Positions 1 to 64,000 of a stretch of 64,000 nucleotides of DNA are shown one piece after another. This DNA is from Natrinema sp. CBA1119 (GTDB lineage: Archaea; Halobacteriota; Halobacteria; Halobacteriales; Natrialbaceae). The stretch is taken from the NCBI RefSeq assembly GCF_002572525.1, contig NZ_PDBS01000001.1, forward strand, positions 1,922,001 through 1,986,000. The letters are read 5' to 3'. The notes below the pieces were generated by a model that saw only the letters and a list, made by a program, of their open reading frames with translations, was not told the DNA's origin and ran no database searches. The first letter of the stretch is position 1; each line of letters starts with the position of its first letter. The position numbers were made by a program, and so were the translations under genes.

Positions 1-107
1 CCCTGCTCGATCGATGGGCCGCCGCCCGCGGCACCGTCTTGCTGCAGGACGACGTTCTCTGCGAGACTGTTCATGGCGATCGCGATGTCAGGTAGAGGTT
101 CGATCAT
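1..107 (-). CDS. atpK: A-type ATP synthase subunit K, N-terminal fragment
   Basis: Partial gene running off the left edge; only the first 35 codons are present, starting at the ATG at 107-105. Subunit K is the small hydrophobic proteolipid that forms the proton-carrying rotor ring in the membrane. The visible part reads MIEPLPDIAIAMNSLAENVV and ends in an Ala/Gly-rich stretch, as proteolipid N-termini often do, but the membrane helices are outside the window. The call rests mainly on position: in haloarchaea atpK directly follows atpH and atpI on the same strand, as here. Confidence 0.7.
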   Translation of the reverse strand, partial: MIEPLPDIAIAMNSLAENVVLQQDGAAGGGPSIEQ

Positions 108-562
108 GATTACGTGTTCTCTTGTGGTTGTGAAACCGGACAGGTTCTACTACTCCCCACCGTCTTCATAAAACTTCCCAAACCATATTGCCGAATCCCG
201 TCGTGTAGCCGCTGAGCTCCCTTCACGGAGGATATTACATTTTCCGATTTCCGACCGGCTGTGTCGCTCGTTCACTCGTCTCGAGACCGGGGCCAATCGA
301 GAGGTGCTCTCGCCGACGAGTCGTTATCGTAGCCACTGAAACGATTTTCACACTGATCGCAACGTCGTCGTTCGATCAGGTGTGCAGTGACTTTCAGTGG
401 CTACTATCGCGCTCTATTTCGCTCTATTAACGAGTGACATCGAATACCGTATAGCGATTGTGACTCGTTCTCGCTTCCGAGCAGGTCCAAGAACACTGCG
501 AGCTGCCGCTCGAGTAGCCGATGACAGTTGATAGATACAGCAGAGAACGGTGAGCGGTCGTC
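108..562. other. Gene-free stretch inside the ATP synthase operon
   Basis: There are 455 bp between atpI and atpK without a convincing gene. It holds one 74-bp palindromic element (330-403). The minus-strand sequence TTTTATG near 164-173 could be a TATA box giving atpK its own promoter. The rest shows nothing recognisable. Small frames here are arginine-rich and look non-coding. Confidence 0.6.
330..403. repeat. 74-bp palindromic element, family 1, copy A
   Basis: The element starts TAGCCACTGAAA and ends with the exact reverse complement TTTCAGTGGCTA, a perfect 12-bp terminal inverted repeat. The inner sequence is partly self-complementary (CACACTGATCG against CGATCAGGTGTG). A second copy of exactly the same length lies at 43835-43908, with about 63 of 74 positions identical. 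No coding capacity. It looks like a MITE- or REP-type element and sits between atpI and atpK. Confidence 0.85.
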
Positions 563-2851
563 TCAGTCGTCGTCGGACGAACGCTCGTGGCCGAAGGGGC
601 TGAACTCTCGGCCGCCGCCCTCGTAGAACTTGTTGAAGAACTCGACGTACTCGAGGCGGATCCCCTGCAGGCCGGCGCTCGTGACACCGAGCAGGAGGAC
701 GACGATGTGGCCGAGGACGAGGATGAACACGCCGATGATGGCCATGCCGATCCCGCCGTGGAGCAGGCCGTTGAACATGACCTCCGTTACCTCGTGGCCG
801 TGATAGGTTCCCTGCTCGAGCATGTGCTGGGGCGCGTGGCTCGTTCCGAAGTGCCACTCGGCACCGGACTCCGTCTCGACGACGTACACCCCGAAGAACA
901 GCATGTTGACGACGAACGCCATACCTGCCTTCGCGAGAATGACCGCCGCGATCCGCAGGTACGAGAGCACGTCACCGAGGACGCTGAAGCTCTCGAGCGC
1001 GCCGATGATGATCCCGAGCACGCCGTAGTGTCGGACCTCGCCGTAGATCATCGTCACCAGCCCGATCACCGCGACCGGAATGCCGATGTAGAGACCAACC
1101 TCGGCTGGGAGGCCCGTGAAGCCGAGTTCGTACGCCGCCTCGGATCCGTTACCGAGCGAGGTGTAGAGGAACGACGGCTTCGGGCCGTCGTACTCCGGCG
1201 CCGATCCGACGCCGTGAAGGCTGAAAATCCAGGCCCAGAAGCCGAGCATGAGCAGCGCCCACGAACCGTGTTCGAAGTAGGATTCGGCGACACCGTGGCT
1301 CATGTCGTTGATGAAGCCGAGGATGTAGCCGACGGTGAGGTGGAGCAGACCGAGCAGGACGCTCAGCATGAGCCACGTCTGGCTGTACTTCGAGTACACC
1401 GGCTGGAGACCCTTGTGCATCGGCGGCGAGCCGCCAAAGAGGATATCTCCCAGGACGTGCATGCCGAAGATCTCCCCGTACAGGATACCGAACAGCATCG
1501 TGAAGCCGCCGGCCCACATCCCGATCGCACCGAGGCTCCGAATCACGTCGCTGTCGAAGCGACTGTACAGCAAGAACCCGATCGTCGTGTACAGGATCCC
1601 GTAGCCGAGGTCGCCAATCATGAACCCGAAGAACGCCGGGAACGTCAACAGCAGGAATATCGTCGGATCGAGTTCGCTGTACTTCGGTCGGTCGATCATC
1701 CTGAGCAGGAACTCGAATGGCTTCGCCGCACCGGTGTTGTCCTGCACGACGGGCGGTTCGTCCACCATCGTCACGACGCCGGTGCTACCGGTCGCCGTCG
1801 TGCCACCGTCGGCGGCCACCTCTCGAGTCGCAGCCTCTCGTTCCTCCTCGTCAGTCGTCTCGTCCGAGCCACCGGGTCCGCCGTGGTCGACGTCTTCCGT
1901 GTGCGTCGGATACCCTTCATCGTTGTAATCGGCTCGCACGAGTTCCTCGACTTCGATGCTGTCGCCGACGGCGTCGTTCAGCGTGGTGACGAGTCGATCG
2001 TACTCGTCCGTCGGGAGCCAGCCCTCCGCGACGAACGCGTGTTCGGTTGTCGCGAACTGCAGCGGCGCTTCGGATTGCTGGACCTCGACGGTCAGTTCCT
2101 CCTCGACGCGAAGGAGGAATGCGGCTTCCTCACCCTTGATCACGTCGAACTCCGCGTCGATCTCGTCGATACGTGACTCGAGTTCACGCTTGCGCGTCTC
2201 GAGTTCGTCGACGTAGTCGTCCGGACTCCGCTCGGTGTCGGGAACCTCGTAACGGGTGAAATCGACACCGACCAGCGCATCGTCGATCGGGTCTTCGTCG
2301 GCGTCCGCGGTGGGTGCGGCCACGACAGCCACGATATCGCCACCGGTGAACGTCTCGAACGCCCGAATATCCTCGGACGCGTCGACGGCCGCCTCGACCT
2401 CGTCGAGGGGGCCTTCGCCGACGAGGACGGTGACCGTCTCGTACCCCGACAGCAGGTCGAGGTCGATACCGAGCTCCGCGAACGGAGCGACGCGGTCGAT
2501 CTTCTCGTTGATCTGCCGGAGTTCCTCGTTGATCTCCCCGCGGCGATCGTCGAGTTCGTTGACTCGCGTCCGGACTTCCTCGAGTCGCTGTTCCCAGCCC
2601 GTCTCGAGCGTTCCCGGTTCGGCCTCGTCGGCCGATAGTTCCAGGGTGCTCTCAAGGGCGCGGACGGTCACCAACTTCTCGGAGGACTGCTCGGCACCCG
2701 CCATTGGGTCGCCGTTGTCGAACCCCTCCCAGGAGCCGTCGTAGTCCGAGAGGTGGACGAGATTCAGTTCGTGAACCGTCTCGATAACCGTGGGCATGAC
2801 GCCCCTGGACCCGGTCACCGAGACCTTGCTCATCCGCTCAGGTCTGAGCAT
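563..2851 (-). CDS. atpI: A-type ATP synthase subunit I (stator, subunit a equivalent)
   Basis: Membrane stator subunit of the archaeal A1Ao ATP synthase; together with the K ring it forms the proton path. At 762 residues it has the usual size. Residues 1-380 are cytosolic, charged and partly coiled coil, with an acidic/glycine-rich insert near 325-360; about seven hydrophobic helices follow from residue 385. R633 in SYLRIAA matches the conserved channel arginine. The gene overlaps the end of atpH by 14 bp, suggesting coupled translation. The start MLRPERMSKV is preferred because haloarchaeal homologues begin this way; M7 is the alternative. Confidence 0.95.
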   Translation of the reverse strand: MLRPERMSKVSVTGSRGVMPTVIETVHELNLVHLSDYDGSWEGFDNGDPMAGAEQSSEKLVTVRALESTLELSADEAEPGTLETGWEQRLEEVRTRVNELDDRRGEINEELRQINEKIDRVAPFAELGIDLDLLSGYETVTVLVGEGPLDEVEAAVDASEDIRAFETFTGGDIVAVVAAPTADADEDPIDDALVGVDFTRYEVPDTERSPDDYVDELETRKRELESRIDEIDAEFDVIKGEEAAFLLRVEEELTVEVQQSEAPLQFATTEHAFVAEGWLPTDEYDRLVTTLNDAVGDSIEVEELVRADYNDEGYPTHTEDVDHGGPGGSDETTDEEEREAATREVAADGGTTATGSTGVVTMVDEPPVVQDNTGAAKPFEFLLRMIDRPKYSELDPTIFLLLTFPAFFGFMIGDLGYGILYTTIGFLLYSRFDSDVIRSLGAIGMWAGGFTMLFGILYGEIFGMHVLGDILFGGSPPMHKGLQPVYSKYSQTWLMLSVLLGLLHLTVGYILGFINDMSHGVAESYFEHGSWALLMLGFWAWIFSLHGVGSAPEYDGPKPSFLYTSLGNGSEAAYELGFTGLPAEVGLYIGIPVAVIGLVTMIYGEVRHYGVLGIIIGALESFSVLGDVLSYLRIAAVILAKAGMAFVVNMLFFGVYVVETESGAEWHFGTSHAPQHMLEQGTYHGHEVTEVMFNGLLHGGIGMAIIGVFILVLGHIVVLLLGVTSAGLQGIRLEYVEFFNKFYEGGGREFSPFGHERSSDDD

Positions 2852-3170
2852 GGACGTCCTCCTGGAACAGTTCGACGACGTGGTCGGTCACTTCGTCGAC
2901 CCGATCCCGGGCGCGCTCGGCCAGCGCCTCGCGCTCGCGTTCGCCTTCTTCGAGGACCCGCTCGCACTCCGCATCGATCTCCTCGCGAGCGTCCTCCAGG
3001 CGGCGCTCCGTCAACTCTTGGGCCTCCTGTTCCGCTTCCGTGCGAATCTCCTCGGCTCGTTCCCGGGCCTCGGCTATTCGCTCGTCGCGGTCGTTTTCTG
3101 CCTGTGCGACGATCTCGTCGGCCTCCGCTTCCGCCGACTTAATTCGTTCGAGAACCTGTGGCCTCGGCAT
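2838..3170 (-). CDS. atpH: A-type ATP synthase subunit H (peripheral stalk)
   Basis: A 110-residue, highly charged, almost wholly helical protein rich in Glu, Arg and Ala, typical of the coiled-coil H/G subunit of the peripheral stalk that holds the A1 head against rotation. It has no membrane segment. It is the first gene of the visible ATP synthase operon and overlaps atpI by 14 bp. The start MPRPQVLERI is followed by continuous heptad-like sequence. A TATA-like site on the same strand lies at 3201-3210. Confidence 0.9.
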   Translation of the reverse strand: MPRPQVLERIKSAEAEADEIVAQAENDRDERIAEARERAEEIRTEAEQEAQELTERRLEDAREEIDAECERVLEEGEREREALAERARDRVDEVTDHVVELFQEDVHAQT

Positions 3171-3200
3171 ACTCTAAGCAGTCGGACGTTTGCCAGAGCG

Positions 3201-3210
3201 CGTATATGGT
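3201..3210 (-). promoter_or_regulatory. Probable TATA box of the ATP synthase operon
   Basis: Minus-strand ACCATATACG lies 31-40 bp upstream of the atpH ATG, a normal distance for a short-leader archaeal promoter. The 156-bp gap is shared with the divergent methyltransferase gene. Confidence 0.45.
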
Positions 3211-3326
3211 AGTTGCGAAACTAACTCAGCGCGACCCGGTCCAAACGGGCGGTAATATCTACTTACATCACGTTCGGAGCGCCGGGAACAGCAGACATAT
3301 GGCGATCGGACCGAAACTCGTCACAA

Positions 3327-3950
3327 ATGGGACTTCTCGAGAATAAGGCCCGCGCCCGACTGTTCTACAAGTACCTCTCGCGGGTCTACGATCGGGTGAA
3401 CCCCTTCATCTGGAACGCGGAGATGCGTAGCGAGGCCCTCTCGCTGCTCGAACTCGAGGATGACATGACCGTCCTCGACGTCGGCTGCGGTACCGGCTTC
3501 GCGACCGAGGGGCTGCTCGAACACGTCGACGAGGTCTACGCGCTCGACCAGAGCGAACACCAACTCGCACAGGCGTACGAGAAGTTTGGCACCCGCGCGC
3601 CGCCGGTGCACTTCCACCGCGGCGACGCCGAGCGGTTGCCGTTCGCGACCGATACGTTCGACGTCGTCTGGTCCTCCGGCTCAATCGAGTACTGGCCGAA
3701 CCCGATCCTCGCATTGCGGGAGTTCCGTCGTGTCCTCAAACCCGGCGGACAGGTGCTCGTCGTCGGACCGAACTATCCCGACAACGTCGTCAGTCAGCTG
3801 GTGGCCGACTCGATTATGCTCTTCTACGACGAGTACGAGGCCGATCGCATGTTCAAAACCGCCGGCTTCGAGGACGTGAAACATGCGTTCATGGGACCGT
3901 CGTACGATCCCGATGTCGCCATCACGACGATCGGTCGCGCACCGGAGTGA
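3327..3950 (+). CDS. SAM-dependent methyltransferase, MPBQ/UbiE-like
   Basis: A 207-residue class I methyltransferase. Motif I is VLDVGCGTG at 49-57; the acidic ribose-binding position is ALDQSE near 73, and post-I motifs GDAERLPF and LKPGGQVLVVG follow. The N-terminus (ENKARARLFYKYLSRVYD) resembles plant/cyanobacterial MPBQ/MSBQ quinone methyltransferases, and haloarchaeal homologues are thought to methylate menaquinone-type quinones. That substrate is inferred from family resemblance only. It is transcribed divergently from the ATP synthase operon. Confidence 0.8.
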   Translation: MGLLENKARARLFYKYLSRVYDRVNPFIWNAEMRSEALSLLELEDDMTVLDVGCGTGFATEGLLEHVDEVYALDQSEHQLAQAYEKFGTRAPPVHFHRGDAERLPFATDTFDVVWSSGSIEYWPNPILALREFRRVLKPGGQVLVVGPNYPDNVVSQLVADSIMLFYDEYEADRMFKTAGFEDVKHAFMGPSYDPDVAITTIGRAPE

Positions 3951-3973
3951 TCAAGCGGCCATCGCAGCCCTCG

Positions 3974-4483
3974 TCACGTCGCCGTCGTCTCGAGGGTAGC
4001 CACCCGTCGCCCATCGACGGTGAGCGTAACCGTGACCGAATCGCCCGCCGCGAGCGTCGGGCTGTTGTTAGCGATCGACACGCCGGCCCGTTCCCCCGAC
4101 GTCCACGTCGAATCGCTTTTCGCGTTGAACGGGCCGTCGGGCGCGCCGTCGAATCCCTTCGCACCGACGAACGGAATCGGCGGCTGTGCGTCCAACTCCG
4201 TGCCGTCGATTTCGATCGTTACCGACAGCGCATCGACGTCGATCGAATCGCCGGCCACGTGCTCGATCGCGATCGATGAGTCGTTTCCGTCGGCCTCGAG
4301 TTCGAAGTTTGCTGTCGGCCCGGGCGACTCGAGCGACCACGCGCCGACGCCGACCGCGACGACGGCCGCGAGACAGACGGTGAGTGCGACCAGTATGAGG
4401 ACGGCGACGACCGGACTAATGCCCCGGTTCGACTCGGGTGCGCTCGCTGACGCGGATCCCGTGGTCAGCAGGCCAGTTGTCAC
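3974..4483 (-). CDS. Type IV pilin-like protein
   Basis: A 169-residue protein with the archaeal pilin N-terminal signature: a charged leader, then RGISPVVAVLILVALTV as a single hydrophobic helix (about 20-46). The prepilin peptidase would cut just before the helix. The remainder is an acidic, Thr/Ser-rich beta-type domain that would be exposed outside the cell. Such proteins (Arch_pilin, formerly DUF1628) build adhesion pili or related surface filaments. No assembly ATPase is nearby, so it would rely on a distant pil locus. It ends 24 bp past the convergent methyltransferase gene. Confidence 0.8.
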   Translation of the reverse strand: MTTGLLTTGSASASAPESNRGISPVVAVLILVALTVCLAAVVAVGVGAWSLESPGPTANFELEADGNDSSIAIEHVAGDSIDVDALSVTIEIDGTELDAQPPIPFVGAKGFDGAPDGPFNAKSDSTWTSGERAGVSIANNSPTLAAGDSVTVTLTVDGRRVATLETTAT

Positions 4484-4560
4484 ACGTCCCGTGGCCGCCC
4501 GATCCGATATAAAGAGTCGCTCGAGCTCGTCGAGGGGAGCCGCCGTCGACTACTCTCAAT

Positions 4561-5793
4561 CTATCCGCTGATGCTCGTGCTGATACGCTTCCCGGTTGTC
4601 GTCTCCACGGTCAGCTCGTATCCGCCTCCGGGTGGTACGAACCACAGCGTCCCGTCGGCGCCTGTTTTGCCGACTTCTGCCCCATTGATACTGATCGTCG
4701 CCGATCGCAACTCACTGGTCTCCGAATCCGAGACGATGAGTTCGCTCGGCCCGTCACCCACCGTTTTGTTGACCATCAGATCCAGTCCTCCCTTTGTTAC
4801 GGGTTGCTGCGACGCCACCGGTAACGAATCATGATTCAGGAACTGCGCTTCCCGGTAAATGTCACTGGTTCCTCCGTCAAGGTACGTCTGGAGGTGACCG
4901 TGATCGTGGCTAATGTCGAGCTTGTACAGCTGTACCGTCGTGTGCATGTTAAATGACGGTGACGACCTCGTCTCGTTCGCCCACGGATACATCTCGAGTG
5001 TATACTGGTACGCGTCGGTGAGACCGCTAAATTGGGACGGTTCTGAGACGTTTCGGTTGTCGAATCGGACGGCCTCACGAACGTAGTTCTCGTTGAGCAT
5101 CGAGATAACGTAGCCGTTCTCGGAGGTTTCGACGGTAACAGTGGTCTCGCTGTCGGTCCTCTCCTGTCCGCGCGTCGCCGCCGCCAGCTGCGATCGGGCC
5201 TCGGTCCGATGCATCTCGAGTCTTCCCTGTTCGTCCTCGATCGGCAGCGAGCTGTTCGAGACTCCGCTCGACCGGTCATCGAGCTTCTCGAGTGACTTGG
5301 AGAGGACTGCGGCTTCCTCGTAGTTTCGAAGCAGCGTCTCCAGTAACCGCGAGCTCGACAGGGCCCCGTTCGCGTGCGCTCTCACGGCCCGCCGTTCGCG
5401 TGACTCGATCGCGTCGGATCGCTCTTTGATCCGATCGAACGCGTCCCGGAGCATCACTCGTTTTTCCTCGGCCGTCGCATCGTCGAACCCTCGGTCGACG
5501 ATGGCGTATTGCGCGTGATCGGCCTGGATTTCGTCGTCCATACTTGCGAGCATCGTACCGACACCGTAGCTGGGTCTGGCGTGCTCGCTTCTAGCTGCGT
5601 TCTTGAGCCAGAGGCGGTTCGTCGTGTTCTCTAACACCTGTAGATCGGAGTCGGATCCATCTGCGGTCGACAGCTGCTGAAGGGAAGAATTGGGGGTCGC
5701 CGACAGGCTGTTTCCGGGAGCCGCAACGATGGGGGCGACGAGCAGCGAGAAACCGAGAAGTACTGCGAGGAGTGGCGGAATCGCGCGGTTCAT
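4561..5793 (-). CDS. Secreted haloarchaeal protein with C-terminal beta domain
   Basis: A 410-residue exported protein. Residues 1-25 (MNRAIPPLLAVLLGFSLLVA...) are a Sec signal peptide. Residues 40-180 are charged and mostly helical. The last ~70 residues (SATISINGAEVGKTGADG...PPGGGYELTV) look like a carboxypeptidase-regulatory-like or Ig-type beta fold. It resembles haloarchaeal proteins annotated DUF7096 (from memory). Enzymatic function is unknown. It is divergent from the membrane-anchored HTH gene, which suggests that gene regulates it. A TATA box lies 22-31 bp upstream, so the transcript is probably leaderless. Confidence 0.7.
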   Translation of the reverse strand: MNRAIPPLLAVLLGFSLLVAPIVAAPGNSLSATPNSSLQQLSTADGSDSDLQVLENTTNRLWLKNAARSEHARPSYGVGTMLASMDDEIQADHAQYAIVDRGFDDATAEEKRVMLRDAFDRIKERSDAIESRERRAVRAHANGALSSSRLLETLLRNYEEAAVLSKSLEKLDDRSSGVSNSSLPIEDEQGRLEMHRTEARSQLAAATRGQERTDSETTVTVETSENGYVISMLNENYVREAVRFDNRNVSEPSQFSGLTDAYQYTLEMYPWANETRSSPSFNMHTTVQLYKLDISHDHGHLQTYLDGGTSDIYREAQFLNHDSLPVASQQPVTKGGLDLMVNKTVGDGPSELIVSDSETSELRSATISINGAEVGKTGADGTLWFVPPGGGYELTVETTTGKRISTSISG

Positions 5794-5814
5794 CGGCCGA
5801 CTCTATGCTCTCCT

Positions 5815-5824
5815 GATATAAAAA
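5815..5824 (-). promoter_or_regulatory. TATA box of the secreted protein gene
   Basis: Minus-strand TTTTATATC lies 22-31 bp upstream of the ATG at 5793, so transcription should begin at or next to the start codon. Confidence 0.6.
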
Positions 5825-5893
5825 CCGGTCGCACTCCCAGTAACTGCGAGTGCCCCGATCGAAAGATCGGTATATCAACTGCTTACCGCTCAC

Positions 5894-5982
5894 TGGAAAC
5901 CCTCTCTCCGCCGCGGAAACCCTTCACGGCCGTTAGTAACGTTTTATTTTCCGATGGAAAGTGTTTTTTCCCCCGGGAAACC
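5894..5982 (+). promoter_or_regulatory. Four GGAAA(CC) repeats in 20-bp phase, candidate operators
   Basis: GGAAAC/GGAAAG motifs begin at 5895, 5915, 5956 and 5976, giving spacings of 20, 41 and 20 bp, close to whole numbers of DNA turns. Three of the four read GGAAACC. They lie between two divergent genes. The last two flank the expected transcription start of the HTH gene (TATA-like GTTTTATTTT at 5941-5950). Use as operators is inferred from spacing and position. Confidence 0.5.
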
Positions 5983-5995
5983 ACCGTTGGTACGC

Positions 5996-7354
5996 ATGCG
6001 GGTAACCACCGCCGTCACACTCGCCCTCACAGCCCTCCTCACGATGTCCCTTTTTGGGGCGGTGGCCGTCGCGCCGGCTGCAGCCGAGACGCCGTCCGAA
6101 TACGATCGGGCGGCTACGGTCGGCGATCGGTCCCATTCGCTGTCAGGTGTCGCACAGCCCTCCCACTTCGTCACTTCGCCCCGATCCCTCCCGGTTAAGT
6201 CAGCGTTTCCGTCCGTGGCTACCGCGCAATCGGATCCGCCGCTCGAGCGGCCCGTACCGAGTCAGATCATTCGGCTCTCCGTTCAGGATAACGGTGACGT
6301 CCGGTGGACGTTCGAGAGCCGCTTTCGCATAACGAGCGCGGAAGACAAAGCGCTATTCGAAGACTATGCCGAGCAGTTCGAGGCCGGTCGGCACGATGCC
6401 ACGTTCGATCTCGACCGATTCGATGAGGCTCGACAGACCGCCGAGCGGACGACTGGCCGTGACATGTCGATCGAAGACGCCGGTTGGGACGAGCCGCGGA
6501 TCGTCGATTCGCCGAGCGGAGCCGACGGCGAGGACATCCGGATCGGCGTCATCTCGTACTCGGTTACGTGGACGAACTTCGCCACCGTCGAGGACGACCG
6601 GATCTATTTCGGTGACGCGTTCCGGACCGACAGCGGTACGTGGATGGGGTTATACGGGGGCCAACGGCTCGTCGTCGAGACGCAGTCGAATTACGCGCTC
6701 GAAACCCCGACTCCGCTCACGTGGGACGGTCCGTACGAGTTCACGAGCGACGAACTCGAGATCGTGTTCGTCCAGACCGGGAGCGGAGGTGGGAACGGGG
6801 GGCCCCTGGACCTGTCGTGGTGGTGGCTTCTCGTTATCGGTGGAATTGTCGTCACCGCTGGGATCGGTGGGTATCTCCTGTTCCGACGTGACGGGCTGAG
6901 CGACCTGCCGATTCCGACCGAGCGGTTCCCGGTGCTCGAGTCGATCGGGATCGGTGGCCGGAGCGCTAGCGAGCGGACCTCGTCGGGTGACGCGTCCGAC
7001 GGTCCCGGTCCCGCGACCGGTGCGGCAAGTTCCACGAGCCAAGCGCCCGCGCCTGGCCGGACCAGTATCGACGATAGCGATACCGGCTCCGGCACTCGCC
7101 TCGAGTTCGAAGAGCAGGTCGCCGACGACATCGATCCGGAACTGTTGAGCGACGAGGAACGCGTCCTCCGCCTGCTCGAGCGAAACGGCGGCCGGATGAA
7201 GCAGGCAACCATCGTCTCGGAGACCGGCTGGTCGAACGCCAAGGTGTCGCAATTACTCTCGAAGATGGACGACGACGACGAAATCGAGAAGCTCCGTATC
7301 GGCCGGGAGAACCTCATCACGCTGCCCGGTGTCGATCCGACCGAAACTAACTGA
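5996..7354 (+). CDS. Membrane-anchored winged-helix protein with external domain
   Basis: A 452-residue one-component regulator candidate. The start is placed at MRVTTAV because a signal peptide begins there (cleavage near AAAETPS); an upstream ATG at 5954 would add 14 unlikely residues. Residues 36-268 form an external domain (DUF7345-like), then a Gly-rich hinge, one transmembrane helix (271-295, WWWLLVIGGIVV), a variable linker, and a cytoplasmic winged helix at 383-448 (LSDEERVLRLLERNGGRMKQ..., DUF7343-like). The topology would carry an outside signal directly to DNA. The likely target is the divergent secreted-protein gene or itself. A hairpin AGCGGTTCGAACCGCT follows the stop codon. Confidence 0.75.
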   Translation: MRVTTAVTLALTALLTMSLFGAVAVAPAAAETPSEYDRAATVGDRSHSLSGVAQPSHFVTSPRSLPVKSAFPSVATAQSDPPLERPVPSQIIRLSVQDNGDVRWTFESRFRITSAEDKALFEDYAEQFEAGRHDATFDLDRFDEARQTAERTTGRDMSIEDAGWDEPRIVDSPSGADGEDIRIGVISYSVTWTNFATVEDDRIYFGDAFRTDSGTWMGLYGGQRLVVETQSNYALETPTPLTWDGPYEFTSDELEIVFVQTGSGGGNGGPLDLSWWWLLVIGGIVVTAGIGGYLLFRRDGLSDLPIPTERFPVLESIGIGGRSASERTSSGDASDGPGPATGAASSTSQAPAPGRTSIDDSDTGSGTRLEFEEQVADDIDPELLSDEERVLRLLERNGGRMKQATIVSETGWSNAKVSQLLSKMDDDDEIEKLRIGRENLITLPGVDPTETN

Positions 7355-7387
7355 GCGGTTCGAACCGCTGTGGTGTCGGTTTACCGG

Positions 7388-8161
7388 TCAGTTGTCGCTC
7401 GTTTCCGAATCAGTAGAATTGTCGGACTCGTTGGTAGTAGTCGAGTCGTCGGTCTCAGTTTCTGAATCCGTGGTAGTATCGGAATCATCGGCAGTAGCCG
7501 AGTCGTCGGTCTCTGTTTCCGGATTGTAGTCGATGTTCTTGCCCACGGAGGCGTAGATGTCGTCCCAATCCTTGTCCTCGTCCATCAGGTAGACCTCGAC
7601 GGTCAACGGGCCGGCCCCGAACTCTTCGATCCCAGCGGGACGAACATCGATGTGGAACGTGCCGTTTTCTTCCATGCGGACTTCGCCCGTGCGTTCGATC
7701 AGTTTCTGCTTGTCTTCGTTGATCTTGACGAAGAAGTACGGCTCACCCTCTACGTCACCGTGTTCCGGCGGATCGACGTTCTCCATGCTCGTGTTGGCGA
7801 CGACCTCGAGGTTGAAGTTCGAGTAGCCGTCACCGTTCGCCGCGGGCTCTTTGTCGACGAACGTCATCGATTTGATCCGATCCCCGCGTTTGTCTTCCAT
7901 CGGTCGGTTCGGTTCCTCCGGTGGGTGCCACTCCGCGTTCGCAGTGTCGTCCCCGCCGCCGTCTCCGTCGTTCGTGTCTCCCTCGGATCCGTCCGAATCG
8001 GCGGAGTCGTCGGATCCGTTCGTTTCCGTTTCGCTCTCGTTCAATGATTCCGTATCATCTTCGCTCGACGGCTCGTCCGCTTGTGATCCCCCGAGGCCGC
8101 TACACCCGGAGAGCGCGACGAGCAGTGCGACTGCGATAACAGCGACGGTTCGGAATTGCAT
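7388..8161 (-). CDS. Lipoprotein with acidic Ser/Thr-rich tail
   Basis: A 257-residue exported protein. The start is placed at MQFRTVAVIAVALLV, which gives a short signal ending in the lipobox LSGC; the cysteine would be lipid-modified. MATDR at 8191 is a possible earlier start. After the Cys comes an Asp/Ser/Glu/Thr-rich stalk, a folded centre (about 75-200, PEEPNRPMEDKRGDRIKSMT...), and a tail of repeated SETETDDS-type units to the C-terminus. Function is not recognised. It is convergent with the membrane HTH gene and may belong to the same surface group. Confidence 0.7.
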   Translation of the reverse strand: MQFRTVAVIAVALLVALSGCSGLGGSQADEPSSEDDTESLNESETETNGSDDSADSDGSEGDTNDGDGGGDDTANAEWHPPEEPNRPMEDKRGDRIKSMTFVDKEPAANGDGYSNFNLEVVANTSMENVDPPEHGDVEGEPYFFVKINEDKQKLIERTGEVRMEENGTFHIDVRPAGIEEFGAGPLTVEVYLMDEDKDWDDIYASVGKNIDYNPETETDDSATADDSDTTTDSETETDDSTTTNESDNSTDSETSDN

Positions 8162-8376
8162 CGTATCCCGTCGTACCCGGTCGGTTGCCATTATTACAAC
8201 CCCGATAAGCGACAGTGACCCGTTCGACGGTTGCGGGGATAGAACGGGTCCGTAACGGCCGTTTTCGTCCGTTGCACGCTGCGGGACGATCCTTAGACTG
8301 TGCACAAATGCTGTGAGCCAGTTCGCTCGTGACCGCTTTTGACGAAAATATCTGCCGAGTAGAATTCCTCTATGCC
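8162..8376. other. Gene-free spacer before the tandem repeats
   Basis: Upstream region of the lipoprotein gene. No gene is recognised. The 425-bp gap between the lipoprotein and radical SAM genes consists of this stretch plus the tandem-repeat tract that follows. Confidence 0.5.
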
Positions 8377-8569
8377 CTCGCTCACTCCGTTTGCTCACGG
8401 CTCGCTTCGCTCGCCGTTCGCATCCCCGCGGTTCTCGCTCACTACGTTCGCTCACGGCTCGCTCCGCTCGCCGTTCGCATCCCCGCGGTTCTCGCTCACT
8501 ACGTTCGCTCCGAACCGCGCTCGCTCCGAACCGCGCTCGCTCCGAACCGCGCTCGCTCCGAACCGCGCC
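8377..8569. repeat. Compound tandem repeat (57-bp and 16-bp units)
   Basis: A 57-bp unit beginning CTCGCTCACT occurs at 8377-8433 and 8434-8490 with only three differences, followed by a partial third unit to 8510. A 16-bp unit (CGAACCGCGCTCGCTC) is then repeated exactly at 8511-8526, 8527-8542 and 8543-8558, with a partial fourth to 8569. It ends 17 bp from the stop codon of the radical SAM gene. Frames across it are low-complexity and probably not translated. Confidence 0.9.
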
Positions 8570-8586
8570 CCGCTCGTTCGCGGCAC

Positions 8587-9582
8587 TTATGCCAGCGGCG
8601 TCCGCTCGACGACCTGCCCATCGTATGTCGGATACTGCTCGACGATTTCACCATCCTCGAGGTCACCCTCCTCGATCATCTCTTCTAAGAGCCACCAGGC
8701 GACCTCGACGTGGTTCGTTTTGACGGTATAGAACTCCTCGGGGACGCCGAGGGCCTCGAGGCGCTCGGGGTCGGTGTAGGCCTTGCCGTAGACGAGCGTT
8801 CCGTCGTCGGTGACATCGTCGAACTCGCGGCGGACGTTGCGGGCCATGCGTTTGAGGCGGCGGCGGTGCTGGGCCGCGTCCTTGAAGACGGAGGTACAGA
8901 AGTAGACCTTCTCGTGGTCGCCCATGGCCTCGAGGATCTCCTCGCGGGAGCCGTCGACGGCGCTCATGTGATCCTCTTTGAGCTCGAAGCCTTGCTCTTG
9001 CATCCGTCGGTAGTTGCCGTCGCTCATCTCGAACTCGTTGACGTTACAGAACTCGGCGGCCCCCTCGTCGATCAGTTCGAGGAACTCCGGTTCGGCGCGG
9101 ATGCCGGGAATTTCGAAGGCCGGCGTCAGCCCCTCTTCGCGGGCGATGTAGAGGATGTCCTCCCATTCGGTGCCGTGGAGGTCGCCCCACTGTTCGTACG
9201 GCGGGTGGAAGCGAATCTCGTCGAGACCGGCTTCCGAGAGGCGGCGCATGTTCTCGCGCCCGCCGGTGATGCCGGTGTAGAGGTGCGTGTGGTGGTCCTC
9301 GCCGAACTCGTCTTTGAGTAGCTCGAGATAGTGGCAGGTCCGGTCGAGGGCTTCCTGGGGCTCGCCGCCGGTGATCGACGTGCCCAGCGCGTCCATCCGA
9401 TTCGCCTCGGTGAGAACGTCCTCGTCGCTCTCGACGAGTCGCTCGTTGGCGTAGACGTCGGTGACGTTCTTGCGGTTCTCGCCGAGCGGGCAGTAAAAGC
9501 AGTCGCGCTGGTCGCAGTAACCGTAGACGAACAGCACCATCTTGCCACCTTTCGCGCACTGCTCACAGCCCTTCGAGATCAT
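8587..9582 (-). CDS. Radical SAM protein, COG2108-like
   Basis: A 331-residue radical SAM enzyme. The iron-sulfur signature is C23-x4-C28-x2-C31 (CDQRDCFYC), one residue longer than the classical CX3CX2C. Two more cysteines lie at C6 and C9 (CEQC). SITGGEP is the SAM-binding GGE motif, and the remaining TIM-barrel strands follow (EIRFHPP, FEIPGIRAEPE). The family is annotated as related to pyruvate formate-lyase activating enzymes, but its substrate is unknown. The start at MISKG is chosen because residues before it are not conserved-looking. It is divergent from the histidine kinase gene. Confidence 0.8.
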   Translation of the reverse strand: MISKGCEQCAKGGKMVLFVYGYCDQRDCFYCPLGENRKNVTDVYANERLVESDEDVLTEANRMDALGTSITGGEPQEALDRTCHYLELLKDEFGEDHHTHLYTGITGGRENMRRLSEAGLDEIRFHPPYEQWGDLHGTEWEDILYIAREEGLTPAFEIPGIRAEPEFLELIDEGAAEFCNVNEFEMSDGNYRRMQEQGFELKEDHMSAVDGSREEILEAMGDHEKVYFCTSVFKDAAQHRRRLKRMARNVRREFDDVTDDGTLVYGKAYTDPERLEALGVPEEFYTVKTNHVEVAWWLLEEMIEEGDLEDGEIVEQYPTYDGQVVERTPLA

Positions 9583-9734
9583 TCGAGGAAACGTACCCGC
9601 CCGAGCCTCAAAAGCAGTGCGAATCCGCAGCGTCGCTGTGCCCTGTTGGTCCATCTCGTGGGTGCGGCGACGGTACTCGCCGATCTGATAGGCCATACAC
9701 TATTATACGTCTCGTCCCTAATGATGGGTATCTG

Positions 9735-11813
9735 ATGACTGGCGGGATCCACGTTCTCTGTGTCGACGACGACCCAGACTTCCGCGAGCTGACCGCCACC
9801 GTTCTCGAGCGTCGCAACGACGACATCGACGTGCAGACCGCGCGAAGCGGTCGCGACGGGCTGGCCGTCTTCGACGAGGGTCACGCGGAGCCCGATCGTG
9901 AGATCGACTGTATCGTCAGCGACTACGAGATGCCCGACATGGACGGCCTCGAGTTGCTCGCGGCGGTCCGAAAGCGCGATCGGACGATGCCGTTCATTCT
10001 GTTTACCGGAAAGGGGTCCGAAACGATCGCGAGCGAAGCGATCTCGGCGGGCGTCACCGACTACCTTCAGAAGGGGACCAGCGATCAGTACACCGTGCTG
10101 GCGAACCGAATCGAAAACGCCGTCGAGAAACGCCGCGCCGACCGGGCGCGACGCGAGAGCGAACGCGAGCTCGAGCAGTACCGCGTGCTCGTCGAGACGG
10201 CCTCCGACGCGATGTACGTCCTCGACGACGCGGGGCGCGTGACTATCGCGAACGACGCGTTTTGCGATCTCCTCGACGTCGACCACGACCGCGTCGTGGG
10301 CAGTCACATTTCGACGTTCATCAGCAGAGACTCATTCGAGCGCGGTATCAAGACGGTTCACCAACTGCATTCCGGCGGCGGAGAGTCGGACTACTTCGAA
10401 TGCGTTCTCGAGACCTCCACAGACGGGCAGCGCGTCTACGAGGCCAACGTGTCCGTCATCACCGACGATACCGGCGAGTTTGCCGGCTCGACGGCGGTCA
10501 TCCGCGACGTTACGTCGCGGAAGCAACGCGAACGCGAACTCGCGCAGTACGAACGAATTATCGAACTCGCACCGACCGCCCTCTTCATCCTCGACGCCGA
10601 CGGGTCGATCGACTGGTGTAACGACGAGTTCGCCGACGCGTTCGCCGAGGAGAAGGCGGCGCTACTCGGAACGCCGTTCCCGGAACTCGTCGACCGCGGC
10701 TACTACGACGAGCAGGTGATGTCCAAGTACGCCGAGGAGGTACGGACACTCCTCTCCTCGACAAGCGACCGCGACCGAGCGAAGTATCAGATTCAGTTTT
10801 ACTCGGCCGACGACACGGTGCTCGTTCACGACGTCCATACCAAGTTGCTCCCGCTCGAGGACGGGGAGTTCGCCGGGACGATCCACGCCATCCGCGACAT
10901 CACCCGTCGGCGTCACTACCGGCGCGAACTCGAGCGGCAAAACGACCGGCTGGAGGAGTTCACCAGCCTCGTGAGCCACGACCTGCGGAACCCGCTGAAC
11001 GTCGCCCAGGGACACCTCGAACTGCTCGACGAGCGGACCGACGGCCAACACGTCGACAAAATGCGGTGGTCGCTGTCGCGGATGGAGGAACTCGTCGACG
11101 GACTGCTCGAACTGGCCCGCCAGGGGAAGACGATCGGCGAGCAGGAGTGGCTCCCGCTCGCGTCGGCGGCTCGGGAAGCGTGGTCGACCGTCGATACCGG
11201 CGACGCTCGCCTCGAGATCGATACGGATATCGAGATCTACGGTGACGAAGCAAGGATTCGAACGCTGCTCGAGAACCTGTTTCGAAATGCCGTCGAGCAT
11301 AGCTCGACGAACCCTGCTTCGCAGGCTCAGCAGAACCCCGTGGAACACAGTTCCACGAGCCCCGACTCGCAGGCTCGTCAGGACACCGTCGAGCATCGCT
11401 CGACAGGCGATCAACTCGATTCCCGCGCTGACGACACCGAGGAACACGAGACGGACGGCGACCATGATGGGGCCAACCCCATCGTCGTCACCGTCGGCTC
11501 GCTCGAGGCGGGCGATCACGCTGCCGGCAACGAGACGCGTCCGAACGGGTTCTACGTCGAGGATACGGGACCGGGACTGCCGGCCGATCGCGAATCGCTG
11601 TTCGAGTTCGGGTATACGACAGAGGCGGACGGAACCGGACTCGGACTGGCGATCGTCGACGGGATCGTGACGGCCCACGACTGGTCGATCACGGCTCGAG
11701 ACGGGTCGTCCGGCGGCGCACGGTTCGAGATCGACAGCGTCAGAACTGCGACTGCCGACGCTGACGGCGGACTCGCGATCGATGGTGAAACCGAGACTGA
11801 CGGCACTCCCTGA
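9735..11813 (+). CDS. Hybrid sensor kinase: receiver-PAS-PAS-HisKA-HATPase
   Basis: A 692-residue soluble kinase. Residues 1-125 are a receiver domain (acidic cluster D11-D13, phosphoacceptor D63 in VSDYEMPD, K93). Two PAS domains follow (about 145-265 and 270-395), then a HisKA box with H415 in SHDLRNPLN, and an ATPase domain with N-box LFRNAVEHSS and G-boxes DTGPGLP and GTGLGL. There is no membrane segment, so it senses an internal signal or acts downstream of another kinase. The N-box is followed by a repetitive insert (about 515-585). No separate response regulator is adjacent, as is common in haloarchaea. Confidence 0.92.
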   Translation: MTGGIHVLCVDDDPDFRELTATVLERRNDDIDVQTARSGRDGLAVFDEGHAEPDREIDCIVSDYEMPDMDGLELLAAVRKRDRTMPFILFTGKGSETIASEAISAGVTDYLQKGTSDQYTVLANRIENAVEKRRADRARRESERELEQYRVLVETASDAMYVLDDAGRVTIANDAFCDLLDVDHDRVVGSHISTFISRDSFERGIKTVHQLHSGGGESDYFECVLETSTDGQRVYEANVSVITDDTGEFAGSTAVIRDVTSRKQRERELAQYERIIELAPTALFILDADGSIDWCNDEFADAFAEEKAALLGTPFPELVDRGYYDEQVMSKYAEEVRTLLSSTSDRDRAKYQIQFYSADDTVLVHDVHTKLLPLEDGEFAGTIHAIRDITRRRHYRRELERQNDRLEEFTSLVSHDLRNPLNVAQGHLELLDERTDGQHVDKMRWSLSRMEELVDGLLELARQGKTIGEQEWLPLASAAREAWSTVDTGDARLEIDTDIEIYGDEARIRTLLENLFRNAVEHSSTNPASQAQQNPVEHSSTSPDSQARQDTVEHRSTGDQLDSRADDTEEHETDGDHDGANPIVVTVGSLEAGDHAAGNETRPNGFYVEDTGPGLPADRESLFEFGYTTEADGTGLGLAIVDGIVTAHDWSITARDGSSGGARFEIDSVRTATADADGGLAIDGETETDGTP

Positions 11814-12006
11814 GTCGACTGGACACGATTCGTCTCGGCCGTCGTTCGCTCCGATTGCCGTTCGCCCGACCGCTATTCACCCGACCTTCGATTCGGTCAC
11901 GGTTCTCGCGCTGATTGATCGACGCCGATACACGGGTTCGCGTCGACTGACTGATCCGTTCTCCGTCCCAGAAGACGGAAATACCGCGGCGTGCAACCAC
12001 AACCCG

Positions 12007-13122
12007 ATGCTGCTGGTCCTCTGTGTCGACCTCGACGACGACCTCGGCCGCAAGACCGGTTTTTCGACGCCGGTCATCGGTCGCGAGCCCGTCGAGGAAG
12101 CGGCCGTCGCCCTCGCGACCGCCGACCCGGAGGATTCGGACGTCAACGTCATTTTTCAGGGGTTGCACGTCTACGACGACCTCACCGAGCGCGACGAGAG
12201 CGTCGAGGTCGCCGTCGTCACCGGTAACGACCAGGGCGACGTCAGCGCCAACCGCGAGGTCGGCGACGAGGTCGACACCGTCCTCGCGAGCCTCTCGACC
12301 GGCGAGGACGTCACCGCACTCGTGGTCACCGACGGGGCCCAGGACGAGTCCGTCATTCCGATCATCCGCTCGCGGGTCCCCATCGACGGCGTCCGGCGGG
12401 TCGTCGTTCGACAGGCGCAGAACTTAGAGTCGATGTACTACACGATCAAGCAAGTGCTGAACGACCCCGAAACGCGCGGAACGGTGCTCATTCCGCTGGG
12501 AATCCTGCTGTTGATCTATCCGCTCGCGCTGATCGGGACCTTCCTGAACCTGCCGGGGTTCGTGCTGGGGACGACGTCGGCGCTGCTCGGGCTCTATCTC
12601 ATCTCGCGCGGGCTCGGTCTCGGCGACCGACTGGACGCGACCGTCGAACGCGCCCGCCGCTCGCTGTACGCCGGGCGGACGACTCTGTTGGCGTACATCG
12701 TTGCTGCTGCCCTGTTCGTTCTCGGCGGCGTCAGCGGCATGGACACGCTCGAGTCAGTCCGTCGATCGACATCCGGCGACCTCGGGGTCCCCGTTATGCT
12801 CGCCGCGCTCGTCTACGGCTCGATCCACTGGTTCGCCGCCGCGGGGCTGACCACCAGCCTCGGCCAGATCACCGACGAGTACATCGCGGGCTCGCTCGAG
12901 TGGCGATACCTCAACGCGCCGTTTTACGTGCTCTCGATCGCGGTCGTTCTCCACGCGGTGAGCGCGTTTTTCCTCGGCGACGTCGAAATAGCATATCTCG
13001 CGGCAGCGCTGACGGCGGGAACGCTCCTGGGAATCGTGAGCACGCTCACGTTCGCCGTCGCGGAATCGCGGTTTTCCGACTCGGACCGAGAGGAAGGGAC
13101 GCGGGGAGCTGAGCGGGTCTAA
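12007..13122 (+). CDS. DUF373 family membrane protein
   Basis: A 371-residue protein with a soluble N-terminal half and about six hydrophobic helices in the C-terminal half (from ~160: VLIPLGILLLIYPLALIG). The start MLLVLCVDLDDDLGRKTGF is the typical DUF373 N-terminus, so the long upstream extension of the frame is excluded. The N-half contains acidic strands (CVDLDDD, VAVVTGNDQGDV). The family is archaeal and of unknown function. It lies 193 bp after the histidine kinase on the same strand; no functional link is apparent. Confidence 0.88.
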   Translation: MLLVLCVDLDDDLGRKTGFSTPVIGREPVEEAAVALATADPEDSDVNVIFQGLHVYDDLTERDESVEVAVVTGNDQGDVSANREVGDEVDTVLASLSTGEDVTALVVTDGAQDESVIPIIRSRVPIDGVRRVVVRQAQNLESMYYTIKQVLNDPETRGTVLIPLGILLLIYPLALIGTFLNLPGFVLGTTSALLGLYLISRGLGLGDRLDATVERARRSLYAGRTTLLAYIVAAALFVLGGVSGMDTLESVRRSTSGDLGVPVMLAALVYGSIHWFAAAGLTTSLGQITDEYIAGSLEWRYLNAPFYVLSIAVVLHAVSAFFLGDVEIAYLAAALTAGTLLGIVSTLTFAVAESRFSDSDREEGTRGAERV

Positions 13123-13169
13123 CCTCGCATCGCCTCTTGTTGTGGGCCGCCTCTATGACGATGCCGTCC

Positions 13170-14015
13170 TTACCGCTCGCGCTCGACGACGAACTCCGCC
13201 AGCTCGAGCAGGTACTTTCGCGCGTCGGGATCGGCGACCTCGACCCGGTCCAGGGCCTCGATCGCCCGGTCGACTTCGCTGCGGGCGCGATCGTTCGCCT
13301 CCTCGGGCGTGAGCTTGGTCACCTGGACGACCGACGGCCGCTCGAGGGCGGCGTCGTGGCCGGTCGGTTTGCCCAGCGCTTCTGGATCGGCAACGGCGTC
13401 TAACACGTCGTCCCTGATCTGAAATGCGACGCCGACCCGTTCGGCGTACTCGCCGAGCGCGTCGACGGTAACGGGGTCGGAGTCGGCGGCGATCGCGCCG
13501 AGTTCCGCCGCGGCTCGAAATAGCGCGCCGGTCTTGCGCCGAGCGAGGGTCATGTACTCGTCCTCGTTCGCGGGTTCGGCCGACAGTTCGGTCGCCTCGC
13601 CAACGCCGAGTTCGACCATCGCGTCGGCGACGACCCGGGTCGCGTCCGGATCGGCGGAAAAGAGCGCGAAGGCTTCGCCCAGCAGTCCGTCGCTCGTGAT
13701 AATCGCCGGCCCGTGGCCGAACTCGGCCCAGGCGCTGGTCGTCCCACGTCGCAGTTCGGAGCGATCGATGATGTCGTCGATGACCAGCGACGCCGTGTGA
13801 ACGAGTTCGATCCCGACGCCGAACTCCACGGCGTCCTCGGCCCGTCCGCCGACGGTTTCGCAGGCCAGCAGTGTCACCATCGGTCGGACGCGCTTTCCCC
13901 CGGAGAGCGCGACGTGGCGAACTTCCTCGGAGAGCGTCTCGGGTTCGACCCCCTCGACCACCTCGACGAGACGCGTCTCGATCAGCGCCCGTCGGCGCTC
14001 CAGCAGTTCCATCAC
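13170..14015 (-). CDS. idsA: Polyprenyl synthetase (geranylgeranyl/farnesyl diphosphate synthase type)
   Basis: A 281-residue trans-isoprenyl diphosphate synthase. It condenses isopentenyl diphosphate with allylic diphosphates to make the C20 (or C25) chains of archaeal ether lipids, and carotenoid and quinone precursors. Both aspartate-rich motifs are present: DDIID at 80-84 and DDVLD at 202-206. GGKRVRP binds diphosphate, and KTGAL and FQIRDD are typical. The protein is somewhat shorter than usual (~300-350), lacking a long N-terminus. MM at the start leaves two possible initiators one codon apart. Product length cannot be settled from sequence. Confidence 0.92.
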   Translation of the reverse strand: MMELLERRRALIETRLVEVVEGVEPETLSEEVRHVALSGGKRVRPMVTLLACETVGGRAEDAVEFGVGIELVHTASLVIDDIIDRSELRRGTTSAWAEFGHGPAIITSDGLLGEAFALFSADPDATRVVADAMVELGVGEATELSAEPANEDEYMTLARRKTGALFRAAAELGAIAADSDPVTVDALGEYAERVGVAFQIRDDVLDAVADPEALGKPTGHDAALERPSVVQVTKLTPEEANDRARSEVDRAIEALDRVEVADPDARKYLLELAEFVVERER

Positions 14016-14402
14016 CCGGGCTTAGGATGCGGTGGAAAAGTAGCTAACGGATCATCCACGACCCTTTTGTACCGACCTTTTTTGCGTTCGGGTTCACTGC
14101 GTTCACCACTCTCTGCTCACGGGCGCGAAGCGCCCGTTCGCACGTCACGCGGGACCTCCGGTCCCGCGCTGGCGCAAAATCTCGACCAAAAAATGCCGCT
14201 CGCTCACTGGCTCACGGTGGTTCGAGAGAGCAAAGCTCTCTCGTCATCACGAAACGCCGAAGGCGTTTCGAACGACTCCGCCGTTCGCCTGTCCACGGCG
14301 CTTCGCGCCGCGAAATCGTTCGCTCGCGGTACTATCGCTTGCTCGACAACCTCGAGATACCGCGACTGCAAAAAATCGACTCGAATCGACCGTGACGCCT
14401 GC
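14016..14402. repeat. Hairpin-rich intergenic repeat, copy A
   Basis: This gene-free region has a core starting near 14073 (CGACCTTTTTTGCG) and continuing to TCTCGACCAAAAAATGCCGC; the same core occurs at 63605-63690. Added to it are five short perfect hairpins: 14121-14135 (loop GAA), 14149-14167, 14223-14243 (loop AAA), 14250-14270 (loop GAA) and 14296-14310 (loop TTC). It lies downstream of etfA and upstream of the prenyl synthase gene, so it may act as a terminator region. No coding sense was found. Confidence 0.75.
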
Positions 14403-15359
14403 TCAGCCTTCGAACTCGTCGATGAGTTCGGGGACGACATCGAAGAGGTCGTCGACGATCGCGTAGTCGGCGATGTCCATGATCGGCGCGTTGGGGTCCG
14501 TGTTGATCGCGACGATCGTATCGGAGCCCTTCATGCCGGCGACGTGCTGGACTGCGCCGGAGATACCGATGGCGATGTAGACGTCGGGCGTGACGACCTT
14601 CCCGGACTGGCCGACCTGTCGATTCTTGGGCAGCCAGCCGTTGTCGACGATCGGTCGGGACGAGGACAGCGTCGCACCGAGCGCGTCCGCCAGGTCGCGG
14701 ATCAGGTCGAGGTTCTCCTCTTCTTCGATCCCGCGGCCGATCGAGACGAGGAGTTCGGCCTCGCTGATGTCGACGTCGCCGCCGCCGACCTCTTCGAAGC
14801 CGCTGACCGTCGAGCCGATGGCGTCCTCGTCGATGTCGGCGTCGAAGGCCTCGATCGACGCGTCGCCGGTGCCTTCGGCCTGAGGCCATTCGGCACTTCG
14901 GATCGTGACGACCGCCTCGCCCTCGAGTTCGTTGGTCGTCTCGACTTTGCCGCCGTACATCTCGCGGGTGGCGACGAGCGTTTCGCCGTCAGTCTCGAGG
15001 TCGATCGTGTCGGTGACGACGGGGAGATCGAGCTGGTTCGCGACGGCGGGGGCGTAGTCGAGCCCGTTGACGCTGTTGGGCGTCAGGACGTACTGCGGGG
15101 CGAGGTCGTCGTAGAGCTGCGTGATCGCCTGCGTGTAGACGTCGTGGTTGAACTCCTCGCCGTGGGAGACGGTGTGGATAGCGTCGACGCCGTCGCGATT
15201 GAGTTTGTCGGCGAAGTCGTCGACGGTACCGCTGATGACCGCGAGGTGGAGGTCGCCGCCGGTTTCGTCGGCGAGTTCGCGCCCGGCGGTGATAATCTCG
15301 TAGCTGACGTCGCGCAGGTCGCCGCGGCGGTGGTCCGTGACCGCGAGGACGTCCGTCAT
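14403..15359 (-). CDS. etfA: Electron transfer flavoprotein alpha subunit
   Basis: A 318-residue ETF alpha chain. With EtfB it forms a heterodimer carrying FAD that takes electrons from acyl-CoA and similar dehydrogenases and passes them to a membrane quinone reductase. The C-terminal FAD domain shows [18 protein letters not shown], the conserved QVGQSGK VV-type motif, [19 protein letters not shown] and [10 protein letters not shown]. It follows etfB with a 4-bp overlap of stop and start. No dehydrogenase or ETF-quinone oxidoreductase gene is adjacent. Confidence 0.95.
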
Positions 15360-16150
15360 TGTGCCACCCCCTTGTCGCGGAGCAGTTCTCCCAGCTCAGA
15401 CGCCGTTTCGTCGGCGCTGCCCTCCCAGAAGGTCGCGTCGCTCTCGCTTTCGGGCTCGTACATGGCCGTCAGGTCGAGTTCGGATTCGATAGTGCTCTCG
15501 TCGACGCCGATATCGGCGAGGGCCTTGACGTCGAGTTCTTTCCGCTGTGCCTGCCGAATACCGCGAAGACTGGCGTAGCGGGGCTCGTTGATCCCCGTCT
15601 GGATCGTCAACACGGCCGGGAGCTCGAGTTCGGTGAGCTCCTCGACGCCGCCCTCGAGTTCGCGGCGCACGGAGGCGACGCCCTCCTCGAGGTCGTGTTC
15701 GAGGTGGTTGACGACGGCGCCCCACTGGAAGCCGAGGTTCTCGGCCACGGAAACGCCGGTCGCGGCGAAGCTGTCGTCGCCGGCCTGGACGCCCGAGAGG
15801 ACGAGGTCGGGATCTTCCGCTTCGATGACGGCGCTGAGGATCTCCGTCTTGGCGTTGACGTCGAGCAGGTCGACGCCCTCGAGGGAGTCGTCCCAGACGC
15901 GGACGGCGCGGTCGGCGCCCTTTGCGAGGGCCTGTCGGATGGTCTGTTCGCACTCTTCCGGACCGATGGTGACGGTGACGACTTCGTCGGCGATACCGTC
16001 TTCCTGGAGCTGGACGGCCTCTTCGATCGCGTAGTCATCCCACTCATTGAGATCGGCACCGAGGTACTGGTCGGCAATTTCGGTTCCCTCGATTTCGAAC
16101 TCGTCTTCGACGGTCGATACCTCTTTGACCGTAACGAGAATTTTCATCAT
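15356..16150 (-). CDS. etfB: Electron transfer flavoprotein beta subunit
   Basis: A 264-residue ETF beta chain. It begins with the typical KILVTVKEV strand and has NEWDDYAIEEAVQL, the DLVLSGVQAGDDSFAATG nucleotide-binding region, and the recognition-loop area around LPAVLTIQTGINEPRYASL. It is the first gene of a two-gene operon and overlaps etfA by 4 bp. The start may be either of two adjacent methionines (MMKIL). It pairs with EtfA as the electron carrier for fatty-acid or amino-acid dehydrogenases. Confidence 0.95.
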   Translation of the reverse strand: MMKILVTVKEVSTVEDEFEIEGTEIADQYLGADLNEWDDYAIEEAVQLQEDGIADEVVTVTIGPEECEQTIRQALAKGADRAVRVWDDSLEGVDLLDVNAKTEILSAVIEAEDPDLVLSGVQAGDDSFAATGVSVAENLGFQWGAVVNHLEHDLEEGVASVRRELEGGVEELTELELPAVLTIQTGINEPRYASLRGIRQAQRKELDVKALADIGVDESTIESELDLTAMYEPESESDATFWEGSADETASELGELLRDKGVAQ

Positions 16151-16353
16151 CCATCACTGCAACGTCCATACCGTAAACCTTTTCGAAACCGCCCGTCACC
16201 CAGAAGGCGTTCAGTTACCATCTTTCAAATACCATTCATAATTCGTTATGTCTGCAGTCGATTCTCCAACGGATGGCTACCAGTGTTTCGCCCGCTCTCG
16301 TTCGCGATCCGGAAGACGGAAACGGTTTAACGCCACCGCTGGTAGTGCCGCTC

Positions 16354-16854
16354 ATGGCAGACTGTCCACTCGCCGATGACTGCCCAGAATTCTCCGAACG
16401 GATCTCGGGAATGGGATGTCAACACTACGGTGACCGGGGTGGCAAGGAGTGGTGCAACCAATACAATCAGCCGATCGACGATCTCAAGACCCAGCCGGTC
16501 AAGTCGGGCGAGGAAGTCGTCATCGACGTCGTCGACATGCACGAAAGCGGCGCCGGCGTCGGCCGAACCGAGGACGGATTCATCGTCATGGTCGACGGTA
16601 TCTTACCGGAAGCCCGCGCTCGAGTCGAGATTACGCGGGTACACAGCAATCACGCACGAGCGGAGGAGCTAGAGATCCTGCCGATGGATCCCGACGACGA
16701 CGAAGCCGAAGCGGCAGACGCGGAAGCGGACGGAGACGAGAGCGCGGAGACGGAAGAGGATGCAGTCATCGACGACGAAACCGGTGCGAGCGACGATGAT
16801 GGCGGCCCGCAGCGCGAGCGACTCGGCAGCCGCGATAACTTCTGGGGCTCCTAA
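16354..16854 (+). CDS. TRAM-domain protein with N-terminal cysteines
   Basis: A 166-residue protein. Residues 1-40 carry four cysteines (CPLADDC, GMGCQHY, EWCNQY). Residues 50-110 are a TRAM RNA-binding domain (GEEVVIDVVDMHESGAGVG...VDGILPEARARVEI). The C-terminus is a long acidic tail. TRAM proteins bind tRNA or rRNA; stand-alone archaeal ones are thought to act as RNA chaperones. The start at MADCPLADDC is chosen because it begins the cysteine motif; upstream in-frame codons show no such sense. It is divergent from etfB. Confidence 0.85.
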   Translation: MADCPLADDCPEFSERISGMGCQHYGDRGGKEWCNQYNQPIDDLKTQPVKSGEEVVIDVVDMHESGAGVGRTEDGFIVMVDGILPEARARVEITRVHSNHARAEELEILPMDPDDDEAEAADAEADGDESAETEEDAVIDDETGASDDDGGPQRERLGSRDNFWGS

Positions 16855-16942
16855 CACCCGCCTCGAGTGGACAGTCGACGCGGTGGATTCTCACGGAGTC
16901 CGGACGCCCGTTCGGGCGATTCTCGATCCGATGGCAACAAGA

Positions 16943-16952
16943 TGTAAATATC
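16943..16952 (+). promoter_or_regulatory. Probable TATA box of the DUF4129-DUF58 operon
   Basis: TGTAAATATC lies 26-35 bp upstream of the ATG at 16978, which fits a leaderless or very short-leader transcript. Confidence 0.5.
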
Positions 16953-16977
16953 GATTCTGTTTACTGTACGGTAATCG

Positions 16978-18483
16978 ATGGGGAGTGGATCTCGAAGTGG
17001 CCGTCAGTTACTCTCGGTCATCGCGCTCGTCTGTGCGATCGGCGGACTGATTCTCGCAGCAGGGGCGTTGCCCACCCTCGCGTCGGACTCGCCGGCGAGT
17101 GGCATTTTCGATGGTGCGGCCGATGGGCAGGCGTCCGGTGAAACGACCACGTCATCGGCGGCCGCTGCCGGCAGCGCTGCGTCCGGCTCGAGCGGAACGT
17201 CGGGACTGGATTCCGGTTTCATGGCCAGTCTCGCGGACAGTCCGCTCATCGGCGGTGTACTCAGCAATCTGCTGGATGGCTCCGCGGGGTCCCAGCCTCG
17301 TCCCGATGTCGATGGCGCCTCGATGGACGATCTCGAGGGGAGCGATGACGCCGGGATGCAGTCGGACGGAACATCCGGCGAGACGGATTCGACGGACGGT
17401 TCGGGTGAAACCGGTTCGACTGATAGTTCCGGCGAGACGGGAGCGACTGACGGCTCTGATGGGAGCGGCTCAACTGAGGGTTCTGATGGAACCGGTTCGA
17501 CCGATGGCTCGGCCGAGACGGGATCGACTGACGGCTCCGATGGGGCCGGCTCGACTGACGGCTCCGATGGAACCGACTCGACTGACGACTCGAGCGGGAC
17601 GGATTCGACCGACGGAGGCGGTGAAACGGGCTCGAGCAGCGGGGGGACGGACGGCGATCAATCGACCAGCGAGCAAGAAGCGGGCGGGGCCGACGGACAG
17701 ACGTCCGCCGCGCGAGGCGAGGACGGGTCCGACGCCGGTGCTGACGAGAGCGAAGCGGACGACGGGAGTGACTCGGAGGACTCGGACGGCGGTGAAGACG
17801 GCGACGACTCGTCGCTGACTGACTCCGTCTCCGACCGCGCAGTGACGGCCGGCCTCGTGGTGGTCGCCACGCTGATCGTCGGCTACGTGTTCTACACGCG
17901 CGAGGATCCGATCGGCACGCTGCTCGCGATCCCGGGGCGACTCGTCTCGCTCGCGCTGGCGGGCGTCGTCGCCTGTTCACAGGCCCTCGAGCGGGCGCTG
18001 GTTGCATTGCGCGGCCTGCGCTCGATCGCGGACTTGCCGGGGCTCGTTCTCGCGACGATTACGGACGCGATCCGCTCGGCACGGACGCGCGCACGGGAGG
18101 TCGGCTCGTCGGTGTCGACGTCGCTGTTCGGCGGTGCTGAAGCGGCGACCGATACCGACGCGGCCGGCGACGCACAGCCCGGCGCTCGCGAACGCATCCG
18201 GCGGGCGTTCGAGAGCGTCATCGACGCGTCGCCGATGTACCGAACCCGCGTCGCGACCGCGACCCCCGGAGACGTCGCCCGGAGCGCGACCGACGCCGGG
18301 GCACCCGGAGAGCCGGTCGAGACGATCACCGACTCGTTCCGCGACGTGGAGTACGGCGACCGCGATCCGGACGCCTACCTCGAGCGGACGGCGACCGCAC
18401 ACGATCGGCTCCGCGACGCGCTCGAATCGGCCGATGAAACCGATGGTGGTGGGAGTGACTCGTCGGGTGATCCCGATGAGTAG
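16978..18483 (+). CDS. DUF4129 membrane protein with long STDG-rich linker
   Basis: A 501-residue protein, first gene of a four-gene operon. An N-terminal signal or anchor helix (about 10-33) is followed by an external region containing ~150 residues of Ser/Thr/Asp/Gly repeats (TDGSDG, GSTDGSDG). Two membrane segments follow (about 285-305 and 320-340), then a cytoplasmic C-terminal DUF4129 domain (about 400-480, YRTRVATATPGDVARSA...). In MoxR/DUF58 clusters such proteins accompany the VWA-like DUF58 protein. The low-complexity part may be a glycosylated stalk. It overlaps the next gene by 8 bp. Confidence 0.8.
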   Translation: MGSGSRSGRQLLSVIALVCAIGGLILAAGALPTLASDSPASGIFDGAADGQASGETTTSSAAAAGSAASGSSGTSGLDSGFMASLADSPLIGGVLSNLLDGSAGSQPRPDVDGASMDDLEGSDDAGMQSDGTSGETDSTDGSGETGSTDSSGETGATDGSDGSGSTEGSDGTGSTDGSAETGSTDGSDGAGSTDGSDGTDSTDDSSGTDSTDGGGETGSSSGGTDGDQSTSEQEAGGADGQTSAARGEDGSDAGADESEADDGSDSEDSDGGEDGDDSSLTDSVSDRAVTAGLVVVATLIVGYVFYTREDPIGTLLAIPGRLVSLALAGVVACSQALERALVALRGLRSIADLPGLVLATITDAIRSARTRAREVGSSVSTSLFGGAEAATDTDAAGDAQPGARERIRRAFESVIDASPMYRTRVATATPGDVARSATDAGAPGEPVETITDSFRDVEYGDRDPDAYLERTATAHDRLRDALESADETDGGGSDSSGDPDE

Positions 18484-19213
18484 ATCGCCGTCGACGACCG
18501 GACTCGCGATCGTCTCGGTTCTCGCGGCGGCGTCGCTCGCCGTCGGCGCGGCGATGGCCGTTCGTCCGGCACTGGTACTCGAGCGGGTGCCCGAACTCGA
18601 GGCGGTGCTCTCGGCGCTCGATCCCGCGCTCGTCGTGCTGGCGATGGCGCTCGTGCTCGTGGTGTTCGCACCGACGCTGGGGATCGCCGGCCGACTCCGG
18701 TCATCGGCGACGTCGCCGCTGGTCGAACCGACGGCCGGGTCGGATCTCGATCCGTCTCGGTTCGACGATCGGGCCGCGCGCCGGCGGATCGTCGGCGAAT
18801 CGTTCGATCGGTGGCTCGAGCAGGCCACGGCGTACGACGACGAGTCGCGGTCGGCGCGGGAGGACGCCCGCCGACGGCTCGTCGAATCGCTGCGCCCCGT
18901 CGCCGCGACCGCCTACGCGAATCGGGCGGGGTTGACCGAGGACGACGCGATGGCCGCGATCGAGGCCGGTTCGTGGACCGATGACCCCCGCGCGGCCGCC
19001 TTCCTCGGGGGCCCGGACGGTCCGTCGACGCCGCTGTGGCTCTGGCTGTTCGATCTCGTGAGCGCGGCCGATCCGGTCGTCCGGAGCCTCGAGCACGCGA
19101 TCGACGAGATCGAGCGGGTGCAGTCGACGCCGTCGGTCGCGGCACCGGCGGCACCAGCGGGGACATCCGCGAGCGAGCGGACGGAGACGGCCGACGCGGA
19201 GGGCACAGCGTGA
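18476..19213 (+). CDS. DUF7269-type membrane protein of the MoxR cluster
   Basis: A 245-residue protein with two N-terminal membrane helices (about 8-30 and 43-65) and a soluble, helical, charged C-terminal part (SFDRWLEQATAYDDESR...). The start MSRSPSTTGLAIV overlaps the previous stop by 8 bp and the gene ends within the GTG start of the DUF58 gene, so it is tightly coupled to both. It matches the position and appearance of haloarchaeal DUF7269 proteins (number from memory). Function is unknown; it is probably a partner of DUF58. Confidence 0.72.
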   Translation: MSRSPSTTGLAIVSVLAAASLAVGAAMAVRPALVLERVPELEAVLSALDPALVVLAMALVLVVFAPTLGIAGRLRSSATSPLVEPTAGSDLDPSRFDDRAARRRIVGESFDRWLEQATAYDDESRSAREDARRRLVESLRPVAATAYANRAGLTEDDAMAAIEAGSWTDDPRAAAFLGGPDGPSTPLWLWLFDLVSAADPVVRSLEHAIDEIERVQSTPSVAAPAAPAGTSASERTETADAEGTA

Positions 19214-20766
19214 CGGACGCGATCCGCCAGGCTCGCTGGCACGGCGCGCTCGTCGTCACGCTGGTGACCGCGCTGCTCGCGGTCGTGCTCGGCCTCCCGT
19301 CCCTGCTCTTCCTCGGCGTCGTGTCGCTCGGGTTCGCCCTCGTCGGGGAGGTGAGTTCGGTCCCGACTCTCGGCGGTGGCGAGGGCGAAGCGGATGCCGA
19401 CGCCGACGCTACTGGCGACGCTCCCGATGAAACCGACGCGGAGGGCGGTTCTGCTGGTTCTCATACCGGCCTGCGCCTCGAGCGGGCGATCGAGGACGCC
19501 CGCGTGCGACCGGGTCGGTCGGTGACCGTGACGCTGTCGGTGACCAACGAGAGCGACCGGGTCGCGTCGGACGTTCGTGTCGTCGATCACCCGCCCGCGG
19601 ACGTGCCGGTGACGACCGGGTCGCCCGCGTTCGCGACGGCCGTTCGGCCCGGTGAGACCGTTACCCACGAGTACGAACTCACGCCGCCGCGCGGGGAGTA
19701 CGAGTTCGGGACGGCGACGGTCCGCTGTCGGTCGCTGTCGGCGACGGCGGTGACGACCGACGAGTTCGAACCGGCCGGCGAGACCGGGTTCACCTGCGAG
19801 ACGCTGCTCGACTCGTTCCCGTTCCAGGACCGGACGATCCAGTACGTCGGCCAGACGCCGACCGACGACGGCGGGAGCGGCGTCGAGTTCTTCTCGACCC
19901 GGGAGTACCGCCGCGGCGATCCGATGAACCGAATCGACTGGCACCGCTTCGCCCGGACGGGCGATCTCGCGACCGTCGAATACCGCGAGGAGCGGGCGGT
20001 GACGATCGTGTTCGTGATCGACGACCGCGCGTCGGTGCATCGCGACGCCCCCGGCGGCGGGCCGGATTCGTACGACCTGACGCTCTACGCCGCCTCCCGG
20101 GGCGTCGTCGCCTCGCTCGAGGACGGTAATCGAACCGGTCTCGTGACCCTCTCCGGCGACACGTGGATCGAGCCCGGCGGTGGTTCGGACACTCGAAGCC
20201 GTGTCGAGGACGCGCTCGAGGACGCGGCGACCCAGTCGCCATCGGGCTCGGCCTCGCCCCCGGGATCGGCGACCGATCGGCCGATCGCGGACGGCGGTGA
20301 GGGAACGACATGTTCTCGATCCTTGTCGGAACAGCGTTCCGACGGCGGTGAGGGAACGACATGTTCTCGATCCTTGTCGGAACAGCGTTCCGACGGCGGT
20401 GAGGGAGCAGCGGACTCCCGATCCGACAAGAGCTCGCTCGCGGTCGATCTCGAGCGGCGATTACCCCGGCGCGCACAGGTCGTCTTCTGTACGCCGCTGT
20501 CGGAGGCGGGGGCGGTCGATCTCGTCGAGACGCTGCGGACCCGCGGGCGGGCGGTGACGGTCGTCTCGCCCGACCTGACGACCGGCGTCGCGTCGACGGT
20601 GACGACCGGCATGCAGGTCGCCGGCCTGCAGCGGGCCAACCGGGTCGACGAGCTCCGCGGGCTCGGGACGACCGTCGTCGACTGGCAGCTCGAGGACCCG
20701 CTCTCGGTCGATCTGGCGCGGGCGTTTCGTGCCGGCTCCGGCCGATCCGGAGGGAGATCGCCGTGA
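19210..20766 (+). CDS. DUF58 domain protein
   Basis: A 518-residue protein starting on GTG, overlapping the previous gene by GTGA. Two N-terminal membrane helices (about 10-45) precede an acidic linker, a beta-sandwich region (RSVTVTLSVTNES...), and the DUF58 signature around 231-262 (REYRRGDPMNRIDWHRFARTG). A VWA-like core follows (TIVFVIDDRASVH, LVTLSGD). DUF58 proteins work with MoxR AAA+ ATPases in building or activating other complexes. An exact 51-bp duplication at 20290-20391 inserts two copies of a 17-residue cysteine-containing unit into the VWA-like region. Confidence 0.88.
   Translation: MTDAIRQARWHGALVVTLVTALLAVVLGLPSLLFLGVVSLGFALVGEVSSVPTLGGGEGEADADADATGDAPDETDAEGGSAGSHTGLRLERAIEDARVRPGRSVTVTLSVTNESDRVASDVRVVDHPPADVPVTTGSPAFATAVRPGETVTHEYELTPPRGEYEFGTATVRCRSLSATAVTTDEFEPAGETGFTCETLLDSFPFQDRTIQYVGQTPTDDGGSGVEFFSTREYRRGDPMNRIDWHRFARTGDLATVEYREERAVTIVFVIDDRASVHRDAPGGGPDSYDLTLYAASRGVVASLEDGNRTGLVTLSGDTWIEPGGGSDTRSRVEDALEDAATQSPSGSASPPGSATDRPIADGGEGTTCSRSLSEQRSDGGEGTTCSRSLSEQRSDGGEGAADSRSDKSSLAVDLERRLPRRAQVVFCTPLSEAGAVDLVETLRTRGRAVTVVSPDLTTGVASTVTTGMQVAGLQRANRVDELRGLGTTVVDWQLEDPLSVDLARAFRAGSGRSGGRSP
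20290..20430 (+). repeat. Perfect 51-bp tandem repeat within the DUF58 gene
   Basis: Two identical 51-bp units lie at 20290-20340 and 20341-20391, followed by a diverged third start from 20392. Each encodes 17 residues containing EGTTCSRSLSEQRS. The unit length is a multiple of three, so the frame is kept. Identity of the two copies indicates a recent duplication or selection for sameness. Confidence 0.95.
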
Positions 20767-22490
20767 CGGGAGACACGATCGCCGGCTCGGCCGGTCGGGA
20801 CGGTCGGGGCAGTCCGGACGCGCGCGACTCGAACGCGGCGGGATCAGCGGGGGCGGCGACGGGACCGCAATCGAAGCGTGCGCTTGCGCTCGAGACAGGG
20901 AGAGAGAGCCTCGGGTCGGGAATTCGGGGCCTTCGGCGGGCGCTGCGCCGACCGACGGCGAGCGACGTGGCGATGCTCTGCTGTACGCTGACCGTCGGCC
21001 TCGCGGTCGGGGCGACGCTGGTCGGTCTCGAGCTGGCGGCGCTCGCGGTCGGTGCCGGACTGGCGGCGGCGGTGACGACCGCACTGCTGGCGAGCCGGCG
21101 ACCGCTCGTCCGCGGAATCGGCGGGATCCTCGCGGTCCCGACCGCCGTCCTGGTCTCGTCGCCGGCCCTCCTCGCCGGCGCGCTCGCCCTGACCTCGTCC
21201 GGCGTCGGGCTGATCGCCGGCGCGGCGGTCTGGTCGCTCGTCGTCGCCGCGTTCGCCGCGGGGCTGATCTCGTGGGAGCGGTTCGGACGCGGCGGCGTTC
21301 GACGCGGGTCGACGGGGACGACCCTCGCCGCGATCGGGGTCGCCGCCGTCGCCGCCGTGCCGATCGTTCCGCGGGCCGACCTCCGCGCTCGAGCCGCGGC
21401 GGCCGTGACGGACACGGTCGGGCGGCTCTGGGCCGCTCTCGTCACCTCGCCGGAGCCGTGGACGGTGGTGTCGTTCGCCGGCCTGATGCTCGTCGCCGCC
21501 GTCCTCTCGAGTCGTGCGCTCGCTGCGGTACCGCTCGAGCGGTTCGTCCCGCCGGATCGCCGCGACGCGCTTGCCACGGCCGTCGACGCCGTTCGCCGGG
21601 GGTGTTCGCTCTCGATTCGAGGGGCGATCGCGCTGGTGATCGCCGCCGTCGGCGCACCGCTCGCCGTCGATCGACTCGAGGGACCGACGGTGACGCCGGT
21701 CGACCTGCGGACGGAACTGCCGGCACCGGTCGGCGACGCCGTCGCGACGCTCGTCACGACCGCCGACCTCCGCGTTGCACTGCTCGCCCTCGCGGCGATC
21801 GCGGTCGCGATCCTCGTCCTCGAGCGGGCCCGCCGCGCGGCCGGTCGCGGCCCCGCCGCCGTGATCGCCCGACTGCTTGCGCCGATCGTCGGCGGCGCAC
21901 TCGTCGCGCTCGTGCTCGCACGGGCGCTCGCCGGCTCGGCGCTCGAGGCCGAAATTCGGACGGCGCTGACGACGGGCCTCGGCGGGGTGGCACCGCCGTC
22001 GGTCCTCGAATTCCTCACCTCGGTTCCCGCCTTCGTGCTGGTGGCGATCGTGTTGATCCTCGCGCTGGGCTCGCTCTCCTCGCTGCTGTGGACCGTGACG
22101 ATGTTGCGAGTGGTCCGCGTGCTTCCCCGGCGGGGGATCGCCGCCGCGCTCGCCGCGGGTTCGGTGTTCGCGCTGGCGATCGGCCTCGCGGTCGTCGGCC
22201 GGCTCGAGCCGGCGATCTGGACGGCAGCGGCGGCGTTCGTCCTCTGGGACATCGGCGAGTACGCGGACGGAATCAGGACGGAACTCGGCCGCGACGCGGC
22301 GACGATGCGAGCGGAACTCGTCCACGTCGGCGGGACGGTGCTGTCGGGTGGCGTCGTCGCCGGCGGGGCGGTTGCCCTCTCCCGGTGGGGCGTGACCGAC
22401 GTGTCGATCACCGACCCGGCCCTCGCGGCCGTCGCCGTCGGGGCGGGACTGTTCGCGGTCGTCCTCGTGACGTGGGCGCTTCGCGGCTAG
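20763..22490 (+). CDS. Multi-pass membrane protein of the MoxR cluster (DUF7519-like)
   Basis: A 575-residue, Ala/Leu/Val-rich protein with at least ten hydrophobic helices after a ~70-residue charged N-terminus. It starts on GTG overlapping the DUF58 stop (GTGA). It is the last gene of the operon and matches the haloarchaeal DUF7519 type found in this place (from memory). It has no catalytic motif that I can see. By context it is a membrane partner of the DUF58/DUF4129 proteins. The strong GC bias makes the other frames look open over the whole gene. Confidence 0.75.
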   Translation: MTGDTIAGSAGRDGRGSPDARDSNAAGSAGAATGPQSKRALALETGRESLGSGIRGLRRALRRPTASDVAMLCCTLTVGLAVGATLVGLELAALAVGAGLAAAVTTALLASRRPLVRGIGGILAVPTAVLVSSPALLAGALALTSSGVGLIAGAAVWSLVVAAFAAGLISWERFGRGGVRRGSTGTTLAAIGVAAVAAVPIVPRADLRARAAAAVTDTVGRLWAALVTSPEPWTVVSFAGLMLVAAVLSSRALAAVPLERFVPPDRRDALATAVDAVRRGCSLSIRGAIALVIAAVGAPLAVDRLEGPTVTPVDLRTELPAPVGDAVATLVTTADLRVALLALAAIAVAILVLERARRAAGRGPAAVIARLLAPIVGGALVALVLARALAGSALEAEIRTALTTGLGGVAPPSVLEFLTSVPAFVLVAIVLILALGSLSSLLWTVTMLRVVRVLPRRGIAAALAAGSVFALAIGLAVVGRLEPAIWTAAAAFVLWDIGEYADGIRTELGRDAATMRAELVHVGGTVLSGGVVAGGAVALSRWGVTDVSITDPALAAVAVGAGLFAVVLVTWALRG

Positions 22491-22596
22491 GGACCTTCAC
22501 GGCTAGGGACCGTCGGTCACCGGCAGGGGTCCGATCATCGATCCACATCGTTCCGCTTCAGACAACGTTTTCTCGGTTCGCGTGAGATGTGGGTGC

Positions 22597-23589
22597 ATGG
22601 AACGCATTTCGCTATCGAACTCGGCGTTCGAGGGTGACAACAACGCCTATCTCTTCGCGGACGGAGACGAAACGGTACTGATCGATACCGGCGACTGGAT
22701 GCCGACGACTCGGGAGCAACTCGAGGCGGCGTTCGCCGATCGGGGACTCGAACTCGCCGACGTCGACCGGATCTTTCTCACGCACTGGCACCACGACCAC
22801 TGCGGACTGGCCGGCGAGATTCAGGCCGAAAGCGGTGCTGAGGTGTACGCACACGCCGCCGACGCGGCGCTCATCGAGGGCGACGACGATGCCTGGGACG
22901 CGATGTACGACCGCCAGAAGCGCTACTTCGAGGAGTGGGGGATGCCCGAGGCCAAGCAGGAGGTCCTCCTCGAGCGGATGGTCCACGACGAGGCGACCGT
23001 CGAGACGCCGACCGTCACCCCCTTCGAGGACGGCGAGACGTTCGCCGTCGACGGGACCGAACTCGAGGTCGTTCACACGCCCGGCCACGCGGCCGGCCTC
23101 AGCATGTTCGAGGCGGAGATCGACGGCCAGCGGGTGGTCTTCTCCGGCGATACGCTCCTGCCGGTATATACGCCGAACGTCGGCGGCGCGGACGTCCGCG
23201 TCGACCGACCGCTCGAGAAGTACCTCCGCGCGTTGCGGGGAATGGTCGACGCGGACTACGACCGCGCGTGGCCGGGCCACCGCGATCCGATCGCCGACCC
23301 CACCGGGCGGGCGCAGTACATCATCGACCACCACGAGGAGCGCTCCTGGCGGGTGCTCGACGCGTTGGATCGAACGGGGCCCTGTGAGACGTGGACCGTC
23401 AGCGCGGAGCTGTTCGGCGAACTCGACAGCATCCATATCCTCCACGGCCCCGGCGAGTCCTACGCCCACCTCGAGCACTTAGAGCGCGAGGGGACCGTCG
23501 TCCGCGAGGGGCGCGAGTATCGCCTCGCCGACGGCGTTTCGGACGAGATTTCGGGGCTCGAGGCGGAGCGATGGCCCCTCGAGTACTGA
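22597..23589 (+). CDS. Metallo-beta-lactamase-fold hydrolase
   Basis: A 330-residue MBL-fold protein. The metal motif is H63-W-H65-H66-D67-H68 (THWHHDHCG), with further ligands in HTPGHAAG and FSGDTLLP and a late histidine in WPGHRDP. Residues 245-330 look like an added helical or winged-helix region (WRVLDALDR..., HLEHLEREGTVVREG), as in LACTB2-type MBL proteins. The substrate is unknown; thioester hydrolysis or a nuclease role are both possible. The start MERISLSN is preferred over an ATG 15 bp upstream. It lies 106 bp after the DUF7519 gene. Confidence 0.88.
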   Translation: MERISLSNSAFEGDNNAYLFADGDETVLIDTGDWMPTTREQLEAAFADRGLELADVDRIFLTHWHHDHCGLAGEIQAESGAEVYAHAADAALIEGDDDAWDAMYDRQKRYFEEWGMPEAKQEVLLERMVHDEATVETPTVTPFEDGETFAVDGTELEVVHTPGHAAGLSMFEAEIDGQRVVFSGDTLLPVYTPNVGGADVRVDRPLEKYLRALRGMVDADYDRAWPGHRDPIADPTGRAQYIIDHHEERSWRVLDALDRTGPCETWTVSAELFGELDSIHILHGPGESYAHLEHLEREGTVVREGREYRLADGVSDEISGLEAERWPLEY

Positions 23590-23990
23590 GCCGTCGCCGT
23601 TTTCGATTGATCCTCTCCGCGTAATCACTAGCTCGATCTGTGAATGGAAGCGTGGGTTCTGACGGGGGTTCGTGTGACGAAGCGTCCTGCTATCGTGGCA
23701 ACAGGGGATCGCCACGCCCTCCCCAGCCGATTCGTTCGCTCGTTCTACTCGCTCACTCATCCCTCGCACGACTTCGGACCGCGGTTCACCGGTGGTTCGC
23801 GGTTCCCTGCGGTCACCGCTCACACTATCGAGGCCTTCACTTCGTTCAGGCCTCGCAGTTCACCGCGGTACAGCGCGCGCCACTGCATCCGGATGACCTG
23901 TCTGGAGTAATACGTGGCTCCCCTGTATCGAACACTCGGCGGTATACGAGCCAGAGACGCGGCGGTCGCGAGGGATGTCACCGGTACCGC
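23590..23990. other. Gene-free stretch with intergenic repeat family 3, copy A
   Basis: Most of this 401-bp stretch (about 23655-23908) is a degenerate repeat shared with 41598-41845. The common core AAGCGTCCTGCTATCGTGG starts at 23680. Further shared blocks are GGTTCCCTGCGGTCACCG and CAGCGCGCGCCAC. The region lies between the 3' ends of the MBL and MoxR genes. It has no intact gene and may be a decayed element. Confidence 0.7.
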
Positions 23991-24944
<954 letters not shown>

Positions 24945-25024
24945 GCTCGCCGTCTGTCTCCCGACCGTTATATACGGTTCGGCCGACACGTCGACCCCGA
25001 TCTGATACCGAGAAGTATTTACTC

Positions 25025-25402
25025 ATGTCCGAGTTAGAAATGTGTATGATGTGGCAAGACCTGATCTTCCTGGCCGGTAGCGTCCTCTCGATCGTCTTCC
25101 TCGCACCGACGGTGCGGGACGTGACCGCGAACATCCCGCTCGCCTCGAGCGTGCCGTCGATGACGATCGGCGCGGTCTACGCCGTCACGTATGCGACGAT
25201 GGGAATGCGCTTCTCTGCGCTCGGTTCGCTCGGCGTCGCAGCGATGTGGTCGCTGATCGTTTCCTACCGCTCGCCGGGACCGCACGACGGCCCCGCGAAC
25301 GTCGGTCGATTCGTCCGCTCGCTGCTCCGGCAGGCGCGTCGCTCCGGGACCGAGACGCCGACTGAAAACGAGTACACCGCACCCGGCCAATCGGCCGACT
25401 AA
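25025..25402 (+). CDS. Small haloarchaeal membrane protein
   Basis: A 125-residue protein with three hydrophobic segments (about 9-27, 42-60 and 62-80) and a polar, Arg/Thr-rich C-terminal tail. The motif QDLIFLAGSVLSIVFLAPT is one I associate with conserved haloarchaeal proteins of unknown function. The start may instead be the methionine at 25046 just ahead of WQDL. The gene is divergent from moxR, with about 80 bp between them. Confidence 0.65.
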   Translation: MSELEMCMMWQDLIFLAGSVLSIVFLAPTVRDVTANIPLASSVPSMTIGAVYAVTYATMGMRFSALGSLGVAAMWSLIVSYRSPGPHDGPANVGRFVRSLLRQARRSGTETPTENEYTAPGQSAD

Positions 25403-25488
25403 CGACCGGCGTTGCGGTTCGCTCCGTTCTCTCACGAGCCCGGATCGTTCTCGACCGCAGACGGAGGCGTGGCGGTCCAGCGCGGAAA

Positions 25489-25570
25489 TCGTGGCAGCCG
25501 TGTTGAGGCCGTGGCAGCTGTGTTGAAACCGTAGCCACCGTGCCGAAACCGTAGCAGCCCGGTGTCGAGA
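25489..25570. repeat. 20-bp tandem repeat upstream of tfx
   Basis: Four imperfect units with consensus CCGTGGCAGCYGTGTTGAAA lie at 25489-25508, 25509-25528, 25529-25548 and from 25549, the last diverging after ~11 bp. The period is two DNA turns. The array ends about 30 bp before a TATA-like sequence (GAGTATAGTA, 25601-25610), so it could bind a regulator cooperatively or be a chance expansion. Confidence 0.75.
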
Positions 25571-25636
25571 CCGGGGAAGCTTTGATCCCGCCGAAAGCTA
25601 GAGTATAGTACTATGCACACGCGAGCCTGCGGATTC

Positions 25637-25644
25637 GGGGGAGG
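25637..25644 (+). promoter_or_regulatory. Shine-Dalgarno site that sets the tfx start
   Basis: GGGGGAGG occurs about 9 bp before the GTG at 25654 and contains GGAGG. This supports the GTG as initiator although it overlaps the end of a 14-codon frame (ATG at 25613, stop at 25655). Confidence 0.5.
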
Positions 25645-25653
25645 GCAGTCGCC

Positions 25654-26112
25654 GTGATCGACGATGTCGGGGAACTCCTCGAGGAGATCGGGTTCGATCC
25701 CGAGACCAGCGTCCTGACCTACCGGCAGGCGCAGGTGCTCGCGTTGCGCGAACGCGGCGTCTCGCAGGCCGACATCGCCGAGGCGCTGGGGACCTCGCGG
25801 GCGAACGTCTCCTCGATCGAGTCCAGCGCTCGGGAAAACGTTTCGAAGGCCCGCGAAACCGTCGCCTTTGCGGAGGCGCTTCGCGCGCCGGTCCGCGTTC
25901 GCGTCCCCGCTGGCACCGACCTCTACGACGTGCCCCAGATGGTGTACGACGCCTGCGACGAGGCCGGCGTCAAGGTCGACCACACCGCGCCGGATCTGAT
26001 GAAAGTCGTCGGTGACGCCGCGGGGTCGGCCGTCTCCGGCCGGCAGATATCGACGCCGCTGATCGTGGGGGTGACCTCGGAGGGAATGGTCCGCGTTCGC
26101 CATCACGACTAA
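25654..26112 (+). CDS. Tfx-family HTH DNA-binding protein
   Basis: A 152-residue protein starting on GTG. The N-terminal half has the Tfx helix-turn-helix (YRQAQVLALRERGVSQADIAEALGTSRANVSSIES). The C-terminal half is the family's effector-like domain (RVRVPAGTDLYDVPQMVYDACDEAGVKVDH). Tfx was described in a methanogen as an activator of the molybdenum formylmethanofuran dehydrogenase operon; haloarchaea lack that pathway, so the target here must differ. A molybdenum or redox link is only a guess. Confidence 0.9.
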   Translation: MIDDVGELLEEIGFDPETSVLTYRQAQVLALRERGVSQADIAEALGTSRANVSSIESSARENVSKARETVAFAEALRAPVRVRVPAGTDLYDVPQMVYDACDEAGVKVDHTAPDLMKVVGDAAGSAVSGRQISTPLIVGVTSEGMVRVRHHD

Positions 26113-26139
26113 AACGTCTCGCCGCTGCAAACCGTACGA

Positions 26140-26985
26140 CTACTCGTAGCGCTTTTCGAGAAACCGTCGGACTAACCGTCCGACCTCCGATCGAAACTGG
26201 TCCATCTCGGCGGTTCCGTTCCCGCGATAGAGCCGGTCGTGCGCTTCGCGAACGATGTCCTCGAGGACGCGCTCGTGGAGCGTCTCGACGGTCACGGGTT
26301 GTTGGCGGTCCTCGAGTAGCCTCGCGATTTTCTCCATCCGTTGTCGCGTCGCGTACGTCGCGGCCAGCTCCGGAGCGGACGCGTCGACCGGAGTCGTCTC
26401 CTCGTTGTCTCGGTGCGCGGAATGGAGTAGTTTCGCCCGCTGTCCCCGTTTGTTCCGAATGATAACGCCTTCGGCGGGCCCGTCGTACCAGTTCGACTGC
26501 GGGACGGCGTACGACTCCGGATCGAAATCTCGCGTGTGCCGCTCGCGTTCGAAGACGTTCACGGGCCGGAGCCCGACCCGCTCGAAGATCCGTTCGGTCG
26601 TATCGGGCGGGTAAAACCCGCCGTTCTCGTCCGACCAGATATCGAACCCGAGGACCGACGGGGTGCGGTCCCACTCGTACTCGATCGCGTGCCGGTGCAT
26701 CGCCTCGCCGAAGAAGACGATCGACTCGACGTCGTCGACGGCGCGTCGAAGCGCGTCCCGGTCGAGCCGCTCCCGAACGTGGCGGACGGCGTGGTGGTAC
26801 GGTTCCGGAATCGCGTCCGGATCCGAAAACCACCGGTCTCGATCGCCGAAGCGGACGAGCCCCGACCGCTGCAACCGAAACCGAAAATTCGCCCCGTCGA
26901 CTTTCTCGAGGAGCCAGAGATGCCCGTCATCGAAGAGTTCGCGGGGCGCATTCTCGACGCGCGGGATGGATGGATATCGCTTCAA
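26140..26985 (-). CDS. RNA ligase family protein (nucleotidyltransferase)
   Basis: A 281-residue protein of the Rnl2-like RNA ligase superfamily. Motif I is EKVDGAN with the adenylated lysine at K28. Motif IIIa-like IVFFGEAM is near 90, motif IV is EGVIIRN near 172, and motif V is RAKLLH near 182. The C-terminal ~80 residues are helical and may place the RNA substrate. Such ligases join nicked RNA ends using ATP. No end-healing kinase or phosphatase is next to it. It is convergent with tfx, only 27 bp away. Confidence 0.82.
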   Translation of the reverse strand: MKRYPSIPRVENAPRELFDDGHLWLLEKVDGANFRFRLQRSGLVRFGDRDRWFSDPDAIPEPYHHAVRHVRERLDRDALRRAVDDVESIVFFGEAMHRHAIEYEWDRTPSVLGFDIWSDENGGFYPPDTTERIFERVGLRPVNVFERERHTRDFDPESYAVPQSNWYDGPAEGVIIRNKRGQRAKLLHSAHRDNEETTPVDASAPELAATYATRQRMEKIARLLEDRQQPVTVETLHERVLEDIVREAHDRLYRGNGTAEMDQFRSEVGRLVRRFLEKRYE

Positions 26986-27136
26986 CTGTGTCGTCCTCGA
27001 GGGGCTCCACCGTCTTCTATCTCCTGTTCACCTCCCCGGTCTCTTGGAACCGCTCACCGGGAGGATACCGTTCGTCGAGTCGCGATCTGCCGACTCGACG
27101 GAAAACGTCATACCTCCCGTGTCCGTGCGTACGGAT

Positions 27137-27511
27137 ATGAGTGCCGACGACAGAGTCACCGTCGAAGACGTGATGTCAACGCCCCTGGAGACGATCTCGA
27201 AGGACGCAACGGTAATGGAAGCAGCACAGCGGATGCGCGAGAAGGACATCAGCGCACTGGTCGTGGGGAACTCACCGCGAGCGATTATCAGCAGTACAGA
27301 CGTTCTCGATGCCGTCGCTGACGGCCGGAATATCACGGAGTTGCAGGTCGCCGACGTGATGACGACCGATGTCGAGACTGCCGCCCCGGACCTCTACATG
27401 GAGGAAATCGCCGCGATGATGACCACGTACGGTATCAAACACCTTCCGGTCGTCGACGACGACTACGTCGGGATGGTCTCCTCGACCGACGTCACCGCCC
27501 ACCTCTCGTAG
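27137..27511 (+). CDS. CBS-domain pair protein
   Basis: A 124-residue protein made of two CBS motifs (about 8-60 and 68-123), together one Bateman module: VEDVMSTPLETISKDATVMEAA and VADVMTTDVETAAPDL, each ending in a SSTDV segment. Such modules bind adenosine nucleotides or SAM and usually report energy state. With no fused effector domain it probably acts on a partner protein that cannot be named from here. The start MSADDRV follows a spacer of ~150 bp from the divergent RNA ligase gene. Confidence 0.92.
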   Translation: MSADDRVTVEDVMSTPLETISKDATVMEAAQRMREKDISALVVGNSPRAIISSTDVLDAVADGRNITELQVADVMTTDVETAAPDLYMEEIAAMMTTYGIKHLPVVDDDYVGMVSSTDVTAHLS

Positions 27512-27682
27512 TCGCGGTCGGCCGCTCGCTCTCGACGGACGCTCGCGGGTGTCGTGTGCGCGTCGATCACAGTGATTGCTCCGTCACCCGTGCTGGTCGG
27601 CCGACTATCGCTACCGACGGTGGCGTATCGGTTGCCTGCCGGCTCCCCGAGAGATTTGTACGCCCCGGTTGTCGGCACGGGT

Positions 27683-28468
27683 ATGGACTTCGAACTCGAC
27701 GGCAATTCGGCGCTGGTGACCGCCGCCTCGAGCGGCCTCGGCTTCGCGAGCGCACAGGCGCTCGCCGAGGAGGGCGCGAACGTCGCGATCTGTGGCCGGG
27801 ACGCGGACCGACTTGAGGACGCGCGCGACGAACTCGACGCGACGGGGACGGGCGACGTGCTCGCCGTCCGGGCCGACCTCACGGATCCCGACGACGTCTC
27901 CCGACTCGTCCGCGAGACGGTGGACGCGTTCGGGGGGCTTGATCACCTCGTCACCTCTTCGGGAGGCCCGCCGAGTACGACCTTCCTCGAGACCGATGAA
28001 CAGGACTGGTATCAGGCCTACGACCTGCTGGTGATGAGCGTCGTCTGGACGATCGAGGAGAGCCACGAGCACCTGCTCGAGTCCGAGTACGGAACGATCA
28101 CGTGCATCACCTCGCGAACAGTTCGAGAGGTCGCGGACGGCCTCCTGCTCTCGAACTCGGTCCGACGGGGCGTGATCGGTCTCGTCAAGACGATTTCACG
28201 GGAGTTCGCGCCCGAGATTCGAGCCAACGCGGTCCTGCCGGGGACGATCGAGACGGCCCGGATCGAGGAACTCGTCGAGTCCGGCATCGAGCGCGGCACC
28301 TACGACGACTACGAGGCGGGGCTGACCGAACTGGCGAGCGACATTCCGATGGACCGCCTTGGCGAGCCCAGAGAGCTCGGAGACGTCGTGGCCTTCCTCT
28401 CGAGTCCGCACGCGAGCTTCGTCAACGGGGTCGAGATCCCGATCGATGGCGGCCTGTTGCGGAGCTGA
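27683..28468 (+). CDS. Short-chain dehydrogenase/reductase lacking the YxxxK pair
   Basis: A 261-residue Rossmann-fold SDR. The cofactor motif is TAASSGLGFA near 14, CGRDADR suggests NADP preference, and the C-terminus IPIDGGLLRS is usual. The active site is altered: after ITSRTVREVADG the expected Tyr-x-x-x-Lys reads S-N-S-V-R, so Tyr is Ser and Lys is Arg. A SSGGPP segment replaces the common NAG. SDR clades with this pattern exist, so it may be a true enzyme with different chemistry or a binding protein. The start MDFELDGN is preferred over an upstream frame extension. Confidence 0.85.
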   Translation: MDFELDGNSALVTAASSGLGFASAQALAEEGANVAICGRDADRLEDARDELDATGTGDVLAVRADLTDPDDVSRLVRETVDAFGGLDHLVTSSGGPPSTTFLETDEQDWYQAYDLLVMSVVWTIEESHEHLLESEYGTITCITSRTVREVADGLLLSNSVRRGVIGLVKTISREFAPEIRANAVLPGTIETARIEELVESGIERGTYDDYEAGLTELASDIPMDRLGEPRELGDVVAFLSSPHASFVNGVEIPIDGGLLRS

Positions 28469-28510
28469 GGTGGTCACCACTGCAGCTTGACACGCCGTCT
28501 GGTTTCGAAT

Positions 28511-28520
28511 CGAAATATTC
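28511..28520 (+). promoter_or_regulatory. TATA-like site deciding a downstream GTG start
   Basis: CGAAATATTC lies 27-36 bp upstream of the GTG at 28547, so the membrane protein probably starts there rather than at the TTG at 28487. Confidence 0.4.
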
Positions 28521-28546
28521 TCGGTTCCCCTCGGCCGAGTCGGAGT

Positions 28547-29539
28547 GTGTACGGGCCGGCTCAGATCGCTGGATATCTCGCGTTGGTCGTGACGCCCGCC
28601 GCGTTGCTCTTCGGTGCCGTTCGTGCGCCGACCGACCCGCCGATTGGACTGCTGAGCGTCCAGTTCGGGGTCGTTCTCGCGGGAACCGTCGTCGCCGCGA
28701 TGGAGCGCCACCGTCTCTGGACGCTCGATACGGGTGGCTGGGAGTTCGATGCGACCGGATTCGATCGCACGGACGCCGTCGACGCGCTCGCGGTCCCGGC
28801 CGCGGCGGTGCTCACCTACGGGCTGAGCGTCCACGCCGATCTCGGTCCGGTTCTCGCGTCCGCGCTCGTCGGACTGATTGTCGGCCTCGGGTTCCCGCGG
28901 ATCGACGGCGCGGCCTACTGCGGGTCGTTCGTCGGGATGGCCTCGCCGGCGGTGTTTCCCTCGCTCGAGGGGGTCGCGCTGGCGGGACTCGTTTCCGGAC
29001 TCGCGTTCGTCGCGACGGCCGAATCGTTCGGCGGCTTCGGCGGCAAATACGGCACGCTCGCGCTCTTCGGCTGTCTCTCGGCGGTGTTCTTAACGGATGT
29101 CGACTACGCCGCCGGGCGCTCGCTCGAGTGGGGGCTCGCACCCGCGATCGGTGCCGTCGCCGTCGTCGCTGCGGTCGCGACCGTCTCGCTGCGCACTCGC
29201 GGCGGGATGAGTTCGGTGGTCTCTTCCGCTGCGGTGGGGGTCGTTGCCGGCGTCGGGTTCCCGCCGGTCCTGCCGGAACTGGGGCCGACGCTGGCCGCGG
29301 TCGCCTTCTGTGCCTCGTTCGTGGGAATGTCGAGCGCCGAACGGTTGGAAACCACGGGACAGGTCGCGGGTGCCGGCCTCGTCTGTGGACTCGTCTACCT
29401 CGCGGTCGCACCCGCCCTCGCCGGCGCGGGCGGCAAGCTGGGGACAACCGCGTTCGTCTCCTGTCTCGCACTCGCCGGCGCGCTGGAGCTGACGGCCGTC
29501 GCCCGCTCGAGCGTCGGTCGCTTCGCTGCGAGTCAGTGA
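28547..29539 (+). CDS. Membrane protein with internal duplication
   Basis: About 330 residues with roughly nine hydrophobic helices. Two halves match each other: YCGSFVGMAS ... GGKYGTLA (about 124-173) and FCASFVGMSS ... GGKLGTTA (about 254-305), each followed by a helix, indicating an old tandem duplication. The conserved Cys-x-Ser-Phe-Val-Gly-Met and Gly-Gly-Lys motifs could line a channel or active site. I do not recognise the family. The start is the GTG at 28547 (VYGPAQIAG) by promoter spacing; a TTG 60 bp upstream is possible. Confidence 0.62.
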   Translation: MYGPAQIAGYLALVVTPAALLFGAVRAPTDPPIGLLSVQFGVVLAGTVVAAMERHRLWTLDTGGWEFDATGFDRTDAVDALAVPAAAVLTYGLSVHADLGPVLASALVGLIVGLGFPRIDGAAYCGSFVGMASPAVFPSLEGVALAGLVSGLAFVATAESFGGFGGKYGTLALFGCLSAVFLTDVDYAAGRSLEWGLAPAIGAVAVVAAVATVSLRTRGGMSSVVSSAAVGVVAGVGFPPVLPELGPTLAAVAFCASFVGMSSAERLETTGQVAGAGLVCGLVYLAVAPALAGAGGKLGTTAFVSCLALAGALELTAVARSSVGRFAASQ

Positions 29540-29765
29540 ACGTGGTCTCCGGTTCCGCTCGGGTTCGGGATACCTCCATCGTCGCGCTCTGGCTCTCGGC
29601 GCTCGTCTACTTGAACGGCAGACGCCGGCACGTCGGCACCCCGTAACTGTCGTCACCGCGGCGGCGTGCGGGCGGACGAACCGATCGTCGTGGCTTTGCT
29701 CACGGTTCCCTTCGGTCACCGCTTGCTTTCCGAGTCCCTCACTCCGATCGCGTCTCGCTCCGCTC
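29540..29765. other. Spacer with GC-rich repeat debris
   Basis: No gene is seen. Around 29690-29764 the sequence CTCACGGTTCCCTTCGGTCACC recalls blocks of intergenic repeat family 3. It leads directly into the 82-bp palindromic element, making a gene-free gap of 307 bp in all. Confidence 0.5.
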
Positions 29766-29847
29766 ATACGGACTGCCGTCAGTCATTTGCGGCGCGACTG
29801 CGATCCGATCTGCGGGCGCGCCGGTACATCGTTACAGCAGTCCGTAT
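29766..29847. repeat. 82-bp palindromic element, family 2, copy A
   Basis: It begins ATACGGACTGC and ends with the exact reverse complement GCAGTCCGTAT. The reverse complement of the region at 42278-42359 matches it along its whole 82-bp length, so the two copies lie in opposite orientation. The last base is also the last base of the ubaA stop codon, so the element abuts that gene precisely. Confidence 0.85.
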
Positions 29848-30710
29848 CAGTCGGCCGAAATCTCGCAGGTGCCCTCGTAGGCCACGTCCGAGACCGATTC
29901 GATTTCGGGGTCGTCCCCACAGACCGGACACGCCGGGTTCGGCTGAACCGGGACCTCCTCGAAAGTCATGTCCATCGCGTCGTACAGCAGGAGGCGCCCC
30001 TCGAGCAGGTCGCCCTTCTCGAGCAGGTATTTGACGACCTCGGTCGCCTGGATGCAGCCCACGGTGCCGGGGAGGACGCCGAGGACGCCCGTGGTGGCGC
30101 AGTCCGGAACGGTCCCGGGTTCGGGCGCTTCGGGGAAGATACAGCGGTAACACGGCGGCGACGTTTCGTCTCCGTCCGCGTCGCCGCGGCCGTCGCCGCC
30201 GCGGTCGTTAGTGAAGGACGTGATCTGCCCTTCGAACCGGTAGATTGCGCCGTGAAACAGCGGCGTCTCGGTGAGGACGCAGTGGTCGTTGAGCAGGTAG
30301 CGGGTCGCGAAGTTGTCGCTGGCGTCGAGGACGACGTCGTACTCGGCGACCAGGGACCCGACGGTTGCGGCGGTAACGCGGGTTTCGTGGGTCTCGACGT
30401 CGATATCGGGGTTCAGTTGGTCGACGTAGTCGGCGGCGCTCTCGACCTTCGGCCGCCCGACGTCGGCGTCGCCGTGGACGATCTGTCGTTGCAGGTTCGA
30501 GCGCTCGACGACGTCGTCATCGACGATTCCCAGCCGACCGACGCCGGCCGCTGCGAGATACTGGATAGCCGGCGAGCCAAGTCCGCCGGCACCGACGATC
30601 AGGACGCTCCCCTCGAGCAGTCGCTGCTGGCCCTCGGGGCCGATCTCGTCCATGATGACGTGTCTCGAGTAACGATCGAGCTGGGTCGCGTCGAGGCGCA
30701 GGTCGCTCAT
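29847..30710 (-). CDS. ubaA: SAMP-activating E1 enzyme UbaA (ThiF/MoeB family)
   Basis: A 287-residue E1-like adenylyltransferase. The ATP site is GAGGLGS (40-46) with R15 and D64-type acidic residues (IVDDDVVERSNLQRQ). Zinc is bound by C187-x2-C190 and C261-x2-C264. C204 (PDCATTGV) corresponds to the catalytic cysteine. In Haloferax the single UbaA activates the ubiquitin-like SAMPs for protein conjugation and for sulfur transfer to molybdopterin and tRNA. Residues 170-186 are an acidic Gly/Asp loop. The start MSDLRLDATQ is chosen by family. No samp gene is next to it. Confidence 0.93.
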   Translation of the reverse strand: MSDLRLDATQLDRYSRHVIMDEIGPEGQQRLLEGSVLIVGAGGLGSPAIQYLAAAGVGRLGIVDDDVVERSNLQRQIVHGDADVGRPKVESAADYVDQLNPDIDVETHETRVTAATVGSLVAEYDVVLDASDNFATRYLLNDHCVLTETPLFHGAIYRFEGQITSFTNDRGGDGRGDADGDETSPPCYRCIFPEAPEPGTVPDCATTGVLGVLPGTVGCIQATEVVKYLLEKGDLLEGRLLLYDAMDMTFEEVPVQPNPACPVCGDDPEIESVSDVAYEGTCEISAD

Positions 30711-30979
30711 ACGGTACCGTTCGGCCGAGTGCGAGAAAAGGACGCGGGTCGAATGCTCCCGGACGGTCGGTTGCCAGGCAGTTCCGGAGCAATCGCGAAC
30801 CGCCCCGCGATTCCGCCGGGATATCGGTACAGCGGACCGTCTCATCCACCGGCACTGGCGGGCGGCTCACTCCGTCGTTTGGGGCGGCTAACCCCGTCTT
30901 CCGGGAGGCTGCTACTTCCGTCGTCGCTGCGACGACCCGTGGCCTCGCGGAGGTGGCAGGATCTTCACCGACCCAACGA

Positions 30980-30987
30980 TTTAATAG
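30980..30987 (+). promoter_or_regulatory. TATA box of the small zinc-finger gene
   Basis: TTTAATAG lies 23-30 bp before the ATG at 31010, fitting a leaderless transcript. Confidence 0.55.
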
Positions 30988-31009
30988 CGTGGTGTGCATT
31001 CACACACCT

Positions 31010-31195
31010 ATGGCAACCTCACCCAGTGATGCCGGTGACGACGTCATCGATCAATTCCTGTCCGATCGCGGTCACTCGGTCGAACAAGTAGGGTGGGATC
31101 ACGACTATAACAAGAAGCAGTGTCCGGACTGTGGCGGTCTCCACGATACGTCCGCCAGTTCCTGTACCGTCTGCGGGTGGGAACCCGCGACGTAA
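31010..31195 (+). CDS. Small zinc-finger protein (HVO_0416-like)
   Basis: A 61-residue protein. The first half is acidic (DDVIDQFLSDRGH). The second half has a four-cysteine zinc ribbon, CPDCGGLHD ... CTVCGW. It resembles the haloarchaeal HVO_0416 family (from memory). Such tiny CPxCG proteins are abundant in haloarchaea, and several affect motility, biofilm or metabolism through unknown partners. It sits upstream of a second tiny zinc protein and the helicase gene on the same strand. Confidence 0.72.
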   Translation: MATSPSDAGDDVIDQFLSDRGHSVEQVGWDHDYNKKQCPDCGGLHDTSASSCTVCGWEPAT

Positions 31196-31408
31196 GGGCC
31201 GGCGCTGTCGGAAATCAGCACCGTCGTACACGTTCTTCGGTTCGTCGCGTCCCGACGGGACCGCGTACGGTATCGTCGCAACTCGTCTCGGTCGGTGACG
31301 CGTCGAACGAACCGCGACGATCTTTGACCACGCCGCTTTCACGTTTTTATAATACCAATTCCGACACAATTATAACCTGTTGCCGGCCAAATCGTAGTGA
31401 GAAGAACT

Positions 31409-31567
31409 ATGCCGGAATGCCAGAACTGCGGTGCGTTCGTCACCGAACGATACGCCCGGGTGTTCACCCCGCGAGGCGTCGACGATCCGCGCGTCTGTCC
31501 GGACTGTCAGGACAAGATCCGCGACGGTGCCAACGTCCGAGACGCCCGCTCGCCGCGCGATCCATAA
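31409..31567 (+). CDS. Tiny zinc-finger protein (DUF7563-like)
   Basis: A 52-residue protein: MPECQNCGAFV, then RYARVFTPRGVDDPRVCPDCQDKIRDG. The two CxxC pairs are separated by about 20 residues, a typical zinc-binding hairpin. It matches the haloarchaeal DUF7563 pattern (from memory). The preceding 213-bp gap holds A/T-rich sequence with several possible TATA boxes. It ends 63 bp before the helicase gene. Confidence 0.75.
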   Translation: MPECQNCGAFVTERYARVFTPRGVDDPRVCPDCQDKIRDGANVRDARSPRDP

Positions 31568-31599
31568 CCGCTCGTTTCTGTCGAAGAAAACCCACGTCA

Positions 31600-31607
31600 C
31601 TTATAGG
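31600..31607 (+). promoter_or_regulatory. TATA box of the helicase gene
   Basis: CTTATAGG lies 24-31 bp before the ATG at 31631, again fitting a leaderless transcript that would also cover the M24-like gene. Confidence 0.5.
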
Positions 31608-31630
31608 TGTCGCGCTCTTGTTTGGCTACA

Positions 31631-33508
31631 ATGACTCCGACGGACACGACGGTTACCCGCCTGTTCGGTGGTCCGGGAAGCGGGAAAACGACCGCCCTTC
31701 TCGACCGCGTCGAAGATATCCTCGAGCAGGACGGCGTCACCTTTCGCGACATTCTCGTCGTCTCGTATACGCGAGCGGCGGCCCAAGAAATTCGAGAACG
31801 CCTCGCCGACCGCCTCGACGAGAGCCCGCGCGCCCTGCAGGGCAACGTCTGTACGATGCACGCGAAGGCCTACGAACTGCTCGATCTCTCCCGAGCCGAC
31901 GTTATCGGCGAATCCGACAAAGAGGACTTCTGCGATCAGTACGGTATCGATTACGAAGACGAGTACTCGGGCGCCGGCCGCCGGACCGCCCGGTCGACGA
32001 CGATCGGGAACAAGATCATCGCGACGAGCCAGTGGCTCCAGCGGACCAGCCGCGAGGTCTCGGACTGGTACGACGTCCCCTTCCAGTGGGACGACGAGGA
32101 GGTTCGACTCCCGCCCGAGATCGACGACAACGCCCAAGAGGGCAACAAGTACACCCCGACCTGGCCCAGCGACGACGACCGGATCGACATCCCCGAAGCG
32201 ATTCGCGCCTGGCGCACCTACAAGGGCGACGAAGGCAAGATCGGCTTCGCGGACATGCTCGAGCGAGTCGAGCAGCGCTCGCTGCTGCCCAGCGTCGACT
32301 ACCTGGTGATCGACGAGTTTCAGGACATCACCACGCTGCAGTACGATGTCTATCAGGAGTGGAAACCCCACATGAAGCAGGTCCTGATCGCCGGCGACGA
32401 CGATCAGGTCGTCTACTCCTGGCAGGGAGCCGATCCCGCGCTCCTGCTCGAGGAGGAGGTCGACGAGGACGTCATCCTGCCGAACTCCTACCGATTGCCG
32501 TCGAACGTCCTCAACGCGGTCAACAAGGAGATCCGCCACATCGATCAGCGTCAGGACAAGGACCTCAAGCCGCGGACGGAAGGCGGAGCCGTGGAGGCGA
32601 AAACGAACGCGTCGATGCTCGACGTGGTCCGGATGGTCCGCCGGGCGCTCGTCGAGGGCGACGGCACCATCATGGTGCTGTTCCGGGCGCGCTACCAGAT
32701 GTTCCAGTTCATCGACGAGTTTATCACCGAGGGCGTCCCCTTCACGTCGCTGACCGACCAGCGGATGTGGACCGACCGACTCACGGAGTACGTCTACGCG
32801 GTCGAGGCGCTCGACGCTGGCGAGGACGTCACCGGCCTGCAGGCCCGTCGACTCGCGGACATGCTGCAGGATTCGGCCTTCGGTACCAACGAACGCGACG
32901 CCCTCTTCGACGAAATCGATGAGCGTCAGGAAGAAGCCGGTATCGAGGACCTGGAGGAACTCATGATCCCCGCCGGGGTTATCGAAGACCACGCACCCTT
33001 CATGCCCGACCCGGCCTCCGCCTCGGACATGCTCCGGAAGGTCACGAACTTCCAGAAGAAGAGCGTCCGATCCTACTTCGCGATCGGCGAGTACCAGGGG
33101 ATGGACACCGATCGCGTCCGCGTCGGCACGATCCACTCCGCGAAGGGTCGCGAAGCCGACCACGTCTTCGTCGGCACCGACCTCACCGAGAAGGTCGTCG
33201 AGCAGATGGTCGCCACGGTCGACGACCCCACCGACATCCCCGGCTGCGAGGAGTTCACCAAGACCTCCTCGCCCGTTCCCGTCCTGACCGACAACGAACG
33301 CCGCGTCTTCTACGTCGGCATGTCTCGAGCCCGCGAGCGGCTCGTCCTTCTCGAGAACCTCGTCGACGGCGCGCCCACGCTGCCGATCGACGTCCTGCTC
33401 AAGAACCGGCTGACCGATTCGACCCTCGAGGAACTGATCGAACTGGCCCAGGAGCCGATGGACGAACCGGACGCGGAGGAACTCGAGGCCGAAGCCGAAG
33501 CGCCGTGA
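31631..33508 (+). CDS. UvrD/Rep-type superfamily 1 DNA helicase
   Basis: A 625-residue SF1A helicase. Motif I is GGPGSGKTTAL near 11, Ia is VVSYTRAAAQEI, II is VIDEFQD near 230, III is AGDDDQVVYSWQGA, and IV is LPNSYRLP. Motif V is VGTIHSAKGREADHVF and VI is YVGMSRARERL near 555. It lacks the UvrD C-terminal Tudor part and any nuclease domain. UvrD-type enzymes unwind DNA during repair or remove proteins from it. The start MTPTDTT is preferred over an upstream TTG/ATG. It overlaps the M24-like gene by 4 bp (GTGA). Confidence 0.92.
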   Translation: MTPTDTTVTRLFGGPGSGKTTALLDRVEDILEQDGVTFRDILVVSYTRAAAQEIRERLADRLDESPRALQGNVCTMHAKAYELLDLSRADVIGESDKEDFCDQYGIDYEDEYSGAGRRTARSTTIGNKIIATSQWLQRTSREVSDWYDVPFQWDDEEVRLPPEIDDNAQEGNKYTPTWPSDDDRIDIPEAIRAWRTYKGDEGKIGFADMLERVEQRSLLPSVDYLVIDEFQDITTLQYDVYQEWKPHMKQVLIAGDDDQVVYSWQGADPALLLEEEVDEDVILPNSYRLPSNVLNAVNKEIRHIDQRQDKDLKPRTEGGAVEAKTNASMLDVVRMVRRALVEGDGTIMVLFRARYQMFQFIDEFITEGVPFTSLTDQRMWTDRLTEYVYAVEALDAGEDVTGLQARRLADMLQDSAFGTNERDALFDEIDERQEEAGIEDLEELMIPAGVIEDHAPFMPDPASASDMLRKVTNFQKKSVRSYFAIGEYQGMDTDRVRVGTIHSAKGREADHVFVGTDLTEKVVEQMVATVDDPTDIPGCEEFTKTSSPVPVLTDNERRVFYVGMSRARERLVLLENLVDGAPTLPIDVLLKNRLTDSTLEELIELAQEPMDEPDAEELEAEAEAP

Positions 33509-34686
33509 CCGGTGGGAACGAACGCAGTCTCGAGCGCGACCGACCATCCGACCCCGCCGCCTCGAGCGCGACCATCGACCTCGCCCGCGAGCGACGTGAC
33601 CACGCGACAACCGTTCTCTCCGACACGCTCGAGCAGCGCGACGCGATCGCGTTCGTTCACGTCGGGACCGACCGCGATCCGGGGATTCAGTACATCTGTC
33701 CAACGCCAGCGGGCGGCGTCACCGCAGTCGCATATGACGGCGTCGAGCGCGAGTGGCTCGTCCGCTCGGCGGCCGACGGGGCCGGCGGTCATCCCGCCGA
33801 TCGCCTCGCCGCGACGCTCGCCGAGCGCGGGCTCGAGGGCGCGGTTCTCGCGCCGCCGCGAGTCCCACACGACGCCGCGCTCTACCTCGAGGGAGAGGAG
33901 TTCGAACTGGCGTCGACCGACGCGCTCGAGCGGGCGCGAGCAACGAAAACGGACGGCGAGCGCGAACGGATCGCGACAGCTCAGCGGGCGGCGAGCGCCG
34001 GGATTCGGCGAGCGGCGTCGGTGCTGGCCGACGCGACGGTGATCGACGGTCGACTCGCGACCGCTGCGAGCGCCGATGCAGGGTCCGAGCCCGAGTTGTT
34101 GACGCCCGATCGGCTGCGGATCGCCATCGACGAGGCCGTCGTCGGTTCGGGCGCGTTTCCGGACGGCAACACCGCGGTCAATCCGGACTCGAGCGCTGGA
34201 ACCGACGCGGAGTCGCTTCGGCCCGGCGAGCCGATCGTCCTCGAGACTGCACCGCGCGGGCCGGCCGGCTACTACGGCGGGCTGGTTCGGACGCTGGTCG
34301 TGGACGCCGACGGCGGCCGAGAGCGACGGGTTCACGTCGCCGTCACCCAGTCGTTTCGCTCGGCGCGGTCGATGCTGACCGCCGGTCCGGAGTCCGTCAC
34401 CGCCGTCGAAGCCGACCTCGAGGCGGAGGTACGTTCGTTCGGGTTCGGCGACGGCGACGCGATCGAGACGCGGGTTTCGGGCGTCGGGCTCGAGGCTCGC
34501 GAGCGGCCGATCGACGGGGGCGACTCGCTGGATGCCGGGACCGTCGCGCGACTCGACGTGGCCGCACGCGTCGACGACGACTGGCTTCGGATCGCCGACG
34601 TGCTGGCCGTGAATGCCGAGGGTGAGCGACCCGACTGGCTCGCGGCCCCGTCGCAGTCGCTCGAGCCGACCGCGTTGCTCGAGTGA
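33505..34686 (+). CDS. M24-like pita-bread protein without metal ligands
   Basis: A 393-residue protein with the two-domain layout of Xaa-Pro peptidases: an N-terminal creatinase-like domain (1-145) and a C-terminal pita-bread domain. All five expected metal ligands look replaced. The VDxG strand is IVLETAP, the SDITRT strand is GGLVRTL, the GHGIGLE strand is VSGVGLE, and the two late glutamates are not found (ARLDVA, IADVLAV). It is therefore probably a non-peptidase binding protein. The GTG start overlaps the helicase stop by 4 bp, suggesting the two work together. Confidence 0.75.
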   Translation: MTGGNERSLERDRPSDPAASSATIDLARERRDHATTVLSDTLEQRDAIAFVHVGTDRDPGIQYICPTPAGGVTAVAYDGVEREWLVRSAADGAGGHPADRLAATLAERGLEGAVLAPPRVPHDAALYLEGEEFELASTDALERARATKTDGERERIATAQRAASAGIRRAASVLADATVIDGRLATAASADAGSEPELLTPDRLRIAIDEAVVGSGAFPDGNTAVNPDSSAGTDAESLRPGEPIVLETAPRGPAGYYGGLVRTLVVDADGGRERRVHVAVTQSFRSARSMLTAGPESVTAVEADLEAEVRSFGFGDGDAIETRVSGVGLEARERPIDGGDSLDAGTVARLDVAARVDDDWLRIADVLAVNAEGERPDWLAAPSQSLEPTALLE

Positions 34687-34740
34687 GTCACACGGCGATG
34701 GTTCTCAGACTGGTGTTCGAGTACCGGTAGGGACCTCGGC

Positions 34741-34926
34741 TCAGGATTCCGGTGACCATTCACAGGCGTCACCGGACATCAGGCTCTCCTCCTCGATGTG
34801 CCTGTCCAGACAGGCGTAGTTACAGAACTGCCCGGTCTGGTTGGTGCTCTCGTTCTCGCCTTCGTTCACGTAGACGGGATCGTGTCGTTCGATATCGCTG
34901 TTGCAGTACGTGCACTCGGTACCCAT
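34741..34926 (-). CDS. Small zinc-binding protein
   Basis: A 61-residue acidic protein starting MGTECTYCNSDIERHDPVYV, with a second pair in GQFCNYACLDRH. The two CxxC/CxxxC pairs should bind one zinc. The type is common in haloarchaea and resembles the DUF7576 kind, but I am unsure of the number. Function is unknown. It lies between the convergent M24-like gene and another small membrane-protein gene. Confidence 0.68.
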   Translation of the reverse strand: MGTECTYCNSDIERHDPVYVNEGENESTNQTGQFCNYACLDRHIEEESLMSGDACEWSPES

Positions 34927-35058
34927 ATCGTTCTATTTCGGCTCGAGCCGGGAATGGATTGTGCCCGTGTCGTCTCGAGTAGCCCCGTTCCGTTTCCGTC
35001 GAGCAGTTGCGGCGTTCTGCTCGAGCGGTCGGTGAGGAGTGACGATCGCCAACCCCAG

Positions 35059-35313
35059 TCACCGGTCGTCGTTCGAATCGGATTCGGGCTCTTTCGCGAC
35101 CGTGCCGACGACCCGGTTGGCCACGAGTTCGGGAATGTCGGTGGGCATCGTCAGCCAGTGCTGGATGACCACGAGCCCGATCGCGAGGCCGATGAGGGTC
35201 AGGCCGATTCCCGTATCGTCGCGAATGAGCAGGAAGTCGAGCCCGGCGAGCGCGGCGGGAATGGCGAAGACGAGCGTGCCCGCGAGTTTGATCGTATCGA
35301 TGATACCGGCCAT
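35059..35313 (-). CDS. Small membrane protein (DUF7533-like)
   Basis: An 84-residue protein with two hydrophobic helices (about 6-28 and 33-52): DTIKLAGTLVFAIPAALAGLDFLL and a second segment, followed by a short polar tail. The N-terminus is typical of a haloarchaeal family that I recall as DUF7533. No function is known. It is divergent from the histidine kinase gene. Confidence 0.68.
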   Translation of the reverse strand: MAGIIDTIKLAGTLVFAIPAALAGLDFLLIRDDTGIGLTLIGLAIGLVVIQHWLTMPTDIPELVANRVVGTVAKEPESDSNDDR

Positions 35314-35497
35314 TGGAGTGGGCTAGCGCGCCGACCGTCAAAAACGCAGCGACGATGTCGGCCCGTTACCGACCGTTGCGGTCGCCACCTCGGTCGGCGA
35401 TTTCGTTTGCAGTGAACGTTACAGGTTATTTACTAAAACATTGAAATCGATCGGGATTCAGGTATCCATATCGGCCCGATACCGACGGACAGACTCC

Positions 35498-37372
35498 ATG
35501 CAACAGCACCCGCAACAGCGATACGAAGCGATCTGTGAAGCCTCGCCCGACGCGATCATCCTCGTCGATCACGGCGGGCGGATCACCTACGCGAACGCAC
35601 GCGTCACCGACTTATTCGGCTACGAACCGTCCGAACTCGTCGGCGAACCGATCGAGATCCTCGTTCCGGAGTCTGTCCGGGAGGAACACGTTGCCAAGCG
35701 CGATGCGTACATCGCCGACCCCGAAACCCGACCGATGGGCGCGGGTCTCGATCTCTCGGGCCGACGGAAGGACGGATCCAAGATCCCGATCGATATCAGT
35801 CTGAGCCCGATCGAGAGTGCCGGTCGACGCGAATACATGGTCGTCGTTCGAGACGTCCGCGACCGAGAGACGCTCCGTGCGAAGTACCAGACGATTCTCC
35901 AGGCGGTCCCGGACGCGGTCGTCGTCGCGGACGCGGCGACGGGCGAGATCGTCGAGGCGAACGAACGGATCGCGGAGCTGCTGGGCGACGACCCGGCCGA
36001 ATTCGTAGGCCGGCCACAGACCGCCCTCCATCCGTCCGAGGAGGCCGACCGCTATCGGGCCCTCTTCGAGGAGTACATCGCCAATCCACGTTCCGACCAG
36101 CCGATTCTCCACGAGTTCCCGGACGGGTCGGACATTCACGTCGAGACCGCCGCCGGCGAGCGGATCCCGGTCGAGATCAACGCCCACGTCTTCGACCTGT
36201 ACGACCGCCGATTGGTCGCTGGCGTTTTCCGCGACGTAACCGACCGGAAGGAGTACGAGCGACAGCTCCGAGCGCTTCACGCGGCGACGCGGGAGTTAGT
36301 CGCCGCGGACGATCGCGAGGAAATCGCCGCCCTCATCGCCGACGCCGCGCAGACGATCCTCGGATACGAGTACAACGTCGTCCGACTCGTCGAGGACGAT
36401 CGACTGCGGCCGGTCGCCGTGACTGATGGGGCCGAGACGGAGATGGGCGAACGGCCGGCGTACCCGATCGAGGGCCCGTCGCCGGTCAGTCACTCCTACG
36501 GCAACGGCAACGCGCTCCGGTATGCCGATGTCCGTGACCTCGAGGACGGCTACGACCGCGGGGAGGCGTGCTCGGCGATGTACCACCCGATGGGCGATCA
36601 CGGTGTGATCAGCATCGTCGATCCCGCGGTCGGGGCGTTCGATCGGTCGGACGAGGAACTCGCGTCGGTGTTGTCGGTCAACGCCGAAATCGCGCTCAAT
36701 CGCCTAGCCTACGAGCGGGACCTCGAGCGACAGAACGAACGGTTGGACGAGTTCGCGAGCGTCGTGGCTCACGACCTCCGGAACCCCCTCAACGTCGCCC
36801 AGGCACTACTCGAGACCGAGCGAGCGGATGGCGGCGACTGCCACGCCGACGAGATTGAGGCCGTCCTCGATCGGATGGCCGGGATCATCGACGACGTGTT
36901 AACGATGGTCCGCAGCGGGTACGAGGTCGACGACGTCGAGTCGATCCAGTTCGGCTCGATCGCCGACGACTGCTGGGAGCACGTGGCGACCGCGGACGCG
37001 ACGATTCGCGTCGAGTCCGACGGGCTCTTTTACGCCGACTCGAGTCGGATCCGCAACCTGTTCGAGAACCTCTTTCGGAACGCGGTCGAACACGGCGGCG
37101 CGGACGTCACCGTCTCGCTCGCGCTCTCGGCCGACGGGTTTTCGGTCGCCGACGACGGCCCCGGCATCCCGCCGGGCAAGCGCGACCGGGTGCTCGAACC
37201 GGGGTGGACGACGGGCGAGGACGGCACGGGACTGGGGCTGAACATCGTCCGCGAGATCGCGCAGGCTCACGGCTGGTCGGTCGACGTGACCGAGAGCGAG
37301 TCCGGCGGTGCGCGGTTCGAGTTTTCCGGGGTTCGTACCGTCCCGTACGACGACTCGTTCGAGTCGACGTAG
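35498..37372 (+). CDS. PAS-PAS-GAF histidine kinase
   Basis: A 624-residue soluble sensor kinase. Two PAS domains (about 8-125 and 130-250) and a GAF-like domain (about 265-405) precede HisKA with H425 in VVAHDLRNPLN, then the ATPase domain with NLFRNAVEHGG, DDGPGIPPG and GTGLGLNIV. No receiver is attached and no response regulator is adjacent, so its partner is elsewhere. Unlike the kinase at 9.7 kb, its N-box region has no repeat insert. The start MQQHPQQRYEA is chosen ahead of the first PAS; an upstream frame start at 35441 adds 19 residues. Confidence 0.9.
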   Translation: MQQHPQQRYEAICEASPDAIILVDHGGRITYANARVTDLFGYEPSELVGEPIEILVPESVREEHVAKRDAYIADPETRPMGAGLDLSGRRKDGSKIPIDISLSPIESAGRREYMVVVRDVRDRETLRAKYQTILQAVPDAVVVADAATGEIVEANERIAELLGDDPAEFVGRPQTALHPSEEADRYRALFEEYIANPRSDQPILHEFPDGSDIHVETAAGERIPVEINAHVFDLYDRRLVAGVFRDVTDRKEYERQLRALHAATRELVAADDREEIAALIADAAQTILGYEYNVVRLVEDDRLRPVAVTDGAETEMGERPAYPIEGPSPVSHSYGNGNALRYADVRDLEDGYDRGEACSAMYHPMGDHGVISIVDPAVGAFDRSDEELASVLSVNAEIALNRLAYERDLERQNERLDEFASVVAHDLRNPLNVAQALLETERADGGDCHADEIEAVLDRMAGIIDDVLTMVRSGYEVDDVESIQFGSIADDCWEHVATADATIRVESDGLFYADSSRIRNLFENLFRNAVEHGGADVTVSLALSADGFSVADDGPGIPPGKRDRVLEPGWTTGEDGTGLGLNIVREIAQAHGWSVDVTESESGGARFEFSGVRTVPYDDSFEST

Positions 37373-37424
37373 GATGCCGGCCCGACCCGGAACGGCTTTC
37401 TCCCGTCGCCCGCCAGTTGCGAGT

Positions 37425-38030
37425 ATGTTCACGGGGATCGTCGAGGAGACCGGCGAGATCGTCGCTCGAGAGCGAACGGACGACGGCCTCCGACTCCGGA
37501 TCGGGGCCGACGAGGTCGCGACGGGCCTCGAGCACGGCCAGAGTATCAGCGTCAGCGGCGCGTGTCTCACGGTCGAACGCTTCGCGGAGCGCGAGTGGTT
37601 CGAGGTCTTCCTGGCGACCGAGACCGTCGAGCGGACCTATCTGGGCGAGTTGGCCGAGGGAGAGACGGTCAACCTCGAGCGGGCGATGCCGGCCGACGGC
37701 CGGTTCGACGGCCACGTCGTGCAGGGCCACGTCGACGCGGTCGCGACCGTCACCGGCGTCGAGTCCGTCGACGAGGACTGGTTCTTCGAGTTCGACCTCC
37801 CCGAGGGGTACGACCGCTACGTCGTCGAGAAGGGATCGATCACGCTCGACGGCATCAGCCTGACCGTCGCCGACCTCGATACCGAGAACGGCCGGGTAAC
37901 GGTCGCGATCATCCCGACGACTTACGAACTGACAACGCTCTCGGAGAAAGCACCCGGCGACCCGATCCACCTCGAGGTCGACGTGCTCGCGAAGTACGTC
38001 GAACGGCTGCTCGAGGCCCGCTTCGAGTAA
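37425..38030 (+). CDS. ribE: Riboflavin synthase, bacterial type
   Basis: A 201-residue riboflavin synthase alpha chain, which turns two molecules of 6,7-dimethyl-8-ribityllumazine into riboflavin. It shows the two-fold barrel: MFTGIVEETGEI with SGACLTV in the first half, and GHVVQGHVDAVA with EKGSITLDGISLTV in the second. This is the bacterial fold; methanogens use an unrelated enzyme, so haloarchaea are thought to have acquired it. It follows the histidine kinase by 52 bp, with no lumazine synthase gene nearby. Confidence 0.93.
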   Translation: MFTGIVEETGEIVARERTDDGLRLRIGADEVATGLEHGQSISVSGACLTVERFAEREWFEVFLATETVERTYLGELAEGETVNLERAMPADGRFDGHVVQGHVDAVATVTGVESVDEDWFFEFDLPEGYDRYVVEKGSITLDGISLTVADLDTENGRVTVAIIPTTYELTTLSEKAPGDPIHLEVDVLAKYVERLLEARFE

Positions 38031-38182
38031 CTGGGCCGTCTATTCGTCCGCAATATCCAGTCGTCGCTGGCACTCCTCGAGCAGTTCTTGCTGCCCGACC
38101 CGCCAGCGTGTCCGTGAGGGGCTCGAAGCCGTCTGCTGAGTCCTGAAACCGGCGTTTTCGGGATGTCGCCACCAAGTCGCGG

Positions 38183-39568
<1,386 letters not shown>

Positions 39569-39946
39569 ATGCACTTCGACCAGCGAACTCAGCGAGCGCT
39601 TCGCGATGTCGGCCTCGAGACCGACGAGCTCCGGGCCGCCTCGCAGGCGGTCGTCGACGCCGTCGCCGAGGACGCGGCGGCGCTCGAGGCGTTCTTCGAC
39701 GAGCACGACACCGTCTACTCCGACATGGAGATGGCCCACTCGAGTTCGGACTACCCCGAACACGACGTCGACTACGCCGACATCCCGACTCACGCCGACG
39801 AGATGCGCGGCTGGCTCCGATTCGAGACGTGGGGCGTCTCCGTTGAGGACGGCCGAATTCTGGGAGACGGACACGTCGAACTCTCGCTCGGGCCGACGAT
39901 CGACGACCGGGTGCGGTTCGCAGCCGACCGCGACACGCTCCGATGA
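39569..39946 (+). CDS. Conserved haloarchaeal protein (DUF7532-like)
   Basis: A 125-residue acidic soluble protein: MHFDQRTQRALRDVGL, then a helical stretch (QAVVDAVAEDAAALEAFFDEHD) and a beta-rich end (GHVELSLGPTIDDRVRF). It matches a small family I recall as DUF7532, present across haloarchaea with no known role. It lies upstream of the FAU-1 gene on the same strand with 139 bp between them. Confidence 0.72.
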   Translation: MHFDQRTQRALRDVGLETDELRAASQAVVDAVAEDAAALEAFFDEHDTVYSDMEMAHSSSDYPEHDVDYADIPTHADEMRGWLRFETWGVSVEDGRILGDGHVELSLGPTIDDRVRFAADRDTLR

Positions 39947-40085
39947 CGTCCGTCTGCGAGGCGGGGGTCGGATCGCTCGACCGAGAGTCGAGAAGAGGGA
40001 TCGACGATCGAGCGCCCCGACGAAGGTCCGACGAGCGACGGCGGTCGTCGACGGCGGCGCGGCGAGCGATCGCGGAGGGAGCCCG

Positions 40086-41531
40086 ATGACGACGGCTCGA
40101 GTCCGCGGCATCTACACGACGGCGATCACCCGGTTGCTGAGCGAGACCGGCCGCGAGGTCGTGCAGGCCTCCGAACCGATTCGGGACCGATTCGAGCGAT
40201 CGTTCGACGCCGCGCCGGCCGACGTCTCGATCGAGACGACCCGGGATCGACAGGGCGTCGAGATTTCGGGTACGCCGGACGCGGTCGAGACGGTCGCGGG
40301 CGAACTCGAGGGGCTCGCGATCGATACGTTCCGCTGGGCGGACGACGCGTCCCGCGGCGCGGTCTTCGACGCGGACGTGCTCGAGGCGGGCGGCGGCAGC
40401 GGCGCGGTCGTCGACCTCGGTGACGGTCGGCGCGGCTTTCTGAAATACGACGACGCCGACGGCTACGTCGACGCCGGAAACCGGTATCGGGTACAGGTCC
40501 ACGAGCCCGCGCCGCCGTGGGACGACGACCGGCCCCTCGTACGGCCGACGCTCGAGATTCAGGGCGGGCTCTGTACCCTCTCGCGGGACCGAACCGGTGT
40601 CTCGGCGGCGCTCCGCGGCGAGCGAGCGGAGGAACTCGTCGGCATGACCGACCTCCTCTCGGTCGAGGTACCCGAGGGATGGGGCGTCCGCTGGCAACAC
40701 GCGGCCGCAGACGCCGACCTCGAGGCGATGGGAACCGCGCTCGAGGACGCCGCGAATCGGGCGCGGGCGCTCGAGGCTGCGCTGGCCGATGCACCGGACG
40801 AACCCGGCGAGACGGGACTGCTGGCCGCGCCCCGCCGGACCGAGTGGTGCTGGTTCGGTCGCGAGGCCCGGTTCGCGCTGGACGGCGTGCGGCGTCGGGT
40901 GGAGACCACGATGCCGGGCCACCATCGAACGAAGGCGGCCGATCGGGCCGCGAGCGCGGCGGTCGACTTCGCGGAGGCCGTCTGCGAGTCGACCGGAACC
41001 GGTGACGGCGGTGCTGACGCAACCGGCGAGTTTCCCTTCGCGGCGGTCGCTCGGCAGTTCGGCCCGACGGCGGGCGACCGCCTCGAGATCGGTCACGGCA
41101 AACCCGACGGCCGACTCATCTCGCTCGGTCGCGGCGAGGTGACCGAGTGGGACCCCGAGGGGAAGGTGACCCTCGAGCGCTCTATGAGCGGCGGCGGGAG
41201 CTACGACGCGCTCGGCGTCTCCAAGGAGTCGGGCGACGTCGCCGTGACGAAGTTCCGCGAGGGCCGGTGGTGGTATCCGACGACGTACAGGGCCGCCGAC
41301 GGCACGTCGAAGGGGACCTACGTCAACGTCTGCACGCCCGTCGAGCTCTTTCCGGATACCGTACGGTACGTCGACCTCTACGTCGACGTCATCCGGCAGC
41401 GCGACGGGACGGTCGAGATCGTGGACGCTGACGAACTCGCCGACGCCGTTTCCGACGGACTCGTCTCCGACGAACTGGCCGAGAATGCGATGGACGTGGC
41501 GGAAGCCGTCGAGCGCGCGCTTTCGAAATAA
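40086..41531 (+). CDS. FAU-1 family RNA-binding protein / probable ribonuclease
   Basis: A 481-residue protein of the archaeal FAU-1 family, related to the RNase E/G N-terminal domain and first described as binding AU-rich RNA. The N-terminal part contains an S1-like beta barrel (about 80-170, RGAVFDADVLEAGGGSGAVVD). The C-terminal part is a DUF402 domain (EWDPEGKVTLERSMSGGGSYDALGV...KEGRWWYPTTY-like). A role in rRNA maturation or decay is known for the family. The start MTTARVRGIY is a good N-terminus and follows the DUF7532-like gene. Confidence 0.9.
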   Translation: MTTARVRGIYTTAITRLLSETGREVVQASEPIRDRFERSFDAAPADVSIETTRDRQGVEISGTPDAVETVAGELEGLAIDTFRWADDASRGAVFDADVLEAGGGSGAVVDLGDGRRGFLKYDDADGYVDAGNRYRVQVHEPAPPWDDDRPLVRPTLEIQGGLCTLSRDRTGVSAALRGERAEELVGMTDLLSVEVPEGWGVRWQHAAADADLEAMGTALEDAANRARALEAALADAPDEPGETGLLAAPRRTEWCWFGREARFALDGVRRRVETTMPGHHRTKAADRAASAAVDFAEAVCESTGTGDGGADATGEFPFAAVARQFGPTAGDRLEIGHGKPDGRLISLGRGEVTEWDPEGKVTLERSMSGGGSYDALGVSKESGDVAVTKFREGRWWYPTTYRAADGTSKGTYVNVCTPVELFPDTVRYVDLYVDVIRQRDGTVEIVDADELADAVSDGLVSDELAENAMDVAEAVERALSK

Positions 41532-41871
41532 CAGAGGGACGTTCTCTACACTCTCATCGCATATCGCAATAGAAAGGGACACGAATTCTGCAGTGGCCTC
41601 TGATGGGAATGAGCGGGACAAAGCGTCCTGCTATCGTGGTAACAGGGAATCGCCACGCCCTCCCCAACCGATTCGCTCGTTTCACTCGCGACGACCTCGC
41701 GCAATATCGTCGGCCGTCCTCGCTGTGCTCACGGTTCCCTGCGGTCACCGTTCGCTTTCCGAGGCGCTCACTCCGTTCGCGCCTCGCGGCCCTCGGTCGG
41801 CCGACAGCGCGCGCCACCGCATACCGGTTGGCTGGTCTGGTGTGAGATGAGAGATGTCTACTGACGGCGAC
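41532..41871. repeat. Intergenic repeat family 3, copy B
   Basis: The repeat at about 41598-41845 shares with 23655-23908 the cores AAGCGTCCTGCTATCGTGG (starting 41621), ATCGCCACGCCCTCCCC, GGTTCCCTGCGGTCACCG and CAGCGCGCGCCAC in the same order. Between these blocks the copies differ. It lies downstream of the FAU-1 gene and has no intact gene. Confidence 0.7.
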
Positions 41872-42126
41872 TTATTCGGCCTGGTCGTCCGGCGTGTGGA
41901 TCTCGTCGTCGAGGACGATCTCGAGACGCTCATCTGCGAATAGCCGATCGATCTGGCCGTGCGTGAATTTCCCGTCGCAGTCCTCGCCGACGAAGGTGAC
42001 GAAGCGGTCGGTTCGTTCGACGACGGTGGCCAGCGAGCGTCCGGTTCGGTAGGAGTAGCGAACGGTCGTTCCGGGGTGGAGCGCCTCGGCAGTGACGCTG
42101 AGATATTCCCGACGGTGGAGGGCCAT
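41872..42126 (-). CDS. Hypothetical haloarchaeal protein
   Basis: An 84-residue soluble, acidic protein starting MALHRREYLSVTAEALHPG. The sequence alternates strands (TTVRYSYRTGRSLATVVERTDRFVTFVGED), suggesting a small SH3-like or beta-barrel fold, with an acidic tail. I do not recognise the family. An upstream ATG at 42180 would add 18 residues but these are not protein-like. Confidence 0.55.
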   Translation of the reverse strand: MALHRREYLSVTAEALHPGTTVRYSYRTGRSLATVVERTDRFVTFVGEDCDGKFTHGQIDRLFADERLEIVLDDEIHTPDDQAE

Positions 42127-42277
42127 ACCCGGGGACGCGCCGATCCGGGCATAGCTTTTCTGGCCGCGCGGGCAGTGCACTCGATCGGTGCTCGCCGGAA
42201 CCCGTCTCCTCTCCTCACTCGAGTCCGTGATCGACGTATATCGATGGTATCACTCAGCGCGGGCCGATCGTGGCCTG

Positions 42278-42359
42278 ATACGGTTTGCTGTAACGATTTA
42301 CTGGCGCGACCGCGATCCGGCCTGCGGTCGCGCCGGAAATGACTTACAGCAGACCGTAT
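42278..42359. repeat. 82-bp palindromic element, family 2, copy B
   Basis: It begins ATACGGTTTGCTG and ends CAGCAGACCGTAT, near-complementary ends. The centre (GGCGCGACCGC ... GCGGTCGCGCC) forms a strong hairpin. In reverse complement it aligns over its full 82 bp with 29766-29847. It sits in the spacer between two minus-strand genes and has no coding sense. Confidence 0.85.
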
Positions 42360-42423
42360 GACTCGAGTCGGCTGTCGACCGCGGTCGGGGCCGCGCACTC
42401 GAGCGGCAGAAGGAGTCACTCGC

Positions 42424-42882
42424 TCAATCCGAAGCGCTCGTGACCGGGCCCGGTCCGGCGGTGGTGGGGAGCAGGCCGACGTACTCGTCGAGGTCGAGCG
42501 CGAACTCCCGCCCGGTTGGCGGCCGGATCCAGCGGAACTCGAACTCGGCCCCGTGTTCCTCCCCGCCGTCGGTGACGGTGTGCGTCCACCGGTCGCGGGG
42601 TTCGTGCACCGTCGCGTGGAAGAAGTGCCGGACGTAGCGCTTCGGCGGCTCCTCGCGGCGCGTCCAGATGTCGGTCGTCAGATGTTGGGTCCCGCTCAGC
42701 GTTCCGAGGCCGCTCTCCTCGAGGACCTCCCTGAACAGCGCCTCTCGCGGTGATTCGCCCGACTCGAGCGTTCCCTTCGGGATCTGGAGGCCGTCGTGTC
42801 CCGGTCCCTCGAATACCAGCAACTCGCCCGTTGCGCGAGTGATGTACGCGCACGCTTTCTGGACGTACGTGACGTCGGTCAT
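42424..42882 (-). CDS. Nudix hydrolase
   Basis: A 152-residue Nudix protein. The Nudix box is complete: GTLESGESPREALFREVLEE (G-x5-E-x7-REV-LEE-S-GL). It removes a nucleoside diphosphate linked to another group; the exact substrate is unknown. AYITRATGELLVFEGPGHDGLQIPKG is the usual strand ahead of the box. The start MTDVTYVQKA is preferred; an ATG at 42942 would add 20 residues. Confidence 0.88.
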   Translation of the reverse strand: MTDVTYVQKACAYITRATGELLVFEGPGHDGLQIPKGTLESGESPREALFREVLEESGLGTLSGTQHLTTDIWTRREEPPKRYVRHFFHATVHEPRDRWTHTVTDGGEEHGAEFEFRWIRPPTGREFALDLDEYVGLLPTTAGPGPVTSASD

Positions 42883-43088
42883 GATATACTGTGACACACC
42901 GTTCCGACGTAAAAACCTATCATAGGGGGTGTTAAATGACATTAAGGGGATTATGCGTTCGGCTCGGGCGCTCAGTCCTGATTCCGTGGATGGGGACGGG
43001 CAGAACAGCGACGGATGGGAACACCTGCACGGCGCTCCGCTCGAGCCGAAGTCTCGATTCGCGCGTACCGCTGCCGGTTACGGCGCGA

Positions 43089-43223
43089 TCAGTTCGCGAA
43101 GTTGCGGTCGGCCACCGAGCGCCCGCAGACGGGACAGCCGTTCGTCAGCGTCGCCTCGCGCATCGCGTCGGTGACCGGAATCTCTCGCCGACAGTCCGGA
43201 CAGGTGAATTCGTACGGTTTCAT
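43089..43223 (-). CDS. Tiny zinc-ribbon protein (DUF7560-like)
   Basis: A 44-residue protein: MKPYEFTCPDCRREI, then MREATLTNGCPVCGRSV and DRNFAN at the end. Two CxxC pairs form a zinc ribbon, with the spacing of the family I recall as DUF7560. It is short but clearly protein-like, and homologues of this size are widespread in haloarchaea. It is transcribed from the symmetric promoter region at 43286-43303, with a leader of about 35 bp if the nearer TATA is used. Confidence 0.75.
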   Translation of the reverse strand: MKPYEFTCPDCRREIPVTDAMREATLTNGCPVCGRSVADRNFAN

Positions 43224-43588
43224 GTGTACAGTCGGTGGTCTCCGTCTAGACTGTCGCTCCCGCTCGAGTTATGAGACTCACCCAGATATAGAGGGGTCTA
43301 TATAAGCGAGCGGCCGATGGATGGGATCGATCATTCGTCCAGCACCGATCGCAGACGGGTGGGTCCGACCGTTCGTCGGCGTTCGAGGGAGAGTGCTCGA
43401 GGAGTCAAAAACCGTCGTTTTTGGGGCGAATCGTCGATTGAGAGAATTCAGTGAACTCATACTTCGCCTCAGTGGGAACCACGTTTTCAAAGGGATTGAC
43501 GCGTATTTCTATAGTAATAGCTAAGTATAATATTTCACCAAATAAGTAAGGTCAGAAGTATTTTGTCCCATCCCTACTATTGACTTAT
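43224..43588. other. Gene-poor stretch entering AT-rich DNA
   Basis: It contains the symmetric double TATA site at 43286-43303 and then, from about 43440, sequence clearly richer in A+T than the rest of the window. A 67-codon plus-strand frame (43321-43524) lies just downstream of the TATA but its start would be upstream of the expected transcription start, and I do not trust it as a gene. Confidence 0.5.
43286..43303. promoter_or_regulatory. Symmetric back-to-back TATA boxes
   Basis: ATATAGA-GGGG-TCTATAT is a perfect 7-bp inverted repeat around GGGG, giving a TATA box for each strand (CTATATAAG rightwards, CTCTATATC leftwards). Leftwards it can serve the zinc-ribbon gene. Rightwards it would start RNA near 43328, where no convincing gene begins. 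Confidence 0.5.
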
Positions 43589-43768
43589 ATGCCCGAGATA
43601 GATGTTCGAAACGTGACGAGCACTTTGCTGCTCCTAATTGGAGTGATTATATTGTCCAATGGAGTTTTTGGGTTTCCACAAATACCTCGGAAAGGCTTGG
43701 TCTTCTTGATATTTGGTCTCATTCTGCTTTCGTTTGCGGCTGAATCTATCATTCGCTCAGGAGACTAA
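43589..43768 (+). CDS. Small AT-rich membrane protein
   Basis: A 59-residue protein with two hydrophobic helices (NVTSTLLLLIGVIILSNGVF and LVFLIFGLILLSFAA) joined by FPQIPRKG. It is not acidic and its codons are much richer in A/T than those of neighbours, suggesting recent transfer. The start is the ATG at 43589 (MPEIDVRN), with a TATA-like AAGTATTTT 25-33 bp upstream. A TTG three codons earlier is less likely. No family recognised. Confidence 0.6.
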   Translation: MPEIDVRNVTSTLLLLIGVIILSNGVFGFPQIPRKGLVFLIFGLILLSFAAESIIRSGD

Positions 43769-43834
43769 ATTATGGAGGGCACTGTCTAGTCGAGGCAGTT
43801 TGAGAAGTCTCCAGAGACCGTGGACTCGCTATAA

Positions 43835-43908
43835 TAGTCACTGAAACGATTTACACACTGATCGCAATGCCATCGCGCGATCAGGTATACAGTGACTTTC
43901 AATGACTA
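43835..43908. repeat. 74-bp palindromic element, family 1, copy B
   Basis: It starts TAGTCACTGAAA and ends TTTCAATGACTA, complementary except for one position. It is the same length as 330-403 and in the same orientation, with about 11 differences. It lies 40 bp upstream of the NAD(P)-binding protein gene, inside the promoter region. Confidence 0.85.
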
Positions 43909-43948
43909 CTAAACGGTTTTGCGTAGCTGGGTGTTGTCTGAATACACT

Positions 43949-44725
43949 ATGACCTGTCAGACGCTCCTCACGGGGGCCACCGGGATGTTGGGAACGGCGC
44001 TGTCCCCTCGGCTGACCGATGCAGGACACGACGTTCGAGCGGCGAGCCGATCGCCGCCGGCCAGCGGCGATGACGAGACGGAGTGGATCGCGACGGATCT
44101 GGCCGACGGAACGGGAATCCGCGAGGCCGTCGCGGACATCGACGTGGTCGTCCACGCGGCCAGCGCGCCCCGCGGTGACAGCGAGACCGTCGACGTCCGC
44201 GGTACTCGACGGCTGCTCGAGGCGGCCGCCGACGCCGGCGTGTCGAACGTCGTCTACGTCTCCATCGTCGGCATCGACGAAATCCCGTACTCGTACTACG
44301 AGCACAAGCTGGCGGCCGAGCGGCTCGTCGAGGCGAGGGAGGTCCCGTCGACGATCCTCCGGATAACGATGTTCCACGAGTTCGTGGGCGAACTGCTCGA
44401 GACGGTCTCCCGGCTGCCGGTCTGGCCGTTGCCCACCGGCATTCGGCTCCAGCCGATCGACGTGGGTGAGGCTGCGGACGCAATCGTCGACGACGCGACG
44501 CTCGACGCGGCCGGCCGGGTGCCCGACATCGGCGGTCCAGAGGTGCGGACCGTCGGCGACCTCGCGCGGACCTACCGTGACGCGAGGGGGCTTCGCCGAC
44601 CGATCGTTCGCCTTCCGATTCCCGGGAAGACGGCCGCCGGCTTTCGAGCCGGCGGGGCGATCTGTCCGGACCGGACCGTCGGAACGGTGACGTGGAACGA
44701 GTGGGTCGCGGCTCGATACGACTGA
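43949..44725 (+). CDS. NAD(P)-binding protein, NmrA/atypical SDR family
   Basis: A 258-residue Rossmann protein. The cofactor motif TGATGMLGTAL is at 8-18. DLADGTGI and VVVHAASAP follow, and then VSIVGIDEIPYSYYEHKLAAERLV, where Y-x3-K-like spacing is present (YYEHK). The C-terminal part (DIGGPEVRTVGDLARTYRDARG) is typical of NmrA-like or uronate-type epimerases. The reaction is unknown. The gene has palindromic element copy B in its upstream region. Confidence 0.85.
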   Translation: MTCQTLLTGATGMLGTALSPRLTDAGHDVRAASRSPPASGDDETEWIATDLADGTGIREAVADIDVVVHAASAPRGDSETVDVRGTRRLLEAAADAGVSNVVYVSIVGIDEIPYSYYEHKLAAERLVEAREVPSTILRITMFHEFVGELLETVSRLPVWPLPTGIRLQPIDVGEAADAIVDDATLDAAGRVPDIGGPEVRTVGDLARTYRDARGLRRPIVRLPIPGKTAAGFRAGGAICPDRTVGTVTWNEWVAARYD

Positions 44726-44747
44726 TCGCCGCGCCCGCCCGCTGCGA

Positions 44748-45173
44748 TCACCAGAGATTCGCCGCGACAAACGCGATCTGGACGAGCACGAGCACTGTGA
44801 GGACCGCCAGCGCGCACAGTTCGTAGTAGCCGCGGTGGCGGTCGAACTCCGTCGTCCCCTCGAGGACGGTTCCGAGGGTTCGCAGTCCGACATAGGTGAC
44901 CGCAACGACGGCTGGAAAGCAAGCCAGCGCGGCGGCCGTCGGCGCGTACTCCGGCCCGTAGTAGGTGCCGACACTCCAGCGAATTCGAACGCTGTCTCCC
45001 AGCACCTGGGCGGACGCGATACTCACTGCAGCGCTCGCGAGCACGGCCAGCAATCCGCCGGCCGCTGTCGGCCGAAGCCGGCCGCCAGCGGGACTCGAGC
45101 ACAGCGATTCTACCCTCATCGCGACGCGACGGAGTCGTTCGACGAATTGTCCGAAGCCGTGTGTCGATGGCAT
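44748..45173 (-). CDS. Haloarchaeal membrane protein
   Basis: A 141-residue protein with three hydrophobic helices (about 35-57, 80-102 and 118-140). The loop RIRWSVGTYYGPEYAPT is a motif I know from conserved haloarchaeal proteins without assigned function. The first ~20 residues may be extra; MRVESLCSS at 45119 is an alternative start. It is convergent with the NAD(P)-binding gene and divergent from the HTH gene. Confidence 0.65.
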   Translation of the reverse strand: MPSTHGFGQFVERLRRVAMRVESLCSSPAGGRLRPTAAGGLLAVLASAAVSIASAQVLGDSVRIRWSVGTYYGPEYAPTAAALACFPAVVAVTYVGLRTLGTVLEGTTEFDRHRGYYELCALAVLTVLVLVQIAFVAANLW

Positions 45174-45275
45174 ACGTCGACCGACGGGACACTGAACAAA
45201 GACTCGGCAGGCACGACTACAGCCGCTGCAGCCGTGAAAATCCCTTTATGTGTGTTCTCGCTACAGATCGATACC

Positions 45276-45619
45276 GTGAGTGAGGAGCCGGACATCGAGA
45301 CGATCGGGAGGCTGCTCGAGGACCCGACGGTCCGTACGATCCTCACCCAGACGAGCCAGGAACCCATGTCAGCGACTACTTTAAGCGACCACTGCGACGC
45401 GTCACAACCTACGGTGTACCGGCGGCTAGACGACCTCCGGGAGTGTGGCCTCCTCGCCGAGCGGACCAAACCCGACCCCGACGGGGCCACCATCGGACCA
45501 TCTACTCGACCAACCTGGAACGGATTACGATCGATCTCGCGGGCGACGGACTACAGCTCCGCATCGATCGCCGCGAGGATATGGCTGATCGCTTTACGGA
45601 CCTGATCGAGGGGATCTGA
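45276..45619 (+). pseudogene. ArsR-like HTH gene with a frameshift
   Basis: Residues 1-69 read as a normal winged helix (TIGRLLEDPTVRTILTQ..., DCDASQPTVYRRLDDL). The original frame then changes to nonsense. From 45488 another frame continues the family pattern: HHRTIYSTNLERITIDL ... REDMADRFTDLIEGI, ending at 45617-45619, one base before the next gene. One base is missing in the run GGGG at 45483-45486; GGGGG would give an intact 114-residue protein. It may be a true mutation, a programmed shift or a sequencing error. The start is GTG at 45276. It pairs with the DUF7521 gene. Confidence 0.8.
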
Positions 45620-45620
45620 C

Positions 45621-45941
45621 GTGGTCACTGCACCGCTACAGCTCTGGGAGGCGTCGCCCGCCGAGTGGGTCGCGACGTTCGTGCAGGCGACCGACGTACT
45701 GAGCGCACTCATCGGCCTGTTCATCGCGTATCAGGCGTATCGGGGATACCGACGAAACGACAGCCGACCGATGCTGGTGATCGCCGTCGGATTCCTCTTC
45801 GCGCTCGCTGTTCCGTTCCTGCTGGTGGTCCTCTACGTGGCGCTCCCGTTCGTGTCGGAATCACTCGTTGCCGTCCTCAGCCAAGCGAGTCAAGTATCGG
45901 GACTCCTCGCGATCCTGTACGCGCTTCGAATGCCTGTCTGA
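45621..45941 (+). CDS. Small membrane protein (DUF7521-like)
   Basis: A 106-residue protein starting on GTG, one base after the corrected stop of the HTH gene. It has three hydrophobic helices (about 16-38, 49-75 and 82-104) with AYRGYRRNDSRPML between the first two. Haloarchaeal genomes often place such a protein directly after an ArsR-type HTH gene, and the two probably function together in a membrane-linked regulatory pair. The role is unknown. Confidence 0.72.
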   Translation: MVTAPLQLWEASPAEWVATFVQATDVLSALIGLFIAYQAYRGYRRNDSRPMLVIAVGFLFALAVPFLLVVLYVALPFVSESLVAVLSQASQVSGLLAILYALRMPV

Positions 45942-45968
45942 CGGTCTCTGAAACAGCGACCCGCCCGA

Positions 45969-47024
45969 TCAGTCGGCCGCCAGTTTGTCCAGCCCGGCCG
46001 ATTCGATGTCTTCGCCGTCGACCGACGAGCGCAGCGAGTCCATCCCGTCGTCGCGATCGATCTCGAAGTCGTTCTCGTAGAGTTCCGCGACGCGAGCCAT
46101 CTCCTCGTCTGAGAGTTTGGGCACGTCGCTGGCGGCCGCCCACTCGTCGATGTCGTCCGTGGTGCGGAACGTCGGCGTCACGGTCGCGACGGACTCGTGA
46201 CTCAGGAGCCACGCGATCGAGGCCTGTCCCATCGTCCGCTCTCCATCCCGTTCCAAAAACCGAAGCGCCTCGAGCTTCTCCCAGCCGGTCTCGTACCACT
46301 CCTCGGGTCGGAACCCGCGGTGGTCGCCCTCGCCGAGTTCGGTCTCGGGGGTGACCTGCTCGTTGAGGATCCCCGAGGAGTGTGGCACGCGGGGGATGAG
46401 GCTGGTCGACGACCCCGTGCGTTCGATCGTCTCGAGGAAGTGGTTTCCCACCTCCTGCTCGAGCACATTCCAGACGAGCTGGACGGAGTCGAACTCCTCC
46501 TCGATCGCGAGGTCGCCTTCCGCGAGCCAGCCGATCGAGGGACCGAGCGCGAGGCCGGTGGCGTCGATCAGCCCGTCCTCCTCGAGTTCGTCCAGCAACT
46601 CGAGGACGTCCGGCGTGATCTCGTCGACGTCGGCGTTGTGGAGTTGGAGCACGTCGACCGAGTCGATTTCGAGGCGCTCGAGGCTCTTGTGGACGGCCTC
46701 GCGCAGGTACTCCGGATCCATCTCCTTGGGGAGTTCGCCGTGGCCGGCCTGCGGGTTGTTGTAGAAGTCGTAGCCGACTTTGGTGGCGATCGTGACCTCG
46801 TCGCGAACGTCCGAGAGGGCCTCGCCGAGTAATTCCTCGCTCCGGCCGTGACCGTAGACATCGCCCGTGTCGAAGTACGTAATTCCCTGCTCGACGGCGT
46901 ACCGGACCATCTCGATGGCGTCGTCTTCCGAGCGGTCGCCCCACCAGTCGGTCCCGACGACCCACGCGCCAAAGCCCACCTCGCTGACCTCGACGCCCGA
47001 GTCGCCCAGTTCGCTGTGTTGCAT
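45969..47024 (-). CDS. Aldo/keto reductase
   Basis: A 351-residue NADPH-dependent oxidoreductase of the AKR fold. The catalytic set is visible: D52-Y57 in FDTGDVYGHGRSEELLG, K82-type lysine in IATKVGYD, and H-containing VLQLHNAD. The C-terminal cofactor part has SVATVTPTFRTTDDIDEWAAA. The loop SSTSLIPRVPHSSGIL resembles the group that includes voltage-channel-beta-like and sugar/aldehyde reductases. The substrate is not known. The start MQHSELGDSGV is clear. Confidence 0.9.
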   Translation of the reverse strand: MQHSELGDSGVEVSEVGFGAWVVGTDWWGDRSEDDAIEMVRYAVEQGITYFDTGDVYGHGRSEELLGEALSDVRDEVTIATKVGYDFYNNPQAGHGELPKEMDPEYLREAVHKSLERLEIDSVDVLQLHNADVDEITPDVLELLDELEEDGLIDATGLALGPSIGWLAEGDLAIEEEFDSVQLVWNVLEQEVGNHFLETIERTGSSTSLIPRVPHSSGILNEQVTPETELGEGDHRGFRPEEWYETGWEKLEALRFLERDGERTMGQASIAWLLSHESVATVTPTFRTTDDIDEWAAASDVPKLSDEEMARVAELYENDFEIDRDDGMDSLRSSVDGEDIESAGLDKLAAD

Positions 47025-47207
47025 ATACGCTCCTTCGAAGCGGGGGAACTTAGGGTGAACGGAACGCTCGAGATGCCGCCCGAATCGGTTCGGTCGTGAC
47101 CGCCCCGCAGGTCGAACTGCGAACTGTGAGCCCGCGTGTTGACCCCCGTGCCCGAGTCGCCTCCATCCCTGCGAGTCGAACCGCTCTTGGCTACTCGCCT
47201 GACACGT

Positions 47208-47435
47208 ATGCGTATGGACGACCGCCGTTTCCGCACCTTCCGGCCGAGTCATCTCCTGCTGGCGGTTCTCGTCGTTATCGTTCCGCTGGGACTCCTCGCT
47301 GCGAAGGTGTTCGAGTTTCCAGGCGACCGAGTCACGGTCGGTGCGGTCGCGGTCGGTGTTCTCCTTTTCGTCGGGGCGATCGCGCTCCCCGCATTGCTCT
47401 TGGCCCGGTGGCAATCCGAGAGGGAATCTAGGTAA
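47208..47435 (+). CDS. Small two-helix membrane protein
   Basis: A 75-residue protein with helices at about 12-33 (LLLAVLVVIVPLGLLAAKVF) and 42-66, and basic ends. The family is not recognised. Two starts, MRMDD at 47208 and MDD at 47214, are possible. It is divergent from the aldo/keto reductase gene. Coding is supported by the clean pattern of two helices with charged flanks. Confidence 0.55.
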   Translation: MRMDDRRFRTFRPSHLLLAVLVVIVPLGLLAAKVFEFPGDRVTVGAVAVGVLLFVGAIALPALLLARWQSERESR

Positions 47436-47511
47436 CCCATATGCCAGTGGGTCCGGCAACCGCCGTCGGACAACCGAACCACTATCAACTCGGCGGGCAA
47501 TACCTCAAAGT

Positions 47512-48399
47512 ATGACAAAGCGGTACGTGTCGCTCCCTGAAGAGGCCGAAGCGGGGATGCGCGAGTTCATCGACGAGGTCGATCGACGGCTTGCGAGCGA
47601 CGAGGACACCTGTTCCGTCGTCGAAGACGTCCTGATCGACCTCTCGGGCGACCGTAAAGCCTACGAGCGCTGGCAGGCCGGCGAGTCGGTTTCCCCGGCC
47701 GAACGCGTCCGCCTGCAGAGCTACGATCCCTGTAACACGACCCTCGAGAGCGAGTACTACGCCGAGAAGGACGAAGCGAAGTTCCGCCGCTCCAAACACC
47801 TCCAGTGGCTCTGGCGGCAGTTCGACAGCCTTCCCATCGCGGACAACGTCGAGTTCGCGCTGCGATTCCGTCGGATGCTCGCCGACCACCTCTTCGCGGA
47901 CTGCGGGGACGACTGTCGCTTCTTCAAGGGAATCTCGTTCACCTACGGTCACAACATCACGATCGGCGACAACACCGTCGTCCACGACGACGTTCACCTC
48001 GACGATCGGGGCGAACTCACGATCGGCGACCGCGTGTCGATCTCCGACGGCGTCCACATCTACAGCCACGACCACGACGTCGTCGATCAGACCGAGGTTC
48101 GCAACTATCACACGATCGTCGAGGACGACGTTCGGCTCACCTACGACTCGATGGTTCAGGCGGGCAACAAGGTCGGCGAGAACGCAATCGTCGGCGCGCG
48201 CGGCGTCGTCCAGTACGATATTCCCGCCCACCACATCGCCGTCGGGATGCCCGCCCAGAGCGTCAAGATCAAACCCGGCTGGGAAGATATCGCAACGCCC
48301 GTCGACGACGCCGGTACCAACCGACAGGAACAGCGTCACCTCGAGTACGACCTCCCCGACGATTTCGCGGTCTTCGACGAGTTCGGCCGAGACCTGTAG
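47512..48399 (+). CDS. Hexapeptide-repeat acyltransferase
   Basis: A 295-residue protein. The N-terminal ~110 residues are charged and helical. Residues 135-255 form a left-handed beta helix: hexapeptides NITIGDNTVVHDDVHLDD, ELTIGDRVSISDGVHI and KVGENAIVGARGVV. HIYSHDHDVVDQ supplies the catalytic histidines usual for acetyltransferases of the maltose/galactoside type. It probably acetylates a sugar or similar group with acetyl-CoA. The long N-terminus, absent in bacterial LacA, is typical of haloarchaeal forms. Confidence 0.85.
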   Translation: MTKRYVSLPEEAEAGMREFIDEVDRRLASDEDTCSVVEDVLIDLSGDRKAYERWQAGESVSPAERVRLQSYDPCNTTLESEYYAEKDEAKFRRSKHLQWLWRQFDSLPIADNVEFALRFRRMLADHLFADCGDDCRFFKGISFTYGHNITIGDNTVVHDDVHLDDRGELTIGDRVSISDGVHIYSHDHDVVDQTEVRNYHTIVEDDVRLTYDSMVQAGNKVGENAIVGARGVVQYDIPAHHIAVGMPAQSVKIKPGWEDIATPVDDAGTNRQEQRHLEYDLPDDFAVFDEFGRDL

Positions 48400-48479
48400 C
48401 TGTTCTGCTAGTTCCCCGCTCCGTGACTCTCTTCGCGTCGGAAATCGGGGAATATCCAAGTGCCTCGAGAACGTACCAC

Positions 48480-48815
48480 ATGCCGATGGCGCTCTGGGGC
48501 TGGCTCATCGGTTACGTCGTGTTGTTCGCCCTGCTCCACCTGCTACTGTACTACATCTACGCCCGAGGTGACGATGACGACGGCGAGCGCACCCCCTCTT
48601 TCGCCGACCCGAATCGCGCGAGCGTTCGATCCTCGCCGGGTTCCGATCGGTACCCGCGCGCGACCGACGATATTGGAGACACCGATCCCGAGTACGCAGA
48701 TCCCGACCTCGAGATCGAGGGGGAGACGATTCGATGCCCTCACTGTGGTGCACCCAACGAGGCCGATCAGACGTTCACGTACTGCTGGAACTGTATCTCG
48801 GGGCTTCGGCAGTGA
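48480..48815 (+). CDS. Membrane-anchored zinc-ribbon protein (DUF7577-like)
   Basis: A 111-residue protein with one N-terminal helix (ALWGWLIGYVVLFALLHLLLY), a ~55-residue disordered acidic/Ser/Arg linker and a C-terminal zinc ribbon RCPHCGAPN ... YCWNCISGLRQ. I recall this ribbon as DUF7577. The ribbon would sit in the cytoplasm or at the membrane surface. Function is unknown. It follows the acyltransferase by 80 bp. Confidence 0.7.
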   Translation: MPMALWGWLIGYVVLFALLHLLLYYIYARGDDDDGERTPSFADPNRASVRSSPGSDRYPRATDDIGDTDPEYADPDLEIEGETIRCPHCGAPNEADQTFTYCWNCISGLRQ

Positions 48816-49070
48816 CCATCGCCGACGCGCGCATCGATTGGATCGCTCGTCCGACTGATGACCGGATCCGGGTGGTGATCCGACCGAAGCGATGCGACAG
48901 TCGGTTCCCAGTTCGTTCTGATCGCTGCGAAATTTCCCAGTACTAACTGATACTACCCGTTAGATCTTCCTAGTTCCTTTGGTAACAAAATATTACGCTT
49001 TTCGTCTTCAGACGGAGAGGGAAGGGGACGAACAGTAATCCACGCGCTGACCGACTGTCTGGGAGTTGAC

Positions 49071-49253
49071 GTGACCGATAGCCGCGTCTCGCTATCCGAG
49101 ACCGTCGGCTCCGACGCTCTGGACGCGCTCTTCCGACCGCGTTGCGATGGCACGCCCCGCGCCGGCGGCACGCTCTCGTTCGTCGTCAACGGCCATCACG
49201 TCCGGGTCCGCGGCGACGGCGAGATTCTCATCGAAGCGCCCGCCCGCCGCTGA
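49071..49253 (+). CDS. HalOD1 output-domain fragment, start uncertain
   Basis: The frame from GTG at 49071 gives 60 residues with the HalOD1 pattern SDALDALFRPRCDGTPRAGGTLSF and VRVRGDGEILIE. In-frame codons upstream (about 49014-49070) read GEGRGRTVIHALTDCLGVDV, which is the missing first helix of the same domain, yet no ATG, GTG or TTG occurs between there and the stop at 48948. The gene is therefore either 5'-truncated or uses an unusual start. HalOD1 domains occur at the end of haloarchaeal signalling proteins and as small proteins. Confidence 0.6.
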   Translation: MTDSRVSLSETVGSDALDALFRPRCDGTPRAGGTLSFVVNGHHVRVRGDGEILIEAPARR

Positions 49254-49313
49254 CGCGACCGTCGAAAACCCTCCGCTTCTCACGCGACTCGTTCCAAGAA
49301 AACCCGACCGCGC

Positions 49314-50066
49314 TTACGCCGACAGTTCCGCCGCGAGCCGCTCGAGGTGATCGACGCCGACGACGGCGACGGCATCGCCCGGCTTCGATCGAATCGTCTC
49401 GAGTCGATCGATCATACACTCCTCGCGCGTATCATCACGATAGGATAACGCGCTGCCCTCCGTCTCGACGCTGCCCAGCAGCGCCTGAACGCCGGCGACG
49501 TGCGAGCGCTCGTGAGCGGCCTGTCGGTCCGGCGGGTCCTCGGGGTCGATGTCGTACTCGACCCGCTCGCCGGGGACGACCGTCATCGACGTCGCGTGGG
49601 TCAGCGTCGCGGCCACCCGGCAGGCGAGGGCCTCGCGGGTCGCGCCGCCGACGCTCGAGATGACGCGCCGGGCCGTCCCGGGCGAGACGCGATCGGCGAC
49701 CAGCCGCGCGACCAGTCGGCGGCAGAACGACCAGTTGGGGGCGTCGATGCCGACGGGATCAGCGTCGGGCGCGGCGCGGATCGCCGCGCTCATCTCGCCG
49801 CCGAACCGGGGCGGCGTCGGGTCGTCGGCGTCGCCGTTGCGGGCATAGATTCGATACAGGGGCATCGCGACGGGCGGTAACTCGAGTGCGAGCGTCTCCG
49901 GCTCGACGCGTTGGAGGACACGCTCGACGCGCGCGATACTCGCGGGATGGTCGTGGACGACGCCCACCAACACCAGATCGCCGGTCGAGTCGGTGAGTCG
50001 GCGGCAGAACCGGGGGGTGATCCGGGGGTCGTCGAACGATTCGGACACGGACGGGGACTCGTCCAT
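49314..50066 (-). CDS. TraB/PrgY-like soluble protein
   Basis: A 250-residue protein with the N-terminal pattern of the TraB fold: LVGVVHDHPASIARVERVL, then LALELPPVAMPLYRIYARNG, and late MIDRLETIRSKPGDAVAVVGVDHLERL. In TraB/PrgY these GxxH, E-x-P and R-x-x-x-M/H segments form a presumed metalloprotease-like site. It lacks the membrane helices of longer archaeal TraB proteins. The substrate is unknown. The start MDESPSVSES precedes a normal first strand. Confidence 0.68.
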   Translation of the reverse strand: MDESPSVSESFDDPRITPRFCRRLTDSTGDLVLVGVVHDHPASIARVERVLQRVEPETLALELPPVAMPLYRIYARNGDADDPTPPRFGGEMSAAIRAAPDADPVGIDAPNWSFCRRLVARLVADRVSPGTARRVISSVGGATREALACRVAATLTHATSMTVVPGERVEYDIDPEDPPDRQAAHERSHVAGVQALLGSVETEGSALSYRDDTREECMIDRLETIRSKPGDAVAVVGVDHLERLAAELSA

Positions 50067-50472
50067 TGCTCGAGTGGTAATACGTGACTACCGGCATAAC
50101 CCTTCTGTTGTCTTGACTCGGAACCGAGTCAGAATTATACCGACCGAGCGACGCCGGACAGAAATCCGTTTCACTCGTTCAAAGTGCGTATTACTGGTAC
50201 TGTCTCGAATCCGATCTCGATCGTCAGTCTCCCTCGAGATCGGGATGGTCTCGCGAGTGCCGCCGCCGTCGCTCCGGCCATCACCTAATATAAAAACGCC
50301 GTGTCGCCGATCGAATGGGAACGATTGACGATCGGATCCCACCGAAGCAAACCCTGGTAATCGTCCCGCACTCCCTCGGTTTTTCTCGTTTATTGATCGA
50401 ACCGTTCGACATCGCCGCTCGCGAGGATTGGAAAAGGCTTATATAGAATCACAAACAATCATCCGCTCGACT
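50067..50472. other. Gene-free stretch upstream of the thermosome
   Basis: There are 406 bp between divergent genes. It holds the strong thermosome promoter at its right end. AATATAAAAACG near 50287-50298 is a further A/T-rich site that could serve an additional promoter. No gene or repeat was recognised in the rest. Confidence 0.5.
50431..50445 (+). promoter_or_regulatory. BRE/TATA promoter of the thermosome gene
   Basis: GAAAAGG followed by CTTATATA (50438-50445) lies 28-35 bp ahead of the ATG at 50473. This is a strong archaeal promoter and implies a leader of only a few bases. Heat control is known for such genes but no specific operator is obvious. Confidence 0.7.
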
Positions 50473-52143
50473 ATGAGTCAGCGAATGCAGCAGGGTCAGC
50501 CGATGATCGTAATGAGCGAGGACTCCCAGCGCGTCAAGGACAAGGACGCGCAGGATTACAACATCAGCGCCGCCCGTGCGGTCGCTGAAGCCGTCCAGTC
50601 CACGCTCGGCCCGAAGGGCATGGACAAGATGCTCGTCGACTCCATGGGATCGGTGACGATCACTAACGACGGCGTCACCATCCTCAAGGAGATGGACATC
50701 GACAACCCGACGGCCGAGATGATCATCGAGGTCGCCGAGACCCAGGAGGACGAGGCTGGCGACGGCACCACGACGGCCGTCGCGATCGCCGGCGAACTCC
50801 TCAAGAACGCCGAGGACCTCCTCGAGCAGGACATTCACCCGACGGCGATCATCAAGGGCTTCCACCTCGCCAGCGAGCAGGCCCGCGAGGAGATCGACGA
50901 CATCGCGACCGACATCGACACCAGCGACGAGGACCTCCTCCGGAAGACCGCCGAAACCTCGATGACCGGCAAGGGGACCGAGGTCAACAAGGAGCACCTC
51001 GCCCAGCTGATCGTCGAGGCCATCCGTCAGGTCACCGTCGAGGACAATGAGGGCAACAACGTCGTCGACCTCGAGTTCCTCAATATCGAGACCCAGACCG
51101 GCCGCAGCGCCGGCGAGTCCGACCTCCTCGAGGGCGGCATCATCGACAAGGACCCCGTCCACGACAACATGCCCAGCGAGGCGACGGACGCGGACATCCT
51201 GCTGCTGAACGAGGCCATCGAGGTCGAAGAGGCCGACGTCGACACCGAGGTCTCCGTCACCGACCCCGACCAGCTCCAGAAGTTCCTCGACCGCGAGGAG
51301 AAACAGCTGAAAGAGAAGGTCCAGCACATCGTCGATCTCGGCGCGGACGTCGTCTTCTGTCAGAAGGGCATCGACGACCTCGCCCAGCACTACCTCGCCA
51401 AAGAGGGCATCCTCGCAGTGCGCCGCGCCAAGAAGAGCGATCTGGAGTTCCTGCAGGAGGTCGTCGGCGCGTCGCTCGTCTCCGACCTCGAGGGCGCGAC
51501 TTCCGAGGACCTCGGCTTCGGTGACGTCACGCGCGACGACGAGGACGAACTGTTCTACGTCGAGGGCGAGGACGCCCACGGCGTCACCCTCCTCCTTCGT
51601 GGCTCGACCGACCACGTCGTCGACGAACTCGAGCGCGGCGTCAACGACGCGCTCGACGTCGTCGCACAGACCGTCTCCGACGGCCGCGTCCTCGCGGGCG
51701 GCGGTGCGATCGAGGTCGAACTCGCCTCGCGCCTGCGCGACTTCGCCGACTCCGTCTCCGGCCGCGAGCAGCTGGCCGTCGAGGCGTTCGCCGACTCGCT
51801 CGAGCTCGTCCCGCGCGTCCTCGCCGGGAACGCGGGTCTCGACTCGATCGACACGCTGGTCGACCTGCGCGCGGCCCACGACGACGGCCAGATTACGGCC
51901 GGCCTGAACGTTTTCTCGGGCGACGTCGAGGACACGTTCGAGGCAGGCGTCGTCGAACCGGCCCACGCCAAGGAGCAGGCCGTCACTTCCGCCGCCGAAG
52001 CGGCCAACCTCGTGCTCAAAATCGACGACATCATCTCCGCCGGCGATCTGTCGACCGACAAGGGCGACGACGAGGCCGGCGGCCCCGGTGGTGCCCCCGG
52101 CGGCATGGGCGGCATGGGCGGCGGCATGGGCGGCATGATGTAA
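50473..52143 (+). CDS. thsA: Thermosome (group II chaperonin) subunit
   Basis: A 556-residue group II chaperonin subunit; these form an ATP-driven double-ring cage that folds cytosolic proteins. The N-terminal substrate-facing part is followed by [12 protein letters not shown] and [11 protein letters not shown], the ATPase motif GDGTTTAV near 100, [10 protein letters not shown] near 410 and a C-terminal Gly/Met tail ([14 protein letters not shown]) lining the cage floor. The first methionine is set at MSQRMQQGQ, consistent with the promoter. Haloarchaea usually have two or three paralogues; which one this is cannot be decided here. Confidence 0.95.
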
Positions 52144-52144
52144 A

Positions 52145-52195
52145 ACTAAATTTTGCTCTACGGGCCGCCTTCGGCGGCCCTCGGCAAAATTTAGT
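52145..52195. terminator. Long hairpin after the thermosome gene
   Basis: An outer stem ACTAAATTTTGC (52145-52156) pairs with GCAAAATTTAGT (52184-52195), and an inner stem GGGCCGCC/GGCGGCCC (52162-52180) closes on TTC. It starts two bases after the stop codon and is followed by an A-rich run. It may end transcription, stabilise the 3' end, or both. Confidence 0.7.
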
Positions 52196-52339
52196 ATAAA
52201 AGCACTCCTCTTTCCTCTCCGCTCGTTTCACTCGCTCCGAGTCAGTCGTCGGCCCGCTCGCTCACTCCGTTCGCTCGCGGTGAATAAGCTGATGGCACCG
52301 CGACTCTAGAAGATGCACCGTCAGAAAGCGATCGTCCGA

Positions 52340-52804
52340 TTACTCGTTCTCGTCGACCTCGAGGTCGAACTGTTCGTTCTCGCTCACGGCGTTGAGGACG
52401 ACGCTGGTGTTCGAGGCCTTGATATCGGGGTCGGTCAGCAGCTGTTTGATCTGGTCGTTCATACCGTCGGTGTCTTCGAACTTGCCGATGGCGATTACGT
52501 CGTAGTCACCGGTGACCTCGTAGACGCTAGTCATCTGGCGGTGGTCGCGCAGCGTTTCCGTGACGTCGGGCAGCGCGTTCCCCTCGACCTGCAACTGGAT
52601 GACGGCGGTCACGTCGAACCCGGCCGCGCCGTAATCGACGCGGGGTGTGTAGCCCTGAATGACGCCCTCGTCCTCCAGCGTGGAAAGGTGATTCGAGACG
52701 GTCGTCACCGAGACGTCGAGTTCTTCGGCGAGGCTTCGCAGGCTCGCTCGGCCATCGCCGAGGAGTGAATTCACTAGTTTTGCGTCGAGATTTTCGTACG
52801 TCAT
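52340..52804 (-). CDS. lrp: Lrp/AsnC-family transcription regulator
   Basis: A 154-residue regulator with an N-terminal winged helix ([28 protein letters not shown]) and a C-terminal RAM domain ([11 protein letters not shown]..., [16 protein letters not shown]) that binds amino acids. It is divergent from glnA, an arrangement known in haloarchaea where Lrp has been linked to control of glutamine synthetase. The start is the ATG at 52804; a GTG just upstream is possible. A possible TATA box GTATATTC on the minus strand lies at about 52843-52850. Confidence 0.92.
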
Positions 52805-52890
52805 CACATCTACCCACTCATTGGGGCCTTTAGAACTTTACGAATATACAGTTTGGACGGGGAGAGCGAAGATTTGCTTAGAACAGTAGT

Positions 52891-52900
52891 GTTTTAATAG
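52891..52900 (+). promoter_or_regulatory. Probable glnA promoter TATA box
   Basis: GTTTTAATAG lies 31-40 bp ahead of the glnA ATG. The 126-bp region between lrp and glnA must hold the controls of both genes. I see no clear inverted repeat that would mark an Lrp site. Confidence 0.5.
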
Positions 52901-52930
52901 GCGGGTTCCGAGGATACGACCACGAGAACA

Positions 52931-54286
52931 ATGACAAGCGGAAACCTCACTGACGCCGAACAGGCGGTACTCGACGAGATCGAGGAGCAAGACGTTGATT
53001 TCCTCCGACTGCAGTTCACCGATATTCTGGGAACGGTCAAGAACGTCTCCGTACCGGCCCGACAGGCCGAGAAGGCGTTCGCCGAAGGGATCTACTTCGA
53101 CGGGTCGTCCATCGAAGGCTTCGTTCGCATTCAGGAGTCAGACATGCGGCTCAAGCCCGATCCGGACACGTTCGCGGTTCTCCCGTGGCGCCAGAAAGAA
53201 GAGAGCGCAGCCGCCCGAATGATCTGTGACGTCTACGACACCTCCACCGGCGAGCCCTTCGAGGGCGACCCGCGGCGCGTCCTCAAGAACGCGCTCGACC
53301 GCGCCGACGAGATGGGCTATACCGTCAACGCCGCCCCCGAACCGGAGTTCTTCCTCTTCGAAGAAGACGAGGATGGCCGCGCGACGACCAGAACCAACGA
53401 CGCCGGCGGCTACTTCGATCTCGCGCCGAAAGATCTCGCGAGCGACGTTCGCCGCGACATCATCTACGGCCTCGAGAGCATGGGCTTCGAGGTCGAGGCG
53501 AGCCACCACGAGGTTGCCGAGGGCCAACACGAGATCAACTTCACCTACGACGACGCCCTGACGACGGCGGACAACGTCGGCACCTTCCGCACCGTCGTCC
53601 GCGCGATCGCCGCCCAGCACGACCTCCACGCGACGTTCATGCCCAAGCCGATTCCGCGAATCAACGGCTCGGGAATGCACACGCATCTCTCCCTGTTCAC
53701 CGAGGACGGCGAGAACGCCTTCCACGACGACGACGACGAATTCAACCTGAGCGACGAGGCCCACGCGTTTACCGCCGGCATCCTCGAGCACGCGCCGGCG
53801 ATCACGGCGATCGCGAACCCCACCGTGAACAGCTACAAGCGGCTGGTTCCAGGCTACGAGGCACCGGTCTACGTGGCGTGGTCCGACCGAAACCGCTCGG
53901 CACTCATCCGCAAGCCGGCCGCGCGAACGCCCGCAGCGTCGCGCGTCGAACTGCGCTCGCCCGACCCGTCCTGTAACGCCTACCTCGCGCTCGCCGTCAT
54001 GATCCACGCCGGACTCGACGGCATCGAGAAGGACCTCGACTGTCCGGACCCGGTCCGCGAGAACATCTACGACTTCGACGAAGCGAAACGCGAGGAGTAC
54101 GGCATCGACACGCTGCCGGCGAACCTCGGCGAGGCCGTCGACGCCCTCGAGGAAGACGACGCGATCTACAACGCGCTCGGCAACCACGTCAGTTCCAAGT
54201 TCGTCGAGGCCAAGCGCCAGGAGTTCGAGGACTACCTCGTCGACGTCTCCGACTGGGAACTCGACCGCTACCTCGAGACGTTCTGA
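52931..54286 (+). CDS. glnA: Glutamine synthetase, type I
   Basis: A 451-residue GSI that makes glutamine from glutamate, ammonia and ATP. The N-terminal beta-grasp has [13 protein letters not shown]. The catalytic part has [44 protein letters not shown] and [32 protein letters not shown]. The late region [12 protein letters not shown] is typical. It resembles the GSI-alpha group, which is controlled by feedback inhibition rather than adenylylation. The start [11 protein letters not shown] fits the promoter. Confidence 0.96.
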
Positions 54287-54325
54287 GACGGCAGCCGCCG
54301 GTAGTATCCGTTCTTTTTCTCGCGT

Positions 54326-54970
54326 TCAGTCGCCGACCGACTGGTCGTGCTCGTGGCTCTCGAGTGCTAGTGTCTCGGGCTCGAGCGTGTAGTATCGTTT
54401 CCAGGCAGGCGCGAGACTCACGACCCTGGTTCCCGAGATCTCGGCTTCGCGATGGCGGTGGTGGTGGCCGACCAGACAGAGGTCTGGCGAGAGCGTCTCG
54501 AGCAGATCGTCGACGTACGTACAGCCGGGATCGTAGCCGTAGGACAACAGACCGTTCGGGGCCTCGTGGGTGAGGAAGACGTCGATATCCTCGAGGGCGG
54601 CGGCTCGGTCGATGTCCTCGTGGGTGAAGTGCCGCCGGCGCTCGCCGACGAGTTCGTCTCGCGGCAGGTCGTACCTTGTGGGGGCGAAGTTGCCCGAGAG
54701 ACCGGCCACGCGAAGGCCGTCGACCGTCGCCACCGTGCTCGCGAGGAGATGCACGTTGTTCGTTTCCGTGGGGTGCTCGCCCGCCCGTAGCGCGTCGATC
54801 ACGTCGAAGTCCTCGTTGTTGCCCGCAATGAACCACGTCGGCGCCGGCAGGTCGTATCGCTCGAGGTCGCCGAGTTGGAGCACCCGGTCGGGCTCGAGGG
54901 TTCGATAGAGTTCGAGCAGGATCTCACACCGGTCGGGGTCGGACGCGTGGGCGTCGCCGAGGACGAGCAT
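54326..54970 (-). CDS. Metallophosphoesterase
   Basis: A 214-residue calcineurin-like phosphoesterase. The metal motifs are MLVLGDAHASDP (a GD-x-H variant), LQLGDLERYDLP, WFIAGNNED (GNxE in place of GNHD), VFLTHEAP and LCLVGHHHRHREA. Together they make the two-metal site. The substrate is unknown; small archaeal forms of this kind act on phosphodiesters. The start is the methionine at 54970, because upstream residues in the frame are not protein-like. Confidence 0.85.
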   Translation of the reverse strand: MLVLGDAHASDPDRCEILLELYRTLEPDRVLQLGDLERYDLPAPTWFIAGNNEDFDVIDALRAGEHPTETNNVHLLASTVATVDGLRVAGLSGNFAPTRYDLPRDELVGERRRHFTHEDIDRAAALEDIDVFLTHEAPNGLLSYGYDPGCTYVDDLLETLSPDLCLVGHHHRHREAEISGTRVVSLAPAWKRYYTLEPETLALESHEHDQSVGD

Positions 54971-55124
54971 GGGTCTCTGTAGGAGGATGCCACGGATAGT
55001 ATCCACGCCGAGCGCTGTCGTTCGCCGCGTTTGGGATCGCGAAGATGAGTGCCGAGTGACTGACTGGGTACCCGGGGCACATTCAGGGGCGTGATTTAGC
55101 CGTCTGGGTGTGTGAGAGTTGCGT

Positions 55125-55394
55125 ATGGCCGACACGCCCGATATCAATACAGTCGAAACGGAGGACGACTACACTCACGTTCGGTTTCGCGATCCGGATC
55201 GGTACGACGAGATCCGAACGCCCGACTGGGCGGAGCAGCCGGCGGAATCCGTCTCCGAGGGCAGCGAGGTCCGAACCGGGAAGATCGAAGGGGAGGACGA
55301 CTGGGAGGTCACCAGCGTCCTGATCGAGAAGCACGTCGGCGAGGACAAAGCGACGGAACAGGCCCGCGAAATCGTCGATAAGATTCAGTCGTAA
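55125..55394 (+). CDS. Small acidic haloarchaeal protein
   Basis: An 89-residue soluble, acidic protein: MADTPDINTVETEDDYTHV, then RFRDPDRYDEIRTPDWAE and a strand-rich middle (SEVRTGKIEGEDDWEVTSVLIEK). Its pattern fits a small beta domain. I believe it is conserved in haloarchaea, but I know no function. The start is the second ATG in the frame (MADTP), which is the usual form. Confidence 0.62.
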   Translation: MADTPDINTVETEDDYTHVRFRDPDRYDEIRTPDWAEQPAESVSEGSEVRTGKIEGEDDWEVTSVLIEKHVGEDKATEQAREIVDKIQS

Positions 55395-55471
55395 CGCTGC
55401 TGGGGATCCGTGGCGCTATCGCTCTCGCGTTCGAGTGCCAGTGCGGCGCAGCTGGATGCCCGTGACCCCGA

Positions 55472-56317
55472 TCAGGCTTCGGCCTGCTCGATCCATTCCT
55501 CGGCCTGGCTCTCCGAAATATCGGCGGCCTCGGCGACGGCCTCGGCACCGGCGCGCGTGAGATCGTCGATCGTCGCAATGCCGGCATCCGAGAGCTGTTC
55601 GCGGACGTCCGCGTCGATTCCCTCGACGTCCTCGAGGGTGTGCTCCGGATCGGTTTCGATCTTCATGTGTGGCTCGTTGGCACCCTGAATCGGAATCTGC
55701 TGGGTGACCGCCTGGGTCTGTTCCTCGAGTTGCTGCTGGAACTGCTCGATCTGGTCGGCCTGCTGCTCGAGGAGTTCCTCGACGCCGCCGGTCTGTTCCT
55801 CGAGTTGGTCCTCGAGTCGGTCCTGTAGCTCCTGGGTCCGCTCGAGTTGCTCGCGGAGCTGTCCCGAGAGTTCGTCGACGTTCTGGACCGTCTGGTCCTC
55901 GACGGAGCGCGTGATCTCGAGGAACTGGTCGGTCTGCTCGTCGAGCGCGTCGACGAACTCTTCGGAAAGCTCGTTGGCAGAGTCAACATCTCGCTCGAGT
56001 TCGCGCTCGAGTGCGTCGTAGAACTCCGCGTGAGTCGATTTCAGCTGGTCGAAGGTCTCGTCGATGGTCCGGTGGACCTCGGGAGCGTCGTCGCTCGGCA
56101 GCATCGCCGCCGTCGCGCTGAGGTAGCCGTGGGTCGCCGCCTGCGCGAGCTCGAGTTGCTGGCGCTGGAGAGACTTCTGGCCTTTGAGTCCGGTGAGGGC
56201 CATCGTGTCGACGTTTCGCTGCGTGGCCATTCCCTGTTTGATCAGCTGCTGACTCTGTTTGACTGCGGTTCGCTGTGCGTCGAACATCGCTCGGATGGGG
56301 GATTCTGAGTGACTCAT
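55472..56317 (-). CDS. Coiled-coil protein with C-terminal helix-hairpin-helix
   Basis: A 281-residue acidic, almost fully helical protein with no membrane segment. Residues 85-205 are long heptad repeats (LREQLERTQELQDRLEDQLEE, with EQQADQIEQFQQQLEEQ). The last ~55 residues are a helix-hairpin-helix domain (DVEGIDADVREQLSDAGIATIDDLT). The N-terminal half (AQRTAVKQSQQLIKQGMATQ) resembles phasin-like helical proteins that coat storage granules, but that is only a resemblance. Binding to DNA through the HhH is another possibility. Confidence 0.62.
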   Translation of the reverse strand: MSHSESPIRAMFDAQRTAVKQSQQLIKQGMATQRNVDTMALTGLKGQKSLQRQQLELAQAATHGYLSATAAMLPSDDAPEVHRTIDETFDQLKSTHAEFYDALERELERDVDSANELSEEFVDALDEQTDQFLEITRSVEDQTVQNVDELSGQLREQLERTQELQDRLEDQLEEQTGGVEELLEQQADQIEQFQQQLEEQTQAVTQQIPIQGANEPHMKIETDPEHTLEDVEGIDADVREQLSDAGIATIDDLTRAGAEAVAEAADISESQAEEWIEQAEA

Positions 56318-56516
56318 TGTCTTCGACTAGCCGTCCGGTTCGATACGGTATAAGTAATGGCCTTGCAGACCATTGAATGGTTTTGAATGGCATCAATAGG
56401 TCTCGTGACCTGTGTAATCACTCGCCTCGATTTCGTCCGGGAGCAGTTTGACTCGAGAGAGACTGTCACGAGTGCGGTACCGCGGTATTATCCGTCCGAT
56501 CGTGGTCGTTTCGCGC

Positions 56517-57035
56517 ATGGATGACAGCAGACGCTACGAATTCGAGGGGGAGCGACCGATGATCGACGACGGGGCGCGGGTGAGCAGGGAGGCGACTCTC
56601 GTCGGCGACGTCCGAGTCGAAGCGGACGCGAGCGTCTGGCCCGGCGTTGTCCTTCGAGGAGATATCGGCCCCGTCCGTATCGGCCGGGAGACACACGTCG
56701 GCGACAACGCCACGATTCACGCGTCACGGCTCGAGGACGAGGTCATGGTGGGACACGGCGCAGTGCTCAACGAGACGACCGTCGAGGAGCGGACGCTGGT
56801 CGGGTTCAACGCGACGATTAATTCCGACGTCACGATCGGTAGCGGGAGCATTGTCGCCGCGGGGACCGTCGTTCCCGACGGCTACTCGATCCCGCCCGAA
56901 TCGTTCGTCCGCGGCGTCCCGGCGGAGATCACGCCGCTCGCGGAGACGGGGATCGACGCGGCGGAGATCCTCGAGGCGTTTTCCTCGGGTGACTACACGA
57001 ATCTGGCCCAGCGCCACGAAGAACTGTTCGAGTGA
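56517..57035 (+). CDS. Gamma-carbonic-anhydrase-like hexapeptide protein
   Basis: A 172-residue left-handed beta-helix protein of the gamma-CA/YrdA type: SVWPGVVLRGDIGPVRIG, RETHVGDNATIH, VGHGAVLNETTV and a C-terminal helix. Of the three zinc ligands, the first two histidines appear present (ATIH, VGH) but the third, usually in LHG, reads LNE. It may still bind metal through another residue or be a non-hydrating member. The start MDDSRRYEFEG precedes the first coil; an upstream ATG adds ~23 unlikely residues. Confidence 0.82.
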   Translation: MDDSRRYEFEGERPMIDDGARVSREATLVGDVRVEADASVWPGVVLRGDIGPVRIGRETHVGDNATIHASRLEDEVMVGHGAVLNETTVEERTLVGFNATINSDVTIGSGSIVAAGTVVPDGYSIPPESFVRGVPAEITPLAETGIDAAEILEAFSSGDYTNLAQRHEELFE

Positions 57036-57080
57036 CGGCTCCCGGTACCGCTCGAGGAGGGAACGTCGAGGGCCCCGGTG

Positions 57081-57584
57081 TCAAGCCTGCTGGGTCGCGT
57101 CCCCGATCTCGAAGATCTCTCGGTAGAGACTCTCGGCGAGGCGATCGATGTCCGCTTCGGCCTCGCTGGCGGCCATCGTGTCGCCGATCCCTTGCCACTC
57201 GACGGCCAACCGAGCGATCGGGACGAGTGCGATGCCGCCGATGACGATCTCGCCGTCGGGGGTATGGACGCGCCACTCCGTCCGCATCCCGTTCGACGAC
57301 CGAGTGACGTCGTCGATCTGGCCGCCGGCCGCGACCCACTTTTCGACGAGTTCGTCGGTGATCCGGCGGAGTTTCCGTTCGCCAAGCAGGTGAAGCGCGA
57401 CGCCGCCGCTCGCCAGCAGGACGAACGCGGCGGCCGCCATCGGGAGGCCGCCGTAGGGCACGTTTATCGACGCCGCGAGCGCGGCCGTCACGACGACCAG
57501 CCCGAGCACGCGCGCGTCGACCGCGCTCGGCACCGTGCCACTCCAGGTCGACGTTGCACCCCGGGACGACTGCTCGAGTTGCAT
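57081..57584 (-). CDS. Haloarchaeal membrane protein
   Basis: A 167-residue protein with two adjacent hydrophobic helices (about 26-43 and 47-66) and a soluble C-terminal domain of ~95 residues (GERKLRRITDELVEKWVAAGGQIDDVTRSS...) with alternating helix and strand. The family is not recognised. It lies in the same orientation as the E1-alpha gene, which ends further right, and is convergent with the gamma-CA-like gene. Confidence 0.6.
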   Translation of the reverse strand: MQLEQSSRGATSTWSGTVPSAVDARVLGLVVVTAALAASINVPYGGLPMAAAAFVLLASGGVALHLLGERKLRRITDELVEKWVAAGGQIDDVTRSSNGMRTEWRVHTPDGEIVIGGIALVPIARLAVEWQGIGDTMAASEAEADIDRLAESLYREIFEIGDATQQA

Positions 57585-57661
57585 ATCGACTGCACCTCGA
57601 CACGATGGTCGGATAGTCGTTCGCCTGTCTACCGACCGGCTTTATATGCTCGTCCTGGAAC

Positions 57662-58789
57662 TTACTCGTCCTCGAGTAATTCCTCGTCGCCGTGGGTTTC
57701 CCGCAGGGATTCCAGATAATCGCGTTGGTCCTCGAGTCGCGAGGTCGGCTCCGCATAGGTGTACTCGAACATCTCGCTGGGGTCCCCGCCGACGCCTTCG
57801 GCGCGCTCGACCAGCGTCTCGAGCGTCTCCTCGATCTCAGTTTCGATCGCGTCGATTCGGTCGTCGTCGAGGACACCGTTGTTCCGCAGGTACGCCTCGA
57901 ACCGGTCGATCGGATCGCGCTCGCGCCAGCGCTCGACCTCCTCGTCGTCCCGGTAGACGCTGGGATCGTCCGCCGTCGTGTGTGCACCGTACCGGTACTG
58001 AACCGCCTCGATCAGTGTCGGCCGCAACCGGTCGCCGTTTGCCTCGAGCGCGTTCTCCCGCGCGGCTTCCGTAACGACGTAGGTCGCGAGCGGGTCCATG
58101 CCGTCGACCTGAACGCCCGTGAAGCCGTAGGCGCGGGCCTTCTGGGCGATCGTCGCGCTCGCGGTCTGGCGGTCGCGCGGGACCGAAATGGCCCACTGGT
58201 TGTTGTTACAGAAAAAGACCGTCGGCGTGTCGAATACGCCCGCGAAGTTCATCGCCTCGTGGAAGTCCCCCTCGGAGGTCGACCCGTCGCCGAAGTGGAC
58301 GACACCCACGCGCTCGTCGCCGCTCAGTTTCGCCGCCCACGACCAGCCCACCGCGTGGGGGAGGTGGCTGGCGATCGAGATGTTCAGCGGAAAGACCTCG
58401 ATATCCGCTAGCGCGGCGTTCCCGTCCTCGTGGCCCATCCAGTACAGCAGGTACTCCCAGGGGAGTCCCCGCGCGGCCAGCGCGCCGTGTTCCCGGTACT
58501 GAAAGGAGAGCATGTCGTCGTCGGCCAGCGCGTACGTCGAGCCGATCTGCGCCCCCTCCTGACCGGCCAGCGAGGAGTACGTCCCCAGTCGACCCTGCCG
58601 CTGGAGGCTGATCATCCGCTCGTCGAAGCGCCGGGAGAACCGCATGTCCCGGTACATCGATCGCAGGGTCTCCGGCTCGAGGTCCGGTTCCAGTTCGGGT
58701 GCGACGACGGTCCCGTCGGCGTCGAGTACCCGGATTCGATCGTCCGGTGCCCGATCGAACAGGTCGCTCTCGAGGACGTCGCGTGACAT
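57662..58789 (-). CDS. Thiamine-diphosphate dehydrogenase E1 alpha subunit
   Basis: A 375-residue E1 alpha chain of the 2-oxoacid dehydrogenase family. The thiamine-diphosphate motif runs VGVVHFGDGSTSEGDFHEAM (GDG) to FFCNNNQWAIS (NN). SLAGQEGAQIGSTYAL and the phosphorylation-loop-like RYGAHTTADDPSVYR are also usual. It should need an E1 beta partner, an E2 and an E3 to decarboxylate pyruvate, branched-chain 2-oxoacids or acetoin, but none is adjacent. The start MSRDVLESDLF is preferred over one 9 codons upstream. Confidence 0.9.
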   Translation of the reverse strand: MSRDVLESDLFDRAPDDRIRVLDADGTVVAPELEPDLEPETLRSMYRDMRFSRRFDERMISLQRQGRLGTYSSLAGQEGAQIGSTYALADDDMLSFQYREHGALAARGLPWEYLLYWMGHEDGNAALADIEVFPLNISIASHLPHAVGWSWAAKLSGDERVGVVHFGDGSTSEGDFHEAMNFAGVFDTPTVFFCNNNQWAISVPRDRQTASATIAQKARAYGFTGVQVDGMDPLATYVVTEAARENALEANGDRLRPTLIEAVQYRYGAHTTADDPSVYRDDEEVERWRERDPIDRFEAYLRNNGVLDDDRIDAIETEIEETLETLVERAEGVGGDPSEMFEYTYAEPTSRLEDQRDYLESLRETHGDEELLEDE

Positions 58790-59424
58790 GACTACACCGA
58801 TGGAGGCCCGATACATAACAGTAGCTCTCAGCGAGTTTTCGAGGGGGTGTGTCGCGTTCGCTGCGCTGGTATGTCCGTATTTCGACGTCGAGGCCGGCTG
58901 TCACTCAGTCACTCAAAACTCACACTATCGTGAAAATGAGCGGGCTTCATAGCGACAGGCACACCCGGCGGTACCCCCGACGAGCCGATAGACGTTCTCC
59001 ACGTCGAAGACAACGAGGAGACATCCGTCTCGCGCGAGAGGCGTCTCGAAGCGTTCTGGCTCGAGTCGGTTCTGTCTCCCACGTCCACTGACAGGGACCG
59101 AATCGCCGCGATTGGCACGAGCGAATAGCTATCTCCCTTTGACAGTCAGTCTGCACTCGATCGTGCTAGTTGGCGGAACCAGCGAGAACTCTCCCGTCCT
59201 GTTTTATAGAAAATGGCGAGCCCTGTCGTGGTTGGGCCGTAACAGGACTCACCACTCCCACATTTCGCCCGTGCACTCAAGTAGCTTGTGTGATAATCTG
59301 AGTGAAACTGCAATTCACGGAGAGAGAGGCACGTGACGCCAGTGACTGTGGTGGAAGACACGAATCCTTTTCCATCCTCGCGCGTTATCCTACGTGTTCG
59401 GCTATCCGGACTCGTGGTTGGGCC
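58790..59424. other. Long gene-free stretch with a receiver-domain remnant
   Basis: There are 635 bp between divergent genes. The only protein-like segment is the remnant at 58949-59128. The rest shows A/T-rich patches and short frames without pattern, presumably including the promoter of the TrmB gene. Confidence 0.5.
58949..59128 (+). pseudogene. Remnant of a receiver-domain gene
   Basis: This frame without a proper start reads PDEPIDVLHVEDNEE near 58979-59022, the first strand and acidic pocket of a haloarchaeal response regulator. It then continues RRLEAFWLESVLS and stops at 59126-59128. The phosphoacceptor and all later parts are missing. An ATG in another frame (58935) suggests a shift near the start as well. 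It appears to be the last trace of a deleted signalling gene. Confidence 0.45.
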
Positions 59425-60237
59425 ATGACAGAGAACGAATCTACAAGAGAGGCGATTAGCCTGTTACAGGACCTCGGGCTACAGGAATACGAAGCGCGCT
59501 GCTTTATGGCGTTGAACCAACTCCCCAGTGGAACGGCAAAGGAAATACACGAAATTTCCGAGGTGCCCCGAACGAGGGTATACGACGCCATCCGTGTGCT
59601 GGAATCGCAGGGACTGGTCGAAGTACAACACACCAGTCCGCAGGTGTACCGCGCCGTCAGCGTCACCGAGGCGACGCAGACCCTGCGACAGAAGTACGAC
59701 AATCGGATCGAAACGCTCGAGAGCTACCTCGAGAGCACGGAAATTCAGGACGTCACGGAGAACGAACACGTCCAGGAGGTGTGGTCGCTCGCCGGTCACG
59801 AAGCGATCGAGTCGCGAACGATCGAGCTCATCGACGAGGCGGAGTCCGAAATCGCGCTGCTCGTCGTCGACGAGGACATTCTCTCCGAGACGATGTTCGA
59901 CAGCTTACAGCGGGCAGTCGATAGGGACCTCTCGATGATTCTGGGCGGGCAGACGGACGCGATCACGGACACGCTCGGCACGGAACTCCCCAACACCCGC
60001 GTGTTCGAAACCGGTCTCGACTGGCTCACCGGGTTCGAGAGCGACGATGAGGTCGCGATCAGTCGAATCCTCCTCGTCGACCGCGAAACGCTCCTGATTG
60101 GATCGTACTATCCCAACGCCGCCGGCAGCGCGAAGGAACAGGCGATCTTCGCCCGCGGTCTCGAGAACGGGATCGTCGTTTTGCTCCGTCGACTGGTGAC
60201 CGCCGGACTGCCCCAGATCAAGGATCCGGGAACGTGA
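59425..60237 (+). CDS. TrmB-family transcription regulator
   Basis: A 270-residue protein. The N-terminal TrmB winged helix is LGLQEYEARCFMALNQLPSGTAKEI with EVPRTRVYDAIRVLE as the recognition region (about 18-75). A coiled linker (TQTLRQKYDNRIETLESYLE) leads to a C-terminal PLD-like effector domain (about 120-265). TrmB proteins in haloarchaea regulate sugar metabolism and other pathways. No sugar gene is adjacent, so its target is not evident. The start MTENESTREA is chosen by the HTH. Confidence 0.88.
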   Translation: MTENESTREAISLLQDLGLQEYEARCFMALNQLPSGTAKEIHEISEVPRTRVYDAIRVLESQGLVEVQHTSPQVYRAVSVTEATQTLRQKYDNRIETLESYLESTEIQDVTENEHVQEVWSLAGHEAIESRTIELIDEAESEIALLVVDEDILSETMFDSLQRAVDRDLSMILGGQTDAITDTLGTELPNTRVFETGLDWLTGFESDDEVAISRILLVDRETLLIGSYYPNAAGSAKEQAIFARGLENGIVVLLRRLVTAGLPQIKDPGT

Positions 60238-60302
60238 CTCCGTTTTCTCGGCCGCCGCGGACGAGGAGCGACCGCTGAACGAGCCGCGACGCCGCTCCCG
60301 GA

Positions 60303-61412
60303 CTACTGATACTCGGGGAGCCGATCCGAGCGATCCGACCCCTCGACGAACGGCAGTTCGGTGCGAGTCGCAGCTACCTCCTCGCCGCCGACTCGGACCG
60401 TCAGGTCGTCGCTCTCGAGGTCGTAGTCGACGATCGCTAGCGCGATGACGTCCCCGATCATCGGGCTCTCGCCCGCGCGGGTCACCTCGCCGACCGACGC
60501 GTCGCCGTCGAAGACCGCCGCGCCGGCGTCGGGAACTGGTCGCTCCCCGCTCTCGTCGTCTCCTGCGAGCGTCAGCCCGACGAGTCGCCGACTGGGCTGG
60601 CCACGGTTCTCGACGCGAGAGACGACCTCCTGTCCCACGTAACAGCCCTTCTCGAAGTCCAGTGCGTTTCGGAGGCCGAGCACGTTCGGGAGCGTCCCCT
60701 CGAGTTCGGTGTGAAAGAGCGGCGAGCCGGCCTCGAGCGCGAGGCTCTCGAAGGTTCGATAGCCGAAGGGGGCGGCGTTGAGCCCCTGGTTGAGCAGCGT
60801 GTCGTGGACGGCTGCGGCGTCGTCTGCGGCGCAGATCACCTCGTAGCTCTCCTCGCCGGTGAGCGCATCGGTCCGGATGACGGAGACGCCCTCGTCGCCC
60901 ATCGTCCCGCGGACGAAGGAGTAGCGTCGGTCGGGCGAGCCGGCACCGTTGAGCACGCTCGCGATTTTCTCGGTGGCGTGTGGCCCGTGGATCCCGAAGA
61001 CCGCATAGTCGTCCGTCGCGACCCGAATGTCGACATCCTGAATGAACACCTTCTCGCTCCACTCCTCGGCGAGCGGTTCGGCGGCCTCGGGCTGCGTGAA
61101 GAGCAGCAGTCGCTCGCCAGCGTTGTAGACGTACAGTTCCACGTCGATCCCGCCCTGGGGATCGAGCACGAGCGCGTAACACCCCTGTCCGTCTTCCGTG
61201 GGGACGCGATTCGATACCACGTTATCGACGTACTCGACGCGGTCTCCGCCCTCGACGACGATCACGCCGTAGGCGAACTCGAGCAGGCCGACGCCGTTGC
61301 GGACCGCGCGATGGGTCCGCTCGGGTCGCCCGTAGTGTTCGACGATCCGTCGGTCGGCGCGCTCGCCGAACGTCGCTCCGTGATCCTCGTGGACCGACTT
61401 GATGACACTCAT
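60303..61412 (-). CDS. Folate-binding YgfZ/GcvT-like protein
   Basis: A 369-residue protein of the aminomethyltransferase fold. It carries the YgfZ/IBA57 signature KGCYVGQE (255-262, C257), which marks the iron-sulfur-repair branch rather than true glycine-cleavage T protein. Tetrahydrofolate would bind around YALVLDPQGGIDVELYVY. In bacteria and eukaryotes this branch maintains certain 4Fe-4S enzymes; the same role here is inference. No glycine-cleavage genes are adjacent. Its start MSVIKSVHEDHGATF is clear. Confidence 0.86.
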   Translation of the reverse strand: MSVIKSVHEDHGATFGERADRRIVEHYGRPERTHRAVRNGVGLLEFAYGVIVVEGGDRVEYVDNVVSNRVPTEDGQGCYALVLDPQGGIDVELYVYNAGERLLLFTQPEAAEPLAEEWSEKVFIQDVDIRVATDDYAVFGIHGPHATEKIASVLNGAGSPDRRYSFVRGTMGDEGVSVIRTDALTGEESYEVICAADDAAAVHDTLLNQGLNAAPFGYRTFESLALEAGSPLFHTELEGTLPNVLGLRNALDFEKGCYVGQEVVSRVENRGQPSRRLVGLTLAGDDESGERPVPDAGAAVFDGDASVGEVTRAGESPMIGDVIALAIVDYDLESDDLTVRVGGEEVAATRTELPFVEGSDRSDRLPEYQ

Positions 61413-61451
61413 GCGTACTCACTGGAGCCTGATCCTCTCAGGCGTTTCGAT

Positions 61452-61748
61452 TCAAAAAGGGAGCCGCTCGCGCAGCCACTCCCCGATCGACTGGTCGTCG
61501 TCCTCGTCGGCGCTCCGGTTGGGGACCACCCGCTCGGCGGGCTTGATCACCGTTTCAGACCCCGATTCGACGACGATCAGGTCGTCCGCCTTGAGCGTCG
61601 ACAGGGCGTCCTCGAGCTCGTCGATATCGACCTCGACGGCCGCTCGGAGCTCGAAGACGGTCATCCCGTCCTCGGTGCGATCAACCAGCGCGTCGAGTAC
61701 CGCCACCTCCGTTCCCTCTCGGTTCCGGTACTCCCGCTTTGCTCTCAT
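61452..61748 (-). CDS. DUF6432-like small protein
   Basis: A 98-residue soluble protein with a winged-helix look: REGTEVAVLDALVDRTEDGMTVFELRAAV then DIDELEDALSTLKADDLIVVE as the likely recognition helix and wing, and an acidic end DDDQSIGEWLRERLPF. It matches the haloarchaeal DUF6432 family (from memory). It is probably a small DNA-binding or partner protein. It lies 39 bp downstream of the YgfZ-like gene on the same strand, upstream in transcription terms. Confidence 0.78.
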   Translation of the reverse strand: MRAKREYRNREGTEVAVLDALVDRTEDGMTVFELRAAVEVDIDELEDALSTLKADDLIVVESGSETVIKPAERVVPNRSADEDDDQSIGEWLRERLPF

Positions 61749-61937
61749 CCGTCTACCCATTCGACGACCCGGGATTTGACGTTTGTCGTTCCGATGACGA
61801 CCGTCGGAGTCGGTCCGCCACGAGCGGTCAGCGACGAGTCGTTTCCCGACGCAGTACGTTCGTGGGAGAACGACTGTCATAACTCGGCGACTGACAGGCA
61901 GTACGTTTTTTATGGACCGGGTCGGTACGGTGGGACA

Positions 61938-62990
61938 ATGGTCCTGCGATGCTCGCTGCTCGGGCACGACTTCGGCGAGACCGATGTCGAACGCGAGCGC
62001 GAAGAACGGGGCAGTGAGGTCGTCGTTACCGTCCAGGAGTACGAGGAGTGTTCCCGCTGTGGCCAGCGCAACGTCATCAGCGAGAACACCGAAGTAACCA
62101 GCCTCTCCGCCGGGACGGGAGCCGACTCGCTCCCCGACGATCACGATCCCCAACCGACTGAACCGCCAATCGAACGAGACGCCGCGGCCGACAGCGCCGC
62201 CGACGTCGACTCGGACGCCGCGTTCATCGACGCCGACGACGCCGACCTCGCGTCCGAAGACGCCGAACTCGTCGACTCCGAACCCGATGCGTCCGCCGCT
62301 CCGAACTCGACCGCCGGAAGCGAGGCCGACCCGGCGGACGACGTGGCCGCCGCAGCCGACGCGGCCGACGACAGTTCCGATGACCCGGCCGACGAGATCG
62401 AGCTGCCGACCGACGAGAACGGCGATCCCGTCACCGACGACGGCGAGATCCTCGAGGACGACGATGACGACTCGGACACCGACCGGGACCGCGAGCACGG
62501 CGAGTGGCCCGACTCGAGCGACGTCGGCCCGCCGGTCGGCGCGGACGCCGACCCGACCGAGTGGCCCGATGACGGTGACGACGGCGACGGCGACGGCGGC
62601 GAGATCCTCACCGGGGCCGACGACGCCGAGGGCGTCTCCGACGCTGCAGACGACGAGGCTGACTCGACTCCGCCAGATGACGACGCCGTCGTCCTCGAGA
62701 ACGACGCGTCGGCGGGCGGAGCGGGCGATGCCCGATCGGTGACCGCGGAGGCCCCGGCCGCGGAGCACGGCGACGCCGACGCCGCGTCGGAGTCGGGCAC
62801 CGGTATCGAGCGGGCCGACTCGGTCGCGACGCCCGCCGAGAGCGACGCCGCTCCCGCGACTACCGTGCCGACCGAGTTCTACTGCCCGCGGTGTGACTAC
62901 GTGGCCGCAGGCGACCGCGCGTCGCTGCGCGCCGGCGACATCTGCCCCGACTGCCGAAAGGGATATATCAGCGAGCGCGAGCGCCAGTAG
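61938..62990 (+). CDS. DUF7093-like protein with two zinc ribbons and acidic linker
   Basis: A 350-residue protein with folded ends and a disordered middle. Residues 1-55 hold the first zinc motif (MVLRCSLLGHDFGE, ECSRCGQRNVI). Residues 60-305 are a highly acidic Asp/Ala/Glu/Ser linker. Residues 310-350 hold a second ribbon, FYCPRCDYVAA ... GDICPDCRKGY. It matches the DUF7093 pattern (from memory). Function is unknown. A tether between two zinc-binding ends suggests a scaffold. Confidence 0.75.
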   Translation: MVLRCSLLGHDFGETDVEREREERGSEVVVTVQEYEECSRCGQRNVISENTEVTSLSAGTGADSLPDDHDPQPTEPPIERDAAADSAADVDSDAAFIDADDADLASEDAELVDSEPDASAAPNSTAGSEADPADDVAAAADAADDSSDDPADEIELPTDENGDPVTDDGEILEDDDDDSDTDRDREHGEWPDSSDVGPPVGADADPTEWPDDGDDGDGDGGEILTGADDAEGVSDAADDEADSTPPDDDAVVLENDASAGGAGDARSVTAEAPAAEHGDADAASESGTGIERADSVATPAESDAAPATTVPTEFYCPRCDYVAAGDRASLRAGDICPDCRKGYISERERQ

Positions 62991-63218
62991 CCCCTTCACG
63001 ACCCCAATCTCTCTCGAGTGGTTGCGTCCCCGCTCACTCGCGCCTCCGTCCGCTGGTCTATCTCCCGTCCGCAAGTCGATCGGTCAGTCTCCCGGCCGAA
63101 GCGAGTTCGAATACTATTGCAGTTGACTCGGTGATCCGTTCTCCCACCGAGACCGATCAGCGGGTCGAAACGTTCCCTATGAAAAGAGGTAAACGGTCCG
63201 CCGTGTTTCTCCCAACCC

Positions 63219-63602
63219 ATGAAGGAGTACAAGATGCGCCGCGGCGAATATCTCGAGGAGCGAATTCCGGACATGGAGTCGACCGTCGAGGATTACTTCG
63301 GCCCGATCACGGGGTTCGAGGAGTACAAGGGAAGCGATCTCTTCGTCATCGGCGAACCCGACAACCCCGTCTTCGAGAAGGTCGTCGTCGGCACCATCGA
63401 GTACTCCGGCAAGAAGGACAAACTCGGCGTCGAGTTCTACGAGCGCGATCCCACCGAACTCGGTCCCGACGAACTCGAGGCCGCGGGCGACGCCGTCGAC
63501 GCCAAAAACGACTTCCTGCTCGAGGCGACCGGTCGCGACGCCAAGTCCCGCCGCGAATCGATGAAGCGGACGGTCGAAGACGACCCGGATCACGATTTCT
63601 AA
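63219..63602 (+). CDS. DUF5611 family protein
   Basis: A 127-residue soluble protein: MKEYKMRRGEYLEERIP, then VEDYFGPITGFEEYKGSDLFVIGEP and FEKVVVGTIEYSGKKDKLGVEF. It is conserved in haloarchaea and some other archaea as DUF5611. The fold looks like a small alpha/beta domain. Function is unknown. Its stop is followed after two bases by the hairpin-rich repeat, which may end transcription. Confidence 0.85.
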   Translation: MKEYKMRRGEYLEERIPDMESTVEDYFGPITGFEEYKGSDLFVIGEPDNPVFEKVVVGTIEYSGKKDKLGVEFYERDPTELGPDELEAAGDAVDAKNDFLLEATGRDAKSRRESMKRTVEDDPDHDF

Positions 63603-63901
63603 GACCGACCTTTTTTGCGCTCGGGTTCACTGCGTTCACCGCTCGCGCAAAAAATCTCGACCAAAAAAGGCCGCTCGCTCCCTCGACTCGCGGCCGTTGG
63701 CCGCTCGTCTTTCCGCGGCGCTTCGCGCCGCGCGTTCAGTCGCTCGCGGTCGTATCGGTGAACCGCCTGCCCTTCCCCGGATCAGGCGACTCACCGCGAG
63801 TGCGGTGAGCCGCCTTCTCGGCCACAGCACCGACTATTGTGGTTTTGGTTCCGACGAATGGCTTCGTAACGGCTTTGATCGCCGCGTCGAATCCCTCAGT
63901 A
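63603..63901. repeat. Hairpin-rich intergenic repeat, copy B
   Basis: The core CCGACCTTTTTTGCG ... GCGCAAAAAATCTCGACC ... AAAAAAGGCCGCTCGCTC is shared with 14073-14200. It also contains the hairpin CGCGGCGCTTCGCGCCGCG (about 63715-63733), similar to 14296-14310, and CTCACCGC-GAGT-GCGGTGAG near 63791-63810. It starts two bases after the DUF5611 stop. No gene was found. Confidence 0.75.
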
Positions 63902-64000
63902 ATGGAAGCACAGGCGTTTTTCGCCGCGACGCTCGCCGGCCACATCGGGTTCGCGATCTTCGTCACCGTCCACGCGTTCGTGACCGATCGCGACCCCGGC
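63902..64000 (+). CDS. Membrane protein, N-terminal fragment
   Basis: This partial gene runs off the right edge; 33 codons are visible. It starts MEAQAFFAATLAGHIGFAIF and continues VTVHAFVTDRDPG, one hydrophobic helix followed by a short loop. Such starts are common in small haloarchaeal multi-helix proteins of unknown function. Product and length cannot be decided. Confidence 0.55.
   Translation, partial: MEAQAFFAATLAGHIGFAIFVTVHAFVTDRDPG

Follow-up and report, generated by a model that had tools for sequence, protein, structure and literature searches.

The window analysed here, meaning the whole 64,000-nucleotide stretch of DNA (contig 1, 1922001-1986000, of the 5.06 Mb genome of the haloarchaeon Natrinema sp. 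CBA1119), contains two divergently transcribed genes, one encoding a predicted membrane-bound regulator (gene A) and the other an exported, putative partner protein (gene B). The features of the locus are as follows.

3974..4483, minus strand: small gene for a type IV pilin, co-directional with B and lying downstream of it after a gap of 77 nt (Pilin_N, E 2e-14)
4561..5793, minus strand: gene B, putative partner, 410 aa, exported, without a second transmembrane helix (Pfam, hydropathy)
4588..4800, minus strand: archaeal fibronectin-III-like domain of B (Fn3_arc, PF23374; Pfam E 3e-21)
4819..5139, minus strand: DUF7094 of B (PF23375; Pfam E 1e-31)
5161..5793, minus strand: signal peptide and helical DUF7096 of B (PF23379; Pfam E 1e-49)
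5815..5825, minus strand: TATA-like box of B, ~22-32 nt upstream of its ATG (sequence)
5940..5947, plus strand: second conserved TATA-like box, CGTTTTAT (sequence comparison)
5954..5969, plus strand: conserved box ATGGAAAGTGTTTTTT, read as the probable BRE/TATA core promoter of A (sequence comparison)
5996..7354, plus strand: gene A, predicted regulator, 452 aa, with signal peptide, external domain, one transmembrane helix and cytoplasmic winged helix
5996..6085, plus strand: signal peptide of A, approximately residues 1-30 (hydropathy; its synteny equivalent HVO_0306 is predicted to be Sec-exported (SPI), PMC8241124)
6275..6694, plus strand: DUF7345 of A (PF24036), external, sensor-like (Pfam E 3.2e-35)
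6812..6883, plus strand: single transmembrane helix of A, followed by FRR, positive inside (hydropathy, charge)
6884..7141, plus strand: low-complexity cytoplasmic linker of A, ~85 residues (alignment)
7142..7327, plus strand: DUF7343 winged helix-turn-helix of A (PF24034; Pfam E 7.6e-32)
7388..8455, minus strand: lipoprotein gene, convergent with A, lipobox VALSGC (sequence)

The reading frame of A is open from 5954 (466 codons), while a start at 5996 yields 452 residues. We consider 5996 the probable start, since the box at 5954-5969 stands at promoter position and the ATG at 5954 that it contains is ATA in several relatives. Hydropathy placed a signal-peptide segment at the N-terminus and found one more helix, bearing out the initial annotation, which had described a 452-residue protein joining a signal peptide, an external domain, one membrane helix and a cytoplasmic winged helix; the external part, within which DUF7345 lies, measures ~240 residues against the ~230 given there. 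A topology in which the N-terminus is exported first, with DUF7345 predicted outside and DUF7343 inside, is well supported, and we read this order of signal peptide, outside domain, transmembrane helix and winged helix as that of a putative transmembrane transcription regulator. DUF7343 of A shows weak similarity to MarR_2/IclR in Pfam, its homologue in L121 matches MarR_2 above the cut-off, and free-standing relatives of the domain occur (L015). Residues R400, K402, Q403, K416, S418, R434, R437 and N439 of the winged helix are invariant in 24 of 24 aligned sequences, and the external domain diverges approximately 5 times as fast as the winged helix. Since invariant basic and polar residues occupy DNA-facing positions in this winged helix, DUF7343 is likely to bind DNA. 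A domain search detected no HisKA/HATPase or receiver domain in either A or B, which places the pair outside the two-component sensor kinases.

The exported protein from which A had been said to diverge is B, with the domain order DUF7096-DUF7094-Fn3_arc; its DUF7096 part is modelled as helices at moderate confidence. Beyond the pilin gene lie a convergent menG-like methyltransferase gene and then A-type ATPase genes. A pilin-like gene and a lipoprotein gene had been proposed to flank the pair, and here the pilin held up, having both a Pilin_N match and a conserved position, but the lipoprotein, although present, did not prove to be a conserved neighbour, recurring among the compared loci only in Natrinema zhouii. 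The start of the lipoprotein reading frame (7388-8455) is probably annotated too far upstream. Direct repeats occur at ~8330-8700, between the lipoprotein and radical SAM genes, and are visible in the translations of overlapping reading frames there, and the region 8587-13122 encodes a radical SAM protein, a receiver-PAS-PAS-histidine kinase (9735-11813) and a DUF373 membrane protein (11782-13122).

The pattern GAAA-N4-TTT(T/C) lies upstream of A, ~30 nt ahead of its start codon, and occurs in 23 of 31 loci (these being overlapping relatives), where 0.3 would be expected. A matching box stands ~30 nt before an unrelated gene whose product begins MGLEEEI, in two families (L147, L148, L149, L150 and L151); the pattern used in the search for matching boxes exceeded the right length by one base in most families and tests Natrinema's own family best. 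An autoregulatory operator was considered for the box upstream of A and rejected on the grounds of this ~30 nt spacing and of the same box before the unrelated gene. A BRE/TATA core promoter explains both more simply, and the box is therefore not counted as a predicted binding site of A. An unbiased palindrome scan gave weak enrichment only. Upstream of A, at 5920-5970 in the window and in L087, L046 and L094, TATA-like repeats were also observed in two or three copies at ~20 bp spacing. They are conserved across families, and the surplus copies are puzzling if just one is the promoter.

In an even sample of 97 haloarchaeal genomes across the order, DUF7345 was found in 97 and DUF7096 in 96, and listed positions place A and B adjacent and divergent in 93. 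Both genes are present but unlinked in one genome (G048), and no recognisable B ortholog was found in three distant genomes (G006, G007 and G008). The pilin gene was present in 20 of the 22 loci inspected at ~10-20 kb and the methyltransferase gene in about as many, and the block comprising A, B and the pilin gene spans 11 families. With domain matches far above cut-off and recurrence in ~95% of the order, a chance arrangement is of no concern: the A-B arrangement is old and recurrent. The A-ATPase, menG and pilin genes are, however, as stably conserved as the pair itself, so that adjacency of A and B is by itself weak evidence of a functional link.

Stronger evidence of linkage than adjacency is provided by a paralogous pair that recurs at unrelated loci and, beyond the order, in at least two genomes. 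The genome of Natrinema sp. CBA1119 encodes four DUF7345 proteins. After the gene for one of them (A') comes, in the same orientation, that for a small exported DUF7096-like protein (B'), and two further paralogues of A are without such a partner. Across families, tandem A'-B' pairs lie beside arginine biosynthesis genes, beside a clamp-loader gene and in other places. As the first tandem loci had partly been picked by their partner match, 20 further A' loci were taken blind to the partner; B' was adjacent in 12 of these and 8 had no partner. B' is a homologue of B (hhalign probability 99%, E 9e-18, 193 columns), and in the tree of A the divergent copies form one clade (SH-aLRT 92), with full-length tandem copies in a separate clade, which together indicate a joint duplication of regulator and partner. 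Between the two classes the recognition helix changes (SNAKVSQ against TEAKTSQ). Furthermore, a comparison of pairwise distances showed the external domain of A to be correlated with B at a partial r of 0.55 given atpI; the corresponding values were 0.16 for A-pilin, 0.25 for B-pilin and 0.35 for A-menG, and that for B-menG also lay within 0.16-0.35. This pattern supports, but does not decide, the view that B and the external domain of A have changed in concert beyond the species signal. The initial annotation had staked its idea of a signalling unit on a neighbourhood conserved in other genomes, and the idea survived that check, the pair being kept across the order (93/97) and recurring elsewhere in paralogous form.

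Relatives outside the order extend this picture. Of 157 other genomes in the phylum, ~20 have the DUF7345 plus DUF7343 architecture, and the loci inspected share the same order of signal peptide, outside domain, transmembrane helix and winged helix, with a mostly positive charge (+2 to +7) just inside the membrane and a linker of ~15 residues between helix and HTH domain, against ~85 in A. An exported DUF7096-like protein is encoded close to A in L114 and L121, and an exported DUF5667 protein neighbours it in L114, L117, L123, L124 and L126; comparison of DUF7096 with DUF5667 for homology gave 53% for the small paralogue B' and 7% for B. Proteins with DUF7345 only, without the winged helix, were also found beside the exported partner (L100:5220-5927, L111:5073-5789 and L121:5393-6055), with similar short copies identified by cluster in L102 and L140; such proteins are possibly co-sensors or decoys.

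In Haloferax volcanii, HVO_0309 to HVO_0306 reproduce the order menG, pilin, B, A, and the tandem pair corresponds to HVO_1944/HVO_1945, both being equated by gene order and annotation. HVO_0309 is menG (PMC8305020). HVO_0307 is Sec-exported with three N-glycosites, HVO_0306 is described as a 'probable transmembrane glycoprotein/HTH domain protein' and has a candidate O-glycopeptide and a predicted Sec signal (SPI), HVO_1944 carries the same transmembrane/HTH description and is N-glycosylated, and the adjacent HVO_1945 is exported with four N-glycosites; for these four proteins glycopeptides were reported and no function was given (PMC8241124). The glycosylation of HVO_1944 fits an N-terminal part lying outside, if the genes are rightly equated. 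Separately, the promoter of HVO_1944, the presumed tandem regulator, appears in a list of sites bound by the cell-division regulator CdrS (PMC8406309).

Searches by structure and by name added little. AlphaFold monomers of two sequences were of low confidence (pLDDT 40 and 46), and Foldseek with these models returned no match at E <= 0.001. No relative was found by sequence search of the PDB, a scan of viral contigs found nothing, a single scan of genome contigs yielded one close relative only, and a literature search on the DUF names found nothing relevant.

Among known systems, A shares its general design with transmembrane transcription regulators, which a survey describes as single chains joining a DNA-binding domain to at least one transmembrane helix, single-pass forms being the commonest and archaeal members being counted (PMC10269533). 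A likewise combines, in one chain, a predicted DNA-binding-type domain with at least one such helix, and in the passages of the survey consulted here DUF7345/DUF7343 proteins are not singled out. ArnR is the sole characterised archaeal entry in the table of the survey, as far as those passages go, and is listed there with no associated protein. By analogy ArnR is the nearest functional counterpart of A among archaeal regulators: ArnR and ArnR1 of Sulfolobus are likewise archaeal, membrane-bound one-component regulators with a link to type IV pilus genes, but have an N-terminal HTH, HAMP-like and sensing domains and two C-terminal transmembrane helices, with no exported partner described (PMC6396743). 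The domain order of A, from signal peptide through outside domain and membrane helix to HTH, therefore differs from the ArnR architecture. A second comparison is with the bacterial co-component systems, where a membrane-tethered regulator has its outer sensor stabilised or completed by an exported protein (PMC9214523; PMC10269533). Like ToxR/ToxS and VtrA/VtrC (PMC9214523), the pair comprises a membrane-tethered HTH regulator, an adjacent gene for an exported partner (divergent in 93/97 genomes, tandem in 12/20 loci) and fast-evolving outer parts. In those systems, however, the HTH is N-terminal and CadC-like and the partner is lipocalin-like and encoded downstream in the same operon, whereas A carries its HTH at the C-terminus, B is a helical DUF7096 protein with no such Pfam match, and the genes are divergent in the window, tandem order being confined to the paralogues. 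With the HTH at the opposite end, an unrelated partner and usually divergent genes, A and B fall outside the VtrA/VtrC superfamily.

On balance, A and B probably constitute a membrane signalling module, in which a transmembrane transcription regulator would have an exported partner sensed on the outside, and a signalling function is a reasonable reading of these sequences. Co-duplication, correlated divergence and recurrent linkage indirectly suggest that the outside domain of A may sense B; weighed against the module are the wider synteny, the unlinked genome, the three genomes without a B ortholog, the partnerless copies of A' and paralogues of A, and a promoter box that is more simply a core promoter than an operator. 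In the proposed mechanism B, or something bound to it, would contact or stabilise the outside domain of A and thereby alter its dimerisation or stability, upon which the winged helix would bind or leave promoters while still held at the membrane. The likeliest targets would be A itself and the promoter of the divergent B-pilin genes, which would make the module a means of adjusting some function of the cell surface or the pilus. The module would work like ToxR/ToxS and VtrA/VtrC with the chain order reversed and with unrelated sequences. More tentatively, the pairs may represent an archaeal co-component class independent of ToxR/ToxS, made up of a type-I regulator and a helical partner of DUF7096/DUF5667 type, ancestral to haloarchaea, present also in other Halobacteriota and sometimes accompanied by a DUF7345-only decoy or co-sensor.

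The best-surviving alternative, which we regard as rather unlikely, is that A is a true transmembrane regulator for which B is a target product and not the signal, its outside domain alone sensing envelope stress, salt or a small ligand and A controlling the B-pilin operon. The divergent layout is that of a regulator and its target, B and the pilin gene appear co-transcribed, and paralogues of A without any B exist, as do the 8 of 20 tandem copies without B'; set against these, tandem A'-B' pairs and the correlated divergence of outer domain and B go beyond what a target gene needs. It is improbable that the winged helix is freed by intramembrane proteolysis, through a site-2-type protease, to work in the cytosol with B controlling the first cleavage: the long flexible linker of haloarchaea would suit such release, but the conserved block holds no protease and the linker shrinks to ~15 residues outside the order. 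We also know of no cleavage motif for A. Still less probable is that the adjacency is leftover synteny of a slowly changing chromosome block without common function, as the equal conservation of the neighbouring A-ATPase, menG and pilin genes would allow, since the paralogous pair recurs at unrelated loci and outside the order and both co-duplication and the mirror-tree signal argue otherwise. Winged helices do bind proteins in some cases, and scans of the promoter-region sequence revealed no target site for A, but that its winged helix binds no DNA and instead holds another protein, such as a general transcription factor, at the membrane is very unlikely given the invariant basic and polar residues of recognition helix and wing and the related free-standing DUF7343 proteins.

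To our knowledge, few routes by which archaea pass information from the cell surface to gene expression are understood. The A-B pair is present in nearly all haloarchaea, and its Haloferax volcanii counterparts have been seen by proteomics and never given a function. If the signalling module proposed here is correct, it would offer a direct example, amenable to genetics, of transcription being controlled from the membrane, in which B is the candidate protein input from outside the cell and a pilin gene the candidate output.
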